From: Pseudomonas bubulae
Lineage (GTDB): Bacteria; Pseudomonadota; Gammaproteobacteria; Pseudomonadales; Pseudomonadaceae
Length of the DNA: 64,000 nucleotides
Assembly (NCBI RefSeq): GCF_037023725.1
Contig: NZ_CP146077.1
Coordinates: 4,994,501-5,058,500 of the forward strand
Reading direction: 5' to 3'
Positions 1 to 64,000 of this stretch are shown here, in pieces. The first letter of the stretch is position 1, and each line of letters opens with the position of its first letter. Below the pieces are notes generated by a model. That model had not been told where the DNA came from, ran no database searches, and was given only the letters and a program-made list of their open reading frames with translations. The translations under genes and the position numbers were made by a program.

Positions 1-546
1 AGCAATACCGCCACCGGTGCCGCCCATGGTGAAGGACGGACGAATGATGCACGGGAAGCCCAGTCGCTCGAGGACCGCATTGGCCTCTTCCATGGTGTGG
101 GCGATACCGGAGCGCGGGCAATCCAGGCCGATGGACTTCATGGCCTTGTCGAAACGCGAACGGTCTTCAGCTTTGTCGATGGTGTCAGCGTTGGCGCCGA
201 TCATTTCTACGCCGAACTTCTCGAGCACGCCTTCGCGCTCCAGGTCCAGTGCGCAGTTCAGAGCTGTCTGGCCGCCCATGGTTGGCAGCAGTGCATCCGG
301 ACGCTCTTTTTCGATGATCTTGGCAACGGTCTGCCACTTGATCGGCTCGATGTACGTGGCGTCAGCCATGTCCGGGTCGGTCATGATAGTGGCAGGGTTG
401 GAGTTCACCAGGATGACGCGGTAACCCTCCTCGCGCAGGGCTTTGCAGGCCTGGGCGCCGGAGTAGTCGAATTCACACGCCTGGCCGATAACAATCGGGC
501 CAGCGCCGAGAATCAGGATGCTTTTTATGTCTGTACGTTTTGGCAT
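1..546 (-). CDS. carB: carbamoyl-phosphate synthase large subunit, N-terminal part (cut by window edge)
   Basis: The minus strand from the ATG at 546 reads [20 protein letters not shown] and continues open to base 1, so about 182 N-terminal residues are visible. This is the start of the first ATP-grasp half of CarB, which uses ammonia passed from CarA to make carbamoyl phosphate for arginine and pyrimidines. The Rossmann-like [20 protein letters not shown] region, the [16 protein letters not shown] stretch and the [12 protein letters not shown] loop are visible. It lies 114 bases downstream of carA on the same strand and is probably cotranscribed. The gap holds a tight GC-rich inverted repeat near 603-615 and no gene that I can support. 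Confidence 0.97.
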
Positions 547-660
547 GGGTTTGTCACTCAAATCCGCAGGTCAGTCGGCAAGCTGTCAATCAGGTTCCTG
601 AAGCCCCCTGGGGGCCACCGAGATTCGGGGCCGCCACAGGGCGCTGCAAAAGGAGGCTGA

Positions 661-1797
661 TTAACGGCGCTTGGCCATCTCATTGATGAAGCGATCGAAC
701 AGCGGTGCAACGTCGTTCGGGCCAGGGCTTGCTTCAGGGTGACCCTGGAAGCTGAAAGCGCTTTTGTCGGTCAGCTCGATACCTTGCAGGGTGCCGTCGA
801 ACAGCGACTTGTGGATGGCGCGCACATTGGCTGGCAAGCTCGCTTCGTCTACCGCAAAACCGTGGTTCTGGCTGGTGATCATTACAACACCGGTGTCCAG
901 ATCCTGAACCGGGTGGTTTGCACCGTGATGGCCATGACCCATTTTCACGGTCTTGGCGCCGGAGGCCAGGGCCAGCAGCTGGTGACCCAGGCAGATACCG
1001 AAAACCGGAATCTCGGTGGTCAGCACTTGCTTGATTGCTGTGATCGCGTAGTCGCAAGGCTCAGGGTCACCCGGGCCGTTGGACAGGAACACGCCATCCG
1101 GGTTGAGTGCCAGAACGTCACTGGCCGGAGTCTGTGCCGGAACCACGGTCACGCGGCAGCCGCGCTCAACCAGCATGCGCAGGATGTTCCACTTTACGCC
1201 GTAGTCATAAGCGACCACGTGGTAAGGCAGCTCGCTGGCTTCGATGGTCGGGTGACTGTCGGTAGCCAGGTTCCAGACGCTGGAGCGCCACTCGTAGGCT
1301 TTTTCGGTGCTGACGACTTTCGCCAGATCCATGCCCTTCAGGCCCGGGAAGCCGCGGGCCGCTGCGATGGCAGCTTCTTCAGAAATGTTGTCGCCCGCCA
1401 TGATGCAACCGTTCTGCGCGCCTTTCTCACGCAGGATGCGCGTCAGGCGGCGAGTGTCGATACCGGCGATAGCCACAACATTGTTGGTTTTCAGGTAGTC
1501 GGCCAGCGACATGGTGTTGCGCCAGTTGCTTGCAACCAGCGGCAGATCACGAATTACCAGACCTGCGGACCAGACACGATCAGACTCGGCGTCTTCCGGG
1601 GTAGTACCGGTGTTGCCAACATGCGGGTAAGTCAGGGTCACGATTTGCTGAGCGTAGGAAGGATCCGTCAGGATCTCCTGGTAGCCAGTCATTGCGGTGT
1701 TAAACACCACCTCACCAACGGTTTGACCGTCGGCCCCAATGGCTTCGCCGCGAAAAATGCTGCCATCAGCGAGGGCGAGTATGGCTTGCTTAGTCAA
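661..1797 (-). CDS. carA: carbamoyl-phosphate synthase small (glutaminase) subunit
   Basis: This 378-residue protein hydrolyses glutamine and channels ammonia to CarB. The class I glutamine amidotransferase half is clear: [11 protein letters not shown], the nucleophile motif [15 protein letters not shown] with the catalytic Cys, and [11 protein letters not shown] with the catalytic His. The N-terminal half ([34 protein letters not shown]) is typical of CarA. The start is TTG at 1797, chosen because GGGAGG lies 5 bases upstream and the reading begins at the conserved family N-terminus. Length is normal. The gene is preceded by a leader ORF and an intrinsic terminator (see 1843-1996), which suggests transcription attenuation, and followed by carB. 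Confidence 0.97.
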
Positions 1798-1842
1798 GAA
1801 GACCTCCCGTAAATAAAGCCTGAAAGGGCGATCGCAGGTTGT

Positions 1843-1880
1843 AAAAAAGCGGAGTGACGTATGGACACGTCACCCCGCTT
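1843..1880 (-). terminator. intrinsic terminator in the carA leader (putative attenuator)
   Basis: On the minus strand a 14-base arm (1880-1867), a 6-base loop and a matching arm (1860-1847, one G-U pair) form a strong stem followed by six T. It lies between dapB and carA, about 45 bases upstream of the carA start, so it would stop transcripts before carA rather than after a gene. A leader ORF ends two bases before the stem. The layout fits a pyrBI-type attenuator; the mechanism is inferred. Confidence 0.75.
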
Positions 1881-1882
1881 CT

Positions 1883-1996
1883 TCATCGAATTATCTGCGC
1901 GCTTTTAGTGGACACACTAAAGCTGTAGCTTACAGAAAAAGGCTTTTTTGGTCTACCGCTAAAGAGTCTAAAAGACAGGGGAATGCGACAGAACAT
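1883..1996 (-). CDS. putative carA leader peptide (37 aa)
   Basis: An ATG at 1996 opens a 37-codon frame beginning MFCRIPLSFRLFSGRPKK and stopping with TGA at 1883-1885, two bases upstream of the attenuator stem. A ribosome translating close behind RNA polymerase would cover the stem and prevent termination. The transcript contains U-rich runs and a small pause-like hairpin (1923-1935). No good Shine-Dalgarno precedes the ATG, which weakens the call. Nothing but position and layout supports the function. Confidence 0.45.
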   Translation of the reverse strand: MFCRIPLSFRLFSGRPKKPFSVSYSFSVSTKSAQIIR

Positions 1997-2008
1997 CGCT
2001 TAGCGGTT

Positions 2009-2045
2009 AAAAATCGGGCTACTGGCGCGCCAACAGCCCGATTTT
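2009..2045 (-). terminator. intrinsic terminator downstream of dapB
   Basis: The palindrome AAAATCGGGCT ... AGCCCGATTTT with a 14-base loop begins 12 bases after the dapB stop and ends in a T run on the minus strand. It would separate the grpE-dnaK-dnaJ-dapB transcripts from the carA leader. Confidence 0.8.
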
Positions 2046-2056
2046 ACAGAGGTTAC

Positions 2057-2863
<807 letters not shown>

Positions 2864-2873
2864 CTACCGCTCC

Positions 2874-3998
2874 TTACAGGTCGCCGAAAAAACGCTTTAC
2901 GCCTTCGAACCAGCCAGTGGCGTTCGGCGAGTGACTGCTGTCACCTTCCAGCGTGGTGCGGAACTCTTCCATCAGCTCACGCTGGCGGCGGCTCAGCTTG
3001 ACCGGGGTTTCGATCACCACACGGCACATCAAGTCGCCAGCACCGCCACCCCGCACAGGGGCCACACCCTTGCCACGCAAACGGAACTGCTTGCCGCTTT
3101 GTGTGCCTTCCGGGATTTTCAGCTTGACCCGACCATCCAGTGTCGGCACTTCAATTTCAGCACCCAGCGCAGCGTCGGCAAAGTTGATTGGCACTTCACA
3201 GAACAGATGCTTGCCGTCGCGCTGGAAAATCGCGTGCTCGCGCACATCGATCACCACATACAGGTCACCCGTAGGCCCACCCTGCACGCCCGCCTCGCCT
3301 TCGCCCGACAGACGAATGCGGTCACCGGTATCAACACCAGCCGGCACTTTCACAGAAAGGGTTTTGTATTCTTCTACGCGGCCTTCACCACGGCAGCTCT
3401 CGCACGGATCAGAAATCACCTTGCCTTGACCGTGGCAGCGCGGGCAAGTCTGCTGAACCGCGAAGAAACCCTGCTGCATGCGCACCTGACCAATACCGCC
3501 ACAGGTGGTACAGGTCACAGGCGAAGAACCTTTCTTGGCGCCCGAACCGTCACATGGTTTGCAATTGACCAGTGTAGGAACGCGGATATTGACCGTAGTA
3601 CCGCGTACGGCTTCTTCCAGATCCAGCTCCAGCGTGTAGCGCAAATCGCTACCGCGCTGAGCGCCACCCCGGGAGCCGCCACGACCACCGCCAAAGAAGT
3701 CGCTGAACACATCACCGAAAATATCGGAGAAGTTCTGACCGCCGAAACCTGCACCGCCGCCGCCCATTTGTGGATCAACACCGGCATGACCGTATTGATC
3801 GTAAGCAGCACGTTTACTGGAGTCCGACAGAACCTCGTAAGCCTCGTTGGCCTCTTTGAACAATTCTTCCGAAGCCTTGTCATCCGGATTACGGTCCGGG
3901 TGATGCTTCATCGCCAGGCGACGATAAGCCTTTTTCAGCTCTATCTCGGTCGAGGTGCGTTCAACACCCAAAATTTCGTAATAGTCGCGCTTTGCCAT
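2874..3998 (-). CDS. dnaJ: chaperone DnaJ (Hsp40)
   Basis: A 374-residue J-protein that stimulates the DnaK ATPase and delivers unfolded substrates. It has the N-terminal J domain with the HPD motif ([10 protein letters not shown]), a Gly/Phe-rich linker, four CxxCxGxG zinc repeats ([32 protein letters not shown]) and the C-terminal beta domains. The start at 3998 ([10 protein letters not shown]) is preferred to a start 6 codons upstream because it matches the family N-terminus. It follows dnaK by 320 bases. Confidence 0.97.
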
Positions 3999-4318
3999 AA
4001 TTCTTTGCACTCTCAAGGACGTTCGACAAAACCCTCCCGAGCCTCGCCAAACCCGCCAAGCCCGAAAAGGATCAGACCCGACTCACGTCTTTTCAACGAT
4101 ATAGGTTTGTGTTTAACAGCCAATGCATTGGCCGCCAGGAGCGGTTACTTCAGGCCGGAAAACAGAAAAGATCCAGACCAAACCGCCAGCATTCGACTTT
4201 GTCGCATGCTGTAAAAATTTCGGTACTCCAGACACGCCAACGCGGGAGCAAGCTCCCGCGCGGCGACATCCTACCAGTCACCGCGCAAGCGCGGTCAACC
4301 GGGCGACAAACAAGCTGA
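3999..4318. other. dnaK-dnaJ intergenic region with two hairpins
   Basis: No gene is visible. A perfect palindrome CGCGGGAGCAAGCTCCCGCG at 4241-4260 resembles a solitary Pseudomonas REP core, and ACCGCGC-AA-GCGCGGT at 4280-4295 forms a second hairpin just after the dnaK stop. Neither is followed by a convincing T run, so they are more likely mRNA-stabilising or processing structures than full terminators. I see no sigma-32 promoter here. Confidence 0.5.
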
Positions 4319-6235
4319 TTACTTGTTGTCTTTTACTTCTTCGAACTCAGCGTCGACAACGTCGTCCGCTTTTTCAGCCGAATCAGCTGGCTTGGCCGCT
4401 GCGTCTGCCGGGTTCGCCTGCTCGGCGTACATTTTCTGTGCAACCGGAGCCGATACCTTGGACAGCTCTTCAACCTTGGCTTCGATAGCCGCCTTGTCGT
4501 CGCCTTTAACAGCGGTTTCAAGTGCAACTACAGCAGCTTCGATTGCAGCTTTCTCTTCCTCGGTCACTTTATCGCCAGCATCGACGATCATTTTGCGAGT
4601 CGAGTGAACCAGTGCATCGCCCTGGTTACGTGCAGCTGCCAGCTCTTCGAACTTGCGGTCTTCCTCAGCGTTGATCTCGGCATCGCGAACCATCTGAGCG
4701 ATTTCTTCCTCGGACAGACCCGAGTTAGCCTTGATCACGATCGACTGAGACTTGCCAGTCGCCTTGTCTTTTGCACTTACGTGCAGGATGCCGTTGGCAT
4801 CGATGTCGAAGGTCACTTCGATCTGAGGCACGCCACGTGGAGCAGGTGGAATGTCAGCCAGGTCGAACTTGCCCAACGACTTGTTCTGTGCAGCTTGCTT
4901 ACGCTCGCCTTGCAGCACGTGAATGGTCACAGCGCCCTGGTTATCGTCTGCAGTCGAGAACACTTGCGATTTCTTGGTAGGAATCGTGGTGTTTTTCTCG
5001 ATCAGGGCAGTCATTACGCCACCCATGGTTTCGATACCCAGAGTCAGCGGGCTCACGTCCAGCAACAGAACGTCTTTAACATCACCGGCCAATACCGCGC
5101 CCTGGATAGCAGCACCCATTGCAACAGCTTCGTCCGGGTTCACGTCTTTACGTGCTTCCTTGCCGAAGAACTCGGTTACCAGCTTCTGTACCAGCGGCAT
5201 ACGAGTCTGGCCACCGACCAGGATCACGTCGTTGATTGCGCCAACGTCGATACCGGCGTCTTTCAGCGCGATGCGGCAAGGCTCGATGGTGCGTTGAACC
5301 AGGTCTTCAACCAGCGATTCCAGCTTGGCGCGCGAAATTTTCACGTTCAAGTGCTTAGGACCGGTGGCATCTGCAGTGATGTAAGGCAGATTCACGTCAG
5401 TCGACTGGCTCGAAGACAGTTCGATCTTGGCTTTTTCCGCAGCTTCTTTCAGACGCTGCATCGCCAGCGGGTCACCTTTAAGGTTCATGCCGCTTTCTTT
5501 CTTGAACTCGTCAACCAGGTAGTCGATCAGACGGATGTCAAAGTCTTCACCACCCAGGAACGTGTCACCGTTGGTTGCCAGCACTTCAAACTGGTGCTCG
5601 CCATCCACTTCGGCAATTTCAATGACCGACACGTCGAAAGTACCGCCACCCAGGTCATAAACGATGACAGTGTGGTCGCCTTTCGCTTTATCCATACCGT
5701 AAGCCAGAGCAGCTGCGGTTGGTTCGTTGATGATGCGTTTTACGTCCAGACCCGCGATACGGCCGGCGTCTTTGGTCGCCTGACGCTGGCTGTCGTTGAA
5801 GTAGGCCGGAACGGTGATTACCGCTTCAGTCACTGGCTCGCCGAGGTAGTCTTCGGCGGTTTTCTTCATTTTCTTCAGAATTTCAGCCGAGATTTGTGGC
5901 GGAGCCATTTTCTGGCCGTTCACTTCAACCCAGGCGTCGCCGTTGTCAGCCTTGGCGATCTTGTACGGAACCATCTGAATGTCTTTCTGTACAACTTCTT
6001 CGTCAAAACGACGACCGATCAGACGCTTCACCGCGTACAGGGTGTTATGCGGATTGGTCACTGCCTGACGCTTGGCCGACTGGCCAACCAGAATTTCGCC
6101 ATCATTGGCGTACGCAACGATCGACGGCGTAGTACGCGCGCCTTCTGCGTTTTCGATAACTTTTGCTTTACCGTTTTCCAGAACCGACACACACGAGTTG
6201 GTGGTCCCGAGGTCAATACCGATAATTCTGCCCAT
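4319..6235 (-). CDS. dnaK: molecular chaperone DnaK (Hsp70)
   Basis: A 638-residue Hsp70. The nucleotide-binding domain shows the phosphate-1 motif [11 protein letters not shown] at the N-terminus, [23 protein letters not shown] and [11 protein letters not shown]. The substrate-binding domain follows from about residue 385 ([14 protein letters not shown]) and the C-terminus ends in the acidic EEVKDNK tail. Length is standard. It lies between grpE and dnaJ and has its own sigma-32-like promoter overlapping the end of grpE, so heat shock can raise DnaK separately from GrpE. Confidence 0.98.
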
Positions 6236-6314
6236 GTTTACTCTCCCTAAATTTGAATTTTGTTGCCGCAGCAGTAATGACCAACTGCGGCACTGCTTAA
6301 CGCTTGACTTCTAA

Positions 6315-6340
6315 ATGGGGGCCTTGTGGCCGATTTCAAG
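6315..6340 (-). promoter_or_regulatory. sigma-32 (RpoH) promoter for dnaK, overlapping the grpE stop
   Basis: On the minus strand CTTGAA (6340-6335) is followed 14 bases later by CCCCATTT (from 6320). This matches the heat-shock consensus CTTGAA-N13-14-CCCCATNT. The -35 box contains the grpE stop codon TGA. It lies 80-105 bases upstream of dnaK. Confidence 0.8.
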
Positions 6341-6890
6341 CCTGCTCGTCAATCGATGGCGAAACCGGCGCTGGCGCCTTGCTGACTACGACCATAGCCG
6401 GGCGCAGCAAGCGACCATTGAGCTGATAACCTTTTTGAAACACCTTGAGCACACTGTTTGGCTCCAGGTCTGCGCTTTCCTGCATTGCCATCGCCTGGTG
6501 ATGCTCGGCATTGAAGGGTTCGCCGTGCGGGTCGATGGCTTCCAGCTGATAGCGCTTCAGGGTGTCCTGGAACATTTTCAGGGTCAGCTCGATCCCTTCA
6601 CGCATCGGACGGATGTTTTCATCGTCCGGGCTGGACAGCTCAAGACCGCGCTCCAGGCTGTCGATCACCGGCAACAGGTCGCCAGCGAATTTTTCCAGTG
6701 CAAACTTGTGAGCCTTCTCAACGTCCTGCTCGGCGCGGCGGCGAACGTTCTGCAGATCGGCAGCTACGCGCAGAGCCTGATCGTTAGCGGCTGCCAGCTG
6801 CTCTTCAAGCACCTGCACGCGGGTTGCCAGATCTTCGCCAGCTACTTCGGCTTCCTGGTTCTGCGTATCCATAGTCTGTTCGTCTGCCAT
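6336..6890 (-). CDS. grpE: nucleotide exchange factor GrpE
   Basis: A 184-residue cochaperone that drives ADP release from DnaK. The central coiled coil ([20 protein letters not shown]), the family segment [20 protein letters not shown] and the beta-domain motif [21 protein letters not shown] are visible. The start at [10 protein letters not shown] follows AAGGAG. It is the first gene of the chaperone run and has a sigma-32 promoter 55-80 bases upstream. Confidence 0.97.
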
Positions 6891-6946
6891 AGATTTCTCC
6901 TTTCAAACTTCGTCCGCGAGCTCGACTCGCGCTTGTGCCAAGGTAT

Positions 6947-6972
6947 ATGGGGTCGCAATTCTCAGGTTCAAG
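6947..6972 (-). promoter_or_regulatory. sigma-32 (RpoH) promoter for grpE
   Basis: On the minus strand CTTGAA (6972-6967), a 14-base spacer, then CCCCATAT (from 6952). This is an essentially perfect heat-shock promoter with the same spacing as the dnaK one, placed 57 bases upstream of the grpE start. Confidence 0.88.
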
Positions 6973-7102
6973 AGCCAAAAACCCATAAAAGGCATGTTTG
7001 GCGAACCATCCTCCCACTGCCGAAAAAACCAAACGAGCTAAGAACCCGAATAAAACAAGCAAATCGAACTAAACACAGCCATTGTCAGCACGAAACAAAA
7101 CA

Positions 7103-7118
7103 CTGTATAAATAACCAG
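7103..7118 (+). promoter_or_regulatory. LexA (SOS) box upstream of recN
   Basis: CTGTATAAATAACCAG has the CTG-N10-CAG form with an AT-rich centre, the gammaproteobacterial LexA operator pattern. It lies 25 bases upstream of the recN start, where it would overlap the promoter. Confidence 0.8.
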
Positions 7119-7142
7119 ACATTACGTTTTGGAGCAGCTCCC

Positions 7143-8825
7143 ATGCTGGTGCACCTGTCCGTACACAACTACGCCATCGTTGAACATCTCGATCTGGAAC
7201 TGGATCGCGGGATGAGTGTAATCACTGGCGAGACCGGTGCCGGCAAATCGATCATGCTCGATGCATTGGGCCTCACCCTTGGCGACCGCGCCGACAGCGG
7301 CGTCGTGCGCCCCGGGGCCGACAAGGCCGATATCCTGGCCACGTTCGACCTGCAGGATATCCCCGAAGCCCGTGCCTGGCTGGCCGAGCGCGACCTTGAA
7401 GGCGACGGCCCGTGCATCCTGCGCCGGGTCATCACCGCCGAAGGCCGCTCGCGCAGCTATATCAACGGCACGCCCTGCCCCCAGGGCGACCTCAAGGTCC
7501 TGGGCGAGCTGCTGATCGATATCCACAGCCAGCACGAACACCAGTCGCTGCTCAAGCCCGATACCCATCGTCGCCTGCTCGACGAGTTCGCCGGTGCCAC
7601 CGACCTGGCCCGCCAGGTACAACTGGCTGCACAACGCTGGCGCCAGACCAAACAAGAGCTTGAGCACCTGTCCAACTCCGGCGACGAACAGCGCGCGCGC
7701 CATCAGTTGCTCAGCTATCAGCTTGAAGAGCTGGAGACACTCTCGCTGGGAGAAAACGAACTGGAAGAGCTGGAGCAGGAACATAAAAACCTGACCAACG
7801 CCGAAACCCTGCTGACCATCTGCCGCCAGGTAGTCGAGCAATGCAGCGAAAGCGATTCCGGCAACGTGCTCAATGCATTGACGGCCAGCCTCAACCGGCT
7901 TTCGAGCATCAACAGCAACTCCGGCTCACTGGGCGAAGCCACCGACCTGCTGGCCAGCGCACAGATTCAGGTCGAAGAGGCCGTAGGTGAGCTCAACCGC
8001 TTTATTGATCACTTCGATGCCGACCCGGGCCGCCTGCAGTATCTCGAGGAGCGCCTCGACACCATTTATACCCTGGCACGCAAACATCGGGTTCAACCCA
8101 CCGAAGTGGCCGCCTTGCAGCAAAAACTGCTGGATGAGCTCGAAACACTCAACGCCAATGATGAAAATATCGAGCGTCTGGCCAATGAGCTGACCTCCTA
8201 TGCCCGCCACTATCAAGAGTGCGCCCGCGAACTCAGCAACCTGCGCAACCTGGCCGCGACACGCCTGAGCAGTGCCGTCGAAGAAGAGATCCAGCGCCTG
8301 GGCATGCCTGGCGGCCGCTTTGTGATCGAACTGCGCCCGCAAGCCAGCAGCGACCCGGCGCCCTTCGGCCTCGAACACGTTGAACTGCTGGTGAGCGCCA
8401 ACCCCGGCCAACCGCTCAAAGCCCTGGCCAAAGTGGCCTCGGGCGGCGAACTGTCGCGTATCAGCCTGGCCATTCAGGTCATCACCGCACAAACCTCCCG
8501 CGTACCGACCCTGGTGTTCGACGAAGTGGACGTGGGCATTGGGGGCCCCACTGCCGAGATCGTCGGGCAACTGCTGCGCCGCCTGGGCGAACGCGGCCAG
8601 GTGCTGACGGTCACTCACTTGCCGCAAGTGGCAGCGCAATGCCATCAACATCTGTTTGTCCATAAGGTTCGCGAGAGCGATACCACCCGCACGGCCGTGG
8701 CCAAACTGAGCAAAAAAGAGCGCGTAGAAGAAGTCGCCCGCATGCTTGGCGGTATCGACCTGACCAAGGAATCCCTGGCCCACGCCAAAAAGATGGTGAT
8801 CACTGCAAAAAATCTTGCAGCTTAA
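7143..8825 (+). CDS. recN: DNA repair ATPase RecN
   Basis: A 560-residue SMC-like protein acting in double-strand break repair. The N-terminus MLVHLSVHNYAIVEHLDLEL leads into Walker A GETGAGKS (about residue 30); a long coiled-coil centre (ELEELEQEHKNL) is followed by the ABC signature VASGGELSRISLAIQ and Walker B VFDEVDVGIGG. The reading frame is open far upstream, but ATG at 7143 is chosen because GGAG lies 8 bases before it and it matches the family start. A LexA box upstream indicates SOS control. It is divergent from grpE. Confidence 0.96.
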   Translation: MLVHLSVHNYAIVEHLDLELDRGMSVITGETGAGKSIMLDALGLTLGDRADSGVVRPGADKADILATFDLQDIPEARAWLAERDLEGDGPCILRRVITAEGRSRSYINGTPCPQGDLKVLGELLIDIHSQHEHQSLLKPDTHRRLLDEFAGATDLARQVQLAAQRWRQTKQELEHLSNSGDEQRARHQLLSYQLEELETLSLGENELEELEQEHKNLTNAETLLTICRQVVEQCSESDSGNVLNALTASLNRLSSINSNSGSLGEATDLLASAQIQVEEAVGELNRFIDHFDADPGRLQYLEERLDTIYTLARKHRVQPTEVAALQQKLLDELETLNANDENIERLANELTSYARHYQECARELSNLRNLAATRLSSAVEEEIQRLGMPGGRFVIELRPQASSDPAPFGLEHVELLVSANPGQPLKALAKVASGGELSRISLAIQVITAQTSRVPTLVFDEVDVGIGGPTAEIVGQLLRRLGERGQVLTVTHLPQVAAQCHQHLFVHKVRESDTTRTAVAKLSKKERVEEVARMLGGIDLTKESLAHAKKMVITAKNLAA

Positions 8826-8862
8826 CGACGAACGGTCATGAAATAACCGATATCAGAAAGCA

Positions 8863-8888
8863 CGAAGGCGGCCCTTGGGCCGCCTTCG
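8863..8888. terminator. bidirectional hairpin between recN and fur
   Basis: CGAAGGCGGCCC-TTG-GGCCGCCTTCG forms a strong GC-rich stem between two convergent genes. Short T/A tracts on the flanks make it a plausible shared terminator. Confidence 0.75.
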
Positions 8889-8923
8889 ATCGTTTCGCGA
8901 ACCGTAATTCGCGTGACATGCTC

Positions 8924-9337
8924 TTACTTGGCCTTCTTGCGCACGTACAGCACCAAGTTGTGATCCACCAACTCAACACCGTGCTTGGCTGCAATGGCGT
9001 GCTGCAGTTTTTCGATGTCTTCGTCGAAAAACTCGATCACTTCACCGCTGTCCACGTTGACCATATGGTCGTGGTGGCCGCCGTCAGCATCAGCCAATTC
9101 AAAGACAGCATGACCGCCATCAAAATTATGGCGAATCACCAGCCCAGCTGACTCAAACTGGGTCAGAACACGGTAAACCGTGGCCAGACCTACGTCCTCG
9201 CCTGCTTGCATAAGTGCCTTGTAAACATCCTCGGCGCTCATGTGACGCTGCTCTGCAGAGTCAAGCATCTGTAGAATTTTGACTCGTGGCAGAGTCACCT
9301 TAAGTCCGGCCTTACGTAGTTCGCTATTTTCAACCAT
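8924..9337 (-). CDS. fur: ferric uptake regulator Fur
   Basis: A 137-residue metal-dependent repressor of iron genes. The winged helix (LPRVKILQMLDSAEQRHMSAEDVYKAL...ATVYRVLTQFESAGLV) is followed by the dimerisation/metal domain with GGHHDHMVNVDSGEVIEFFDE. No cysteine is present, so the structural Cys4 zinc site of E. coli Fur is missing, as is known for several pseudomonad Fur proteins. The start at 9337 (MVENSELRKAG) is preferred over an upstream in-frame start because it matches the family. It is divergent from bamE with under 100 bases between them. Confidence 0.96.
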   Translation of the reverse strand: MVENSELRKAGLKVTLPRVKILQMLDSAEQRHMSAEDVYKALMQAGEDVGLATVYRVLTQFESAGLVIRHNFDGGHAVFELADADGGHHDHMVNVDSGEVIEFFDEDIEKLQHAIAAKHGVELVDHNLVLYVRKKAK

Positions 9338-9435
9338 GGTTAGCTTTCTCGCGGAAGCCGCTTCGCAGCTTCTCTTAATACGGGTATGATCGGCGTTTAC
9401 GTTGTCCCAGCCAAGATAGTGGAAGTCGCCCACCG

Positions 9436-9963
9436 ATGCAAAACACCAAGCTCTTGCTAACCAGTTTCACCTTTGTGGGACTGCTCGCACTCGCCGGTTG
9501 TTCATTCCCCGGGGTTTACAAAATCGACATCCAACAGGGCAATGTCGTCACGCAGGACATGATAAACCAGTTACGCCCGGGAATGACCCGCCGGCAAGTG
9601 CGGTTTATCATGGGTAATGCCCTGCTGACCGATACATTCCACCCTGATCGCTGGGATTATCTGTATAGCCTGCAGCCCGGCGGCGGAGAACGCCAACAGG
9701 AACGCATCAGTGTGTTCTTCAACCAGAACGACCAGCTCGTGAGCCTGTCAGGTGACTTCAAGCCTGGCGTCAGCCGCGACGAAGCCATTCTCGGCAAAAC
9801 CGGCGGCACAGACGTGACCGAACCGGCGACTCAAGCTCCAGCCGAGAAGAGCGAAGTTCCAGCCAAGCCTGGTTCATTGCTTGATCAAATCCAGAAGGAC
9901 GTAGACGGTGTTGAAACCGTACCGGTTCCTACGCCAGAACCTCTGGATACCACCGAGCAATAA
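9436..9963 (+). CDS. bamE: outer membrane assembly lipoprotein BamE (OmlA)
   Basis: A 175-residue lipoprotein of the BAM complex that inserts outer-membrane beta-barrels. The signal peptide ends in the lipobox LALAGC with the lipidated Cys at residue 22. The SmpA/OmlA domain follows: [29 protein letters not shown] ... DRWDYLY. The C-terminal third is Pro/Thr/Glu-rich and low complexity. It is divergent from fur and closed by a strong terminator, the usual Pseudomonas arrangement. Confidence 0.95.
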
Positions 9964-9974
9964 GCGCCCGGTAC

Positions 9975-10003
9975 AAAAAAGCCCGGCATGCCGGGCTTTT
10001 TGT
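9975..10003. terminator. bidirectional intrinsic terminator, bamE / rnfH
   Basis: AAAAAAGCCCGGC-AT-GCCGGGCTTTTT is a perfect stem flanked by A and T runs, between the convergent bamE and rnfH genes. Confidence 0.92.
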
Positions 10004-10020
10004 TGCCTGCAAGAAAGCCG

Positions 10021-10338
10021 TCAGGGCTGACTGAGGCGCTTGGCCTCGGCAGCCTTGGCCGCACGTTGACGGCGAATCTCTTTGGGGTCGGCCAGCAGCG
10101 CTCGATACATCTCGATACGATCCCCTGCCTGCAGCACCCGGGTATCAGGATCAGCCACCTGCTTGCCGAAAATCCCCACCGGACAATTAGCCAGGTCAAC
10201 CTCGGGAAACTCGCGCCCCATGCCCGACACCAATACCGCTGCCCGCAGCGTCGTGCCTTGCGGCACAACCACGGTCAGCAGGCACTGGCGATCGACCGCG
10301 GCATAAACCACCTCAACTTCAATCACCGGCTCAGCCAT
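10021..10338 (-). CDS. rnfH: RnfH family ubiquitin-like protein
   Basis: A 105-residue beta-grasp protein of the RnfH (RatB) family, seen as MAEPVIEVEVVYAAVDRQ, the TTLRAAVLVSG helix and GDRIEMYRALLADPKEIRRQRA. The start at 10338 is chosen by family length; the frame is open 34 codons further. It overlaps the end of ratA by 8 bases, so the two are translationally coupled. Its biochemical role is unsettled; a toxin/antitoxin role was once proposed for the pair. Confidence 0.92.
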   Translation of the reverse strand: MAEPVIEVEVVYAAVDRQCLLTVVVPQGTTLRAAVLVSGMGREFPEVDLANCPVGIFGKQVADPDTRVLQAGDRIEMYRALLADPKEIRRQRAAKAAEAKRLSQP

Positions 10339-10765
10339 ACAACTGCTTGGCGCGCTGGCAAAAAGCATCCACCAGCGTATTGGCCGCCTGATTGAACAAA
10401 GGCCCCAGAGTGGCCTTGACGATGGCCCCGGCGTAATCAAAGGTCATGTCCAAGCTGATCTTGCACGCTTTGTCACCCAAAGGTTTGAACACCCACAGGC
10501 CGTGCAGCTTGGTAAAAGGACCTTCTTCCAGGTTCATCTCGATGGACTGCCCGGGCACCAGGGTATTGCGGGTGACAAAGTGCTGGCTCAGGCCACCCTT
10601 GGCCACCCCCAGGCTGGCGCGCATCAGCACTTCAGTGCTTTCCAGGATTTCGGCAGACGAGCACCACGGCAAAAACTGCGGGTAGCTCGCCACATCATTC
10701 ACCAGGTCATACAGCGCCTGGGCTGGATAAGGCAACAAGGCAGAGCGTTGGATATGGGTAGTCAT
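10331..10765 (-). CDS. ratA: RatA / coenzyme Q-binding START-domain protein
   Basis: A 144-residue START-fold protein: MTTHIQRSALLPYPAQALYDLVNDVASYPQFLPWC and the C-terminal helix GPLFNQAANTLVDAFCQRAKQLYG are typical. Members bind ubiquinone and have been described both as a 70S ribosome-association toxin and as a Coq10-like protein. The start at 10765 drops a 12-codon upstream extension that has no family match. It is followed by rnfH with an overlap; smpB is divergent beyond the NSS gene, the conserved neighbourhood. Confidence 0.93.
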   Translation of the reverse strand: MTTHIQRSALLPYPAQALYDLVNDVASYPQFLPWCSSAEILESTEVLMRASLGVAKGGLSQHFVTRNTLVPGQSIEMNLEEGPFTKLHGLWVFKPLGDKACKISLDMTFDYAGAIVKATLGPLFNQAANTLVDAFCQRAKQLYG

Positions 10766-10772
10766 GTCAGCG

Positions 10773-12176
10773 TTACTTCCACAGCTGGGCGGCAAACACA
10801 ATCAGAATGCCGAGTGGCGCCACATAGCGCATCAAAAAAAGAGTCAGGGCGAACATCACCGGGCTGCGCATCGACAATTCGTCACGAACCGCGCCGCGCC
10901 CCATGATCCAGCCTGCAAAGACCACAAAACACAGGCCGCCCAAGGGCAACATGATACGCGAGGTGAAGAAATCGACGACACCAAAGAAGTCCAGACCGCT
11001 GGCCGCGCCCCATTGATAGAGATGAAAACCGGAATCTTCGTTCACGAAAAACTTCGCCTGTTTCCAGATATTGAACGAAAACACCGTGCCCAGGCCAACA
11101 AACCAGCAACTGAAAGCCAGCCAGAAAGTGACCCACAAGCGCCGCACCCTGGTGCGCTCCACCAGGTACGCCACCATTGGCTCAAGCAACGAAATGGCCG
11201 AACTCCAGGCAGCGACTGCCACCAGCACAAAAAACACCACGCCCATCAACTGACCAAAGGCCACGTTACCGAAGGCAAACGGCAAGGTCACGAACATCAG
11301 GCCCGGGCCTTCGCCAGGGTTGAGCCCCGACGCAAATACAATTGGAAACAATGCCAGCCCAGCGAGCAATGAGACAAAAGTGTCGATCAGCGCCACCCCG
11401 ACTACGGTGCCCGAGATCGATGCATTCTTGGGCATGTATGCGCCATAAATCATGATCGACCCCACACCCACGCTCAGGGAAAAGAACGCATGGCCCATCG
11501 CGGCCAGCAACCCGTCGAGTACGCGATCGGGGTTGAAGTCGAACATGAAATGTACGCCCTGCATAAAGTGCCCGGTGGTCATGCTGTAACCCAGCAGTAC
11601 CAGCAGCAGCACAAACAGCAGCGGCATCATGATCCGCAAACTGCGCTCAAGCCCCGCCACCACCCCCTTGGCGATCACATACGCAGACAGCAACATAAAC
11701 CCGGTATGCCAAAAAGTGAGGCGCCAGGGATTGGAAATCACATCACCAAAGTACTGGCCGACCTGATCGGCCGTCGCCCCCTGAAAATCGCCCTTGCCCA
11801 TATTGATGATGTAATCCAGCGACCAGCCGCCCACCACACTATAGAAAGACAAAATCAGCAGCGCAGTGATCATCCCGGCAAAAGCCCCCCACGACCAACG
11901 CCCCGAGTGCCCCGCCTCGACCGCCAACACCTTCAAGGCATTCGCCGGACTCAGCCGGGCACGCCGCCCGATCAGGGTTTCAGCCAGCATCACCGGCACA
12001 CCGATCAGCGCGATACAGGCCAAAAACACCAACACAAACGCGCCGCCGCCATAGACGCCAACCATGTAAGGGAATTTCCAGATACTGCCCAAACCCACGG
12101 CAGAACCGGTCGCAGCGAAAATAAAGACCCAACGGCTTGCCCAACTGCCGTGGACAGAAACCTTGTCTGTCGACAT
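10773..12176 (-). CDS. sodium-dependent (NSS/SNF family) transporter
   Basis: A 467-residue inner-membrane symporter. The first helix carries the NSS signature [22 protein letters not shown] with the unwound GSAVGLG sodium/substrate loop. About eleven to twelve hydrophobic segments follow, including [18 protein letters not shown] and the glycine-rich TM8-like stretch [22 protein letters not shown]. The substrate (amino acid or related) cannot be read from the sequence. The start at 12176 ([10 protein letters not shown]) is preferred to one five codons upstream. It ends 7 bases before ratA begins, so the three genes may be one transcript. Confidence 0.9.
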
Positions 12177-12278
12177 CGTTACTACGCCCAACCACTAAAA
12201 AAAGAGGGCGCATTGTCCGGGAATCACCCTACGTGCTCAAGCACGCAGGTGCCCGTAGCCGACACGCTCGCAACTGCC

Positions 12279-12284
12279 TATAAT
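12279..12284 (+). promoter_or_regulatory. TATAAT -10 box very close to the smpB start
   Basis: A perfect TATAAT ends 9 bases before the smpB ATG. A transcript starting at the usual distance would have at most a few leader bases. No clear -35 box is seen 16-18 bases upstream. Confidence 0.55.
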
Positions 12285-12293
12285 GCTGCCCCT

Positions 12294-12776
12294 ATGGCTA
12301 AACAGAAGAAACACCCAACAGGGACCATCGCGCAGAATAAAAAAGCGCGACACGATTACTTCATCGAACATCGGTTCGAGGCTGGTCTGGTCCTGGCCGG
12401 CTGGGAAGTAAAAAGTCTGCGTGCAGGCAAGGCACAGCTGGTCGACAGCTACGTGCTACTCAAGGATGGTGAAGCATGGTTGCTCGGCAGCCATATCGCA
12501 CCTCTGACGACAGCCAGCACGCACGTTATTGCCGACCCAACGCGCAGCCGCAAACTGCTGCTTAACCAGCGCGAGCTGGAAAAGCTGTTTGCCTCGGTGC
12601 AGCAGAAGGGTTACGCCTGCGTCTGCCTCTCGCTTTACTGGAGCAAGCACTTGATCAAGTGCGAAATTGCCCTGGGTAAAGGCAAGAAGGAATACGACAA
12701 GCGTCATACCGAGCGTGAGCGCGATTCCGATCGCGAGCTGCAACGTGCGGTGCGCAACAAGGGCAAGGAAGACTAG
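12294..12776 (+). CDS. smpB: SsrA-binding protein SmpB
   Basis: A 160-residue protein that delivers tmRNA to stalled ribosomes. The family start [23 protein letters not shown], the motif [19 protein letters not shown] and the C-terminal basic tail [16 protein letters not shown] are clear. The frame is open far upstream, but ATG at 12294 is the family start. No Shine-Dalgarno precedes it and TATAAT lies just upstream, so the mRNA may be leaderless or nearly so. Its RNA partner ssrA is at 22141. Confidence 0.96.
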
Positions 12777-12830
12777 TTCTTCAGCCCTTGCACTCGTGGG
12801 AGCAACTGCCTTGATGCTGCCTCAGCTCTT

Positions 12831-12915
12831 GTGGGAGCGGGCTTGCTCGCGATGGAATCGACTTGGTATACCTGATATACCGAGTTGCATGAATCGCGAG
12901 CAAGCCCGCTCCCAC
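12831..12915. repeat. REP doublet (REPIN)
   Basis: GTGGGAGCGGGCTTGCTCGC at 12831-12850 and its inverse, ending at 12915, face each other across about 40 bases that also contain a GGTATACC...GGTATATC-like palindrome. The same arms recur at 21528-21612. This is the standard pseudomonad REP doublet between convergent smpB and lldR; it may also stop or stabilise transcripts. Confidence 0.92.
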
Positions 12916-12932
12916 AGGGTTTGCATCAACAA

Positions 12933-13700
12933 TTACAAGCCATTGCGCCGCTCGGCCCGCGCCATGCGCTGAACTTCCTGACGCACTTCTTCCAGCACTT
13001 CCTGCACATACACCAGGTGACGGCTCGCCACTTCCCGGGCGTCTTCCGCCCTGCCCTCGATAATCGCCAGATACAACTCGCGATGCTGACTGATCAGCAT
13101 GTCGCGCGTTTCACTGCGCTGCTTGTACATGCCACCAATATTGGTCACCACGTTGCGCTTGAGCAGGTCGAATAACCCGCGAATCGTATGCAGCAACACC
13201 GCGTTATGGCTCGCTTCGGCAATGGCCAGGTGGAAGTTGGCATCGGCCTCCCCCTCTTCTGCGCGACTGACTTCATCCACCCGTGCATAACAGTCCTGCA
13301 ACCGTTCAAAAGCCAGCCGCAGCCGCTCACGGTCCATCTCGGTGGCACGCGATGCCGCGTAAAAAGCGCACGAAGCCTCAAGCGTGTGACGGAACTCAAG
13401 CAGATCGCGCTGCGCTTCAGGGTTGCTTTCCAACAGTTGCAACAAAGGATCACTAAAGGTCGAGCCCAGGGATGTTGCCACATAATTGCCGCCACCCTGG
13501 CGACTGACCAGCAGCCCCTTGGCCGACAATTTCTGGATCGCCTCCCGCAACGAAGGGCGCGACACCCCAAACTGCTCCGCCAGCGCACGTTCGGCAGGCA
13601 AGCGCTCACCTGACTTCAACGTGCCCTCGAGGATCATGCCCTCGAGCTGCTCGACAATATCGTCCGACAAACGGCGCTGCCGGATCTGATCAAACCCCAT
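12933..13700 (-). CDS. lldR: GntR/FadR-type lactate regulator LldR
   Basis: A 255-residue FCD-family repressor. The winged-helix N-terminus (QRRLSDDIVEQLEGMILEGTLKSGERLPAERALAEQFGVSRPSLREAI) is followed by an all-helical FCD ligand domain with metal-type residues (EFRHTLE, ADANFHLAIAEASHN, QHRELYLAI). The start at 13700 (MGFDQIRQRR) matches the family; the frame is open 23 codons further. It is divergent from lldP and should bind the palindrome at 13895 and be released by lactate, as known for pseudomonad LldR. Confidence 0.93.
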   Translation of the reverse strand: MGFDQIRQRRLSDDIVEQLEGMILEGTLKSGERLPAERALAEQFGVSRPSLREAIQKLSAKGLLVSRQGGGNYVATSLGSTFSDPLLQLLESNPEAQRDLLEFRHTLEASCAFYAASRATEMDRERLRLAFERLQDCYARVDEVSRAEEGEADANFHLAIAEASHNAVLLHTIRGLFDLLKRNVVTNIGGMYKQRSETRDMLISQHRELYLAIIEGRAEDAREVASRHLVYVQEVLEEVRQEVQRMARAERRNGL

Positions 13701-13894
13701 AACTGCTCTCCACCCTCCCGACCACGCGCCGGGGGCCGCTATTCTCGCCGATTGGCGCCACGCATACACCCATCAGAAACACCGCTAAAAACCCCATCAG
13801 ATGCCCGGACAACGAACACCCCGACGAAAGTTTGTGAGGCGGCAAATTGACACATGCCTCATAAGGCCTTTAACCTAGCCAACAGTGATTGTAA

Positions 13895-13909
13895 ATTGGT
13901 AATACCAAT
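13895..13909. promoter_or_regulatory. LldR operator
   Basis: ATTGGT-AAT-ACCAAT is a perfect palindrome in the lldR-lldP intergenic region, 53 bases upstream of lldP. It has the TTGGT-N3-ACCAA form known for FCD-type GntR lactate regulators. A further half site (TACCAA) follows at 13911-13916. Confidence 0.75.
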
Positions 13910-13961
13910 ATACCAAACACAGTCTGCAGCATCGACCAATAACAATTAGGGGCCACCCCAT

Positions 13962-15656
13962 ATGCAAACCTGGCAACAGCTCTACAGCCCGCTCGGCAGC
14001 CTCGGCCTGTCCGCTCTCGCGGCCGTCGTCCCGATCGTATTCTTCTTCCTCGCCTTGGCCGTGTTCCGTCTCAAAGGTCACGTCGCCGGCAGCATCACCC
14101 TTGCCCTGTCGATTCTGGTGGCCATCTTTGCCTTCCAGATGCCTGTCGATATGGCCTTCGCAGCAGCGGGCTACGGATTTGCCTATGGCCTGTGGCCAAT
14201 TGCCTGGATCATCGTTGCCGCGGTGTTCCTCTACAAACTGACCGTCAAAAGCGGCCAGTTCGAAATCATCCGCAGCTCCGTGCTGTCGATCACCGACGAC
14301 CAGCGCCTGCAAGTACTGCTGATCGGCTTCTGCTTCGGTGCTTTCCTTGAGGGTGCAGCCGGTTTCGGTGCGCCGGTAGCGATTACAGCAGCACTGCTTG
14401 TAGGCCTGGGTTTTAACCCGCTGTACGCCGCTGGCCTGTGCCTGATCGCCAACACGGCCCCGGTCGCGTTTGGCGCCCTGGGCATCCCGATCATCGTGGC
14501 GGGTCAGGTCACCGGAATCGACGCGTTCAAGATCGGCGCCATGGCCGGTCGCCAGCTACCACTGCTGTCGCTGTTCGTGCCGTTCTGGCTGGTATTCATG
14601 ATGGACGGCCTGCGCGGCGTGCGTGAAACCTGGCCCGCAGCCCTGGTGGCCGGTTTGAGCTTCGCCATCACCCAGTACTACACCTCCAACTACATTGGCC
14701 CGGAACTGCCGGACATCACCTCGGCCCTGGCCAGCCTGGTCAGCCTGACCCTGTTTCTGAAAGTCTGGCAGCCAAAACGTACCGCAGGTGCACGAATTGC
14801 TGGCGTTAGCTCTGACGTAATTGTTACCGCGAGCGCAGGTGGTTTCGGTAAACCGACCAACCTGATGGCTTCGCCTTACAGCCTGATGCAGATTCTGAAA
14901 GCCTGGTCACCGTTCCTGATCCTTACCGTGCTGGTCACCATCTGGACCCTCAAACCGTTCAAGGAGATGTTCTCTGCCGGTGGCTCGATGTACGGCTGGG
15001 TGTTCAACTTCGCGATCCCGCACCTTGACCAACTGGTGATCAAGACCGCCCCTATCGTCAACGCGCCAACCGCGATTGCCGCCGTGTTCAAACTTGATCC
15101 GATTTCGGCAACCGGCACGGCGATTTTCTTCTCGGCACTGATCTCGATGCTGATACTGAAGATCGACATCAAGACTGGTCTGACCACTTTAAAAGAAACC
15201 TTCTACGAACTTCGCTGGCCGATTCTTTCCATCGGTATGGTGCTGGCCTTCGCCTTCGTCACCAACTACTCGGGCATGTCCTCGACCATGGCCCTGGTAC
15301 TGGCAGGTACTGGCGCCGCGTTCCCGTTCTTCTCGCCGTTCCTCGGCTGGCTGGGCGTGTTCCTGACCGGTTCAGACACCTCGTCCAACGCCCTGTTCAG
15401 CTCGTTGCAGGCCACCACCGCGCACCAGATCGGCGTGAGCGACACCCTGATGGTGGCTGCCAATACCAGTGGCGGCGTGACCGGCAAGATGATTTCCCCG
15501 CAATCGATCGCTGTCGCCTGTGCGGCGACCGGCCTGGTGGGCAAAGAATCGGACCTGTTCCGCTTCACCCTCAAGCACAGTCTGTTTTTCGCCACCATCG
15601 TCGGCCTGATCACCCTGGCCCAGGCCTACTGGTTCACCGGCATGCTGGTTCACTGA
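13962..15656 (+). CDS. lldP: L-lactate permease
   Basis: A 564-residue inner-membrane lactate/proton symporter of the LctP family. It begins [20 protein letters not shown] and shows about a dozen hydrophobic segments with the family motifs [36 protein letters not shown] and [17 protein letters not shown]. It is the first gene of the lactate operon, placed after the LldR operator. A GC-rich hairpin (15686-15706) separates it from lldE. Confidence 0.96.
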
Positions 15657-15685
15657 TAAGCGCTATGGTTACTGCACGTTAATGT

Positions 15686-15706
15686 CGCCGGGGCACAGCC
15701 CCGGCG
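15686..15706 (+). other. GC-rich hairpin between lldP and lldE
   Basis: CGCCGGGGC-ACA-GCCCCGGCG is a perfect 9-bp stem with a 3-base loop and no T run. It could reduce read-through or protect the lldP mRNA 3' end, giving different levels of permease and dehydrogenase. Confidence 0.6.
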
Positions 15707-15769
15707 TCAGTAATTCACGACCCGGTCCACCTCGGTGGACACATAACCGGGACCACCCGGAGACGCCTG

Positions 15770-16594
15770 ATGAGCGAGCTTTTTTACAACGCCGTGCCGA
15801 ATGCGACCCGTGTCGCCCCGCCCTTGCCTGTACCCCGCCAATACCCCGCGCAAAAACCGCGCAAGGTCTACCTGTTCGGCACCTGCGTGGTCGATCTGTT
15901 CTTCCCCGAAGCCGGGATGGACGCCATCCACCTGATCGAGCGCGAAGGTATCGACGTCGATTATCCCCAAGGCCAGAGCTGCTGTGGTCAACCGGCCTAC
16001 ACCTCGGGTTACACCGAGCAGGCCCGGGAAGTGGCCCGTGCGCAACTGGCCCTGTTCGCCGAAGACTACCCGGTAGTCGTGCCTTCCGGCTCCTGCGCCG
16101 GCATGCTGCGCGAACACTATGAAGACCTGTTCAAGGATGAGCCCGACACCCTGAAAAAGGTTCACGCCCTGGCTGAACGCACCTTTGAACTCACCGAATT
16201 TTTGCTATTTGTGTGCAAGGTCCGCTTCAAGGACCACGGCGCCCCGGTCAAGGTCGCACTGCACACCTCCTGCTCGGCCCGCCGCGAAATGAACACCCAC
16301 CTGCACGGCCGCGAAATGCTCGCGCAACTGGGCAATGTGGAGCGCATCGACCACAGCCACGAAAGTGAATGCTGCGGTTTTGGCGGGACCTTCAGCGTAC
16401 GCATGCCGGATATTTCCGGCGCCATGGTCGCTGACAAAACCCGCTCCCTGATTGATACCGGCGCCCATCAAGTGCTCACCGCCGATTGCGGCTGCCTGAT
16501 GAACATCAACGGCTCGCTGGAAAAACAGAAGGAATCACTGCGCGGCCAGCATCTGGCCAGTTTCCTGTGGCAGCGCACCGGAGGTGGCCAATGA
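15770..16594 (+). CDS. lldE: L-lactate dehydrogenase complex protein LldE (LutA-like, CCG domain)
   Basis: A 274-residue iron-sulfur oxidoreductase subunit. Two CCG domains are visible: VYLFGTCVVDLFFPEAG ... GQSCCGQPAY and LHTSCSARREM ... ESECCGFGGTFSVRMPDIS, the cysteine motifs that hold a [4Fe-4S]-type cluster. With LldF and LldG it oxidises L-lactate to pyruvate and feeds electrons to the quinone pool. The stop overlaps the lldF start (ATGA). No classical lldD flavoenzyme is present in this window, so LldEFG appears to be the L-lactate route here. Confidence 0.93.
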   Translation: MSELFYNAVPNATRVAPPLPVPRQYPAQKPRKVYLFGTCVVDLFFPEAGMDAIHLIEREGIDVDYPQGQSCCGQPAYTSGYTEQAREVARAQLALFAEDYPVVVPSGSCAGMLREHYEDLFKDEPDTLKKVHALAERTFELTEFLLFVCKVRFKDHGAPVKVALHTSCSARREMNTHLHGREMLAQLGNVERIDHSHESECCGFGGTFSVRMPDISGAMVADKTRSLIDTGAHQVLTADCGCLMNINGSLEKQKESLRGQHLASFLWQRTGGGQ

Positions 16595-18051
16595 GCGCCA
16601 GCACCCTGATCCCTACCGTCGCGGTCGAAGAAGACTTCCGCGAGCGCGCCCACGAAGCCCTGGGTGACAAGCAACTGCGAAACAACTTCCGCAGTGCAAT
16701 GGATTCTCTGATGACCAAGCGCGCTGTTGCCTTCAGCGACGCCCATGAGCGCGAGTACTTGCGCGCTCTGGGCAACGCCATCCGCGCCCGCGCCCTGTCC
16801 AAGTTGCCTGACCTGCTGGAACGACTGGAAGCCAACCTGACCCGTAATGGCGTGCAGGTTCATTGGGCTGAAACCGTCGACGAAGCCAATCAAATCGTCA
16901 TGTCCATCGCCCGCCGGCGCGCCGCCAAACAGGTGATCAAAGGCAAGTCGATGGTCAGCGAAGAGATGGAGATGAACCACGTACTCGGCGCCCAGGGCAT
17001 TGAATGCCTTGAGTCCGACATGGGCGAATATATTGTTCAACTCGACAACGAAAAGCCCTCCCACATCATCATGCCCGCGATCCATAAGAACGCCGGGCAA
17101 GTGGCCGACCTGTTTCACGAAAAACTCGGCGTGGAATACACCAAAGACGTGGATCAACTGATCCAGATCGGCCGCCGCGTACTGCGCCAGAAATTCTTTG
17201 AAGCGGACATCGGCGTGTCTGGCGTCAACTTTGCCGTTGCTGAAACCGGCACCCTGCTGCTGGTGGAAAACGAAGGCAACGGGCGTATGTCGACCACGGT
17301 GCCGCCTGTGCATATTGCCGTTACCGGCATCGAAAAAGTGGTCGAGAACCTGCGCGACGTTGTACCGCTGGTGTCCCTGCTGACCCGCTCGGCCCTTGGC
17401 CAGCCCATCACCACCTACGTCAATATGATTTCCGGCCCACGCAAACCCGGCGAGCTGGACGGCCCTGAAGAAGTGCACCTGGTGCTGCTCGATAACGGTC
17501 GCAGCCAGGCGTTTGCCGACAGCGAATTGCGCCAGACACTGAACTGCATTCGCTGCGGTGCCTGCATGAACCACTGCCCGGTTTACACCCGCATTGGCGG
17601 TCATGCCTACGGTGAGGTGTATCCCGGCCCGATTGGCGCAATCATCACGCCACATATGGTGGGCTTGAACAAAGTCCCGGATCACCCGAGCGCCTCATCG
17701 CTGTGCGGTGCCTGTGGCGAAGTGTGCCCGGTAAAAATCCCGATCCCGGCCCTGCTGCGGCGCCTGCGTGAAGAAAACGTCAAAGCCCCCGATACCGTAC
17801 CGCGCATCATGCGTGGTCAGGGCAGCAAGTATTCGCGTAAAGAGCGCCTGATCTGGAATATGTGGGCCAAGCTCAACAGCTCACCCGCGCTTTACCGCAC
17901 CTTCCTGAAAGCCGCTACCCGTCTGCGCGCCCTGACGCCGAGAAAGGTAGGCCCGTGGACGCAAAACCACAGCGCGCCCAAACCCGCCGCCCGTTCGCTG
18001 CACGATATGGCCCGCGAGCATCTGGCGAAAAAGTCGGGAGAAACACGATGA
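16591..18051 (+). CDS. lldF: L-lactate dehydrogenase complex protein LldF (LutB-like)
   Basis: A 486-residue subunit with an N-terminal LUD domain (AKQVIKGKSMVSEEMEMNHVL, TETGTLLLVENEGNGR-type strand) and a C-terminal double [4Fe-4S] ferredoxin module: CIRCGACMNHCPVY and CGACGEVCPVKIP. The start at 16591 overlaps the lldE stop by four bases; the frame upstream is only the shadow of lldE. The C-terminal DUF3390-like tail is present. It acts with LldE and LldG at the membrane side of the respiratory chain. Confidence 0.93.
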   Translation: MSASTLIPTVAVEEDFRERAHEALGDKQLRNNFRSAMDSLMTKRAVAFSDAHEREYLRALGNAIRARALSKLPDLLERLEANLTRNGVQVHWAETVDEANQIVMSIARRRAAKQVIKGKSMVSEEMEMNHVLGAQGIECLESDMGEYIVQLDNEKPSHIIMPAIHKNAGQVADLFHEKLGVEYTKDVDQLIQIGRRVLRQKFFEADIGVSGVNFAVAETGTLLLVENEGNGRMSTTVPPVHIAVTGIEKVVENLRDVVPLVSLLTRSALGQPITTYVNMISGPRKPGELDGPEEVHLVLLDNGRSQAFADSELRQTLNCIRCGACMNHCPVYTRIGGHAYGEVYPGPIGAIITPHMVGLNKVPDHPSASSLCGACGEVCPVKIPIPALLRRLREENVKAPDTVPRIMRGQGSKYSRKERLIWNMWAKLNSSPALYRTFLKAATRLRALTPRKVGPWTQNHSAPKPAARSLHDMAREHLAKKSGETR

Positions 18052-18719
18052 GCGCCAAGCAAAACATCCTCAATAAACTGCGTAAAAGCCTGACGGGCAC
18101 CACACCGGTGCCTGACAATTTTGACGAAGTGCTGGTCACAGAGCCCTGGACCTACACCCCGGAGCAACGTATCCCGCAACTGCGCAAGCTGATGGAAGCG
18201 GTCCACACTGAAATCCACCTCAGTACCGAGCAAGGCTGGCCTGCATTGCTCGCGCAATTGGTCACCGACCGTCAGTTGCCAAGCCTGCTGATCGCACCGA
18301 CTACAGCGCACGGGCAAAAGGTCAGCGAACACTGGGCACAAAACCCCGGGTTGCCAGCACTTAAAGCCTACGACCGGCCGGTAGAAGCGTGGAAAGCCGA
18401 ACTGTTCAACGATACACCGGCCAGCCTCACCACCACCCTGGGGGCAATTGCTGCCACCGGCAGCCTGATCATGTGGCCAACCCCGGAAGAACCACGGCTG
18501 ATGAGCCTGGTGCCGCCGGTGCATTTTGCCCTGCTTAAGGCCAGCGAAATCCGCGACAACTTTTATCAGGTGCAGCGTGAAATGAACTGGACCGCCGGCA
18601 TGCCGACCAATGCGTTACTGGTGTCCGGCCCGTCGAAAACCGCTGATATCGAGCAAGTGCTGGCCTACGGCGCCCACGGTCCCAAAGACCTGATCGTGCT
18701 GATTCTGGAGGATGCATGA
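18048..18719 (+). CDS. lldG: L-lactate dehydrogenase complex protein LldG (LutC-like, LUD domain)
   Basis: A 223-residue LUD-domain protein starting MSAKQNILNKLRKSL. The characteristic C-terminal stretch LGAIAATGSLIMWPTPEEPRLMSLVPPVH and LLVSGPSKTADIEQVLAYGAHGP identifies it. It overlaps lldF (ATGA at 18048) and dld (ATGA at 18716), so lldEFG and dld are tightly coupled. Confidence 0.92.
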   Translation: MSAKQNILNKLRKSLTGTTPVPDNFDEVLVTEPWTYTPEQRIPQLRKLMEAVHTEIHLSTEQGWPALLAQLVTDRQLPSLLIAPTTAHGQKVSEHWAQNPGLPALKAYDRPVEAWKAELFNDTPASLTTTLGAIAATGSLIMWPTPEEPRLMSLVPPVHFALLKASEIRDNFYQVQREMNWTAGMPTNALLVSGPSKTADIEQVLAYGAHGPKDLIVLILEDA

Positions 18720-21523
18720 GCCTGCCCGCCGCCTTTGTGCGTGATGCCGAGCGACTGATCCCCCAGGACCGCCGTTTTACCGATGCGCTGTCGACCCTGG
18801 CGTTCGGCACCGATGCGAGCTTTTACCGACTGATCCCCAAGCTGGTGATTCGCGTCGAGTCCGAAGATGAAGTGGTGGAGCTGCTGCGCCTGGCCCGTCG
18901 CGATCAGGTATCGGTGACCTTTCGCGCAGCGGGCACCAGCCTCTCTGGCCAGGCCATCAGCGACTCGGTGCTGATCGTGCTCGGCGACAACTGGAACGGC
19001 AAGGAAATCCGCGGCCAGGGCAGGCAAATCCGCCTGCAACCGGGAGTGATCGGCGCCCAGGCCAACGCCTGGCTGGCCCCGTTCGGACGCAAGATCGGCC
19101 CAGACCCGGCATCGATCAACGCCTGCAAAATTGGCGGCATCGTCGCCAATAATGCCAGCGGCATGTGTTGCGGCACCGCACAAAACACCTACCACACCCT
19201 GGCGGGCCTGCGCGTAGTGCTGGCCGACGGTACCCGGGTCGACACCGAAGATGCCGCCAACATCGCCGCCTTTCGCCAAAGCCACGGGCCATTGCTCGAG
19301 CAGTTGGGGACGTTGGCTCGCGAAACCCGCGCCAACGCTGAACTGGCTGCAAAAATCCGCCACAAATACCGTCTGAAAAACACCACAGGCCTGTCCCTTA
19401 ATGCCCTGGTGGATTTCGACGACCCGCTGGATATCCTCAGCCACCTGCTGGTGGGCAGCGAAGGTACCCTGGGCTTTATCAGCGCGGTGACCTACGACAC
19501 CGTGATCGACCACCCGAACAAGGCTTCGGCGCTGATCGTGTTCCCGGATGTCGAGACCTGCTGCAACGCCGTCACCGTGCTTAAAAGCCAGCCCGTGTCT
19601 GCCGTGGAACTGCTCGACCGTCGCAGCCTGCGTTCGGTGCAGGACAAACCCGGCATGCCGGCTTTCGTACAACAATTGTCGGCCAATGCCTGCGCGCTAT
19701 TGATCGAGTCCCGCGCAGCATCCCAGACCTTGCTGCACGAACAACTGGCGCAAATCATGGCCTCGCTGGTCGACTTCCCAGTTGAAAAACAGGTCGACTT
19801 TACCGAAGACCCTAAAGAAAACGCCAAGCTGTGGGCGATCCGCAAAGACACCTTCCCGGCCGTCGGGGCGGTGCGCAAAACCGGCACCACGGTGATCATC
19901 GAAGACGTGACCTTCCCCGTTGAACAACTGGCCATCGGCGTCAACCGCCTGATCGAGCTGTTCGACAAGCACCACTACGACGAAGCGATCCTGTTTGGCC
20001 ATGCGCTGGAGGGCAACCTGCACTTCGTCTTTACCCAGGGTTTCAACAACCCCGAGGAAGTGGCGCGCTACCAGGCCTTTATGGATGACGTCGCGCAACT
20101 GGTGGCCGTGGAGTTTGGCGGTTCGCTCAAGGCAGAACACGGCACCGGGCGCAATATGGCGCCCTTTGTCGAGCTGGAATGGGGCAGCGACGCCTACCAG
20201 TTGATGTGGACGCTCAAGCGTTTGCTCGACCCGCAGGGCATTCTCAACCCCGACGTGGTGCTCAGCGAAGACCCGCATATCCACCTCAAACACCTCAAGC
20301 CGATGCCGGCGGCGGACGAGATTGTGGATAAGTGCATCGAGTGCGGTTTTTGCGAACCGGTGTGCCCCTCCAAGGGACTGACCCTGAGTCCACGCCAGCG
20401 GATTGTGATCTGGCGCGATATCCAGGCCAGGAAACGCGCTGGCATCGACACCACAGAGCTGGAAAAAGCCTACGCCTATCAAGGCATTGATACCTGCGCA
20501 GCCACCGGTTTATGCGCGCAACGCTGCCCGGTGGGCATCAATACCGGCGAACTGGTGAAAAAACTCCGGGCACGCAGCGCTGACAGTGTGAAAACGGCTG
20601 ACTGGCTGGCCAGTCACTTCACCACAGCACTGCAGGGGGCACGTTTTACCCTGCACGTGGCCAATGGTGCGCGCATGCTGCTGGGGGCGCCGCGACTGGC
20701 AAAACTTTCATCGGCCCTGAGCAAGGCCAGCAAAGGCCGCGTGCCCTTGTGGACCAACGCCATGCCCCAGCCGGAACGGGCGATTCGTTTTACCCCGCCG
20801 GTCAAGGATGCCCGCCCGCGGGTGGTGTACCTGGCGGCTTGCGTGTCGCGGGTCATGGGCCCGGCGGCAGGAGACAAAGAACAAATGTCGTTGCTGGACA
20901 AAACCCGCGGCCTGCTGGAAAAAGCCGGTTACCAGGTGGTGTTCCCCGACAATATGGACAGCCTGTGCTGCGGCCAGCCGTTTGCGTCGAAAGGTTACAA
21001 CGAACAGGCCGAACACAAGCGCCAGGAACTGATCGGCGCACTGCTGCAGGCCAGCCGTGGCGGGCTTGACCCGATCTACTGCGACACCAGCCCCTGCACC
21101 CTGCGCCTGGTGCAGGACCTGGGGGAAAGTCGCCTCGACCTGTACGACCCGGTACGCTTTATCCGCACCCACCTTGTGGACAAGTTGACCTTTACCCCGC
21201 AAACCGCACCGATTGCCGTGCATGTCACCTGCAGCACCCAGCACCTGGGCGAAAGCCAGGCCCTGATCGATATTGCGCGGCTGTGCAGCACCGACGTGGT
21301 GATCCCCGAGGGTATCCATTGCTGCGGCTTTGCCGGTGACAAAGGCTTTACCACCCCGGAGCTGAACGCCCACTCACTGCGCACTTTGAAAGACGCGGTG
21401 CAATATTGCAGCGAAGGGATCTCCACCAGCCGAACCTGTGAGATTGGCTTGAGCCAGCATGGCGGGATTGATTATCACGGCCTGGTGTATCTGGTAGACC
21501 GCGTCACCAGCGCCCAGGCCTGA
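18716..21523 (+). CDS. dld: FAD- and Fe-S-dependent D-lactate dehydrogenase
   Basis: A 935-residue two-part enzyme. The N-terminal half is a PCMH-type FAD domain (VTFRAAGTSLSGQAISDSVLI, NNASGMCCGTAQNTYHTLAG) with the FAD-oxidase C-terminal cap (GHALEGNLHFVF, EHGTGRNMAPFVE). The C-terminal half has two ferredoxin clusters (CIECGFCEPVCPS, CAATGLCAQRCPVGI) and CCG domains (SLCCGQPFASKGY, HCCGFAGDKGF). It oxidises D-lactate to pyruvate, complementing LldEFG so that both lactate isomers are used. The start overlaps the lldG stop. Confidence 0.93.
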   Translation: MSLPAAFVRDAERLIPQDRRFTDALSTLAFGTDASFYRLIPKLVIRVESEDEVVELLRLARRDQVSVTFRAAGTSLSGQAISDSVLIVLGDNWNGKEIRGQGRQIRLQPGVIGAQANAWLAPFGRKIGPDPASINACKIGGIVANNASGMCCGTAQNTYHTLAGLRVVLADGTRVDTEDAANIAAFRQSHGPLLEQLGTLARETRANAELAAKIRHKYRLKNTTGLSLNALVDFDDPLDILSHLLVGSEGTLGFISAVTYDTVIDHPNKASALIVFPDVETCCNAVTVLKSQPVSAVELLDRRSLRSVQDKPGMPAFVQQLSANACALLIESRAASQTLLHEQLAQIMASLVDFPVEKQVDFTEDPKENAKLWAIRKDTFPAVGAVRKTGTTVIIEDVTFPVEQLAIGVNRLIELFDKHHYDEAILFGHALEGNLHFVFTQGFNNPEEVARYQAFMDDVAQLVAVEFGGSLKAEHGTGRNMAPFVELEWGSDAYQLMWTLKRLLDPQGILNPDVVLSEDPHIHLKHLKPMPAADEIVDKCIECGFCEPVCPSKGLTLSPRQRIVIWRDIQARKRAGIDTTELEKAYAYQGIDTCAATGLCAQRCPVGINTGELVKKLRARSADSVKTADWLASHFTTALQGARFTLHVANGARMLLGAPRLAKLSSALSKASKGRVPLWTNAMPQPERAIRFTPPVKDARPRVVYLAACVSRVMGPAAGDKEQMSLLDKTRGLLEKAGYQVVFPDNMDSLCCGQPFASKGYNEQAEHKRQELIGALLQASRGGLDPIYCDTSPCTLRLVQDLGESRLDLYDPVRFIRTHLVDKLTFTPQTAPIAVHVTCSTQHLGESQALIDIARLCSTDVVIPEGIHCCGFAGDKGFTTPELNAHSLRTLKDAVQYCSEGISTSRTCEIGLSQHGGIDYHGLVYLVDRVTSAQA

Positions 21524-21527
21524 AAAT

Positions 21528-21612
21528 GTGGGAGCGGGCTTGCTCGCGACAGGATCGCTGCGGTGTGACCCATACACCGCGTCGATGCCATCGCGAGCAA
21601 GCCCGCTCCCAC
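21528..21612. repeat. REP doublet (REPIN)
   Basis: GTGGGAGCGGGCTTGCTCGC at 21528 and its inverse ending at 21612 flank about 40 bases with an internal palindrome (GCGGTGTG...CATACACCGC). It has the same arms as 12831-12915 and begins four bases after the dld stop, where it can end the lactate operon. Confidence 0.92.
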
Positions 21613-21785
21613 AAAATCAAATATTCGCTCTACTTTCGGGCACAAAAAAAACCAGAAATTAATGGCCTAACCCAGGCAGAACTCCCGAGCGTGGCTATAG
21701 TCAATTGGCTTAAGGCCCCAATGTTTGGGGCATAAAACCGAGCCTGGAAACACCGGGCCTACCCTGTGCACAAGGAGTTTTCCCC

Positions 21786-22067
21786 ATGAAGCGTACCGCT
21801 CTTGCTGGTCTGTTTATATCCGCAGTGATGTTGGCCTCCCCGGTGTTTGCGGCAGACGACCTTTGCCAGATCAACCTGCAAAAGATCAACGACGCCGTAG
21901 CCAGCTCTGGCGAAATCAGCTCCGACTTACAAGACAACATCGACAGCACCGTCGCCCAGGCCAAGGAAGAACAGTCCAAAGGCACCAAAGAAGGCACTCA
22001 GGCCTGCGTTTCACTGACCACCCAGGTGCTCCAGGACATTGCCAACAACAACAAAGGTGGTGAGTAA
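21786..22067 (+). CDS. small exported protein of unknown function
   Basis: A 93-residue protein with a clear Sec signal peptide (MKRTALAGLFISAVMLASPVFA, cleavage expected after AFA-like VFA). The mature part is about 70 residues, mostly helical and polar, with two Cys (DDLCQIN, TQACVSL) that could form a disulfide in the periplasm. AAGGAG lies 8 bases before the ATG. A palindrome GCCCCAA-TGT-TTGGGGC (21715-21731) lies in its promoter region. I do not recognise a family. Confidence 0.8.
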   Translation: MKRTALAGLFISAVMLASPVFAADDLCQINLQKINDAVASSGEISSDLQDNIDSTVAQAKEEQSKGTKEGTQACVSLTTQVLQDIANNNKGGE

Positions 22068-22140
22068 CCCCTTTGGGTTGGCCTTCTGCGTCAGAAAGGC
22101 GTAGACTCCGCTAGCTTGCTGGTTATACACAGCAGGCATC

Positions 22141-22532
22141 GGGGCCGTTTAGGATTCGACGCCGGTTGCGAAACTCTAGGTGCATGCCGAGTTGGTAACA
22201 GAACTCGTAAATCCACTGTTGCAACTACTTATAGTTGCCAATGACGAAACCTACGAGGGTCAAGCTCTCGCAGCGTAAGCTGCCTTAGCCATCCTCCTGG
22301 TACCTTCGGGTCCAGCAATCACTAGGGGATGCCTGTAAACCTGAAGTGATTGTCATATAGAACAGGATCGCCGTGCAGTACGTTGTGGACGAATCGGCTA
22401 AAACTTACACAACTCGCCCAAAGCACCCTGCCCTTCGGGTCGCTGAGGGTTAACTTAATAGAAACGGCTAAGCATGTAGTACCGACAGCGGAGTACTGGC
22501 GGACGGGGGTTCAAATCCCCCCGGCTCCACCA
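22141..22532 (+). ncRNA. ssrA: transfer-messenger RNA (tmRNA)
   Basis: It begins GGGGCCGTTTAGGATTCGAC and ends with the tRNA-like T arm GGGGGTTCAAATCCCCC and GGCTCCACCA, so acceptor pairing and an encoded CCA are present. The resume codon GCC at 22237 opens the tag A-N-D-E-T-Y-E-G-Q-A-L-A-A, ending TAA at 22278. The tag ends in the LAA degron read by ClpXP. The 3' end is the attachment site of the downstream island, which keeps the RNA intact. SmpB, its partner, is at 12294. Confidence 0.97.
22509..22531 (+). other. attL core (tmRNA 3' end)
   Basis: GTTCAAATCCCCCCGGCTCC and the following ACC form the T-arm and acceptor end of ssrA. The related string at 50928-50949 (GTTCAAATTACCCCGGCCCA then CCT) shares both flanks and most of the core. 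Confidence 0.65.
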
Positions 22533-22543
22533 AACATACATCT

Positions 22544-22569
22544 AAAGACGTCCACGGACGTCTTTTTTT
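22544..22569 (+). terminator. terminator just inside the island, after ssrA
   Basis: AAAGACGTCC-AC-GGACGTCTTT followed by TTTT gives an intrinsic terminator 12 bases after the tmRNA CCA end. It would supply ssrA with a new 3' stop after integration. The 14-base core CGTCCACGGACGTC is repeated at 22612-22625, so it may also be a protein-binding site. Confidence 0.75.
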
Positions 22570-22644
22570 GTGCCTAAAATCCAGTAAATACAAGGCCTTA
22601 AGCACCATTAGCGTCCACGGACGTCCTGCAGAATCCACGCCATT

Positions 22645-22715
22645 CGGTATTCCACATGGTATTCCAAGCCCTACAGTGGTAATTTTTGGAATACCGAATG
22701 ATGTCGTGGAATACC
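22645..22715. repeat. integrase arm-type repeats (GGTATTCC) at the left end
   Basis: GGTATTCC occurs at 22646 and 22658 (12 bases apart) and as the inverse GGAATACC at 22688 and 22708. The last copy ends two bases before the integrase start codon, so the integrase could repress itself by binding. The direct pair, in almost identical 26-base context, recurs at the right end. Confidence 0.7.
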
Positions 22716-22717
22716 CC

Positions 22718-23989
22718 ATGTGTGCCCAAGCCACCCGCCTCTCTGATCGCCAACTCAAGGCTGTAAAGCCAAAAGACAAAGATTACGTTCTCAGCGATGG
22801 GGATGGATTGCAATTACGAGTGAGAATCAATGGCTCTACGCTGTGGAATTTCAACTACCGACATCCGGTGACCAAGAACCGTATCAACATGGGACTCGGC
22901 ACCTATCCAGAGCTCTCTCTCGCACAAGCGAGGAAGAAAACGGTCGAAGCTAGAGAACTTCTCGCCCAGGGCATCGACCCGAAGGAACAACGTAGCGCGC
23001 TGGAGCAGACAAAAAGGCAGGCAACCGAGCACACATTCGAGAACGTGGCGTCTGCCTGGTTTGAACTGAAAACGGATTCTGTGACTCAAGCTTATGCCGA
23101 GGACATCTGGCGCTCGCTCACACTGCATGTCTTTCCATCGCTGGGAACAACACCTATCTCGCAGATCAATGCCCCGATAGTCATCGAGCTGCTGCGCCCT
23201 TTGGAAACCAAAGGCAGCCTGGAGACAGTGAAGCGACTGACCCAACGACTGAACGAGATCATGACCTACGGCGTGAACTCGGGAATGATCTTTGCCAATC
23301 CGCTCAGCGGCATCCGGGCCGTTTTCAAAAAGCCGAAAAAGCAGAACATGGCAGCCCTCCGTCCTGAAGAACTGCCAGAACTGATGGTGGCCATCGCCAA
23401 TGCGAGCATAAAAAGAACAACGCGCTGCCTGATCGAATGGCAACTTCACACCATGACCCGCCCTGCGGAAGCCGCAACGACGTCCTGGGCTGACATCGAC
23501 CTCGACAAGAAAATCTGGACGATCCCAGCGGAGCGCATGAAGAAGCGACGCGCTCACGTAATACCGCTGACCGAACACGCACTTGCTTTGCTTGAGACGA
23601 TCAAACCCTATAGCGGTCACCGAGATTATGTGTTCCCTGCTGATCGAGACCCGCGAACCCACTGCAACAGCCAGACGGCAAATATGGCCCTGAAACGCAT
23701 GGGCTTTGAAGGTCGATTGGTGAGCCATGGAATGCGCTCCATGGCCAGTACCATCCTGAACGAAAAAGGGTGGGATTCGGAGCTGATTGAAGTCGCTCTT
23801 GCGCACGTGGACAAAGACGAGGTACGTAGCGCCTACAATCGCGCGAATTACATTGAGAGAAGACGCCCCATGATGGTCTGGTGGAGTGAACACATCCAAC
23901 AAGCCGCCACTGGAAGCTTGTCAGTTTCAGCCATTCAGGGACGCAGAGTATCCGTCCGGGCAACACACCTTCCTGACGCCGTTGCTTGA
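22718..23989 (+). CDS. int: P4-type tyrosine recombinase (integrase)
   Basis: A 423-residue site-specific recombinase. The N-terminal arm-binding domain (DUF4102-like: LSDRQLKAVKPKDKDYVLSDGDGLQLRV) is followed by a SAM-like core-binding domain and the catalytic domain with TRPAEA (first Arg), HGMRSMASTILNE (His-x-x-Arg) and a C-terminal Tyr region HVDKDEVRSAYNRANYIERR. ATG at 22718 is chosen because it matches the start of P4-type integrases; the open frame upstream runs through the arm repeats. Its position directly after ssrA fits tmRNA-targeting integrases. Confidence 0.95.
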   Translation: MCAQATRLSDRQLKAVKPKDKDYVLSDGDGLQLRVRINGSTLWNFNYRHPVTKNRINMGLGTYPELSLAQARKKTVEARELLAQGIDPKEQRSALEQTKRQATEHTFENVASAWFELKTDSVTQAYAEDIWRSLTLHVFPSLGTTPISQINAPIVIELLRPLETKGSLETVKRLTQRLNEIMTYGVNSGMIFANPLSGIRAVFKKPKKQNMAALRPEELPELMVAIANASIKRTTRCLIEWQLHTMTRPAEAATTSWADIDLDKKIWTIPAERMKKRRAHVIPLTEHALALLETIKPYSGHRDYVFPADRDPRTHCNSQTANMALKRMGFEGRLVSHGMRSMASTILNEKGWDSELIEVALAHVDKDEVRSAYNRANYIERRRPMMVWWSEHIQQAATGSLSVSAIQGRRVSVRATHLPDAVA

Positions 23990-24068
23990 GGCGAAGTTGT
24001 CCACCTGAGTTTTAAGTGGACACCATTGCCCTTATGCCTGGGGTCAGGTAGGTGTGTTGCCCGGACGG
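23952..24068. repeat. 26-bp imperfect inverted repeat at the integrase 3' end
   Basis: A perfect 19-base arm CCGTCCGGGCAACACACCT (23952-23970) matches its inverse at 24050-24068; with one mismatch the arms extend inward by seven more bases (CCTGAC / GTCAGG). The loop holds a second hairpin (GTCCAC...GTGGAC near 23998-24020) and the integrase stop. It could be an int transcription stop or a protein-bound site. It has no T run. Confidence 0.7.
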
Positions 24069-24118
24069 TTACCGATTTTCGTCCAACAAGCCGGACAGAG
24101 ATAGGATCCACTCACTGA

Positions 24119-25387
24119 TCATTCCCAAGCACACGAGCGTATCTGTAAAGGAGATGAATCTCGCTGTGCAAGCGGCTCTTCCTCCATATCAAACTTGACT
24201 CCTTTTACAGCGTGCCTACTTAGGCTATCAGGTACGTACTCTATCCCGGGCACGCTTGAGGACTTCGGCCCAAGGACAAAACCGCGATCCTTTTTGATTA
24301 CGATTGTGGAGGTAGCAGCGCATGCCACATGAGAGAACAAGACAATGTTGTGACCTCCTTCATTCTGCACAGACTTGAAGATGACTCCGTCAAATCGAGG
24401 GTCGTACTGGGTGGCAAGGTACTCTGCTACGACCTGGGTAATCAGGTAGTTCTTCTCGAAACCTGGGAGAACAGGCACGGTGATTTCGTTATGTAGATCT
24501 CGCAGAAACTCCTGACGACCCGATTTTTCGAAATATTGAGGATCGAAAAAACTGGGCCGCTGCCCCAGATCAGCTTTCTCAAAGCGCCCGAAGTCCAGCA
24601 ACCGCACTTCACGCGTCAGTCGAAACTCGCCGCTGATGACGGTACCACCTACCGGGGGACGCAGCTCAGCCACACATGTTTCGCGCTCGAATGCGCCGTA
24701 AAATGCAGGAACGCCAGCGGGGTTCATCCGTCCTTCGCCAGATTTTTCTTTGGGCGGGGCCGCAAGATTGGAGGCAGGATCCCGACTGATCGACTCGACA
24801 GCATCAGACGTCGTACACGAGCGGGCCCGATAGATTGGCGGTGCGTCCTCTGGAGTGAGTATCCGCACCACCGAGTCATCGCGCGATGAGCAGGAATAGC
24901 TGTCTAGACCTTCGAAGAGCCAGCCTAAAAATTTCTTTGCGCTGTCGTTGAAGTAGCGATTGCCGTGCCTTACACCATCCCCGAATTCATGCCACTGCCT
25001 TTCCACGGCATACGGTAAAAAAGGCATCCGGATATAGGACGTATCCCGACTATAGGATTGACCATCGAAATCATCACAGACTACCTGGACAATGGGTTCG
25101 ATATTGTCGCAGCCAAATATTTCGCTGACCCAATACTCTACGTAGTCTCCCTGCTGACCGTGACGTAGCTCGTTACCGCTCCAGTAACGATGATGCTCCC
25201 CCTCACAAATGTATTTGCCTAGGACAGCCTCCACCTGGGCTGTCACCTGGGCTAACGGGATGCATTTGCGCGTTACGCCACACAAGCTGCAAGGAGCGGA
25301 GACCCCGCTGCGTTTGATGCGCCTCTCCAGGTACGGCTCTATGACGCATCTAAAGCAAACTACTTTCTTCACAACCATGGCAAACAA
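24119..25387 (-). CDS. RES-domain protein with N-terminal zinc-ribbon/HEPN-RES-type region
   Basis: A 422-residue protein. The N-terminus has CFRC (11-14), CSLC (33-36) and C42, a likely zinc site, in a region like the N-terminal domain associated with HEPN and RES proteins. The C-terminal half is a RES domain: PPIYRARSC, the hallmark GRMNPAGVPAFY with GR and N, and ETCVAELRP. Characterised RES toxins degrade NAD+. No Xre antitoxin lies beside it, unlike classical RES-Xre pairs. The TTG at 25387 has AAGGA 5 bases upstream; ATG at 25378 is an alternative. It is 232 bases downstream of the Lamassu-type operon on the same strand. Defence role is inferred. Confidence 0.75.
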   Translation of the reverse strand: MFAMVVKKVVCFRCVIEPYLERRIKRSGVSAPCSLCGVTRKCIPLAQVTAQVEAVLGKYICEGEHHRYWSGNELRHGQQGDYVEYWVSEIFGCDNIEPIVQVVCDDFDGQSYSRDTSYIRMPFLPYAVERQWHEFGDGVRHGNRYFNDSAKKFLGWLFEGLDSYSCSSRDDSVVRILTPEDAPPIYRARSCTTSDAVESISRDPASNLAAPPKEKSGEGRMNPAGVPAFYGAFERETCVAELRPPVGGTVISGEFRLTREVRLLDFGRFEKADLGQRPSFFDPQYFEKSGRQEFLRDLHNEITVPVLPGFEKNYLITQVVAEYLATQYDPRFDGVIFKSVQNEGGHNIVLFSHVACAATSTIVIKKDRGFVLGPKSSSVPGIEYVPDSLSRHAVKGVKFDMEEEPLAQRDSSPLQIRSCAWE

Positions 25388-25619
25388 CTCAGTCCTTTGA
25401 AGGATTATCTGATGGAGACTTTATGTGGCGTCGTTCAAAGCTCTAGACGCTAAGGGCATGAAAAAATACGCATGCCTGGACTGAGCAACCTGAGCCGACT
25501 ACGCGCAGAGCCGAGGCGTTTCTAACCAAGCGGCAGCTCAATAACCCAACGCTTCGGCCGCTACCGCCCCGATATACCTTCCTCTCCATGCTCCGTGTTA
25601 CCTGGTACGGCTTTCCTTT

Positions 25620-28600
25620 TCAATTACGGAAGAGCCTGTGATCCGCTGAGTTGTCATTATGCTGGACTGCTTGTCGCATCCTGTAGCTCTGAAGGATTTC
25701 CGACGCTGCAGTGTTGTTTCGAACCTCATACGAGACACCTCCTGGCGCGGCAGAAATTAGCTGTACCACTGTGCAAGGCAACCCAGCAGCACTAAATTTT
25801 CTTTCAACAAATTCGGTTTCAGCACGATCGTGACTCGACATTAGGACTTGGTAGCCCTCCAACTCAACGAGGTTGCGCATCACGTCCGTGAATGCAGCGG
25901 AGTGGATCACATCGTTGTGTTGCAAGGGATCATCCAGAAGGAGCGCACGCCACCTCGACCACGGATAAGAGACACTAGCACTACACAGTATGCTGAAACC
26001 GTTGGCAGCTAACTGCCCCTCGCTCAAGATGAGTTGGGGATTAAGATTCCGGACTTCGGGAGCGCCGCCATCCTGCGCGCGACGACGGATACGGGCGCTA
26101 AACTCGGTTCGGTCGGCGAAATAGTCCGCATTAAAGAACACTGATGTCCCGGGACTGGTGAGAAGAGCATCGTTGAAGGCGCCGATTAATTCGTTTAGCG
26201 GGCGCAGGAACTGATCCGAAAAGGAGTCAGCCTCATCTTGCAGTCGTTCAGCAAGACGGCGGATCGCCTCATGTGCTGCTTGAATTCGGGCGGCCTGAGA
26301 CCGGGCGGCCGTAACCGCAGCCACAATGGCAGTACGATTCGTCTCGACCGACCCAGTCCCGATCTGTGTCGCTACCATCCCGCGCAAATTATCTAACTCT
26401 TCCCGACCAGTAGTGGCCTCTAGTGCCGCGACCAATCGCTGCCGCTCTGACTCGATTGCGTTGAGGTCAAATCGCCGACTGCCGAGCTCTGCCAGCTTGC
26501 GCTCGAAAACTGCTTGAGCTGGTGGCGGCATTAACCCATGCGACGACCACATATTGGTCAATTCTGTAATCTGCTTCTCAAATTCGGCCCAAGCCTGTTC
26601 CTGCTCGGCCAAGGCCCCGCTCAGTCGCATATCTTCTACTTTCGATGCGGACAACACTTGGAGCTCGACAGCATGTAAGCCATGTGCAGTTTTCTGCGCA
26701 GCATCGACCTCATCGATGTCTGCCTGAACCTTGGCTAGCATTGCGGGAACGCTTTCAGGGCTAAGCCCCTCTTCCCCTCCCCTTACTTGGAAGCGCCGCT
26801 CGGATCCCGCCAGGTCTGAGATCGCACGCGCGATTTCATTGCGCAGTTCAGCAACATCCGCCTCAAACTCTTGCAGCCGCTCATGGCACTGGTTTCGCTT
26901 GTGCTGCATCTCTACCGCCCCTACTTCCATCGAGGCAAGTGCCCTTCGCGCAGCGTCGAGCATAGCTTCCCGCTCACCCAGCCGGTCAGTTGCCACCGCG
27001 GCGATATCGCTCGCCGAGTCCATAAGTTCCAGGCGCGCGAACAGTTCGTTGCGGAGTGTATCTAGAGCAGTTTGCGCATCATCAACTTCGTGTGTCGCAT
27101 CATCTATTTCGGCCACGGCTCTGACGGCTGCCGCTCTTTGATTCTGAGCAAACTCCAACGCTACCTGCGCCTCATCAAGTCGTGCTTGCGCGACTGGGAG
27201 CCCCTCGTCCGCTTCCTTAGCGGAAAACTCGGCAAGTTTTTTGAGTTCGCCGACAGGGAAATGCGATTTGCATAGAGGACAATTGGTGTCATGGTCTCCA
27301 AGATGCGCAGAAATTGTCGCCAGTGCACTTGAAATAATCCCGGCACGCTCACGACGCTCTTCAAGCTCGAGGCGCCTACTATCTACGAGAGATCTGGCAA
27401 CCACTTCCAACTCTTCATACTCTGACTCAGAAAGTTCAGGCTCATCGTTAACCGCACGGTCCTGTTGCAGCAACGCATCCAAAAGCCGGCCTTCTAATAC
27501 AGACAGCTTGGCCGACTCTATGACCAGTGCCTGCGCTGCAGAATGGCGCTCCTCGGCAATAGCAACAGCGGCACGCGCGCTCTGCAACGCCGCAATTTCA
27601 TCGTCAGCCTTTGAGCACTCCAGACGAAGCTCAGCAATCGAGGCTTCAATTTCCGAATTTTTTTCAACAAGCGTAATCTGCCGTTGGGTAGCTTCAGAAG
27701 CCTCGTTCAGGTCGGTCTGAGCGCCTATAAGAGTCGCCATACGCTCTCTCAGGCGCTGGCCTCGCTTGGAGATCTCGCGCCAATTTCTATCCAGGATCTC
27801 GACCGAGGCCTCCCGCGCCGTAAGCGCTTCCTCGCTCTCAATCTTTGCAGCACGTAGTGCTACGAGCGAAGCGCTCGCAGCGGACTGCCGACTCGACAAA
27901 TTGGTATGCTGCTCAGGAATGCGAACCAGCTGCATGAGTCGGCTTTCCGCGACTTCTATGGCCTTATTCGCGTCGACAATCCGAATCCGAAGCTCCGTAA
28001 GGTACTGCTCCAGATCGACTGCGGGATGAGCTATCGCTCCATCTGTCACAAGCGACAGGCGTCGATTAAGATCCTGAACCTCACGGATGATTTCACCCCG
28101 AGGAATAGCACCGGCCGCTTCAGCCTTCCCCTCCTGACGCCGTAATCGCTCAATTAGCGCATCCCACTGGGCGAGACGGTCCTCATGCCGGCTCAACTCC
28201 AGCGCAGCGGTTTCGGCCTTTCGTTTCAGGGCTAGCGTTGCTGATCGGCCGCGCAGTCGCTTGCGTATGTGCTCTAGCCGCTCGACTCCGGAAGGAACAC
28301 GAAGGGCGTTCCACTGCTCGGGAGCCTCTCTCGACATGAATCGCTGTTGTGACCCTTGCCCCAAGAAATGAGTGAGTGCCAAGTAGGTGGAAAGATTATC
28401 CACCTGCTGTCCCCAACCAGGACTGACGAGGAGACTTTTCAAGTCTGGATCTGAAGTTCCACTAGGTCCATTGGGATTACCTTCACGCTCGACCTGATGA
28501 CCATCGGAGAAACTCAGACTGACAGCGTGCGAGAACTGTTCCGCCCCCTCTCTTGTCAGATAATCAGCCTCGGTGTTACCTCTACTGAGATACCGTTCGA

Positions 28601-28772
28601 AGTGCTTTACCTCTGACGTCAACCCCCACTCAATCGCGTCGAAGAAGGAGCTTTTTCCTAACCCGTTCGGCCCGGTGATAATGACGAGGCCGGGAACGCC
28701 TGCAAGCTCAAGATCGAAACTCCCAAATGTGCGGAAGTTGCGAAGTTGGATACGTTGAAGATAGAGGCTCAC
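25620..28772 (-). CDS. SMC-like ABC ATPase of a Lamassu-type (ABC-3C) defence system (LmuB-like)
   Basis: A protein of about 1050 residues with an SbcC/SMC layout: N-terminal RNFRTFGSF, Walker A GPNGLGKSS (34-42), long coiled coils, a central zinc hook NCPLCKSHFP, and a C-terminal ABC head with LSEGQLAANGFSILC and Walker B LLLDDPLQHND. In Lamassu such ATPases sense foreign DNA and release the effector. The start is taken as GTG at 28772 because GGAGGT lies 6 bases upstream and it overlaps the stop of the preceding gene as GTGA; an ATG at 28790 is the alternative. It is third in the operon after the FAD effector and the middle component. Confidence 0.82.
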   Translation of the reverse strand: MSLYLQRIQLRNFRTFGSFDLELAGVPGLVIITGPNGLGKSSFFDAIEWGLTSEVKHFERYLSRGNTEADYLTREGAEQFSHAVSLSFSDGHQVEREGNPNGPSGTSDPDLKSLLVSPGWGQQVDNLSTYLALTHFLGQGSQQRFMSREAPEQWNALRVPSGVERLEHIRKRLRGRSATLALKRKAETAALELSRHEDRLAQWDALIERLRRQEGKAEAAGAIPRGEIIREVQDLNRRLSLVTDGAIAHPAVDLEQYLTELRIRIVDANKAIEVAESRLMQLVRIPEQHTNLSSRQSAASASLVALRAAKIESEEALTAREASVEILDRNWREISKRGQRLRERMATLIGAQTDLNEASEATQRQITLVEKNSEIEASIAELRLECSKADDEIAALQSARAAVAIAEERHSAAQALVIESAKLSVLEGRLLDALLQQDRAVNDEPELSESEYEELEVVARSLVDSRRLELEERRERAGIISSALATISAHLGDHDTNCPLCKSHFPVGELKKLAEFSAKEADEGLPVAQARLDEAQVALEFAQNQRAAAVRAVAEIDDATHEVDDAQTALDTLRNELFARLELMDSASDIAAVATDRLGEREAMLDAARRALASMEVGAVEMQHKRNQCHERLQEFEADVAELRNEIARAISDLAGSERRFQVRGGEEGLSPESVPAMLAKVQADIDEVDAAQKTAHGLHAVELQVLSASKVEDMRLSGALAEQEQAWAEFEKQITELTNMWSSHGLMPPPAQAVFERKLAELGSRRFDLNAIESERQRLVAALEATTGREELDNLRGMVATQIGTGSVETNRTAIVAAVTAARSQAARIQAAHEAIRRLAERLQDEADSFSDQFLRPLNELIGAFNDALLTSPGTSVFFNADYFADRTEFSARIRRRAQDGGAPEVRNLNPQLILSEGQLAANGFSILCSASVSYPWSRWRALLLDDPLQHNDVIHSAAFTDVMRNLVELEGYQVLMSSHDRAETEFVERKFSAAGLPCTVVQLISAAPGGVSYEVRNNTAASEILQSYRMRQAVQHNDNSADHRLFRN

Positions 28773-29443
28773 GGTAATACCTCCGACCAAGCGTCTACGA
28801 GTGCATCCATAAGTTCAGCTCCATCTGCCAAATCAGAGTCAGCCAGTTCAAACCAACGATCAACCACGGACTGCTCGATTCCAAGCTCAGCCGCGACGTC
28901 AATAAGCGCGCTCAATCGGTCTAATGGAGCCGCAGGCTGCGGTGGTAAAGCTTCCCAAGGGCGAGCCAAAAACGTACGAGCTATAAAACCAGCGAATGCC
29001 TCATTACGCTCGTCTAAGCTCTCGGGCGGCAACCACACAAGCTTTCTAGCAACACGGTCATCGCGCTCAATCGCCAAGGCGAGCGCTCGCCATTCTGGAT
29101 CATCCTCACTGCCGTCCGGCCCCACGAGCCAAAGCTGTAGGTCCAGAACCTGCCCTGGGGGCAAGTGGGAGCGAGCAACCACACCCTGATTACGATATCG
29201 ACGGACACCATCACGAACCAACGCAACATCGGGCGAAATAGGCAGACGACCAAACAAGATCGGAAAACGGCCTATGGTTACGGTGGCGATATCGACAGGT
29301 AGATGCGAGCCCCTCAGCACATCCTCGCCAGTACCACCGCGAAAATCCGCCGACGCCAACTCATTTCGAACCACTGCCTCAAGATCTAATGCTCCTGCAG
29401 CGGAAATTACACGCGACACAAAGTCGCTCAACAGCTCGCTCAT
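28769..29443 (-). CDS. middle component of the Lamassu-type (ABC-3C) system (LmuC-like)
   Basis: A 224-residue soluble protein with no catalytic motif. The stretch QVLDLQLWLVGPDGSEDDPE and ERDDRVARKLVWLPPE resembles the ABC-three-component middle component 1 family; the recognition is from memory of the family and the operon position. It overlaps the effector gene by four bases upstream (ATGA) and the ATPase gene by four downstream (GTGA), so the three products are made in a coupled way and probably form one complex. Confidence 0.72.
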   Translation of the reverse strand: MSELLSDFVSRVISAAGALDLEAVVRNELASADFRGGTGEDVLRGSHLPVDIATVTIGRFPILFGRLPISPDVALVRDGVRRYRNQGVVARSHLPPGQVLDLQLWLVGPDGSEDDPEWRALALAIERDDRVARKLVWLPPESLDERNEAFAGFIARTFLARPWEALPPQPAAPLDRLSALIDVAAELGIEQSVVDRWFELADSDLADGAELMDALVDAWSEVLP

Positions 29444-31899
29444 GCTTGCAATTCCCCTGTATCAATCTGGGCTTGCCACTGTTGGCGCAACCGAGTTTCA
29501 GTGGCGGCAATATGGGCAACGACCGCTTGCCTGCCGATGCCCAATGCTCTCTGAAAACTGGCATCGACACCAAGGATCACATTGCATGGAGTAGGTGGTG
29601 CGTCCATCCTCATGTCTCCCAGTCCAGCATCTGACAAGGATAGTTGGCCGGCTTGCTCAAAACTTGCTGGAGCATTCAGCTCTGAAAGCAGGACAAAGGA
29701 TGTCTGCCAGGCATGAAGACTAGCCATTAATGTGATGCTCCGACCTTCGATTAGGTCTGCACCAGAGGCATATATGGTGGATATTTCTGTACCATCCTCA
29801 GCACGGTTGTCGAAGTTACCTGGCGCCACACTCCGGGGAGATGAGTTGGGCCAAGCCTCAGCAGTGGCAAGTGCGAGAGTAATTGTTCGAATGATGTTCG
29901 CCATTCTTAGCGGGCCCACCAAAACCTGTCGATCGGTGTTGTCGCCGTCGTCCTCCATCGTGCATGCAGCCAAGCGGAGTAGCCTGCCAAGCAAGGCCAA
30001 ATCGGCTCGCAGGCGAATCCGCCAAGCAGTCCACCTCCGAGCCATTTCGGATCGTAAAATAGGCTCAATCCTCCACGTTACCCAGTTCGCTGCCTCGCTG
30101 CCTGTCGTGAGGTAAGTCATCAGATGTTCATCGACTTGATCAAGCGTCCAAATGTCCATACCTGCATGTAGTTCGGCCGCGACCACATCAGCATTGATGA
30201 TGACTGACTGCATGTGCGCAGCAACTGCTGCCCCTATGATCGGAGACGGTAACGAATGAGCATGTGGTGATCTTTGCGTCAGCGATGTTAACCATTCGTT
30301 CCAGCAGCGTTCGTCAGTCTCCATACGAACCTGCCGGGCGTGAATAACAAGCCTGGCGACTGCACCGGCTAAGCTCCCAAGATCGGTCGGCTTGGCCCCA
30401 CACTCGAGGTTTAATGCACGATCGGCGTTTCCCCACCAGCCCAACAAATCAATCGGGCTAATGCCGCCGGACCAAACAATCGAAGGTGGTATGTCGGCGA
30501 GACCGATCCGCACCCGTTGAGGCTGTTGTTGCACCGCAGCAGCAAGCAGATGACGCGAGACCGGAAAGTTAGCGGCAGCAAGACCATGGTCGAGCTCTTG
30601 AGCCGCGCTAGGGAATAGGTGAGGTGGGGAGTGACGCTTTGAATCAGCAGCTAACCAGTTCACATGATTCGCTTCATATGCGGCGCGAATATCCTCGAAG
30701 GGCCTAAAAGCCTCTAACTTGGCCGCACCATGCCGTATAAACAACTCATCGGCCCTGATCTCTGTTCCAGAAACAGAATAGAAGCCCTGACGTGCAATGT
30801 CCGCTGAAATCGCACCTGGTAGGTGCCTAACCGGTAGGCCGGCATCACGCGCAGCGGCGAATAGCAGATATACCAATAGACGGTTGAGCGCTGAAGTTGG
30901 TTGCGCCAACAACTCATCCCGCTGAGTATTAAAGATAATATTTACCCGATTACGGAGACGACCTGCGATTTCGTCAATCAGACCATCATCGCGTAACCGA
31001 GGGCCTACAAATCGACCGTACGCCGCGAGGAAGTCGAAGCCCCTTCCGAACTGCTCTGCTTCAAGATCAATTTGCAATAATGCCTCAGAGATCTCTTCAA
31101 TTCCTGGCCACGTTGTCACCAGATCAATTAAGGCCGTGTGATCAAAATCTTGAAGCGCAGCAGCGCAAAGATCGATTAGCCCTCCATCCCCGGCCCCGGA
31201 GATAAGTATGGTTGTTTCATGATCGGCATATCGCGGTGCGCCAGGGACACCCCGGTCAGACCAGTATGAGTTCCAAGGCGCATTACCAAGCGGGCGCTCT
31301 CTCCCAAAACCAATTGCAATGAACACAGCGTCATAGTTCGTAGCCGAGGGATCACCGCCTCGCGCAGGCTGGTGCCGGACGCGATAGGCGGCCACACCGG
31401 CGCGTTCGATGGCGGTGACTTCGCGAAGCAACTTGATGAGTAGCGCATTAGGGCGATGCGCTTGAAGGGTTCCGAACTGACGCATAACCTCGCCAGCGAC
31501 TGAGTCTGCTGTACCTGCGCTCCAGTTGAGGAATGGTAAGCCAGCACTCTCGTCACGAGCACCTTGCCGAGGCCATTCGTAAATATGGGGATGAAGGTTG
31601 CGCTGTGAGCAACCTCGCTGCAAATGTAGGGCATGCTCCTCGCGCTCGAACACGTCGACATGACAATCTGGTTTCAGGATTGACAGGCCTGCGGCAACTG
31701 ATAATCCCGCGGCCCCTGCCCCAATTACAGCAAACCTCCTCTTGTCCCGCAGTATGCCATTAGCAACCAGAGCACCTGCTAGGTTGAAGCCTCGGACTTG
31801 CTGTGAGTAGAACGTAATGCGGCTGTCGTACGACCCTATCACGTAGATCGATGGCCAACCGGGTACCTCCGCACCATTGATCGAGTCCAATTCGTTCAT
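29440..31899 (-). CDS. FAD/NAD(P)-binding effector of the Lamassu-type system (FMO-like LmuA)
   Basis: An 819-residue protein. The dinucleotide-binding fold VIGAGAAGLSVAAGLS lies near residue 58, followed by VFEREEHAL; a second Rossmann-like motif ILISGAGDGGLIDL lies near 240. The C-terminal part, roughly 450-819, has no enzyme motif that I recognise and is probably the domain that docks to the SMC complex. It is first in the operon and would be the toxic output, possibly an oxidase acting on NAD(P)H, consistent with the described Lamassu-FMO subtype. The start at 31899 (MNELDSINGA) has AGGGA 6 bases upstream; the frame is open 12 codons more. Confidence 0.72.
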   Translation of the reverse strand: MNELDSINGAEVPGWPSIYVIGSYDSRITFYSQQVRGFNLAGALVANGILRDKRRFAVIGAGAAGLSVAAGLSILKPDCHVDVFEREEHALHLQRGCSQRNLHPHIYEWPRQGARDESAGLPFLNWSAGTADSVAGEVMRQFGTLQAHRPNALLIKLLREVTAIERAGVAAYRVRHQPARGGDPSATNYDAVFIAIGFGRERPLGNAPWNSYWSDRGVPGAPRYADHETTILISGAGDGGLIDLCAAALQDFDHTALIDLVTTWPGIEEISEALLQIDLEAEQFGRGFDFLAAYGRFVGPRLRDDGLIDEIAGRLRNRVNIIFNTQRDELLAQPTSALNRLLVYLLFAAARDAGLPVRHLPGAISADIARQGFYSVSGTEIRADELFIRHGAAKLEAFRPFEDIRAAYEANHVNWLAADSKRHSPPHLFPSAAQELDHGLAAANFPVSRHLLAAAVQQQPQRVRIGLADIPPSIVWSGGISPIDLLGWWGNADRALNLECGAKPTDLGSLAGAVARLVIHARQVRMETDERCWNEWLTSLTQRSPHAHSLPSPIIGAAVAAHMQSVIINADVVAAELHAGMDIWTLDQVDEHLMTYLTTGSEAANWVTWRIEPILRSEMARRWTAWRIRLRADLALLGRLLRLAACTMEDDGDNTDRQVLVGPLRMANIIRTITLALATAEAWPNSSPRSVAPGNFDNRAEDGTEISTIYASGADLIEGRSITLMASLHAWQTSFVLLSELNAPASFEQAGQLSLSDAGLGDMRMDAPPTPCNVILGVDASFQRALGIGRQAVVAHIAATETRLRQQWQAQIDTGELQA

Positions 31900-32110
31900 T
31901 GCAATCCCTAGTAGATCGACATGAAGCCTAGGCACGTCGCCTCTGGCGCTAGGTGTCCGAGGATACTAAAGCGCGCACTATGGAGCTAGTGGGTAGGTAT
32001 CGAGCCTCTGCTTCTCTTAACCAGGCGCATTCGAATCAAAAAAGTCGCAGTCATACATCACGAACCTGCACCAATCCGCATTGACCATCCAGTCCCAGTC
32101 ACGACAGTTC

Positions 32111-32152
32111 AGCCCATCAAGCAGGTCGCTTAGGCGACCTGCTTGATGGGCT
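32111..32152. repeat. perfect 19-bp hairpin between divergent genes
   Basis: AGCCCATCAAGCAGGTCGC, loop TTAG, then the exact inverse. It lies in the 304-base space between the effector gene (minus, starting 31899) and the glycine-zipper gene (plus, starting 32204). Neither side has a T run, so a simple terminator is unlikely. The rest of this space shows no convincing gene; a minus-strand frame across the hairpin has no support. Confidence 0.85.
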
Positions 32153-32203
32153 CTATGCCCGTGCAATGACTTCATCCCGACTCTCTCGACAGGCACCCTG
32201 TAC

Positions 32204-32539
32204 ATGACCACTCAATGCCCACGCTGTCACTCCACCGCTGTCATCACCAAGGATTTAGCCAGGAAAGTCGGCGCCCTTATCGGCACCGTCGGGGGCGCCG
32301 CCCAAGGAGTCACAGGCGCCATGGCTGGCGCCGAGGTTGGCGCAGTCATCGGTCTCGTGGCTGGCCCCGCCGGTGCCATTGCTGGCGGTATGGCCGGAGC
32401 CATTCTCGGCGGATTAGCCGGAGCGGCGACCGGCTGTATCGCGGGCGCCAAACTCGGCGAAGTCATCGACGAGCGGGTTTTAGACAATTACGCTTGTCTC
32501 GACTGCGAACTGTCGTTTAGCTGCCGTCATTCCGCTTGA
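32204..32539 (+). CDS. glycine-zipper protein with zinc-ribbon-like ends
   Basis: A 111-residue protein. CPRCHS near the N-terminus and CLDCELSFSC near the C-terminus could form a zinc ribbon. Between them is a long Gly/Ala-rich segment with GxxxG repeats (AGAEVGAVIGLVAGPAGAIAGGMAGAILGGLAGAATG), expected to be a membrane-inserting glycine zipper. It starts a plus-strand group with DUF932, RadC and a small membrane protein, a set common on integrative elements and plasmids. Function unknown. Confidence 0.75.
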   Translation: MTTQCPRCHSTAVITKDLARKVGALIGTVGGAAQGVTGAMAGAEVGAVIGLVAGPAGAIAGGMAGAILGGLAGAATGCIAGAKLGEVIDERVLDNYACLDCELSFSCRHSA

Positions 32540-32679
32540 ACTGCTCGTCTCCCGCTTGACGCCACTGCTGCTCTCCATCTGATCCATCGCCCCCCCTCTC
32601 TATCAACTCCCCGCACGCCAATTGATTCCTGCTGAGTACTCAGCGGCTTCGCCGTGCGCCTATGAAAAGGAAGCTCCCC

Positions 32680-33648
32680 ATGGCACACCTCATCGAACAA
32701 ATGGCTTACGTTGGCGCTACGCCTTGGCATGGCCTGGGCAATCAACTCTCGCCCAATCAACCGCTGGAAGTCTGGCAACAAGAAGCCGGCATGAACTGGC
32801 AGATCCAGGAATCGCCGGTACGGTTCATGGCGGATACTGTCGGCCATCTCGGCACCATCCATTCGTTCCCCGAACAGAAAGTGCTTTACCGTTCGGACAG
32901 CAAGGAGGCCTTGTCAGTCGTCTCACAACGCTACCAGGTGGTCCAGCCGTGTGAAGTGCTGGAGTTTTACCGCGATCTGACCGAGCGCTCCGGTTACGAA
33001 TTGGAAACCGCCGGCGTCCTGAAGGGAGGTCGAAAACTCTGGGCACTGGCGAGGACCGGACAGTCGACTGCAATTAAAGGTAATGACGTGGTAAACGGCT
33101 ATCTGCTACTGGCAACGTCCTGTGACGGCACACTAGCCACCACTGCAACTCCCACCACCGTTCGCGTGGTCTGCAATAACACACTGACCATATCCCTAAG
33201 CGGAGCCACCCGCGCAATTAAGGTTCCACACAGCACGCACTTTGATTCGCAGGCAGTAAAAAAACAACTAGGCATCGCCGTCTCGCAGTGGGACGAATTC
33301 ATGTATCGGATGCGCGCCCTCGCGGAACGCAAGGTTCAGTGGACTGAGGCCATGAGCTTCTTCATGGAGGTGCTGTGCGACACGAGCGCGCATGACCCCA
33401 TTCCCAATGTACTGCCCAACAAACGAGCTATGGAGAAGGTACAGAGCCTGTATGAAGGTAAAGGCCGAGGATCTGAAATGGAGTCCGCTCGCGGAACAGC
33501 ATGGGGCTTGCTGAACGCTGTGACTGAATACGTGGATCATGAAAGACGCGCCAGGAGCTCTGAGTATCGAATGGACTCGGCATGGTTTGGACAAGGCGCA
33601 GTAATTAAACAGAAGGCACTCGATGCAGCTTTACAACTCGCTGCGTGA
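32680..33648 (+). CDS. DUF932 phage/plasmid-like protein
   Basis: A 322-residue protein of the DUF932/phage-plasmid primase-like family: AYVGATPWHGLGNQL at the start, VSQRYQVVQPCEVLEFYRDL, and TTVRVVCNNTLTISL are characteristic. Members are common on ICEs, plasmids and phages and their biochemical role is unknown. The start at 32680 has AAAGGAAG upstream and matches the family; an ATG six codons earlier is possible. A perfect palindrome GCTGAGTACTCAGC lies at 32631-32644 in its leader. Confidence 0.85.
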   Translation: MAHLIEQMAYVGATPWHGLGNQLSPNQPLEVWQQEAGMNWQIQESPVRFMADTVGHLGTIHSFPEQKVLYRSDSKEALSVVSQRYQVVQPCEVLEFYRDLTERSGYELETAGVLKGGRKLWALARTGQSTAIKGNDVVNGYLLLATSCDGTLATTATPTTVRVVCNNTLTISLSGATRAIKVPHSTHFDSQAVKKQLGIAVSQWDEFMYRMRALAERKVQWTEAMSFFMEVLCDTSAHDPIPNVLPNKRAMEKVQSLYEGKGRGSEMESARGTAWGLLNAVTEYVDHERRARSSEYRMDSAWFGQGAVIKQKALDAALQLAA

Positions 33649-33775
33649 GCCACAGCAATACCGAGCGCTCTCACCTAAAGGGGCGTTCGGAATCATTCAA
33701 TCCCGACACCCAACTCCCAGTAACTGCGCCACACACCCTCTAGTGCTTTCACGCGTTCGCGATAGGAATACCAGC

Positions 33776-34270
33776 ATGAAATATCCCAAGCTCAAAGCCG
33801 GTAAAACGCCCGACACCTATGTCATCGAATCACCAGTCACCGAGGCCGACATCCTGCAGATGGCTCAACAACTCGCGATGTATCGTCTGTCTAAAGGACG
33901 GGCGTTGACTGAGCGTAGACTCGTCTTCAGCCACCTACAAACGCTGCTGCAATTCCATGATTACGAGGTCCTTGCTTTGTTGCTGCTCGATACCGAGCAC
34001 CGGGTTATTGGCTTCAGAGAACTATTCAGGGGCGCATTGGAGGTTGCCTGCGTGTCCTCTCGGGAGGTGGTCAAGATCGCCTTGGAGCACAACGCCGCCG
34101 TAATCCTGGTTCATAACCATCCCTCCGGCGACCCGGAGCCTAGCCAGGCTGATCGCACGCTGACCACCACCCTCAAGAATGCACTCAACATGGTTGGCAC
34201 CCGGATATTGGATCATGTGGTGGTGGGCTATGAGGGTTGCATATCGCTGGTAGAACGGGGAGATCTGTAG
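33776..34270 (+). CDS. RadC-type JAB (MPN) domain protein
   Basis: A 164-residue protein with the JAB metal motif HNHPSGDPEPSQAD (HxH-x7-S-x2-D) and the typical VSSREVVKIALEHNAAVILV and DHVVVG strands. It lacks the N-terminal HhH region of full-length RadC, as is common for island and plasmid copies. Despite the RadC name, a repair role is not established; a metal-dependent deubiquitinase-like or nuclease-associated activity is possible. ATG at 33776 is chosen by family start. Confidence 0.87.
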   Translation: MKYPKLKAGKTPDTYVIESPVTEADILQMAQQLAMYRLSKGRALTERRLVFSHLQTLLQFHDYEVLALLLLDTEHRVIGFRELFRGALEVACVSSREVVKIALEHNAAVILVHNHPSGDPEPSQADRTLTTTLKNALNMVGTRILDHVVVGYEGCISLVERGDL

Positions 34271-34370
34271 GAGCGTTTGCCCTTGGCATGCGCTAGCCAA
34301 GCCGCCCCGGCAGATAGCAACTGATACATCCGGCCCGCAACCAACATCGCCTCAACTCTAGGAGAGTCCA

Positions 34371-34547
34371 ATGGCGTTAATACGTTTCCTGGCCACACTT
34401 CTCATCTTCATTGGTGTACTGGCGAGCGCTTCAGCAGTAGTGTTTGCTGTGATCCTAATGTTGCGATTCCCGCCGATCTTGGTCGCAGTTGGTATTGCCT
34501 TCCTTTTCTTTTACTGGGTGCTCAAGCACTTCCCCAGCATCGAGTAA
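34371..34547 (+). CDS. small membrane protein (58 aa)
   Basis: A 58-codon frame after a good Shine-Dalgarno (AGGAG, 7 bases before ATG) reading MALIRFLATLLIFIGVLASA and ending FFYWVLKHFPSIE. It has two hydrophobic segments (about 5-29 and 33-50), so it is probably a two-pass inner-membrane protein. It follows RadC by 100 bases and is closed by a terminator at 34555, which supports it as a real gene. Function unknown. Confidence 0.68.
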   Translation: MALIRFLATLLIFIGVLASASAVVFAVILMLRFPPILVAVGIAFLFFYWVLKHFPSIE

Positions 34548-34554
34548 ACGACAT

Positions 34555-34600
34555 AAAGCAGACAGAGACTGTTGATCAGCTCTGCCTGCTTTTATTTTTT
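34555..34600 (+). terminator. intrinsic terminator after the small membrane protein gene
   Basis: AAAGCAGACAGAG and CTCTGCCTGCTTT pair (one internal mismatch) around a 12-base loop and are followed by TATTTTTT. It ends the glycine zipper-DUF932-RadC group. Confidence 0.85.
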
Positions 34601-34792
34601 CTTTTTTTTCTTTTGTCGTCTGAGCTATGTTCACTGAAATATCGGAAGGACTCAGCAGCTGGCAATTCAGTCCATTACGCCAGCGATGTGCGGGATAGCC
34701 TGCTTCGACAGCTCGACTTCCAATACCGATGCCTGGGCTTTGACCTCGGGGTGAGATTCAGTCAAACGGCTACAGCACCTGGATAAGAAAAC

Positions 34793-35850
34793 ATGTTCGA
34801 AGTTATCACCGATCTTCGCCAAATCTCGGCGCACAATCGTAAGCTCACCACTCGCCTAAAGAAGGCTTTCATCCACGGTGAAACCCGCGAAATCACTTAC
34901 CCTTCTGGGCACATGTCGGGAAAGGTTTTTTTTGAACATGACAGCGGCTTCAGAGTCCGCGGTTGGTCGCCCTGCAAGAAATGGTCGGACAAACACATGA
35001 ACTTCCTCGTCATGGGCGAGCCCAGCTCCACTGACTGGCTCGATATCACTGTGCAACTTAACTTCCCAGCCGAGGAGTACAACCGAAACCTAGCCGGGGC
35101 GTTCGTAAAGGACGAAGACGGGGAATTGTTTTTGGCACATCGTGGCAAACTCACCAAGGGTATGGGCGCCCTGAAAAAAATCTGGTGCTCGAGCGCTTCC
35201 CAAACTGCATCACTGCCAAGGATGGTAATCAGACCAATCAGCTGATCCTCATAGCTGGACTGGACTCTCCTGACATGATTGATCGACTGTTTGAGTTCGC
35301 CGTCGAGGCTCGCCATGTGGCGACCGAACTTGGCGCGATCAAGCTTGCCAACACGGGAAAACGAACACCGTTCGAGCGTACAGACAAACAGCCGCCCGCT
35401 ATTGTGGCCGATAAGCAAACGCAGCGCGCGCACAAACTTGGCGCCTACTTTGAAGAATTTTCAGGGGAGAGCTGGGGTAATAACTACACCGTCTCAGGCA
35501 ATCGCGTGGTCGAACACGGCGCCATAGTCAGCGCGCTCGCAGCTCAGCTTCAGACCTCTGGCACACTGCAGAAGTCCCAGGCCATCGACTTGGCTATAGT
35601 CGGTGAACACTATGTCGACCTGTACGAGGTGAAAACCTCCGCCAACACGACCAACATCTATACTGGCCTCGGCCAGTTGATCTTGCATGGCGAGGCCATT
35701 GCCGATGAACTGCGCTTCCCGGTACGCCGCTACCTGGTCCTACCTGAACTACCGCCCGAGCGGCACGCCCCGCACATCGCAGGTAAGGCGGAGATCAAAG
35801 TTATTACCTACCAGAAGCTGGACACCGGGTACCAATTCGACGGGATTTGA
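34793..35850 (+). pseudogene. frame-interrupted PD-(D/E)XK-like protein gene
   Basis: Two overlapping frames make one protein of about 352 residues. Frame one runs from ATG 34793 (MFEVITDLRQISAHNRKL) to about residue 129; frame two carries LVLERFPNCITAKDGNQ and ends at 35850. The break falls on seven A at 35174-35180. Restoring an eighth A joins the halves without loss, so the gene lost one A, or a -1 slip on the A run restores it, or the base was mis-sequenced. The C-terminal half has AIDLAIVG ... DLYEVKTS, a D-x(n)-E-x-K nuclease-type core, and resembles DUF3883-like domains. It sits beside the restriction operon. Confidence 0.7.
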
Positions 35851-35963
35851 CTCCATCCGCGCCAGCGCCCCCTACGCCTGAGGCGCGCCAGCCTGCCCCG
35901 TACTCCACTTGTCAGGCCCCCAGGCCTGGGCACTTACATATCAGCGCCGTGCCCCGAATTCGC

Positions 35964-36677
35964 TCAATACCGCCACTCATCATGCGCTAATGGGGACGAA
36001 TTCAGCCGTGACTTACTCTCCTTCCAATGGGGCAGGAAGTCGTCCATCAGCCGCACAAACCGCTGGTTGTGGTGCCGCTCCAGCAGATGCACCAGTTCAT
36101 GCACCAGAATGAACTCAAGGCACTCAGGAGGCTTTTTCGCGAGTTCAAGATTTAACCAAATCCGTTTAGCCTGAGTGTTACAGCTGCCCCACTTGGTTTT
36201 CATCTTCTTGATTCCCCAGAAACTTGGGCATACCCCCAGACGCACCTCCCAGTCGCCAATCAACTCCTGCACACGCGCCTTGAGCTCGACGCGATACCAG
36301 TCGTTGAGCAAGTGCATCCGTGTTTTCAGATCGGTTTCTGGCCGTACATAGAGCCTCAACCGCATTTTGCTGCGTTTAATTTCTGCTTTACCAATACGCT
36401 CAGTCACTTCGAGTCGATAACGACGACCCCACAAGTAATGGGTTTCACCAGAGACCATCTTTCGCTCAGTCTGGCGCGGCTGGGCGGCGAAATCTTTCTG
36501 TTGCTTGCGAATCCAGGCCAACCGCTGAATCACGGCAGTGCGTACTGCTGTATCGGACAAATGCTCAGGTGCCGAGACACGCACCCTGCCCTGTGGCGGC
36601 AGAACGCTAATGTGCAGGTTCTTGATCGCTTTGCGGTTGAGTTCAACCTCAAGACTGCCGATATGAACTGTCGCCAT
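35964..36677 (-). CDS. M48/YgjP-type metallopeptidase at the end of the type I restriction operon
   Basis: A 237-residue YgjP-like (DUF45) zinc peptidase: WGSCNTQAKRIWLNLELAKKP and the zinc motif LVHELVHLLERHHNQRF with the HExxH-like HELVH. It overlaps the hsdR stop by one base (TAATG), so it is the last gene of the operon. Such peptidases are frequent partners of type I restriction loci, where a role in turnover of HsdR or other subunits has been suggested but not shown. Confidence 0.88.
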   Translation of the reverse strand: MATVHIGSLEVELNRKAIKNLHISVLPPQGRVRVSAPEHLSDTAVRTAVIQRLAWIRKQQKDFAAQPRQTERKMVSGETHYLWGRRYRLEVTERIGKAEIKRSKMRLRLYVRPETDLKTRMHLLNDWYRVELKARVQELIGDWEVRLGVCPSFWGIKKMKTKWGSCNTQAKRIWLNLELAKKPPECLEFILVHELVHLLERHHNQRFVRLMDDFLPHWKESKSRLNSSPLAHDEWRY

Positions 36678-39600
36678 TAGCGATAATCCTTCTGGGCTTT
36701 GATCAGCTCCATGAGGTTAGGAATATCGACTTTATACCCTGCGCTTTCCTCGCGGATGGCATTGGCCAGTTCACGTTCCTTGAAACGATCACCAACCCAG
36801 TCAGCTTTCTTGGTATAGCGCACTGCGGTATCTATGCGGGTCGCCAACACCTCATCCCGATCAAGGTTGTCGTACAGGGCACGTTTGGCCGATGTATCAA
36901 TTGATCCGGGATACTGGTGTTGGCTGTTACTCCCAGGACTTTTCACCTTGCGAGCCAAGTCTCGAATTTGCTCAAGGTACTCCTGGTAATCCAATGCCTT
37001 CTGCCGACGCAATTCGATCAACTCATCCAGCAGCACAGACATCTGCTCGTAGTATTTGGGGTTTACTGGGTTTTCATCGACGATGGTTTTGCGTACGTTA
37101 TTTTCGATGGTTTCGGCCATGGCATCGGGATCTCTACGCAGATCCTCAGAGACATCCTCCAATGCACCTGCGCCTTTCTCCACCACCAACTCAATCAGCC
37201 CCAACTCCTCGAAGTCCATCAATACTTCACTGTCATCAGCACGGACATACATGTCCAACAGCTTACGCATCGCCGGCTCGAATCGCTTCATCTCAACCAG
37301 ATCGCCACTGGCGAGCTTCACTTCATCGCGAACCTTTTCAAAGTGAATCACGTCAGCCCGGATAGTTTCTTCCTGAGCTTTGTTGTAACCCGCCTCAAGC
37401 ATCTCATTGGCCAGGTTGGCCCAGGCACGCAGCAGCTTTGCCACGCTGTGATAAAGCGCCAGTCGCAGGGCTTCCTTCTCAGGTAGGTCGTCCTTGTTCT
37501 CTCCCGACACGCCGCAGAAATAGTGTTTGTAATCCTGCATGTTGCGCGGCGCCAGCACCGATTCACAGAGTGCGCGCACGGCCTCCAGGGCGTTATCCAG
37601 ATCCTCTCGCGCCTGGACCAAACGATCTTTCAACAGGCCGGCGACATCTTCCTTGTCATACTTGTCAAAAGCCCCGGCGGTGTAGTCGGTAATGGCCTTA
37701 TCCAGGGAGCGAAACAGATCCTTATAGTCGATGATGTAGCCGTACTCCTTGTCATCACCATCCAGGCGATTGACTCGGCAAATTGCCTGGAACAGGCTGT
37801 GATCGGCCATCTGCTTATCAATGTACAAGTAGGTTGCCGGAGGCGCATCAAACCCCGTCAACAACTTGTCGACCACGATCAGCAGACGCATTTGTCCTGG
37901 TTCGTTAATGAAGCGCTGCTTGACTTGCTTTTCGAACTCTTCAACGCGTTTGGCTGCTTCCTCGGCGGGTTGGTCAAAGTAGTTGGCCAACATGCGCCGG
38001 TAGATTTCGTATTTGGCCAGTTTTTCTGTCAACCCTTCGCCAGTCTCTTCCCCCTTGATCTCGGAGGCCATCGGCTTGTAGCTGGTGACAATGGCGCATT
38101 TGCCAGCGAGGTCTGTCTCACTGAACAACTCATAGACCTTGCAAGCCTGATAGACACTGGCGCACACCAACATGGCGTTACCCCGGCCATCCATCAGGCG
38201 CGGCCGCGTGTCCATATCAAGCATGATGTCATTGACGATCTGCTCCAGCCGCGACTTGCTGGACAACAGTTTCTGCATCGAGCCCCATTTCTGTTTGAGC
38301 TGGGTTTTGCCAAGGTTCGACAGGCCTCGTGTCTTGGCCTCAAACCACTCATCCACCTTCTTCTGTGAAGTCACACGCTGGTCGATATCCCGCGCCTCAT
38401 AGCGCAAGTCAAGCACCACACCATCGGCCACTGCTTCGTCGAATTTGTAGGTATGAATAAAGGGGCCAAAAATCTCGATAGACTTCTTCTTGTCCTTCTT
38501 CATCAACGGTGTGCCGGTGAAACCAATAAACATGGCTTCCGGCAGAATGTCCTTCATTGCCTCGTGCAGCTTTCCCGACTGAGTGCGATGGCATTCGTCA
38601 ACGAACACATAGAGATCGCCTTTGACACGAAAGTCTTTGGGCAAGCTGTTACGCAGCTCCTCAATAAACGCATCGGCGGCTTCTTCACTCTCCGACTCGC
38701 CATGGCGACCAAACTTGTGCACCAACGAACACACGAGCCAAGGTACGGGCATATTCAGGGTATCGAGCAGATCAGCACCGCTTTTACTGCGTAGTATTTC
38801 CTCATCAACACCGTAGAAAACCTTCTCAATCTGCTCATCCAACTCGGTACGATCGGTAATGATCAGCACGCGTGAGTTCCGAATATTTTCCCGAATCCAC
38901 TTGGCCAGCCAGACCATGGTCAAGCTCTTACCGGAGCCCTGAGTGTGCCAAATGATTCCGCCTTCACGTCGAGCCAAAAATGGCTTGCTCGCCTCAATAC
39001 CGAAAAATTGGTTATGCCGGCAGGTCTTCTTGGTACCAGCATCAAACACAATGAAGTCATGGATAATCTGTAGAAAGCGCTGTTTATTGCACATGCAAGC
39101 TAGGTGGTCATCGAGCAAATAACCGGAAGACTCCGTAGTGAGTGGCTCTTTCCACTCCAGGTAGTACTTCTCTGGCGTTTCGATAGAGCCGTAGCGCAGC
39201 CCTTGGGTGTCGTTCCCAGCCATAACCAGCTGCTGGGTGCTGAAGAAATTGCGTATGAAGTCTTTCTTCTGATTGTCCAGGTTCTGCCGGATACCTTCGG
39301 AGACTGAGACCGAGGAGCGCTTCAGCTCAATCACACCCAGAGCAATACCATTCACATAAAGCACAATATCCGGGCGCTTCTTATTCTCGCCCTTGATCGA
39401 CACTTCTTCAGCGATAGCGAAGTCATTGGCTTCGGGATTGTGCCAGTCAATCAGCCAAACAGTTTTGTTCTGCTCGCCAGCCCCCTCTTTGTCTTTCACG
39501 CCATAGCGCAACAACTGGTACACCGCCTTGTTGGCGTCATACAGATTCTTGCCTTCACCCAACGCAGCGGCCACATCCAGCTGGCGCAACACACGTGTGA

Positions 39601-39775
39601 TCAATGCGTCACTGATATCACGCCCTTGCAACCAACGACTCAGCAGACCGGACTCAATATTGCGGTTGCCCTCACGCGAATGCCAGTCGCCAAGATGACT
39701 CCAGCCGAGTTGATCCTGGAAAAAACGGGCGACACGTTGCTGAGTGGCGCGTTCGCGCTGGCCAACATTGCTCAT
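36677..39775 (-). CDS. hsdR: type I restriction endonuclease subunit R
   Basis: A 1032-residue motor/nuclease subunit. The N-terminal nuclease core RPDIVLYVNGIALGVIELKRS gives the PD-(D/E)XK residues. The helicase follows with Walker A HTQGSGKSLTMVW, the DEAD-like box VDECHRTQSG, GFTGTPL and the C-terminal RecA-like motif DKLLTGFDAP. The coiled-coil C-terminus binds the HsdM/HsdS core. The start at 39775 (MSNVGQRERATQQR) is preferred to an upstream one. A 248-base gap with no supported gene separates it from the DUF262 genes, so it could have its own promoter. Confidence 0.95.
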   Translation of the reverse strand: MSNVGQRERATQQRVARFFQDQLGWSHLGDWHSREGNRNIESGLLSRWLQGRDISDALITRVLRQLDVAAALGEGKNLYDANKAVYQLLRYGVKDKEGAGEQNKTVWLIDWHNPEANDFAIAEEVSIKGENKKRPDIVLYVNGIALGVIELKRSSVSVSEGIRQNLDNQKKDFIRNFFSTQQLVMAGNDTQGLRYGSIETPEKYYLEWKEPLTTESSGYLLDDHLACMCNKQRFLQIIHDFIVFDAGTKKTCRHNQFFGIEASKPFLARREGGIIWHTQGSGKSLTMVWLAKWIRENIRNSRVLIITDRTELDEQIEKVFYGVDEEILRSKSGADLLDTLNMPVPWLVCSLVHKFGRHGESESEEAADAFIEELRNSLPKDFRVKGDLYVFVDECHRTQSGKLHEAMKDILPEAMFIGFTGTPLMKKDKKKSIEIFGPFIHTYKFDEAVADGVVLDLRYEARDIDQRVTSQKKVDEWFEAKTRGLSNLGKTQLKQKWGSMQKLLSSKSRLEQIVNDIMLDMDTRPRLMDGRGNAMLVCASVYQACKVYELFSETDLAGKCAIVTSYKPMASEIKGEETGEGLTEKLAKYEIYRRMLANYFDQPAEEAAKRVEEFEKQVKQRFINEPGQMRLLIVVDKLLTGFDAPPATYLYIDKQMADHSLFQAICRVNRLDGDDKEYGYIIDYKDLFRSLDKAITDYTAGAFDKYDKEDVAGLLKDRLVQAREDLDNALEAVRALCESVLAPRNMQDYKHYFCGVSGENKDDLPEKEALRLALYHSVAKLLRAWANLANEMLEAGYNKAQEETIRADVIHFEKVRDEVKLASGDLVEMKRFEPAMRKLLDMYVRADDSEVLMDFEELGLIELVVEKGAGALEDVSEDLRRDPDAMAETIENNVRKTIVDENPVNPKYYEQMSVLLDELIELRRQKALDYQEYLEQIRDLARKVKSPGSNSQHQYPGSIDTSAKRALYDNLDRDEVLATRIDTAVRYTKKADWVGDRFKERELANAIREESAGYKVDIPNLMELIKAQKDYR

Positions 39776-40023
39776 GCAAGACTTCCTTTCCAAATCCGAT
39801 CCCTGCTGCTTAAGTCGATGACAAGCTGCTGCCTAACTCAGCTACAACTCGCTATCACGATCAAAGGACATTCTAAAGCACCCAGAAAATCAGGCGAATC
39901 AGGCATTATCATGGCCTTGGGTAAAAGCCTGCCGACCAATGTTGCCAGCATGGTGTCACGCGTCACCCAGAGAGCTTACCCCCGAATCGAACGCAGACAA
40001 TGCAGCGTGCATTAATCCGCAGG

Positions 40024-42066
40024 CTACGGTTTTTCAGGCTGCTCGCTGAAAGACCTGACGTAGTGCTCACGCACCGCAGTCAGCATCGCCTCCTGATGAA
40101 GCTTGGCCTGTGTATCTCCCCAGGACGTGCCCGCATAGATTAAATCCATCTTCAGCGAGTCTGGCCGGCTCTCGTGGTTGCGCTTGTTGAGGTAGCGCTG
40201 GCGCTTTTCATTGAACGGCAGATTGCTGTATTCGGAGTTAATGCTGCGTGATACCAACGCCAAATTGCCGAACCGGTTAAGCCAATGCACGGATACCTTG
40301 TTGGTATCCGTGCTCTGCGGCCGCTGGGGCGAGATATGCTCGACGGAATTTTTCGCAGTAAACCGGAAATTGCTCCACAGCGGCCATTCATTGCGCTGTG
40401 TGTACCAGAGTACGAAGTCCTGCTTGTAAAACCAGTAATGAGGGAAAGCGACTCCGTAGTCTTCTTGCAGCAGGGCGTCAAACACCAGATGGCCAGCTCT
40501 GCGCCAGGGCTCCTCCATGAACCAACGAGTCCGGACAACTAGACTCTCGTCATTGCTGTCACCCAACAGCTGGTTGTCTAGGTGACAAAGATAGTTGAAG
40601 AAGCGCTCATACTCTTTCCCCTCGCTTCTCACCCCTAGTGACTGCTTGTGAATGAAATACAAAAAGGGTGTCAGCCAGTAATGTGTGGTGATTTCCTGTG
40701 AGTGATACAGCATGCCCTGCAGCAGCGATAACCCTTGGTGAGCGGCGCTCTCCCGACTGCGATTGATGTAACGCTTACTATCGCTGCCGGATATCGAAGT
40801 CAGACACACCTGGTGGACCTCCTCGTCACCTTGGTCCACCCACTTGATCACATACTCATCCCATAAGACTCGCAGACGCCAGAGCATATCGATAAAGCTG
40901 CGGGCATTCGCTTCACGGGTAAATTCTTCCCCCCTGGCAAAAAATGCCTCATCGAATAGGGCCAGCAACTGTCGGTCCAACAGACGCTTCAGATCGCCCT
41001 TGCCATTCTCGTGCAGCCAGATGCGCAGCGTGTGCTGTAGAAACAACGGAAATCCGATGATGCTACGGGCCCAAGGCTCTTCCCCCTGGTCAGAGCTCGA
41101 ATCGGAGGCATGATCCAAGCTTTGCTCTCCATCAGCAAAGATGCTTTCCAGGGTAAGTCGCGCCTCTGAGCTATCGTCCAGCGGGCTTGGCTCTCTGTAT
41201 GAAAGAGCTGAATGTATCGCGGCAGTATCCGCCAGTTTTCCGGAAGCGTAGAGCGCCCCCAGCTGATTGGCCTCCAGGTGCGTTTCTGCACATAGATTGC
41301 GCTCAACAAAGCCACTCATATCTGCGCAGGCACCCCAAAGAGCCGCGTAGCGCGCACGGTCAGCAGCTGCAATGTCTTGGAGCAGTCGGGCCTTGAGAAT
41401 CTCGTGATGTTGCAGCTGCACCCCGCGATTATTGATAACCTCAAACAGCTTGTTGAGATCCATACCCTCAGGCACTTGGGTCAGCACCAGCTTTACCTTG
41501 CGATACACAAAGTCAGCCAGCCCGCGCAGGTAGTCCTCATCAACAGCACTGCCATTCGCGCGCACGTAGGTGGCTGCAAAGGACATCATCAACTGCTGGG
41601 CGTGGCGCATGCTCCGCGTATCGAGCGCTTCATCGACCAACGCATCAGTGTCGTGCATAAGACTGTTCAGATACACATTCACCTGCTCGCGGATGGAAAA
41701 TCGCAGTCGCGGCTGCGATCCCCGCATGAGCCGGACAAAACGGAAAGCCCCCATAACCTCACGCCAGACAGCGACGGTACTGAGTAGCCAGAGCGTGGTG
41801 AACCGCTGCTGACCATCAATCAGATCAAAACGGCGCAGCCCCTCAGCACGATCCTGTTGAACGGTTTTCTCCACCAGCAGGGTACCGCCGAGGAAAAATT
41901 GCTCTTCATCCCGATCGTAGGCATTAGCGATGTCAGTAAGCAGCGTATTGATCTGATCCTCCCCCCAGACATACAGCCGCTGGTAAATGGGCACATTGAA
42001 AGACCAGGCGGCGCCTGGCTGATCGACGATCTGCTCCAGCGTGTACAACTCAGACGTGATGCTCAC
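40024..42066 (-). CDS. DUF262 + DUF1524 (HNH) protein, GmrSD-like
   Basis: A 680-residue protein. The N-terminal DUF262 (ParB-like NTPase) domain shows IYQRLYVWGEDQI and the signature FDLIDGQQRFTTLWLL. The C-terminal DUF1524 HNH nuclease shows SVEHISPQRP and FGNLALVSRSINSEYSNLPFNEKRQ. Such proteins are type IV, modification-dependent restriction enzymes (GmrSD, and the related SspE). GTG at 42066 is chosen since its GTGA overlaps the stop of the preceding DUF262 gene. It lies inside the type I operon, between hsdS and hsdR. Confidence 0.88.
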   Translation of the reverse strand: MSITSELYTLEQIVDQPGAAWSFNVPIYQRLYVWGEDQINTLLTDIANAYDRDEEQFFLGGTLLVEKTVQQDRAEGLRRFDLIDGQQRFTTLWLLSTVAVWREVMGAFRFVRLMRGSQPRLRFSIREQVNVYLNSLMHDTDALVDEALDTRSMRHAQQLMMSFAATYVRANGSAVDEDYLRGLADFVYRKVKLVLTQVPEGMDLNKLFEVINNRGVQLQHHEILKARLLQDIAAADRARYAALWGACADMSGFVERNLCAETHLEANQLGALYASGKLADTAAIHSALSYREPSPLDDSSEARLTLESIFADGEQSLDHASDSSSDQGEEPWARSIIGFPLFLQHTLRIWLHENGKGDLKRLLDRQLLALFDEAFFARGEEFTREANARSFIDMLWRLRVLWDEYVIKWVDQGDEEVHQVCLTSISGSDSKRYINRSRESAAHQGLSLLQGMLYHSQEITTHYWLTPFLYFIHKQSLGVRSEGKEYERFFNYLCHLDNQLLGDSNDESLVVRTRWFMEEPWRRAGHLVFDALLQEDYGVAFPHYWFYKQDFVLWYTQRNEWPLWSNFRFTAKNSVEHISPQRPQSTDTNKVSVHWLNRFGNLALVSRSINSEYSNLPFNEKRQRYLNKRNHESRPDSLKMDLIYAGTSWGDTQAKLHQEAMLTAVREHYVRSFSEQPEKP

Positions 42067-43553
42067 GACCAATCCCTCTTGATCACCGACTCAACCCAAC
42101 TTGGCTTGTCAGCCAGACGCTCACAGCCCATACCGGCCTCAGGGTGGAAATAGTTAAGCACGGCCTGCTTGTAGCGCCCCTGTACTCCTTTACCTATAAC
42201 CACCTGTTCATCACGGTAGGGTTCGGCACATTGCCGCTGCTGCTGGTACAGGTATTCCAACACCTGCCGGGGATGATGGCTTTGAGCAATCACATCCAGC
42301 AGATTGAGGTCGCCATCCCTGAAGAAATTGGCCGCCGTTTCCTGACGCACCTGCTGCTTGTCGAGACGAATGGCCCCGAGCAGAAACTCCAGCCGCAAGG
42401 CAAACGCCATGAGCTGCTCATAATCGAACTGATCGACATACAGCAGGCTGGCGAGGAGGAAAATCTCCCGCAGGTATTCCTGATTGCTCCGCAGCAGCTG
42501 CGTGTAGAGGCTACGAAAAGCGAGCAGGCGCACCTCTGCGGTCGGCTCATTCATTAGCGACTGCAGCAGCGCCGCGTACTTATCGGCAAATAAGAAAAAA
42601 CCGATGCCCTGATGAATAGGCTGACGCAGCGCCATAGGCAGATTAGCGGGGTTCTGGCTCAGCAGCAGGCGGCTGCCCTGCAGTTCGCGCTCGCCATCGG
42701 CCTTTAGTGTCAAGGTTGTGGCCATCCGGTTATGCCGGCAGGCATATACCGGCAGGGTGTCCAGGCTAGAGCGGGCGTCATAACCCAGAGGCCAGGTATT
42801 GGTCTGGAACTCCTCCAGTATGGAATCGTGCCGACCGTTCGGCACCTGGCTGCCCCGCCAACGCCGCGCACGCCAGAGAAAGCGATTAAACAGATTGGGC
42901 GCGAAGTCTTGACCCGGCGAGAGCACCGCCGGATGACGCTGAATGTCCTCCCAGCGCTCGGCGCAGTATTGCTCCAAACCATGGCGCTGCCGCTCATGAC
43001 CTCCGGCTTGGTCTATGGCGCGCAGATGAAAGGCTTTAAGCAGGTCGGTGGCGTGCAGGCGCACACCTCGGTTGTTCTGGGTGTCGAAAAAGGTGAAGGC
43101 CTGATCGGCACTGTCGACCACAATCACGGTAAACAGCAGGCGATCGAAAACCGAGGTATCAGGCAGTTCGGCACATTCAGCCAAAGCCTTAGCGGCCTGA
43201 CGAATGAAGCGCGACGAGTGTGCCGAGTAGCTGAGAGCCTGCCTCTTCGGCAGACTGCCGGTAAGCTGGCGATGCAGTACCGACAAGGCGGTGATGCGCT
43301 GCTGGCCGTCAATGATGAAGCGCAGCTGCTTTTTGTCATCCGCATGCAGCAGCAACGTCCCCATGTAGTACGGCAAACTCTGACGTGACTTCTTCTGATA
43401 CTCAGCCAGATCGCTGGCCAACTGAGTCATTTTGGGTTTATCCCAGACAAAGCCACGCTGGTAGCTATCCAGCGCCAGCGGCCACTCACTGGCGACCAGA
43501 AGCTGATTAAAGCTTAACGTCTTAACCGAGACAGGGTCACGCGCTGCCGTCAT
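42063..43553 (-). CDS. DUF262 protein without an obvious nuclease domain
   Basis: A 496-residue protein with the DUF262 N-terminus: LALDSYQRGFVWDKPKM, LPYYMGTLLL and LRFIIDGQQRITALSVLHRQL, and FFDTQNNRGVRLHATDLLKA. The C-terminal half is helical and I see no HNH motif. It overlaps hsdS (ATGA) and the next DUF262 gene (GTGA). As partner of the DUF262-HNH protein it may supply the NTPase/sensor part, in the way GmrS and GmrD divide functions, but that is inference. Confidence 0.83.
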   Translation of the reverse strand: MTAARDPVSVKTLSFNQLLVASEWPLALDSYQRGFVWDKPKMTQLASDLAEYQKKSRQSLPYYMGTLLLHADDKKQLRFIIDGQQRITALSVLHRQLTGSLPKRQALSYSAHSSRFIRQAAKALAECAELPDTSVFDRLLFTVIVVDSADQAFTFFDTQNNRGVRLHATDLLKAFHLRAIDQAGGHERQRHGLEQYCAERWEDIQRHPAVLSPGQDFAPNLFNRFLWRARRWRGSQVPNGRHDSILEEFQTNTWPLGYDARSSLDTLPVYACRHNRMATTLTLKADGERELQGSRLLLSQNPANLPMALRQPIHQGIGFFLFADKYAALLQSLMNEPTAEVRLLAFRSLYTQLLRSNQEYLREIFLLASLLYVDQFDYEQLMAFALRLEFLLGAIRLDKQQVRQETAANFFRDGDLNLLDVIAQSHHPRQVLEYLYQQQRQCAEPYRDEQVVIGKGVQGRYKQAVLNYFHPEAGMGCERLADKPSWVESVIKRDWS

Positions 43554-44851
43554 ACTAATCGCGTCCTGCCGGTCAGGAGTTCCTGCATCATGCCTTGTTT
43601 GATTTGGCGGGTTTTGGACAGGCGCTGTTCGAGGGTTTGGATTTCACCATCTATATCTGAAAGGATGGACGCGATGGCGGTTTGTTCATCTTTTTTTGGA
43701 ACTGGAAGTGCAAAACGCGCCAGCTCCCTGGCACCTAGATTGGGCTGTGCAGCTCCACCAGCCCAGAGTTCAATCATCTTCTCGCAGAGTTCCGAAGCAA
43801 AATAACAAATCAGATACTGCAGTGACACCCTCTCTTTTGCTCTTACAATAACCAAAGAGCTAGCAATAGCTCCCAAACCAAAGTCTTCACTTACTAACCC
43901 ATACTTTCCAAGCGAACCACGCAAGCAAAAAAGGATATCTCCTGGCCTAACCTTACCACCCCCTAGCCGACTGTAGGCTTCATCCGTTATATAGTTCATA
44001 CAATCCAGGCTAATCACCCCATTAGCGATATGGCCCGCATTAATAAACGGAACCCCACTTCCTACAAATGAATTTGGTGACGGATAGTTACTCCCTCTAT
44101 CACCGTTTTCGAAAATACACACATCACCAAGACTTAATAAATCCCAATCCTCCGGAATCTCCCCTAACTCCGTCTGCTTGGTCCCTCTAGGGCAGCCATC
44201 GGGACCGGTGGCGAATTGCGGCAGTTGAGTGCGGCCGGTGAGCAGTTGCTGCATGGTGGCGGTTTTAATGGCCTGTTTTTTGGCGATCAGGTTTTCTAGG
44301 CCATTGATCAGGGCATCGACATTGGACAAGGCGTCGGCAATGGCGGTTTGTTCTTCACGGTCAACAGGAATATGAATACTTTTTTCTAGAATATCGCCCC
44401 TGGACAGCCCTGGTATCAAACCTGTAGCTGCACCACTGAAAAAATCTTGCTTGCTTGATATTAACTGATAAACAAACCGCTCATCCCAATTACGCACACG
44501 AACCGCCATAAGCTGCCGACTTATGCAGTATTTTGTATCAGCCAATGTTAACGAACCAACCCCCGACCCCTTTACAGTGATGAGAATATCACCTGCATCA
44601 CAGATAGCACTTGGCCGAGTTGTATACTTTGTTAGTTGTATTACGCCATTAGGAAAGTCTGCAGGGCCGGTTAAGTATGGCGTGCCAATACCCTGATTAT
44701 TGCAACAGCTGGCCATCACGTGGTTACCTGAAAGCAGGTCAACACCATCACCTAACTGAGCGTATTGCCAACCGTCTAAACAGTGCAGACCTCCATCAGC
44801 AGCCGTACTCACAAAGTACAGGGCACTCACCTCCTCGACTGCATCCTTCAT
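43550..44851 (-). CDS. hsdS: type I restriction-modification specificity subunit S
   Basis: A 433-residue DNA-recognition subunit with two target-recognition domains, each followed by a conserved helix: REEQTAIADALSNVDALINGLENLIAKKQAIK ending LLTGRT, and KDEQTAIASILSDIDGEIQTLEQRLSKTRQIKQ ending LLTGRT. The repeat defines a bipartite DNA site with the spacer set by the coiled coils. The recognition domains are visibly more AT-rich than the conserved parts, as expected for exchanged modules. ATG at 44851 has GGAGG 7 bases upstream; GTG at 44857 (GTGA overlap with hsdM) is an alternative. Confidence 0.95.
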   Translation of the reverse strand: MKDAVEEVSALYFVSTAADGGLHCLDGWQYAQLGDGVDLLSGNHVMASCCNNQGIGTPYLTGPADFPNGVIQLTKYTTRPSAICDAGDILITVKGSGVGSLTLADTKYCISRQLMAVRVRNWDERFVYQLISSKQDFFSGAATGLIPGLSRGDILEKSIHIPVDREEQTAIADALSNVDALINGLENLIAKKQAIKTATMQQLLTGRTQLPQFATGPDGCPRGTKQTELGEIPEDWDLLSLGDVCIFENGDRGSNYPSPNSFVGSGVPFINAGHIANGVISLDCMNYITDEAYSRLGGGKVRPGDILFCLRGSLGKYGLVSEDFGLGAIASSLVIVRAKERVSLQYLICYFASELCEKMIELWAGGAAQPNLGARELARFALPVPKKDEQTAIASILSDIDGEIQTLEQRLSKTRQIKQGMMQELLTGRTRLV

Positions 44852-44853
44852 GC

Positions 44854-47268
44854 TCACGCCTCCAGCCCCATAGCACGCAGATACTCAACAACCCGCTTAC
44901 TCCGGCTTTCGACCTCGGCAGTCAGCTCCGGCAAGGCACAGGCATAACGCTGTTCCAGCTCGCGCACACGATTGGTCAGTTGCTGGGTAACCCGCTCGAT
45001 CTCGGCCTCGATACCGGCCTGCAGGCTGGCTAGCCATTTGTCCTCGATCAACAGGGCTTGAACATCGTCCAGGCTGAGCGCGGAGTATTGGCGGAATACA
45101 GCCTGGTCCAGAGCCTCTTCGTCGCCTTTCAGAGCATTCTTTGCGTTGGCCTCGGCATCGAACAACTTCTTCGCTTGCTTGAGCGCGGCAACTTCTTCCG
45201 GGTCGCTGGCCAACCTCTGCCGTGCGGTCATGCTGGCCTTAGTGACTTTGTCCTTGTCGTTGAGCGCCTCGTTGAGCAGGCCATCATCACCGCAGTGTTC
45301 TTCCAGGTAGCTTTCCAGTTCCTGGCTGGCGTTGTCGTAAGCCGCTTGCAGTTGGCCAATGCGCGCCACCTTCTGCGGGAAGAAGCGCATGCTGATCAGA
45401 GCTGGCGGAATCAGCTCGGCCTTGTACTTGCTCTTGCCGATGACTAGATCCGGGGTTTCCTTAAGCTTTTCGCCTTTCTTGGCCACCAGCTCGCGCAGCT
45501 GCCTACCGGCGGCCCAGTCGTCCTGCACCAACACGTAGACGTCGTCCTGCATGGTCTCGGCCCAGTAATCCATGAGGATCTGATAAACGTCGTATTTACT
45601 TAGAAGAGGGATGGCGCTATAGCGCTCCAGCAGGTCTTCAGAGATGCGATGAATTACGGCTTTTGGCTTGTCACCGGGGTGGATGCTGGCCAGGTTGCTA
45701 CTGTCCCGCCATTGCTGGAACGGTGCCAGGCTACGCTCGGAAAAGGCAGTGAATTCCGGGTGAGCAAGGATGGTGCTCTTGACCTGATTGGCCCCTACGA
45801 GGGCATCACAGTAGCCGGCGCGGCCTGGCTTAAACAATGTGGCACGCAGGCTGGGGAACACCTGCCAGAAACGCTCAAGGGATTCGATGTCGGCATTGGG
45901 AATACCGCCCTGCAAATGGGCAGACAGGTCGTGCAGGTCTTCCGGCTCACTGGCGTCAATATAGCGCGGGATGTTCAGGTTGTAGTCGTTACCGGCAAAC
46001 TCGGCCAACGGCACCATGCGGCTGTAGCGCGGCAGCTGCAGCTGCCTGGTGAACACGTCCACCACCTTATGAATGTCCTGATCGCGCAGGCGGTTCTTGT
46101 TGCCGTCCTTCTTGAAACCTTTGCTGGCATCGATCATGAAGATGCCGGTGCGGTGTTTTGCCTGCTCCTTGTCCAGCACGATGATGCAGGCAGGAATGCC
46201 GGTGCCGTAGAAAAGGTTGGCCGGAAGGCCGATGATGCCCTTGATGTAACCCTGCTTGATCAGGTTCTCACGGATTCGCGCCTCGGCATTGCCACGGAAC
46301 AGCACGCCGTGGGGCAAAATTACCGCGCCCTTGCCGGTGCTTTTCAGAGACTTAAGGATGTGCAGCAGGAAGGCGTAATCACCGTTTTTCTCCGGCGGGA
46401 TGCCCCAGTTAAAGCGGCCGAACAGATCCTCTGTGGGATTTATGCCGCTGGTCCAATTTTTGTTCGAGAATGGCGGGTTGGCCACGGCAAAGTCGAATAG
46501 TTTGAGCTGGCCGATAGGGTCCTTCCAGTGCGGATCGGATAGGGTGTTGCCCTTCCAAATCTTGCCAGTGGCGTTATTGTGCAAAATCATGTTCATGCGC
46601 GCCAAGGCAGCGGTGGCGTTGTCCATCTCCTGACCGAAGATCGACAGACCACGCGGCGCTTCGTCACTGGCTTTAAGTAGCAGCGATCCAGACCCACAGG
46701 CCGGGTCATAGACGCTGGCGTCCTGCGGCGTGTCATGGCTGATGCCGACCACTTTGGCGACGATTCGAGAAACTTCCGAAGGGGTGTAGAACTGGCCCTT
46801 GCTCTTGCCCGACTCGGTAGCAAAGTGGCGCATCAGGTATTCGTAGGCGTCGCCCAGCAGGTCGTCACCGTCGGCGCGGTTGCTGGACATGTCCAGCCCT
46901 TCGAAAATGCCGATTAGCTTAGACAGGCGGTCGACCATTTCCTTGTCTTTGCCAAGCTTGTCTTCATCGTTGAAGTCGGCGACATCGATCACGCCCTTGA
47001 GGTCGTTCTCCTCGGCCAGGCGACTGATGATGGTGTTAATGTCTTCACCGATATTCTTGCTGCCCTTGAGTTCCACCATGTCATCGAAGCTGGCCCCCTG
47101 TGGCACCAGGATCATGCCATAGGGGTCACCCTTGAATTTGTCCGACACGTACTTCATGAACAGCAGGGTCAGGACGTAATCCTTGTACTGGGAAGCATCC
47201 ATACCGCCGCGCAATTCGTCGCAGCTGGCCCAAAGGGAGGAATAGAGAGCAGTTTTCTTGATGGCCAT
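44854..47268 (-). CDS. hsdM: type I restriction-modification DNA methyltransferase subunit M
   Basis: An 804-residue N6-adenine methyltransferase. The N-terminal helical domain (LWASCDELRGGMDASQYKDYVLTLLFMKYVSDKF) is followed by QFYTPSEVSRIVAKVVG, the AdoMet motif DPACGSGSLLLKA and the catalytic motif ANPPFSNKNW. About 300 extra C-terminal residues, rich in charged coiled-coil, make it longer than the EcoKI type. It is the first gene of the operon hsdM-hsdS-DUF262-DUF262/HNH-hsdR-M48, with a palindromic site 24 bases upstream. Confidence 0.95.
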   Translation of the reverse strand: MAIKKTALYSSLWASCDELRGGMDASQYKDYVLTLLFMKYVSDKFKGDPYGMILVPQGASFDDMVELKGSKNIGEDINTIISRLAEENDLKGVIDVADFNDEDKLGKDKEMVDRLSKLIGIFEGLDMSSNRADGDDLLGDAYEYLMRHFATESGKSKGQFYTPSEVSRIVAKVVGISHDTPQDASVYDPACGSGSLLLKASDEAPRGLSIFGQEMDNATAALARMNMILHNNATGKIWKGNTLSDPHWKDPIGQLKLFDFAVANPPFSNKNWTSGINPTEDLFGRFNWGIPPEKNGDYAFLLHILKSLKSTGKGAVILPHGVLFRGNAEARIRENLIKQGYIKGIIGLPANLFYGTGIPACIIVLDKEQAKHRTGIFMIDASKGFKKDGNKNRLRDQDIHKVVDVFTRQLQLPRYSRMVPLAEFAGNDYNLNIPRYIDASEPEDLHDLSAHLQGGIPNADIESLERFWQVFPSLRATLFKPGRAGYCDALVGANQVKSTILAHPEFTAFSERSLAPFQQWRDSSNLASIHPGDKPKAVIHRISEDLLERYSAIPLLSKYDVYQILMDYWAETMQDDVYVLVQDDWAAGRQLRELVAKKGEKLKETPDLVIGKSKYKAELIPPALISMRFFPQKVARIGQLQAAYDNASQELESYLEEHCGDDGLLNEALNDKDKVTKASMTARQRLASDPEEVAALKQAKKLFDAEANAKNALKGDEEALDQAVFRQYSALSLDDVQALLIEDKWLASLQAGIEAEIERVTQQLTNRVRELEQRYACALPELTAEVESRSKRVVEYLRAMGLEA

Positions 47269-47777
47269 GGGATTCCGTGTTCAGGGCAACAGCTAAGGCA
47301 ACTCTTGCCTTAGCACAATGATGCAATTTTCAGCGTTCCTAATTATCACATCTTGCATGGCACAAGACGATCAACGATCCAAGCTATTCCTCCTTGCAAT
47401 GCTGAAGTCCGCCGGATAACCGACGCAGACTCCATTCGCCACGAGGCAAGCAAGCTCTCATCTAGGCTGGACAAGAATCGGAGGATGAAGAGCACCAACC
47501 CGGCAACCGGCTGATCCGGCATAAAACGCCATGACCAGGGAAACCCCAGTCATGGCGTATTGAAACTGCTGGGAGCAAGCATGCAAAACCCACCCCAGAG
47601 GCCTGTGAATCACACAACTCCCTCTCGACAAAGCCGCGCCTTGAACACCCAAAACCGTCAAGCTGCGGTCTTAAGCGCAGCCAGCGCGCCCCCTAGAAGT
47701 AACGCCATGGCAAGTCAGTCAATCTGACTCGAGCCTAGTGAAAACTGAGCAGCTCTCCCCTGATCTGCTGCTGAGGT
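47269..47777. other. gene-free region between hsdM and the YagK-like gene
   Basis: Besides the palindrome at 47292-47314, this 509-base stretch holds a strong hairpin at 47526-47558 (ACGCCATGAC ... GTCATGGCGT with an inner GGG-AAA-CCC) followed on the minus strand by TTTTAT, which is a likely terminator for the YagK-like gene. Short open frames here have no Shine-Dalgarno or recognisable product. Confidence 0.55.
47292..47314. promoter_or_regulatory. perfect palindrome upstream of hsdM (putative operator)
   Basis: GCTAAGGCAA-CTC-TTGCCTTAGC, two exact 10-base arms with a 3-base centre, lies 24-46 bases before the hsdM start, where a repressor or the Hsd proteins could control expression. It has no T run and lies upstream, so it is not a terminator of hsdM. 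Confidence 0.65.
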
Positions 47778-48440
47778 TCATCCTCTACTACAACCAAACA
47801 CACGGCAGCGATTGCCGTACACCTTGGTCGCAACTTTGCAGAGGTAGCTCACTCGACGGAAGTACTGGGCCATCTCCGCCGGGTCATCCTGAGAGAGGTG
47901 GAATTCCGCGTTGGCGGGGACATGCACCAAGCCGTCAGCTTCAGCGACAGAAATTCCCAACGCACTGGCCCATGCCGACTGGATGCGGCGGTATAGGTTC
48001 TCTTGTGCTGAGTGAAAGCGTCCCACAGTGTGGTACGCATCCTTGTTGAGCAACAAGACAAAGTGGTAATGCGCTCGCCCCTCTCGCCCAATCTCCCTGA
48101 CCCAGCACCAGCGCACCTGTGTCTGATGTGCAGAGCCATTTAGTCGCTTGGAGCGCTCACGTGCTGATTGGATTCTGACGGTTAAGGAATCGACAAATCT
48201 GGAGATGACAGTGTTGTCTGATTCGAGTCGTAGGTCGTCGTCTGGAAAACGTAGATCGAAACGTACCGCGAATACCCGACGGTGAGCGCTGAGCGCTAAC
48301 TGAGTGGTTTCATGAAATCGTTCAAGGTATTCGGTAATGAAGGGGGTGTGGGACGTCATCACGGGTAGCCCTTGGAAGGTATTCTCGTGATGCAGGTGAA
48401 GATTGCTGTTACCGGGGTGACGCTTGGGCTGGTGTGTCAT
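47778..48440 (-). CDS. YagK/YfjJ-type, inovirus Gp2-like protein
   Basis: A 220-residue protein with RWCWVREIGREGRAHYHFVLLLNKDAYHTVGRF, the pattern of the YagK/YfjJ C-terminal (DUF3296) family related to filamentous-phage Gp2 replication initiators; HYHF resembles the HUH metal motif. It is common on P4-like satellites and cryptic islands next to AlpA. Start at 48440, or at 48359 (MTSHTPFITEYLERF) which has AAGG upstream. A terminator-like hairpin follows at 47526-47558. It may drive or may once have driven replication of the island. Confidence 0.78.
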   Translation of the reverse strand: MTHQPKRHPGNSNLHLHHENTFQGLPVMTSHTPFITEYLERFHETTQLALSAHRRVFAVRFDLRFPDDDLRLESDNTVISRFVDSLTVRIQSARERSKRLNGSAHQTQVRWCWVREIGREGRAHYHFVLLLNKDAYHTVGRFHSAQENLYRRIQSAWASALGISVAEADGLVHVPANAEFHLSQDDPAEMAQYFRRVSYLCKVATKVYGNRCRVFGCSRG

Positions 48441-48898
48441 GGGAATGATCCGCTGAGTAGGTACATCAACTCAGTGGGCTATGTATATTTATACGATTCG
48501 ATCTCCATGTGTAGCAGAACTCGGTTCAGTGACTGACGCTAGGAGCTGGATCCTGTCACTGCCTGAGCTCCCCCCTCAAAAAGGGGTGAGGGTGATGGAG
48601 ATGGTTGCCTTGAATGGACGTATGGGTAGGGTCCATTTGGTTGATGAAGGCTATGAGTACAACAGGCTATGTCATTGATAGTAGCAATGCCAAATGCATG
48701 GATATATAAATAATACTAATACCGAAACCTACCACCCCACTCCTGCAAGGGAGTGGAGCAGCAAACTGCCAGAGAGCGCGGCAAGAATGTGGCAGCTTCA
48801 GTGATTCAAATGCTCTGGAAATAAACCAAAGATTCGAGTCATCTGGTCAGCCTGAACGCCAACCGGATGACTTGACGAACGCTCAGCCAACCGGCTGA
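48441..48898. other. region between YagK-like and AlpA-like genes, no firm gene
   Basis: A plus-strand frame at 48481-48678 (65 codons, ending VHLVDEGYEYNRLCH) has no clear Shine-Dalgarno at its first ATG and no family that I recognise; it is left unannotated. A CCACTCC...GGAGTGG hairpin lies near 48737-48758. Nothing else is visible. Confidence 0.4.
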
Positions 48899-49120
48899 TT
48901 ACGCAGCCTTTAGCGGAGACACCGCAGTGAGAGACTCGTGTGCATCACGAGCCTCGATCCTGGCCATGACCCACCCCATAACCTCGCTTTCAACCCATCC
49001 AACAGCCCTGTCACCCAATGATACTGGCTTCGGAAAGCTCCCCTCGCCGATGTACTTGTAGATAGTGGACCGGCCCAGGCCGGTGCAGTCGATAACCTCT
49101 TTCAGACGGATGATCCTCAT
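48899..49120 (-). CDS. alpA: AlpA-family DNA-binding protein
   Basis: A 73-residue MerR-like winged helix: MRIIRLKEVIDCTGLGRSTIYKYIGEGSFPKPVSLGDRAVGWVESEV is the AlpA pattern. AlpA proteins act as excisionase-like activators of P4-type integrase modules. The start at 49120 follows GGAGACAG-like purines and matches the family; five extra codons upstream are unlikely. It is the island's best candidate for controlling excision. Confidence 0.9.
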   Translation of the reverse strand: MRIIRLKEVIDCTGLGRSTIYKYIGEGSFPKPVSLGDRAVGWVESEVMGWVMARIEARDAHESLTAVSPLKAA

Positions 49121-49772
49121 GAACTGTCTCCTCATATTCGTTCAGAGGATTCGCAAGGTCTGTAAATAAATACTCACCACGCCTACTGCTTAACTCTGAC
49201 CGCCCAGGCTTCGCAGAAAACCCCATCAGAACGGCATAGCCTGAGCCGCTCAGTTGAAGAGTTATTAGCCTAAAATTCGACCGACGCCACTCAGCTCAGA
49301 ATCAACTGCGTCAAGCGGAGACGCAAGCCTAGGGAGCTTTGCCAATATCTTGGGCAAGATATTGGCGACAAATCAATTCGACCTGCACAGAGCGCTAATC
49401 ACCTCTGCACGCGCCCGACTTCGGCCACCACCTTTGCCACACGCCAAAGACTCGAAGCAGTCTCGGTCAGTCGTTCGAAAAAACCACGCACACTGTGCGC
49501 CCCACGCTTCGACGAATTTACGAGCGCAGCCTATTAGTAGCATGCGCTGACAACCTCGCCGCCACTCGATATCAGCACCCACGAGCCCGATTCTTACTAA
49601 TAGGCTTAACGCCATATGCACCAACGTATCCAGGAACGCGATAAAAACGTTACTGACGCCCCGCCTCAAAACCCATATCGATTTACACAGTGAAAGCATT
49701 AAGTACGGCAAAAAACCAACCATATATGGCTACAGAGCCCAGCTTTACTGGCTATCATGAGAAATATTAATC
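49121..49772. other. gene-poor region upstream of AlpA
   Basis: A perfect inverted repeat GCCAATATCTTG-GG-CAAGATATTGGC lies at 49341-49366 and may be a regulator site. A minus-strand frame at 49373-49723 and a plus-strand frame at 49350-49550 have no Shine-Dalgarno or family likeness and are not called. Composition turns strongly AT-rich towards 49740. Confidence 0.45.
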
Positions 49773-49890
49773 TAGAATACCAATAGAATATTCATAGAAT
49801 AATAATTGATCCACCATAGGAACTAAATAGAACGCACGTAGAATTCATATATAATTCAATTAGAATAAAACCTATTAAATAGAATATTTC
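49773..49890 (+). repeat. 11-bp phased TAGAAT repeat array (iteron-like)
   Basis: TAGAAT or one-base variants start at 49773, 49784, 49795, 49817 (TAGGAA), 49828 (TAGAAC), 49839, 49850 (TATAAT) and 49861, with a degenerate unit at 49806: nine consecutive units exactly 11 bases apart. A further copy at 49880 is out of phase. The array ends 32 bases before the ribbon-helix-helix gene. It looks like an operator array or iterons of a replication origin. Confidence 0.85.
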
Positions 49891-49922
49891 TTTTAACTTA
49901 TACGCTTCGATAGAGCACTGCT

Positions 49923-50774
49923 ATGATAGAGACTTTTGTTGTTGACGATAGTGGGGTTGACGAGCTGAGCCAGCTGCTCACGGGGCCACGACGAACCACT
50001 CGTCATGACATCTGGTTATGGCTCTACCTGGACGATTACGAAAATGCCGGCTTCGATCCCGCCACGTGCAACGGCATTACTATGAGAGACACCATCGCCG
50101 GTTTTCTGAAGAAAAATACCGACAACCTTGCGACGATAAACTCGAAGAAAGATCGGTTTCTGATTCCAGATATCTACCTCAAGTGGATTGAGGAGGATGA
50201 ACGCCAATATCAATGGCTACTTGGCAGAATCAAAAACATCACTGAGTCGAGACTGCCTCGGGGGCTGGTACACCTCACCGGCAGGAATCATCTCATCGCC
50301 ATGCTCGATCTCTGGAATGTCGAAATTGGAAAGAAAGCAGGCAAAATCGAACGACTTCGCGATCACTGGCTTAGCCATAAGGCTAAGGACCGTGAGTTCG
50401 AGTGGTTCGAAGACAAAAAAGATGGCAACAAACGCTGCAAGTGCGCATGGGAATGGCTGGAGAAGAACCCTCCATCCATATTTAAGAGACCACCTCCTAT
50501 CAGCAACTACAAAGAGCTGCTCATGTACTTCGATGAAGCGGAGCACGGGCCTCATGAGCAGAAAGCTATCATCCAAGGCATCAAGAAGCGATGGAGCCGC
50601 AAGCAGTTCGACGAACGCGCAGCAGATAAGAAGCAGGTTAACGTCATGCTATCGAAAACCGTGATCGACCTACTCGATACGCTGGCGAAAAAGCACAAGC
50701 TGAAACGAGCTCAAGTCTTGGAGCTTCTGATAACTACGGAGTCGAGGATGGCGTGCACCTCACAGGCAGGCTGA
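49923..50774 (+). CDS. hypothetical protein with C-terminal ribbon-helix-helix
   Basis: A 283-residue protein, not a family that I recognise overall. Residues 1-210 are polar and mostly helical with several Trp (DIWLWLYLDDYENAGFDP). The last 40-50 residues, KKQVNVMLSKTVIDLLDTLAKKHKLKRAQVLELLITTE, fit a ribbon-helix-helix DNA-binding unit. Together with the 11-bp repeat array directly upstream, an autoregulator or an iteron-binding replication or partition protein is plausible. It is the last gene before the right end of the island and shares strand with the integrase. Confidence 0.72.
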   Translation: MIETFVVDDSGVDELSQLLTGPRRTTRHDIWLWLYLDDYENAGFDPATCNGITMRDTIAGFLKKNTDNLATINSKKDRFLIPDIYLKWIEEDERQYQWLLGRIKNITESRLPRGLVHLTGRNHLIAMLDLWNVEIGKKAGKIERLRDHWLSHKAKDREFEWFEDKKDGNKRCKCAWEWLEKNPPSIFKRPPPISNYKELLMYFDEAEHGPHEQKAIIQGIKKRWSRKQFDERAADKKQVNVMLSKTVIDLLDTLAKKHKLKRAQVLELLITTESRMACTSQAG

Positions 50775-50853
50775 AAGGTAGCTAGGGAAACTACCTTAGC
50801 TGATGGAACCAGCCAGACACCCGCCTTTCCTCTGCACCGCCAGCCCAAAGCCT

Positions 50854-50879
50854 TGGTATTCCAAATGGTATTCCAAGCC
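50854..50879 (+). repeat. right-end integrase arm repeats
   Basis: GGTATTCC at 50855 and 50867, again 12 bases apart, inside a 26-base string that differs from the left-end copy (22645-22670) at only two positions. The pairing of arm repeats at both ends supports this as the inner side of attR. Confidence 0.75.
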
Positions 50880-50927
50880 AATTCAATAACCAATATACTA
50901 TTTTAAAATCAATAAGTTAGACAAACA

Positions 50928-50949
50928 GTTCAAATTACCCCGGCCCACC
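50928..50949 (+). other. attR core (degenerate tmRNA 3' end copy)
   Basis: GTTCAAATTACCCCGGCCCA followed by CC aligns with the tmRNA 3' end GTTCAAATCCCCCCGGCTCC followed by ACC, differing by two substitutions and a one-base gap. It lies 50 bases outside the right arm repeats. Confidence 0.6.
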
Positions 50950-50992
50950 TAATAGCTGTCCAGACCTGTCCCAGACAGTCTGAGCAACACCT

Positions 50993-51022
50993 CAAGAAGC
51001 CCGCCCCGTGCGGGCGTTCTTG
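50993..51022 (+). terminator. probable original ssrA terminator, displaced by the island
   Basis: CAAGAAGCCCGCCCC-GTGCGGGCGTTCTTG forms a long stem (one bulge-like mismatch) followed by TTTC. It stands 44 bases after the attR core, where a tmRNA terminator would be in an empty chromosome. Its origin is inferred. Confidence 0.6.
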
Positions 51023-51107
51023 TTTCTGGCTATCCGCCACTGCCTGCCCATTCTTGTACCACGCCCGAAACCACCAGAAACACTCCGCACGGTTGCGCTT
51101 TTCAAAG

Positions 51108-51359
51108 GGTGGCGTTACCTTTTTACTGTCGCTGCAAATTCAGCGACTGGGTTTAGCGGCCCGGTGAACAATAGGCGCACAGGCGCCACCATAACGATTG
51201 CAGGCGCTTTTTTTGTGTCCGCATATCTGTATTATGGCGGCTGTGCGTGGGAGGCCTTCGGGCCTGCCGGGTTCCTATTGTCCCGGTCCGCTAACCTGCG
51301 CACAGCTGCCACCCTCTTTCGTTTAGCGGCGATTCGTGGCAGCTCCTCAACAATAGGAG
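51108..51359 (+). ncRNA. structured leader RNA with A-B-A complementary elements (P4-immunity-like)
   Basis: The parts in order are: hairpin GTCGCTG/CAGCGAC (51128-51147); element A ACAATAGG (51168-51175); terminator GCGCC...GGCGC plus seven T (51183-51214); a 12-bp stem (51236-51247 with 51299-51310, one G-U) enclosing a UUCG hairpin (51252-51265) and a CCGGG/CCCGG hairpin (51267-51286) whose 10-base loop holds element B CCTATTGT (51274-51281); an alternative stem AGCTGCCAC/GTGGCAGCT (51304-51312 with 51336-51344); and a second A copy, ACAATAGGAG (51350-51359), which is the Shine-Dalgarno of the next ORF. B is complementary to both A copies. GTTTAGCGGC also occurs twice (51151, 51321). A long open frame across this region is not a supported protein. 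Confidence 0.65.
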
Positions 51360-51368
51360 TTACGCCAA

Positions 51369-51500
51369 ATGAATCACACCCGCAATCCGTCCAAAATTCG
51401 CGCCGCGGCTTATCGAGCCATGGCCCTCGTCGCATTACACGCCGACTCCAGCCTTGTCACCCGCCACAACTCCCTCGTGACCAAAAGAGGCGACCTATGA
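51369..51500 (+). CDS. 43-aa protein upstream of the DUF3077 gene
   Basis: An ATG 9 bases after AGGAG opens MNHTRNPSKIRAAAYRAMAL and ends in GDL at 51500; its stop overlaps the DUF3077 start (ATGA). The product is small, basic and alanine-rich. The Shine-Dalgarno is part of the second ACAATAGG element of the structured leader, so its translation would be blocked when that element pairs with CCTATTGT. Function unknown. Confidence 0.6.
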   Translation: MNHTRNPSKIRAAAYRAMALVALHADSSLVTRHNSLVTKRGDL

Positions 51501-51781
51501 CCTCTCCAGCCATGATCCAGACCGTCGGCGGCGCCACCTTCGCCAAATGCAACGTAGGCGACCAGCGTCTATTTACCGTCAATGCCGGTATTTCAGGCGA
51601 AGAAGCACTGCAGCACGCCTCTCTCATTATGAACTGCATCAACACGCTCACGTTTCTCGGTGCAATGGATGATGGCAACGAAGCAATGAGGTGGGCTTCA
51701 CACTATCTCAGCGAAATGGCCAAAGCACTTGTCGATGATGTCACCCTGGGGCTTCAACAGGTTCAGGACGGTGGTCTATGA
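51497..51781 (+). CDS. DUF3077 protein
   Basis: A 94-residue protein starting MTSPAMIQTVGGATFAKCNV. The pattern F-x-VNAGISGEEALQHASLIMNC and MRWASHYLSEMAKALVDD fits the DUF3077 family of small pseudomonad proteins. It is translationally coupled to the 43-aa ORF by a four-base overlap and sits behind the structured RNA leader, so it is the probable regulated output. No function is known. Confidence 0.78.
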   Translation: MTSPAMIQTVGGATFAKCNVGDQRLFTVNAGISGEEALQHASLIMNCINTLTFLGAMDDGNEAMRWASHYLSEMAKALVDDVTLGLQQVQDGGL

Positions 51782-51885
51782 CCTCAAAAAGCCTCTGTTC
51801 ACGGTGATCAAACGGCCAATACACCTTTCGAACTTCGAGTTAAGGGCTATCGCGTGCACTTAAAAATAGGCGGACACCATCGACC

Positions 51886-52071
51886 TTAATTTGTGAGTTC
51901 GGAAGGTGTGCTGGTCGTTCCCTTCGATGCGCTCTGGGACACGCCAGCTTTAACCCTGGCCTCGGCCGCAGCCAATAGCTTCACTTCGGTAGTGGGTACC
52001 ACCTTGCCAGCTTTCATTTGACGTACCGAAGCCAACAAGTCTTTTTGAAAATTCTCCATTTCATGATCCAT
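51886..52071 (-). pseudogene. possible remnant of an XRE-type antitoxin (NadS-like N-terminus)
   Basis: A 61-codon frame with a Shine-Dalgarno (AAGG) reads MDHEMENFQKDLLASVRQMKAGKVV then VKAGVSQSA before running into low-complexity SKGTTSTPSELTN. The first part resembles the N-terminus of NadS/HigA-like regulators, where VSQSAFA begins the helix-turn-helix; here the frame loses likeness exactly there. I read it as truncated or frameshifted. It may alternatively be an intact small protein. Confidence 0.4.
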
Positions 52072-52297
52072 TACTGACCTTCTCTTTCAATTGATTCAGG
52101 AAAACGGTCGGCAGGTTGTCGAATTAGCCCCGTCCACCCTGCCTGAACGTTCAGTGCTCTTTGTAGTGCTCTGATAAACCCACCCCACCTACCCCACCCC
52201 CCACACAAATAGTCCAACTGAACGATGAGCCCCTCCCCCAGTCAGGCCGAGCATCAGCTCAGCGCCAAACCAACCGGCAGACTGAAAAGGGGACAAG

Positions 52298-52753
52298 ATG
52301 GACATCAAACAATTGCTGCTTGAGCGCGAGCTCAATGCAGTCCTTTCTCGCTATGCACGGGCTTGTGATCAGCGCGACTGGGCTGCCATGGATGATGTGT
52401 TCCTCCAGGAAGCGACTGCCGACTATGGCGGTTTGCATCAGCTTCAAGGTCGCGGGCCGATTGTGGCCATGATCCGCGTGCACCTTGAGGGCTGCGGGCC
52501 TTCCCAGCACTTGCTCGGCAATCTGTTGGTCGAGTCCAGCGATTCAACTATCGTGAGCCGCATCTATGTCCGCGCAGCCCATCGCGGCGCCGGCAATATG
52601 CAAGGCTTGACCTATGAATCGCTGGCCGAATATCAGGATCGCTGGGTTTCAACATCAGACGGCTGGCGTATTGCACATCGGCGCATGGATATCAGTCATG
52701 AGCTGGGGTGCCGCGATATCCTGCGCCCGGCCACTGAAAGCGCGCAGGGTTAA
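52298..52753 (+). CDS. SnoaL-like (NTF2-fold) protein
   Basis: A 151-residue protein of the NTF2/SnoaL-like fold: ELNAVLSRYARACDQRDWAAMDDVFLQEATADYGG at the start and YQDRWVSTSDGWRIAHRRMDI at the end are typical of polyketide-cyclase/dehydratase-like small proteins. Substrate unknown. It is convergent with the flavoprotein gene, 13 bases away. Confidence 0.8.
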   Translation: MDIKQLLLERELNAVLSRYARACDQRDWAAMDDVFLQEATADYGGLHQLQGRGPIVAMIRVHLEGCGPSQHLLGNLLVESSDSTIVSRIYVRAAHRGAGNMQGLTYESLAEYQDRWVSTSDGWRIAHRRMDISHELGCRDILRPATESAQG

Positions 52754-52766
52754 GCACCCTGATATT

Positions 52767-53969
52767 TCAGGCAATCGGTATCAATGGGTCCGCTGCCGCC
52801 CAGGCTACATCGCGGTCGGCAGCCGGCGGGTAGATCCACACCGTATTGATCTGTGTCTTCAACGATTTGCCTTCCTGGCGGGTCAACTTGACCTGGCGAT
52901 CCCAGCCTTCGGTGTAGACCGCTCCCCAGCCACCCAGGTCCAGGCAGGTAACGTACTTGGGCTGGCTGTAGGCAACCGGGGCTACGCCCAGTATCTGCGC
53001 AGCAACGTTATTGCCCGCGTGGCGCCCCAGGACGATGGCGTGCTGGCAGGTCATCAGCGCATGGTTGCCCAGGTCATCCGTGGCGGCATAAGCCACGTCG
53101 CCGGTGGCGAAGATGTCTTGCTGGCCTATGACTTGAAGGTGCGCGTCCACATGCAGACGCCCAAGCCCATCACGCTCCCCCGGGATTTGCGCCGTCAGCG
53201 AGCTGGCCCGTACACCGGTGGTCCAGATCACTGTTTTCGATTCGATTCGTTGACCATCACCCAGGGTTACGCCTTGCTCGTCGACGGCTACCACAGACGA
53301 TTTCAAGCGCCAGGTCACCCCCAGCTCATCGCTGGCTTCGGCGATCGATTGGCTGATTTCGGCGCCCAGTGAAGCCCCGACTTTTTCACCCCGATCCACG
53401 ATGATCACTTCCATGTCTGCATGCTCGCCCAGTATGGCGCGCAGACGGGCCGGCATTTCGGTTGCCGTTTCAATGCCGGTGAAGCCTCCGCCCGCCACAA
53501 CCACCGTGTTGCGACCACGGCTTGGTGGTAGTTCTGCCAGGGATTTGAGGTGGTTTTCCAGGCGTATGGCTTGCTCGATCTGGTCCACGTCGAAGGCGTA
53601 TTGCGCCACACCTTGGGTGTCAGGCAGCGCAAGGCCGCTGCCAGTAGCCAGGACCAGTTTGTCGTAGGGACGAATTTGTCTGGCGCCTGCGGCATCGGTG
53701 TAAACCACATGTTTTTGCTGCACGTCGATGGTCTCTGCCGCACCCTTGATAAAGGTGACACCTACCGCGTCGAGCAGTTCGCCAATGGGCGCGACCAGCC
53801 GGTGCGCTTCAGGCTCGTAAAAACGCGGGCGTATGCGCAGCTCGGCCTGGGGGGCCAGCACGGTCACTTCGACTTGGTTGTGGCCGTGAATATCCAACAG
53901 CCGCGTTGCACTCAAAGCGGTCCAGATGCCACCGAAGCCTGCGCCAATAATCAGAATCTGCTGTTTCAT
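52767..53969 (-). CDS. NDH-2-like NAD(P)/FAD oxidoreductase
   Basis: A 400-residue pyridine nucleotide-disulfide oxidoreductase. The FAD motif ILIIGAGFGGIWTALSA is at the N-terminus, the NAD(P) motif VVVAGGGFTGIETATEM near 160, and the FAD-contact IFATGDVAYAATDDLG near 290. The layout and length fit type II NADH dehydrogenase-like enzymes that pass electrons to quinone without pumping. An operator CGACTA-TAT-TAGTCG lies 72 bases upstream and matches one in front of the divergent Rrf2 gene, so Rrf2 probably controls it. Confidence 0.87.
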   Translation of the reverse strand: MKQQILIIGAGFGGIWTALSATRLLDIHGHNQVEVTVLAPQAELRIRPRFYEPEAHRLVAPIGELLDAVGVTFIKGAAETIDVQQKHVVYTDAAGARQIRPYDKLVLATGSGLALPDTQGVAQYAFDVDQIEQAIRLENHLKSLAELPPSRGRNTVVVAGGGFTGIETATEMPARLRAILGEHADMEVIIVDRGEKVGASLGAEISQSIAEASDELGVTWRLKSSVVAVDEQGVTLGDGQRIESKTVIWTTGVRASSLTAQIPGERDGLGRLHVDAHLQVIGQQDIFATGDVAYAATDDLGNHALMTCQHAIVLGRHAGNNVAAQILGVAPVAYSQPKYVTCLDLGGWGAVYTEGWDRQVKLTRQEGKSLKTQINTVWIYPPAADRDVAWAAADPLIPIA

Positions 53970-54040
53970 TTTTTATCCCCTGATGAGAAGCCCGAGCAAA
54001 GCAACCCCGAATGACGATCACCACCGAACCTCAATAACGG

Positions 54041-54055
54041 CGACTATATTAGTCG
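54041..54055. promoter_or_regulatory. putative Rrf2 operator at the flavoprotein promoter
   Basis: CGACTA-TAT-TAGTCG is a perfect 15-base palindrome 72 bases upstream of the flavoprotein start. A near-identical site lies at 54148-54162. Confidence 0.7.
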
Positions 54056-54147
54056 TAGTTACAGAGAGCAATCTTTATTTGGGGTCCATGCCACTGCTGT
54101 CACGCCCAAGGAGCGTTGCTCGCCTGACTGATCACTGCTAAAATATG

Positions 54148-54162
54148 CGACTAATTCAGTCG
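54148..54162. promoter_or_regulatory. putative Rrf2 operator at its own gene
   Basis: CGACTA-ATT-CAGTCG differs from a perfect palindrome by one base and ends 9 bases before the Rrf2 ATG, overlapping its Shine-Dalgarno CGGAG. The position fits autoregulation. Confidence 0.65.
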
Positions 54163-54171
54163 GAGATTTTG

Positions 54172-54735
54172 ATGTCTCTTTACAGCGCGGGCGTTGAGTA
54201 CGGCATTCACTGCCTGCTCTTTTTGGTAGGCGATGGCGGCGAAAGCCGTGAGGCGAGCGTGCGTGATCTTGCAGAGTTGCAAGGCGTACCTCAGGACTAT
54301 CTGGCGAAGATCTTCACCAAGCTGGCCAAGGCCAAACTGGTCGTGGCCACCGAAGGCGTGCGCGGCGGATTCAAACTGGCCAGGCCTGCTGACGAAATCA
54401 GCATTCTCGATATCGTCAACGCTATCGACGGCCAAAAGCTTATTTTCGATTGCCGGGAAATTCGTGGCCGCTGCGCACTCTTCGAAGGCTCGCCGCCTGC
54501 CTGGGCGCTGGACGGCCACTGTTCGGTTCACGCGGCGATGATGACGGCACAAAAGCGCATGGAAGAGGCTCTGGCCCAACAAACCATTCTTGATCTTGCC
54601 CGAAAGGTCGGCCGTAAATCACCCGCCGAGTTCCCGGCACAGGTCGGCAAATGGATCAACGATCGTCGAGAGAAGAAAAGCGCCGCGCAGACTTCTGACG
54701 ACCAGGCCATCCCGGTAACTGAAATCTCGGACTAA
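54172..54735 (+). CDS. Rrf2-family transcriptional regulator
   Basis: A 187-residue regulator with the Rrf2 winged helix: MSLYSAGVEYGIHCLLFL, VRDLAELQGVPQDYLAKIFTKLAKAKLVVATEGVRGGFKLARP. Three cysteines (DCREIRGRC and GHC) lie where NsrR/IscR-type members bind an iron-sulfur cluster, although the spacing (7 and 17) differs from NsrR. ATG at 54172 has CGGAG upstream; a start nine codons earlier is possible. The 3' end overlaps the convergent EamA gene by 80 bases. A redox or NO signal is plausible; the ligand is not readable. Confidence 0.85.
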   Translation: MSLYSAGVEYGIHCLLFLVGDGGESREASVRDLAELQGVPQDYLAKIFTKLAKAKLVVATEGVRGGFKLARPADEISILDIVNAIDGQKLIFDCREIRGRCALFEGSPPAWALDGHCSVHAAMMTAQKRMEEALAQQTILDLARKVGRKSPAEFPAQVGKWINDRREKKSAAQTSDDQAIPVTEISD

Positions 54736-55591
54736 GCCCCGGCCCTTTTACAAACCCCACTGCCAGCGCCGCCAATATCAGCACAATCGCAAGCCCTTCA
54801 TTGAACCCAATCTTGTGCCCCAGCATCAGCATCGAACCTGCGATCCCGAAAACCGGAATCAGCAGGGACAGCGGCGCCACCCTGGATACCGGGTACTCGC
54901 GCAGCAACAGATTCCAGCCCCAGTAACAGAAATGCGTCGCCGCGTAGACCTGAAACAACAGGGAAAACAACGCCACCCACTCAAAGTGGGTGACTAAAGA
55001 GGTAAAAGGCGCAGATCCGTGGGCAAGCCAGGTAAGAGCCAACAGCGGCAGCGGCGCAAACACACTGGCCCACACCACAAAGGCGAACATCTCCCGCACT
55101 TTCGACTGTTTGATAATGACGTTGCCGATACTCCAGCTCAGAGCACTGATCAGCAACAGGCCATAACCCAGGGTCGTGCCCCGGCCGGGGCTGGCCACAA
55201 TGATGCTGATCAACCCCAACAGTGCCAGCCCCATCCCCAGTATCTGGCCGAAGCCCAGACGCTCGCGAAACAGCAATACCCCCCAGCCCAAGGTGAAAAA
55301 AGCACTGAACTGGATCAGCAGCGCAGCGGTTCCTGGGGGCACGCCCCATTCAATACCCAGATTGATCAGGGCCCACATGGCCACTCCAAAAATCAAGCCA
55401 TAAGCAGCCAGCCACTTGATGGCAATCGGCGGCCGTTTGACGAAAAATACCCACGGCAACGCCGCAAGGGTAAAACGCAGCGCCGTTAGCAACAGCGGAT
55501 CAATAGCTGCCAGGCCCAGTTTGGTGATGGGGAAGTTCAGCCCCCAAACGGCCGTCACCAGCACGGCCAGGATCAGATGTTTCTTTTGCAT
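54656..55591 (-). CDS. EamA-family (DMT) exporter
   Basis: A 311-residue inner-membrane protein with ten hydrophobic segments in two EamA repeats (LAVLVTAVWGLNFPITKLGL ... TLGYGLLLISALSWSIGNVIIK). It is of the YdeD/EamA type that exports amino acids such as cysteine pathway intermediates, but the substrate here is unknown. Start at 55591 (MQKKHLILAVL). It is divergent from the AraC gene, which may regulate it; its last 26 codons overlap the Rrf2 gene on the other strand. Confidence 0.9.
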   Translation of the reverse strand: MQKKHLILAVLVTAVWGLNFPITKLGLAAIDPLLLTALRFTLAALPWVFFVKRPPIAIKWLAAYGLIFGVAMWALINLGIEWGVPPGTAALLIQFSAFFTLGWGVLLFRERLGFGQILGMGLALLGLISIIVASPGRGTTLGYGLLLISALSWSIGNVIIKQSKVREMFAFVVWASVFAPLPLLALTWLAHGSAPFTSLVTHFEWVALFSLLFQVYAATHFCYWGWNLLLREYPVSRVAPLSLLIPVFGIAGSMLMLGHKIGFNEGLAIVLILAALAVGFVKGPGLSPRFQLPGWPGRQKSARRFSSLDDR

Positions 55592-55708
55592 AGGGGGGGC
55601 TTCCAGTGGCAAGGAGGGCGGCGTCATGCGCCAACCAAAATGCCACTATGCACACTTGCCGCATCGGCCCGCTTGCACTATCAGGTCAAAGATCATTAAA
55701 TTCGGGCC

Positions 55709-56491
55709 ATGGGCGAATTTGAATCCGACACCTGCGAAAATATCCCCCGCGACGCTGTGGTCACGGCCATTGACTATGCCGACGGGCAGCGCTTTGCCCT
55801 GCACAGGCATAACCGCGGGCAGTTTGCCTATGCCGCCTGCGGTGTCATCACGGTGTTTACCGACCAGGGCAACTGGGTGGTACCGCCGCAACGGGCCATC
55901 TGGGTACCGGCAGGGGTACCCCACGAAATGAGCATGAACGGCCCGGTCACGATGCTGAACACCTATATCCGCGAGCCCGCGTCTGTGCGTCTTGGCCTGC
56001 CGGCGCATTGTCAGGTTTTCGGCATATCGCCGCTGCTGCACCAGTTATTGATCCAGGCCACGGATATTCCGGCGCTCTATGACGAAACCCGCAGAGAGGG
56101 GCTGCTGATGAATTTGCTGCTCCACGAAATAGCCGAGATGCCACCCCTTTCGCTCAATGCGCCGCTACCGGGTGAGCCCAGGCTGGCGCGGGCCTGCCGC
56201 ACACTGCTGGAGCAGCCGTCGCTGGATATCGGGATTGATGATATGGCCCGGCAGGTTGGCATGAGCCGCCGTACCTTTACCCGCCTGTTTCGCCAGCAAA
56301 CCGGCATCAGTTTTGTCGAATGGCGCCAGCAAGCCTGCCTGTTGGCAGCGGTGGTGCGCCTTGGCCATGGCGAGGCCGTTACGCAAGTGGCGACCGATCT
56401 GGGCTATAGCAGCCCGAGCGCTTTCACCAGCGTTTTTCGCCGGGTGCTGGGCGAGGTGCCAAGCCGGTACTGTCTGAAGGAACCGAGTTGA
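55709..56491 (+). CDS. AraC-family transcriptional regulator
   Basis: A 260-residue protein. The N-terminal cupin domain (FALHRHNRGQFAYAACGVITVFTDQGNWVVPPQRAIWVPAGVPHEM) is followed by two helix-turn-helix units (DIGIDDMARQVGMSRRTFTRLFRQQTG and VTQVATDLGYSSPSAFTSVFRRVLGEVPSRY). It is divergent from the EamA exporter with a 117-base gap, the usual arrangement of a regulator and its target. The effector is unknown. Confidence 0.9.
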   Translation: MGEFESDTCENIPRDAVVTAIDYADGQRFALHRHNRGQFAYAACGVITVFTDQGNWVVPPQRAIWVPAGVPHEMSMNGPVTMLNTYIREPASVRLGLPAHCQVFGISPLLHQLLIQATDIPALYDETRREGLLMNLLLHEIAEMPPLSLNAPLPGEPRLARACRTLLEQPSLDIGIDDMARQVGMSRRTFTRLFRQQTGISFVEWRQQACLLAAVVRLGHGEAVTQVATDLGYSSPSAFTSVFRRVLGEVPSRYCLKEPS

Positions 56492-56549
56492 ACCAACTGG
56501 CCAGCCCCGCTGCCGACAAACACAGCACCCGCTCAAAAGGGTATGTGCC

Positions 56550-59459
56550 TCAGTGCGGATTTCGTATCCCCACAACGCGGTAGGCAGCGCTCCCCGTGCG
56601 CTCGAACATCAGGCGCCAGGCGCCTCGCCTGCGGCTGTTGTTATAGCCAATAAGGTCAGCGGACATTAATCGATCGCTATGGGGGTGCCAGTTAATCGAC
56701 CGCAAACGCCCCTCGCGCAAATGGCTTAAGGTCAGGGCAATACTGATACCCGCAGAGCCCGCTGGCAAAGGTGTCACCGCTGAATCATCGATCGTCAGGG
56801 CGGCAGGCGAACGGGGGGGCGGGAGCGCAGCGGCGACCGGCCTCGCGCTTTGCAGGGGCTGTTTTTTTGCGGCCGCGCTTTTACCGGGCAATCGGGTCAT
56901 GGCCGTTGCCTCGGGTGTCCCCGTGGCGCTCGACGGGCCTGCGGCCTGTGGTTCCCGGTGGGCACGAAGCAACAGACTGCGAACGCCAAGATGCCTCAGC
57001 TCACGGGTGGGTGGCCGCCCTGATGCCACTACAGCGCGCAAACGCTCCCGATACTCGACGCCCACGACATATCCGTATAGGTCACCACGCACGGTGGGGT
57101 AAACCGCCAACGCCACACCTGTGCTCTGCAGAACCTGACTGTGCTGGCTGTAAAAAAAGTTGACCAGCTTGACTGTTTCTTCAGGGCTCAGCGCCATGTC
57201 CCGGGCAAACTCCAGGGCTTTTTCCGTGACGCTTTGCGCCAGCTCATATTCCTGCGCATCCCTGAGGCCTGGTGCTGGCTGTTGCGCCTCGGCCAAATCC
57301 AGATACCGGTTCAAGGCAAAGAGTGCCGAGCCTGCCACTGCCCCCAGTCCTGCAACGGCTTGAGCAGCATTAAACAGCCAGCCCAAGGCATAGCCAAGGG
57401 CGGTAAAAATGACGATCAGGCTCAGACCGGCAACGACCCGATAGCGTTGGGGTAGATCTTCTTCCCGCCCATCAGGATCTATCCGATTTATCGGGTTATT
57501 ACCGACCATGGCATAAACATTCAAGCCGTCGATGGTCCCTGCCGGGTCTGCACTGACCCAACGCTGGAGCCAGGCCGCGTAATAACGCAAACCGTAGTAG
57601 TAAAGCCCGGACGCATCGCGTTCCTTGCCCGAGTAACGCAGGGTCTTGAATGTGGCTTCAAGCGCGCTTTTCGCCGCCCACCATGCCGTCGCCCCGAACG
57701 GGTAAAAACCCTCCTGGCTAAGCAGTGCCGCGCGCTCATCAAGCTCCAGTACGCCGCTGCCCAGGTGATCGCAAAGGCTGAAGCGCACATGCTCATTCTC
57801 GACCCCATCGGGCAACCCCTGCTCCCAGGCAAGTAAACGCACCCCGGTGCGGCCTGCTTGCAGCGTCAAGGCACTTGAGCGCTCTCCCGTGGCCCGGTTG
57901 AGGCGCAGCTCCAGCCCCGGCAAATAACGCACTTCATCCACATGGGTGAGGTTTGCGGCCCGGGTCGTTCTACGCTTGAAAACCCGCTGCCCCTGACCGT
58001 CGTAGACGTAGGCTTCTTCATCATTCTCACCGTTGGTGCGCTGCACGCTGGTGACACGGCACAGTTGATTGCGCACATTCCACTCCAGGGCCTGACCACG
58101 CACCAACACCCGTTGATTGCCACAGGCATCAAACGCCTCGCCTGAAGCCAGCAGAGAACCGGGCTCAATCATCTGGCTGCGGTTACTGGTTTGTGACACG
58201 GACATACGCCGGGTGTAGCCCTGGCCGGCAGAAGGTACATGCTGCATCTGTACCAGGTTGGCGCCGGCATCGTACTGATAGTGCCGCGTGTAGTTGCGCC
58301 ACTGCTGCGTGTCCGTCGTGTCGAAGAGCACCGCCGCAGGGGTACTGGCGCCACCGGGGTGGCGCGCATTTTCTCGTCCGCTGGCTTTGACCAGTTGGTA
58401 GAGGGTGTCGTAGGTAAAAGTGCTCGAAGCCTGGATCATCGCGTTGCTGGCCCAGGTGGTCGGTTGAGCGCCATCCACCACATGGGTCACATTGCCCACC
58501 CGGTCGTAGGTGTAGGTCAGATCCTGCAAGATGCCACCCTGTGCCCCCCCGCGACTGGCCTGCAACCGTCGCAAACTGCCATCATCGTCAGCGTAAGTAG
58601 CCCGGGTGACAACACCGTTGCCTGCCCGCTCGCTGGTCACTTGTCCGGCGGCGTTGTAGACCAGCTCATCCACCAACAGTTTTGACTTGCCACCTGCCGT
58701 AAGCAGGCCAACACGTACCTGTTCCCCTGCAACGTTATATTCCAGGCGCTGCCGGTTGCCCCTGGCATCACGCAGCCCGAGCAGTTCACCCAGCGCATTG
58801 CGATGCCAGGCCGTCAGGTAATGCCGAGCCTCCAATTGTCGATCGCGCCACGCTTGCGGCTCAGGCCAGTCGAGCGCTTCAGGGGCCTGGCAGAAACGCC
58901 GCGACTGGCTGTTTGCCTCGCCGGTCAAATCGTAATGTTCGTTGATGACGCTGCCAGCCGGGTCATCATGGCGGACCACACGGCCGCATCGGTTCCGCGC
59001 CCTGTCCGCTGAATCGGCCGCCCCGTAGGTAAAACGCTCAAGACATCGGGCGTGGGGCTCATCACTGCGCTGTTCATGAACGGCCACAAGCCTGGACTGG
59101 GCATCGTAGTCAAAACACTGCTGATGCCCGCGCCCGTTCCAGGTTTTGCGCATCTGCTGCGCGACGCCAAACAGGGTGATGTGCCATCCGCTATCGACAC
59201 TGTCAGTGCGCAACGCCAGCCCTGAAAGGCTGGAAATCTGGCGTTGATTGGCCGCGACTGTGACCCCATGACGACGCAACGCCCCCAATCGCGGGTCCCA
59301 CTGCCCGAGTACAAAACCGGTGGCGCCAAAGACAGTTTCGTGAATCCGCGCCCGGGGGCTCTGCTGTGCACTCAGACGGTGGTATTGCACCCTGCGTACA
59401 CTCAAGCCCCTGGGGTCAACCGCCGTCAGTGACGGCGTGTGGTGATGCACATGGGTCAT
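56550..59459 (-). CDS. TccC-like RHS-repeat polymorphic toxin (Tc toxin C component)
   Basis: A 969-residue protein. The N-terminus (VDPRGLSVRRVQYHR, RTDSVDSGWHITLFG) matches TccC proteins of insecticidal toxin complexes, followed by YD/RHS repeats (LTYTYDRVGNVTHVVDGA, FTYDTLYQLVKASGRENARHP) and the RHS core LYYYGLRYYAAWLQRWVSADP ending near residue 664 in RIDPDG, the self-cleavage region. The 305-residue C-terminal toxin contains a hydrophobic stretch (LSLIVIFTALGYALGWLF) and a Pro/Ala-rich linker; I recognise no toxin family. No TcA or TcB gene is in the window, so it is an orphan. It is flanked by a terminator at 59594. Confidence 0.88.
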   Translation of the reverse strand: MTHVHHHTPSLTAVDPRGLSVRRVQYHRLSAQQSPRARIHETVFGATGFVLGQWDPRLGALRRHGVTVAANQRQISSLSGLALRTDSVDSGWHITLFGVAQQMRKTWNGRGHQQCFDYDAQSRLVAVHEQRSDEPHARCLERFTYGAADSADRARNRCGRVVRHDDPAGSVINEHYDLTGEANSQSRRFCQAPEALDWPEPQAWRDRQLEARHYLTAWHRNALGELLGLRDARGNRQRLEYNVAGEQVRVGLLTAGGKSKLLVDELVYNAAGQVTSERAGNGVVTRATYADDDGSLRRLQASRGGAQGGILQDLTYTYDRVGNVTHVVDGAQPTTWASNAMIQASSTFTYDTLYQLVKASGRENARHPGGASTPAAVLFDTTDTQQWRNYTRHYQYDAGANLVQMQHVPSAGQGYTRRMSVSQTSNRSQMIEPGSLLASGEAFDACGNQRVLVRGQALEWNVRNQLCRVTSVQRTNGENDEEAYVYDGQGQRVFKRRTTRAANLTHVDEVRYLPGLELRLNRATGERSSALTLQAGRTGVRLLAWEQGLPDGVENEHVRFSLCDHLGSGVLELDERAALLSQEGFYPFGATAWWAAKSALEATFKTLRYSGKERDASGLYYYGLRYYAAWLQRWVSADPAGTIDGLNVYAMVGNNPINRIDPDGREEDLPQRYRVVAGLSLIVIFTALGYALGWLFNAAQAVAGLGAVAGSALFALNRYLDLAEAQQPAPGLRDAQEYELAQSVTEKALEFARDMALSPEETVKLVNFFYSQHSQVLQSTGVALAVYPTVRGDLYGYVVGVEYRERLRAVVASGRPPTRELRHLGVRSLLLRAHREPQAAGPSSATGTPEATAMTRLPGKSAAAKKQPLQSARPVAAALPPPRSPAALTIDDSAVTPLPAGSAGISIALTLSHLREGRLRSINWHPHSDRLMSADLIGYNNSRRRGAWRLMFERTGSAAYRVVGIRNPH

Positions 59460-59593
59460 GGCGCCTGGCCTGTTTAACGAAATGGAGCAAAAAGGCTATG
59501 GCTCAAGTCGAGGGCAAAGGTGGTAAATAATTAGTTTTATTTAAAATCCGCAGCCCCAAGGGTCTGGGCTGAGGGCGGCTTTATCGCGCTCAC

Positions 59594-59617
59594 AAAAAAA
59601 CGCCCGAAGGCGTTTTT
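59594..59617. terminator. bidirectional intrinsic terminator
   Basis: AAAAACGCC and GGCGTTTTT pair around CGAA, with A and T runs on both sides, 20 bases downstream of the aldo/keto reductase stop. The surrounding 59460-59636 holds no gene. Confidence 0.88.
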
Positions 59618-59636
59618 ATATCTGACAGCCGGGGTT

Positions 59637-60659
59637 TCACACCCGCGACTTGCGTCCGAAAAACGGATGGCTCGGGTCGTTGTAGCCCGGTGTCGTCGAG
59701 TGCCCGGTGACCACCAGATCATTGATAAAGGCTTCGTCCTGCGCGGTGAACCTGTAGTTCAACGCTGGCACATAGTCTTCCCATTGCTGCTCAGTTCGCG
59801 GCCCGGCAATGGCCGAGGTGATCAGCTGGTTATTCAGCACCCAGGCCAAAGCGAACTGGCCTGCGGTAATGCCTTGCCCTTCGGCATAGTCACGAATGCG
59901 CTGGGCCAGGTTGAGGGACTCGGGGCGCCATTCGGTTTGCTGCAGGCGCGGGTCGTTGCGCCCGGCGCGGGTGTCCTGGCCAGGGGCCTGATCGGGGTCG
60001 TATTTTCCGGTTAGCACGCCACGCGCCAACGGGCTGTAGGAAATCACGCCAATGCCGTAATGCTCCGCCGCCGGCAGGTGCTCGACTTCGATCTGACGGT
60101 TGGCCAGGTTGTACAGCGGCTGGCTCACGCTCGGACGCTGGATGCCCAGCAGGTCGGCGCTGCGGCTGAATTCGGCAAGTTTCCAGCCGCGGTGGTTGGA
60201 CAAACCGTAGCCACGGATCTTGCCCGCCCGGATCACGTCATCCAGCGCGCGCAGGGTTTCGTCCACCGGGGTGTCGTGGTCTTCGCGGTGCAGGTAGAAC
60301 AGGTCGATATAGTCGGTGTTGAGGCGCTTGAGGCTGGCGTCCACCGAGGCAATCACGTTCTGGCGCGAGGCTCCGCTGTTGTTCGGCCCGCTGCCGCCCG
60401 GGTTGGGATTGACGAATTTGGTGGCCAGTACCCAGTGCTGACGACGATCACCGATCAAACGGCCCACCACGGCTTCCGAGGCACCATCGTTGTAGCCGTT
60501 GGCGGTGTCGATGGAGTTGATGCCCTGCTCGAAAGCGCGGTCGGTGATGCGCCGGGCGACGTCGTCCGGGGTCTGCCCGCCGAACATCATGGTGCCCAGG
60601 GTAATGGGCGAAACCTTCACGCCGTTGCGGCCCAGGTTGCGGTATTGAATGTCGCTCAT
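59637..60659 (-). CDS. aldo/keto reductase
   Basis: A 340-residue NADPH-dependent TIM-barrel reductase. The catalytic tetrad region is visible as SIDTANGYN (Asp, Tyr), LATKF (Lys) and YLHRED (His); the cofactor-binding SYSPLARGVLTGKY and SAIAGPRTEQQWED follow. It resembles the YajO/tyramine-type AKR subfamily; the substrate is unknown. It is a single gene, terminated at 59594 and divergent from the XRE-cupin regulator after 281 bases in which I see no further gene. Confidence 0.92.
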   Translation of the reverse strand: MSDIQYRNLGRNGVKVSPITLGTMMFGGQTPDDVARRITDRAFEQGINSIDTANGYNDGASEAVVGRLIGDRRQHWVLATKFVNPNPGGSGPNNSGASRQNVIASVDASLKRLNTDYIDLFYLHREDHDTPVDETLRALDDVIRAGKIRGYGLSNHRGWKLAEFSRSADLLGIQRPSVSQPLYNLANRQIEVEHLPAAEHYGIGVISYSPLARGVLTGKYDPDQAPGQDTRAGRNDPRLQQTEWRPESLNLAQRIRDYAEGQGITAGQFALAWVLNNQLITSAIAGPRTEQQWEDYVPALNYRFTAQDEAFINDLVVTGHSTTPGYNDPSHPFFGRKSRV

Positions 60660-60940
60660 GCTGACTCCCTGCGTGGTGATCGTGAAATCAAGTGGCGCAA
60701 ACAGTAGTCAGCCGAGTTCTGGCGGTCAACGCCCAACGGGGCATAACCATAGAGCGGTTTTGTCAGGGTAGCTCTTATTCAAAACGGGTCTTTAAACGTC
60801 GGAATTAATTATTTATGGATCTAAAAAACCCTCGGTAATCTCATGACTTTTCGGACCGCATGAAAAGGAATCATCATGAGCCGTCGCCCCCATGGCCCTG
60901 ACAATTCACCTGCATTCACCTCACTTGCAGGTTCACGCCC

Positions 60941-61528
60941 ATGAATATCCCTACCGGTTTTCTCGACAGCAGCGGCAGCGTTCCCTTCAGCTTGCCCGAG
61001 CGTGATCCACAGGGCGACGATCCTGTCGCCAAACGTATCAGCCACAACCTGCAGCGCTTGCGCGACAAGCGCCAGTTGTCCCTGGAAGCACTGGCCCATG
61101 CCAGTGGTGTGCGCCGCGCGATGATTGCGCAGATCGAAGCGGGCCGCAGCTTCCCCTCGGTCAAGGTGCTGAGCAAAGTCGCCGCCGCACTGAAAGTGTC
61201 CATCGCCGAGTTCCTCGACCCCGACGGCGCCGGCATGGTTATACGCCGCGCCCTGCCCCCTGAGCACGCCGCCCCCCTGGTGACGTTCAACGAGTTGCGC
61301 CTGAGGCCCCAGGCCGAGGAAAGAGTGCCCGGCAACCCCCATGGCGTGCAAAACCACCTGTTGGTGGCCGAGGGCACTCTGGAGCTGAAAATCAATGACG
61401 AACTGGTTGTGCTGCACGCTGGCGACTCGATCCTGTATCGCGCCGAACGACCCCACCGGTACCGCAACCCGCACAACAGCGAAGCCGTCGCCTACCTGCT
61501 GACCAGCCCTGCGCAAGTGCAGGAATAG
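60941..61528 (+). CDS. XRE-cupin transcriptional regulator
   Basis: A 195-residue regulator. An XRE helix-turn-helix (NLQRLRDKRQLSLEALAHASGVRRAMIAQIEAGRSFPSVKVLSKVAAAL) is followed by a C-terminal cupin (HLLVAEGTLELKINDELVVLHAGDSILYRAERPHRYRN). Such regulators often control metabolism of sulfur or amino compounds. It is directly upstream of the LLM monooxygenase and solute-binding protein on the same strand and may be cotranscribed with them. Confidence 0.9.
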   Translation: MNIPTGFLDSSGSVPFSLPERDPQGDDPVAKRISHNLQRLRDKRQLSLEALAHASGVRRAMIAQIEAGRSFPSVKVLSKVAAALKVSIAEFLDPDGAGMVIRRALPPEHAAPLVTFNELRLRPQAEERVPGNPHGVQNHLLVAEGTLELKINDELVVLHAGDSILYRAERPHRYRNPHNSEAVAYLLTSPAQVQE

Positions 61529-61564
61529 CCCGCGTTTTCCTATCCACTGCCTGGAGCCTTCGCC

Positions 61565-62704
61565 TTGTCACGTCAGCCCTCCCCTCTGGATTTTCCTCAA
61601 AGCCCGCTGTCCCGTGCCTTTGAACAACCGTTGTTTCTGGGCCTGTTCCTGCCGGTGCAGTCCGGTGGCTGGAGCCCTTCGGCACTGCCACGCAGTACCA
61701 CCTGGACCTTTGACTACAACCGCCAGTTGACCCTGCGCGCCGAAGAGTTGGGATTTGACCTGGTGTTTGCCCTCGCTGAATGGTTGGGCAAGGGCGGCTA
61801 CGGGGGCGATATCCGCTACCACGACGAATCACTGGATGCCTTTATCACTCAGGCAGCGCTGGCGTCGGTAACCTCGCGCATCCTGCTGATCTCTACCCTG
61901 CATGTGCTCTATGGCCCCTGGCATCCACTGCACCTGGCCAAGTTCGGCGCCACCCTTGACCATATCAGCAAGGGCCGCTGGGGCCTGAACCTGGTGACCG
62001 GGCATCGTCATCGCGAACACCGGCGCTTCGGTCAGGCCCCCATCGAGCACGATCAGCGCTACCGCCAGGCCGACGAATTTATCCGCGTGGTGCAGGAACT
62101 GTGGCACAGCCCGGACAACGTCGATTTCAGCGGCGATCATTACAAGCTCGAAGAGGCCTATGTCAGCGTCAAACCGTCCTTTGGCCGTCCGGTGCTGGTC
62201 AACGCCACCGGCTCACCCGCCGGTATCGACTTCGCGGCACGGCATTCCGACATTGTGTTCACCACCAGCCCCGGCAGTGCCGAGATCGAAAACGCGCTGG
62301 AGAAACTGCCCGAGCATTTGCAGCGCACCAAACACGCCGCCCGTGGCTATGGCCGTCAGGTGCGCACCCTGATCAACCCGCTGGTGATTTGCCGCGACAG
62401 CGATGCCGAAGCCTGGGAAGTCCACGCCGCGATCACGGCCGCAGGTGACCCCGGTGCACTGGAGGGCCATGCCCGTGAAGCCAGTGATGCCCATGCCTGG
62501 CGCGGCCATCAACCGGCCGAGCGTTATGTGGGCGGCAATATCCAGCTGGTCGGCAGCCCCGAGACCGTGGTGCGCGACATCATCCGCCTCAAAGAGGCCG
62601 GTATCGACGGCTTGCAACTGAGCTTCTTCGACTTTGCCCCCGACCTTGAACAGTTTGGCGAGCGCGTGTTGCCCCTTTTGCGCCAGGCCGGCCTGCGCCG
62701 CTAA
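61565..62704 (+). CDS. LLM-class flavin-dependent monooxygenase (SsuD/SfnG-like)
   Basis: A 379-residue luciferase-like enzyme: FFLGLFLPVQSGGWSP-type start, LTLRAEELGFDLVFALAEWLGKGGYGG, KGRWGLNLVTGHRHREHRRFG, QSGSP-like NATGSPAGIDFAARHSDIVFT. It resembles FMNH2-dependent alkane- or dimethyl-sulfone monooxygenases, which release sulfite from organosulfur compounds. The start is TTG at 61565 with GGAG 8 bases upstream. It follows the XRE-cupin gene by 36 bases and precedes the solute-binding protein by 20, suggesting one operon for uptake and desulfonation; the substrate is inferred only loosely. Confidence 0.87.
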   Translation: MSRQPSPLDFPQSPLSRAFEQPLFLGLFLPVQSGGWSPSALPRSTTWTFDYNRQLTLRAEELGFDLVFALAEWLGKGGYGGDIRYHDESLDAFITQAALASVTSRILLISTLHVLYGPWHPLHLAKFGATLDHISKGRWGLNLVTGHRHREHRRFGQAPIEHDQRYRQADEFIRVVQELWHSPDNVDFSGDHYKLEEAYVSVKPSFGRPVLVNATGSPAGIDFAARHSDIVFTTSPGSAEIENALEKLPEHLQRTKHAARGYGRQVRTLINPLVICRDSDAEAWEVHAAITAAGDPGALEGHAREASDAHAWRGHQPAERYVGGNIQLVGSPETVVRDIIRLKEAGIDGLQLSFFDFAPDLEQFGERVLPLLRQAGLRR

Positions 62705-62724
62705 CCCACCCCAGGAAGACCGCC

Positions 62725-64000
62725 ATGCCCTTTACCCGTCGTCAATTTGTTGTTGGCCTGTCTGCCCTGTCCGCGCTCGGCGCCAGCGTGCCGTTCCTGC
62801 CCACTGCCCTGGCCGATGCCACGGGGCAGGCCGTCAGCGGACGCCGGGTGTTCAACTTGCTGATCAATCCCGAGCCGCCTTCGCTGAGCTCTTTCAACAC
62901 CACCGCTGGTACCAGCGTCACCGCCAGCAGCAAGGTGCTGGAGGGGCTGCTGACTTACGATGAAGCCCTCAATGCCCGCCCTGCACTGGCCACCGCCTGG
63001 GAGGCCGCACCCGATGGCTTGAGCTACCGCTTCACCCTGCGCGAAGGGGTCAAATGGCATGACGGCGAGCCGTTCACCTCGGCCGACGTGGCGTTCTCCC
63101 TGGACCTGATCAAGCGTTTTCACCCCCGGGGTTCCAGTACCTTTGCCAACCTGGAGCGGGTCGACACCCCCGACGACCACACTGCCATCGTTCATTTGAG
63201 CAAGCCGGCGCCGTACTTGATTCGCGGTTTTGCCGGCGGTGAAACGCCGATCCTGCCCAAGCACCTGTATGCCTCGGGCGACCCGCTGAGCAATCTGCAC
63301 AACAACGCCCCGGTGGGCACCGGCCCCTTCCGTTTCAAGCGCTGGGAGCGCGGCAGTTTTATCGAGTACGAACGCAACCCGAACTACTGGGACCCGGCGG
63401 CAACGGTGGTCGATACGCTGATTCTCAAAGTCATCCCCGACGGTGCCGCGCGCCTGGCCGCGTTTGAAAACGGCACGCTGGATGCAGGCGGGCAAAGCCC
63501 GGTGCCGCTAAGCGAGCTGGAGCGCCTGACCAAATCCGGCCGATTAAAAGCCACCACCCGCGGCTATCGCTACACCATTACCCCGACCATGCTCGAGTTC
63601 AACCTCGATAACCCGCTGTTGTCTCGCCTCGAGGTGCGCCAGGCAATTGCCCATGCCCTGGACCGCGAAGTGATCCGCAAGGTGGTGTACTACGGCTACG
63701 CCGAAGCCAGCTATTCACCGATCCCGAAAAGCTTCGCCAACTACGTCTACGAGGGCCCCAACCCGTATCCCTTCGACACCGAGGCAGCCAATGCATTGCT
63801 GGACAAGGCCGGGCTGGTAAAAAAAGGTCCCTGGCGTTTCAGCCTGACCCTCGACCCGCTGCCCTACGGCGACAGCTACAGCCGCACTGCCACCTATGTG
63901 CGCAGTGCCCTGGCACGCATTGGCATCGAAGTGAAACTGCGCGCCCAGGATTTTCCCACCTATATCAAACGTATCTACACCGACCGCGACTTTGACTTTG
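62725..64000 (+). CDS. ABC transporter solute-binding protein, family 5 (partial, 3' end outside)
   Basis: The frame is open from ATG 62725 to the window end, giving at least 425 residues. A Tat-type signal peptide (TRRQFVVGLSALSALGASV) is followed by the family-5 (DppA/OppA/NikA) fold: VLEGLLTYDEALNARPALATAWE, FTLREGVKWHDGEPFTSADVAFSLD, GTGPFRFKRWERG. GGAAG lies upstream of the ATG. It would bind peptide-like or organosulfur substrates in the periplasm; permease and ATPase genes are expected beyond the window. Confidence 0.92.
   Translation, partial: MPFTRRQFVVGLSALSALGASVPFLPTALADATGQAVSGRRVFNLLINPEPPSLSSFNTTAGTSVTASSKVLEGLLTYDEALNARPALATAWEAAPDGLSYRFTLREGVKWHDGEPFTSADVAFSLDLIKRFHPRGSSTFANLERVDTPDDHTAIVHLSKPAPYLIRGFAGGETPILPKHLYASGDPLSNLHNNAPVGTGPFRFKRWERGSFIEYERNPNYWDPAATVVDTLILKVIPDGAARLAAFENGTLDAGGQSPVPLSELERLTKSGRLKATTRGYRYTITPTMLEFNLDNPLLSRLEVRQAIAHALDREVIRKVVYYGYAEASYSPIPKSFANYVYEGPNPYPFDTEAANALLDKAGLVKKGPWRFSLTLDPLPYGDSYSRTATYVRSALARIGIEVKLRAQDFPTYIKRIYTDRDFDF

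Follow-up and report, generated by a model that had tools for sequence, protein, structure and literature searches.

The RNAs of the C4 family are cut by RNase P from the leader of a transcript, which gives an RNA of about 77 nt. In phages P1 and P7 the small ORF at the controlled start is icd. C4 as an RNA family and its role in P1, P7, and P4 are known (PMC2864571, PMC5320573, PMC12197685, PMC4825925), and the P1/P7 C4 is reported to be processed with RNase P (PMC5320573). The CI RNA of P4 acts at seqA and seqC, and in the IsrK-STnc1160-orf45-anrP region of the Salmonella prophage Gifsy-1 a short ORF is coupled to the next gene (PMC4825925). Multiple copies of C4 have been described in Acinetobacter baumannii (PMC5320573, PMC12197685).

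The locus studied here lies in a window, the whole 64-kb stretch of Pseudomonas DNA that was analysed. It is probably a C4 autoregulatory leader that descends from a P4-like Pseudomonas satellite, namely from its immunity region, and now silences a DUF3077 gene. With the C4 of P1 and P7 (RF01695, icd-ant) it shares the RNA fold, the pairing of a'/b' with a1b1 and a2b2, and a small ORF that begins at the controlled start and precedes the regulated gene. It differs in that DUF3077 and not an antirepressor appears to be regulated, that its genome has 13 such units, and that it lies outside the neighbouring island. With the CI RNA of P4 (seqA/seqB/seqC) it has in common the A-B-A order, the attenuation logic, and a satellite relative, phiAH14b, but the window has no downstream replication operon, and the start site (a2/b2) is likely to be blocked too. 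The IsrK region of Gifsy-1 (RF01394) resembles it in having a leader with a terminator, an RNA that has been compared with CI, and a short ORF coupled to the regulated gene, but that gene, anrP, encodes an antirepressor. The Group 1 sRNAs of A. baumannii are likewise many C4-like RNAs per genome with varying a' regions, but the available text of their description (PMC5320573) makes no link to cis target pairs or to DUF3077 or DUF6124.

The C4-DUF3077/DUF6124 cassettes appear to be new, while the C4 family and its phage role are not. Neither the link between C4 and these two protein families nor the genus-wide set of C4 RNAs is reported in the literature searched, in which few subscription papers were covered; DUF3077 is named there in a single paper and DUF6124 in none. 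DUF3077 and DUF6124 would gain a regulatory setting, the slot of the antirepressor behind a phage immunity RNA.

The C4 RNA and its target elements

The unit occupies 51.1-51.8 kb on the plus strand, in the order leader hairpin, a1/b1, antiterminator/terminator, C4, a2/b2, 43-aa ORF, and DUF3077 (Table 1). A simple consensus scan of 50900-51900 found no sigma-70 promoter.

Table 1. Features of the C4 unit and the adjacent island end, in window coordinates
Feature	Position	Strand	Basis or remark
Possible promoter hexamers TTGCGC-16-TTACCT (51093-51098 and 51115-51120)	51093-51120	+	By eye only
Leader hairpin GTCGCTG-CAAATT-CAGCGAC	51128-51147	+	5' part of the isrK and c4-a1b1 matches
a1 target element	51152-51159	+	Complementary to a'
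b1 target element	51168-51175	+	8-mer match to b' loop; covariation
Antiterminator hairpin GGCGC-ACAG-GCGCC	51174-51187	+	5' arm overlaps end of b1; 26 leaders; folding
Intrinsic terminator GCGCC...GGCGC-T7	51183-51214	+	Leader model match; aligned leaders; folding
C4 antisense RNA (predicted)	51230-51316	+	RF01695 match; fold z
b' loop of C4	51274-51281	+	Covariation
a' segment of C4	51288-51295	+	Covariation
a2 target element	51322-51329	+	Covariation with a'
b2 target element (51350-51357), into ribosome-binding AGGAG	51350-51359	+	Covariation with b'
43-aa leader ORF	51369-51500	+	ORF1-family similarity, residues 3-32
DUF3077 protein, 94 aa	51497-51781	+	PF11275, E 6e-21
15-bp repeat of 22656-22670, probable attR of ssrA island	50865-50879	+	Beside tmRNA gene

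Positions 51230-51316 match the Rfam model of C4 (RF01695) with 87.7 bits, well over the cut-off of 45. The leader matches isrK (RF01394) with 52.1 bits (cut-off 50) and c4-a1b1 with 47.3 bits (cut-off 46.7). As is characteristic of C4, a'/b' is complementary both to the upstream a1/b1 and to a2/b2 at the start site. The predicted fold has a minimum free energy of -51.2 kcal/mol (z -5.3), and none of 200 shuffles was as good; within its three-way junction, one hairpin presents the complement of b1 in a loop of 10 nt. Judged by model matches and predicted fold, the element is a C4 antisense RNA behind an isrK/c4-a1b1-type leader. The family is thus one already known in Rfam, an identity that the initial annotation of this DNA did not have.

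The octamer ACAATAGG occupies 51168-51175 and 51350-51357, with its complement in 51274-51281, and these three are the only exact matches, complement included, on both strands of the 64 kb. The 8-mer alone is weak evidence, since at least three matches occurred in 10 of 100 shuffles. The two-part pattern TTTAGCGG-N5..25-ACAATAGG occurs exactly twice in the 64 kb (51152-51175 and 51322-51357), and 100 shuffles never produced it.

Covariation was assessed in 26 leaders of the same layout (24 distinct rows), from the window, phiAH14b, and units of several Pseudomonas genomes. They were chosen by layout (mostly an 87-nt C4 plus a terminator) from 169 assembled units, plus the loci L183 and L184, and are not a random sample because they were picked in this way from sequences already seen. 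They were aligned with MAFFT, which does not use pairing. For C4 with a1/b1, 97.8% of 1008 cells are paired, and two-sided changes affect 25 of 42 pairs (120 cells); for C4 with a2/b2 the values are 99.2% and 25 of 42 pairs (124 cells), stems being included in both sets. Considered alone, the a1 helix has 97.0% of its cells paired and two-sided changes in six of seven tested pairs, the b1 helix 91.7% and five of eight, the a2 helix 100% and six of seven tested, and the b2 helix 96.4% and five of eight. A single pair shows up to five standard pair types in b1 and up to four in b2. The observed covariation was reached by none of 500 shuffles on any of five measures, a test that is inflated by the relatedness of the leaders. 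A slide control keeps that relatedness, and moving the partner by 1-3 columns left 35-43% paired. Covariation is uninformative on the hairpin carrying b', because its pairs never vary (five of five invariant).

These results confirm most of the initial annotation. The octamer copies that it placed at 51168 and 51350, with their complement in a 10-nt hairpin loop, are where it put them. Its three-way junction is also present, although the closing stem, which it called a perfect 12-bp one, has 17 pairs in the Rfam alignment and is not perfectly Watson-Crick because the outer 12 pairs include a G-U. The second copy, said to contain the Shine-Dalgarno sequence, overlaps AGGAG (51355-51359) ahead of the ATG at 51369. 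A second pairing element, a1/a'/a2, accompanies b1/b'/b2 and had gone unmentioned. Absence of covariation had been named as the outcome that would speak against the annotation; two-sided changes were found in the stem as well as in the antisense/target match. Its P4-like A-B-A logic is supported at the sequence level by a C4 with both target sites and by this covariation.

Predicted attenuation and translational control

The antiterminator and the terminator share an arm. GGCGC at 51174-51178 and GGCGC at 51203-51207, the 3' arm of the terminator that is followed by T7, are both complementary to GCGCC at 51183-51187. This competition had been proposed before, and its arms are present and conserved in the aligned leaders: GGCGC is found in 25 of 26, and the other has GGCAC with a compensating GTGCC replacing GCGCC. 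b1 and the antiterminator GGCGC overlap by two bases, at the 3' end of the former and the 5' end of the latter. A simple scan lacked the terminator because its loop limit was 8.

When the RNA is folded up to 51195, the antiterminator pairs have a probability of 0.95-1.0. Blocking a1/b1 in this RNA reduces the outer two pairs to 0 and leaves the inner three at 0.82-0.83. In the complete leader the terminator has a probability of 0.85 when a1/b1 is free and 1.00 when it is blocked. Since the terminator already reaches 0.85 in the free state and the inner pairs persist, equilibrium folding alone would be a modest switch. Attenuation by C4 would fit the modelled folding if the choice is made during transcription. 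Among 136 C4 units from ten genomes (see below), a script found a terminator in 20, six of them on the reverse complement, so attenuation does not appear to be general among C4 units.

From this arrangement we infer transcription, processing, repression, coupling, and an inducing condition. One transcript would carry a1/b1, the terminator, C4, a2/b2, the leader ORF, and DUF3077. C4 would be excised from it, RNase P being the enzyme known for P1/P7, and would pair with a1/b1 of the next nascent transcript. Because the 5' arm of the antiterminator begins within b1, this pairing would leave GCGCC to the terminator and transcription would stop. On transcripts that read through, C4 would bind a2/b2 and cover the Shine-Dalgarno sequence of the leader ORF. 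DUF3077 would stay off as well, since its translation would be coupled to that ORF. DUF3077 would be made only when C4 is short, either because the element enters a cell without that specificity or because C4 is titrated.

The short terminated leader could instead be an active regulator of the isrK kind, which turns translation on by binding, in trans, to C4 or to the long mRNA. The leader does score above the isrK cut-off (52.1 against 50 bits), and IsrK has been called a structural homolog of P4 SeqA (PMC4825925). However, the reported mechanism of IsrK is pairing with the 3' part of orf45, and the match may only mirror the common a1/terminator layout, so that such a role appears unlikely here.

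Satellite relatives and the DUF3077 gene

The closest relative of the leader is in a satellite. An ORF1 relative matches phiAH14b (KU708005) weakly (E 0.2), which is how the phage was found, and directly 5' of that match the phage has a C4 of 89 bits. Its leader, terminator, start region, and small ORF are nearly those of the window, with compensated letters in a1/a'/a2 and b1/b'/b2, and for these reasons a satellite origin of the unit is well supported. AH14a and AH14b are described as a helper-satellite system analogous to P2-P4 in a paper whose main text lacks the word 'antisense' (PMC4936722). Integrase, AlpA, and replication genes are all annotated in phiAH14b. In KU708005.1 (L176) a hypothetical protein is annotated across C4 at 3605-4087, and the ORF behind the C4-controlled start begins at 3929.

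Other units have similar surroundings. One (L174) lies behind tRNA-Leu with a related integrase and AlpA, another (L183) behind tRNA-Thr with integrase and AlpA, and two more behind tRNA-Thr (L175) or tRNA-Met (L184), each with an integrase. ARAGORN, applied to 10 kb or less on each side, placed a tRNA gene near the DUF3077 locus in six of nine loci of named genomes, and in a seventh the tRNA is cut by the contig end; these tRNA counts have no control.

The earlier suggestion that this is an older satellite's immunity region agrees with the phiAH14b leader, terminator, and ORF and with these tRNA, integrase, and AlpA contexts. The unit had also been placed outside the attR of the island, and it does lie beyond the 15-bp repeats at 22656 and 50865, which are the probable ends of the ssrA island. 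Finally, continued control of DUF3077 is favoured, as far as sequence can speak to it, by the ATGA overlap, the low dN/dS, and the linkage to C4 in the genus, all described below.

The ssrA island (22.65-50.87 kb) carries a phiAH14b-like integrase near 22739, AlpA at 48899-49135, a YagK/YfjJ protein, and a gene that, by its sequence only, resembles a type I restriction methylase. On the minus strand at 51886-52071 there is a 61-aa ORF with no Pfam match; its first half presumably resembles a HigA/NadS-type antitoxin, and it may be a truncated remnant.

Viral contigs show which genes follow C4. An IMG/VR search with one degenerate pattern, modelled on satellite-type C4, gave 21 contigs with that pattern, some of which may include host flanks. 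ORF1 is 3' of C4 in seven (six with a Bro-N relative), DUF3077 in 13, and neither in one. The Bro-N query protein matches Pfam Bro-N and PHROG antirepressors. DUF3077 thus holds the place that the antirepressor has in other C4 operons, as it follows C4 in contigs. The gene at this place in the window is DUF3077 and not a Bro-N/Ant antirepressor, and the locus is therefore not a C4-icd-ant operon of the P1/P7 kind.

Residues 3-32 of the 43-aa ORF belong to the ORF1 family, which is found after C4 in satellites and antirepressor operons, and the tail differs. Identity is 80% over 30 aa with the 52-aa ORF1 of genome G034 (residues 3-32) and 67% over 27 aa with ORF1 of phiAH14b (residues 6-32). 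The leader ORF is shorter than its relatives of 52-53 aa, and ORF2, which lies between ORF1 and DUF3077 in G034 and G003, is absent in the window, so the unit could be decaying. The start of DUF3077 overlaps the stop of the leader ORF (ATGA). The dN/dS of DUF3077 is 0.07-0.15 in the six of seven homolog comparisons that were computable, and these ratios are rough because synonymous sites are saturated, with dS above 1 in all six.

A search of 50,697 phage records at E 0.01 gave no hit for the DUF3077 protein, although two PHROG families match it. Among solved structures there was nothing convincing (best E 0.0056, over 21 residues of chain 4hb1_A). PADLOC has no family for the leader ORF or DUF3077, and NCBIfam has none for five proteins of such C4 units. 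DUF3077 and DUF6124 are related to each other (hhalign probability 98.2). The motif M-x-K-x-x-P-[ND]-P-P stands directly after the C4-controlled start in 31 of 67 distinct DUF6124 proteins and seven of 25 DUF3077 proteins; the proteins with this N-terminus otherwise diverge, and some of the start sites, which were extracted by script, are guessed.

C4 units in Pseudomonas and their pairing codes

C4 units are numerous in the genus. The genome of the window has 13 C4 RNAs over the cut-off, including the one described here. In 59 Pseudomonas genomes, where no more than 61 candidates per genome were scored, with stricter filters, and all counts are lower bounds, C4 over the cut-off is present in at least 53 and a match at E <= 0.001 in at least 54. 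There are at least 999 matches, with a median of at least 14 and a maximum of at least 54 per genome; at least 37 genomes have ten or more, and none was found in five. C4 is rare elsewhere, occurring in six of 184 other genomes of a class sample and, outside the genus, in 12 of 93 genomes of an order sample, with one to six copies. In another class sample, DUF3077 had no match in the 142 other genomes. A genus in which one antisense switch reaches at least 54 copies offers a natural experiment in antisense specificity.

DUF3077 and DUF6124 genes are closely linked to C4. Ten genomes with few contigs and with a C4 list short enough to be displayed in full were selected from the 59; they have 136 C4 matches (three below the cut-off) and 106 distinct DUF3077/DUF6124 genes. 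For 88 of these genes a C4 lies within 1 kb upstream on the same strand, where 0.18 would be expected by chance, and 18 have none. Conversely, a DUF3077/DUF6124 gene lies downstream of 89 of the 136 C4s (89 of the 133 over the cut-off). Downstream genes were also classified with models that were built in this analysis and contain some of the classified sequences. By this measure 95 of the 136 units have DUF3077/DUF6124 (three with ORF1), 17 have LLID, 11 have a Bro-N relative, two have ORF1 only, and 11 have nothing recognised, with no match on the reverse strand. LLID is the label given here to a group of mostly 89-107 aa proteins for which no relation to DUF3077 or DUF6124 was found.

Some C4 units lack an intact recognisable gene, namely 1083005 and 1301355 in the genome of the window and 336368, 327492, and 1515541 in G018. 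Unit 1083005 keeps only the 3' end of a gene, and 1301355 has nothing recognisable. Such units suggest birth and death of C4 units.

Most C4 RNAs fit their own targets best. A two-part ungapped code score was used, for which a' and b' match, in order, the sites upstream and downstream. RNAduplex energies of the b' loop against all leaders had shown a clear mean difference (0 of 5000 permutations) and were replaced for poor ranking, the own site being best within the genome in 41 of 135 units upstream and 56 of 135 downstream; the likely cause is that the GG..CC flanking the loop pairs with much else. The mean code score is 71.6 for own sites and 50.2 (sd 5.5) for those of others, and the sum of 9740 compares with at most 7047 in 5000 permutations. 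Of the 136 units, 108 score strictly higher on their own sites than on those of any other unit, and within the genome 122 of 135 do so (four by a margin of 2 or less). The same holds where a' is common to a group of at least four units, in which 73 of 87 score strictly highest on their own site. In the genome of the window 12 of 13 C4s fit their own targets best, four of them by 2 or less (400738, 1301355, 312184, 737974), and the exception is 1083005, which has lost most of its gene. The C4 of the window scores 77.5 on its own targets and 38.5-53.0 on those of the other 12 units. Unit 400738 has the same b' octamer and scores 66.5 on the window sites and 68.5 on its own, so that cross-talk between the two is possible.

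The codes differ even between close paralogs. Paralogs of at least 80% protein identity within a genome gave 29 rows, or 27 pairs after two tandem-C4 rows were dropped; these pairs are not independent, because they come from few clusters (14 from G018, nine from G034). None of the 27 shares the whole b' loop, and some loops are similar. One pair has 99% protein identity and 96% scaffold identity, yet CCTTTGA in one and CCTATAA in the other. Identical a' and b' codes form 13 groups among 169 units, of which 11 span different genomes or records and two stay within a single genome. Within genomes there was no avoidance of cross-talk beyond chance (713 of 2000 label permutations were as low), and non-cognate pairs scoring 65 or more number 27 of 2742 within and 171 of 15618 between genomes.

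These codes bear on whether C4 acts mainly in trans to give immunity against incoming satellites or prophages that share its specificity, with control of DUF3077 being secondary. This is the role of C4 and CI reported for P1, P7, and P4 (PMC5320573, PMC4825925), and ORF1 or DUF3077 follows C4 in phiAH14b and in 20 of the 21 viral contigs. However, the whole a' and b' code of the window is in no other of the 169 units, a comparison that leaves the viral contigs outside, its b' octamer is common to just five of the 169 (the window included), and DUF3077 is linked to C4 in the genus; a mainly trans role is accordingly improbable. That the satellite has decayed and left a leader and a DUF3077 gene without effect is less probable still, because the shortened leader ORF, the missing ORF2, and the gene-less units 1083005 and 1301355 are outweighed by two intact target pairs, a C4 that fits its own targets (77.5 against 38.5-53.0), a low dN/dS, and a preserved ATGA overlap.

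Autoregulation of DUF3077 by its own C4 is thus the preferred reading of the locus. For the genus, a tentative and rather doubtful extension is that Pseudomonas holds a repertoire of self-silenced C4 cassettes whose private codes change faster than their proteins, serving as a heteroimmunity library or as addiction modules. There would then be up to tens of cassettes per genome, most with a private three-way code and many with a single gene. A heteroimmunity library would be directed at C4-bearing satellites and prophages. Addiction modules would be mutually independent antisense units, with DUF3077/DUF6124 as the released regulator or toxin. As most C4s are best matched to their own targets, what the C4-silenced genes do becomes a testable question.

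Unit 400738 (400738-401140), a DUF3077 unit, lies between genes that we take to be gshA and argA. In nine other genomes the 5 kb on either side of argA hold no C4, and the other neighbour of the unit is near argA in one of the nine, which precludes an empty-site comparison. In a synteny test the SnoaL neighbour had no match in the 18 other members of the genus searched. G018 has four tandem C4 pairs (193206/193621, 5594293/5594796, 5635367/5635673, and 1612756/1613768), and in two of them both C4s stand before one DUF gene.
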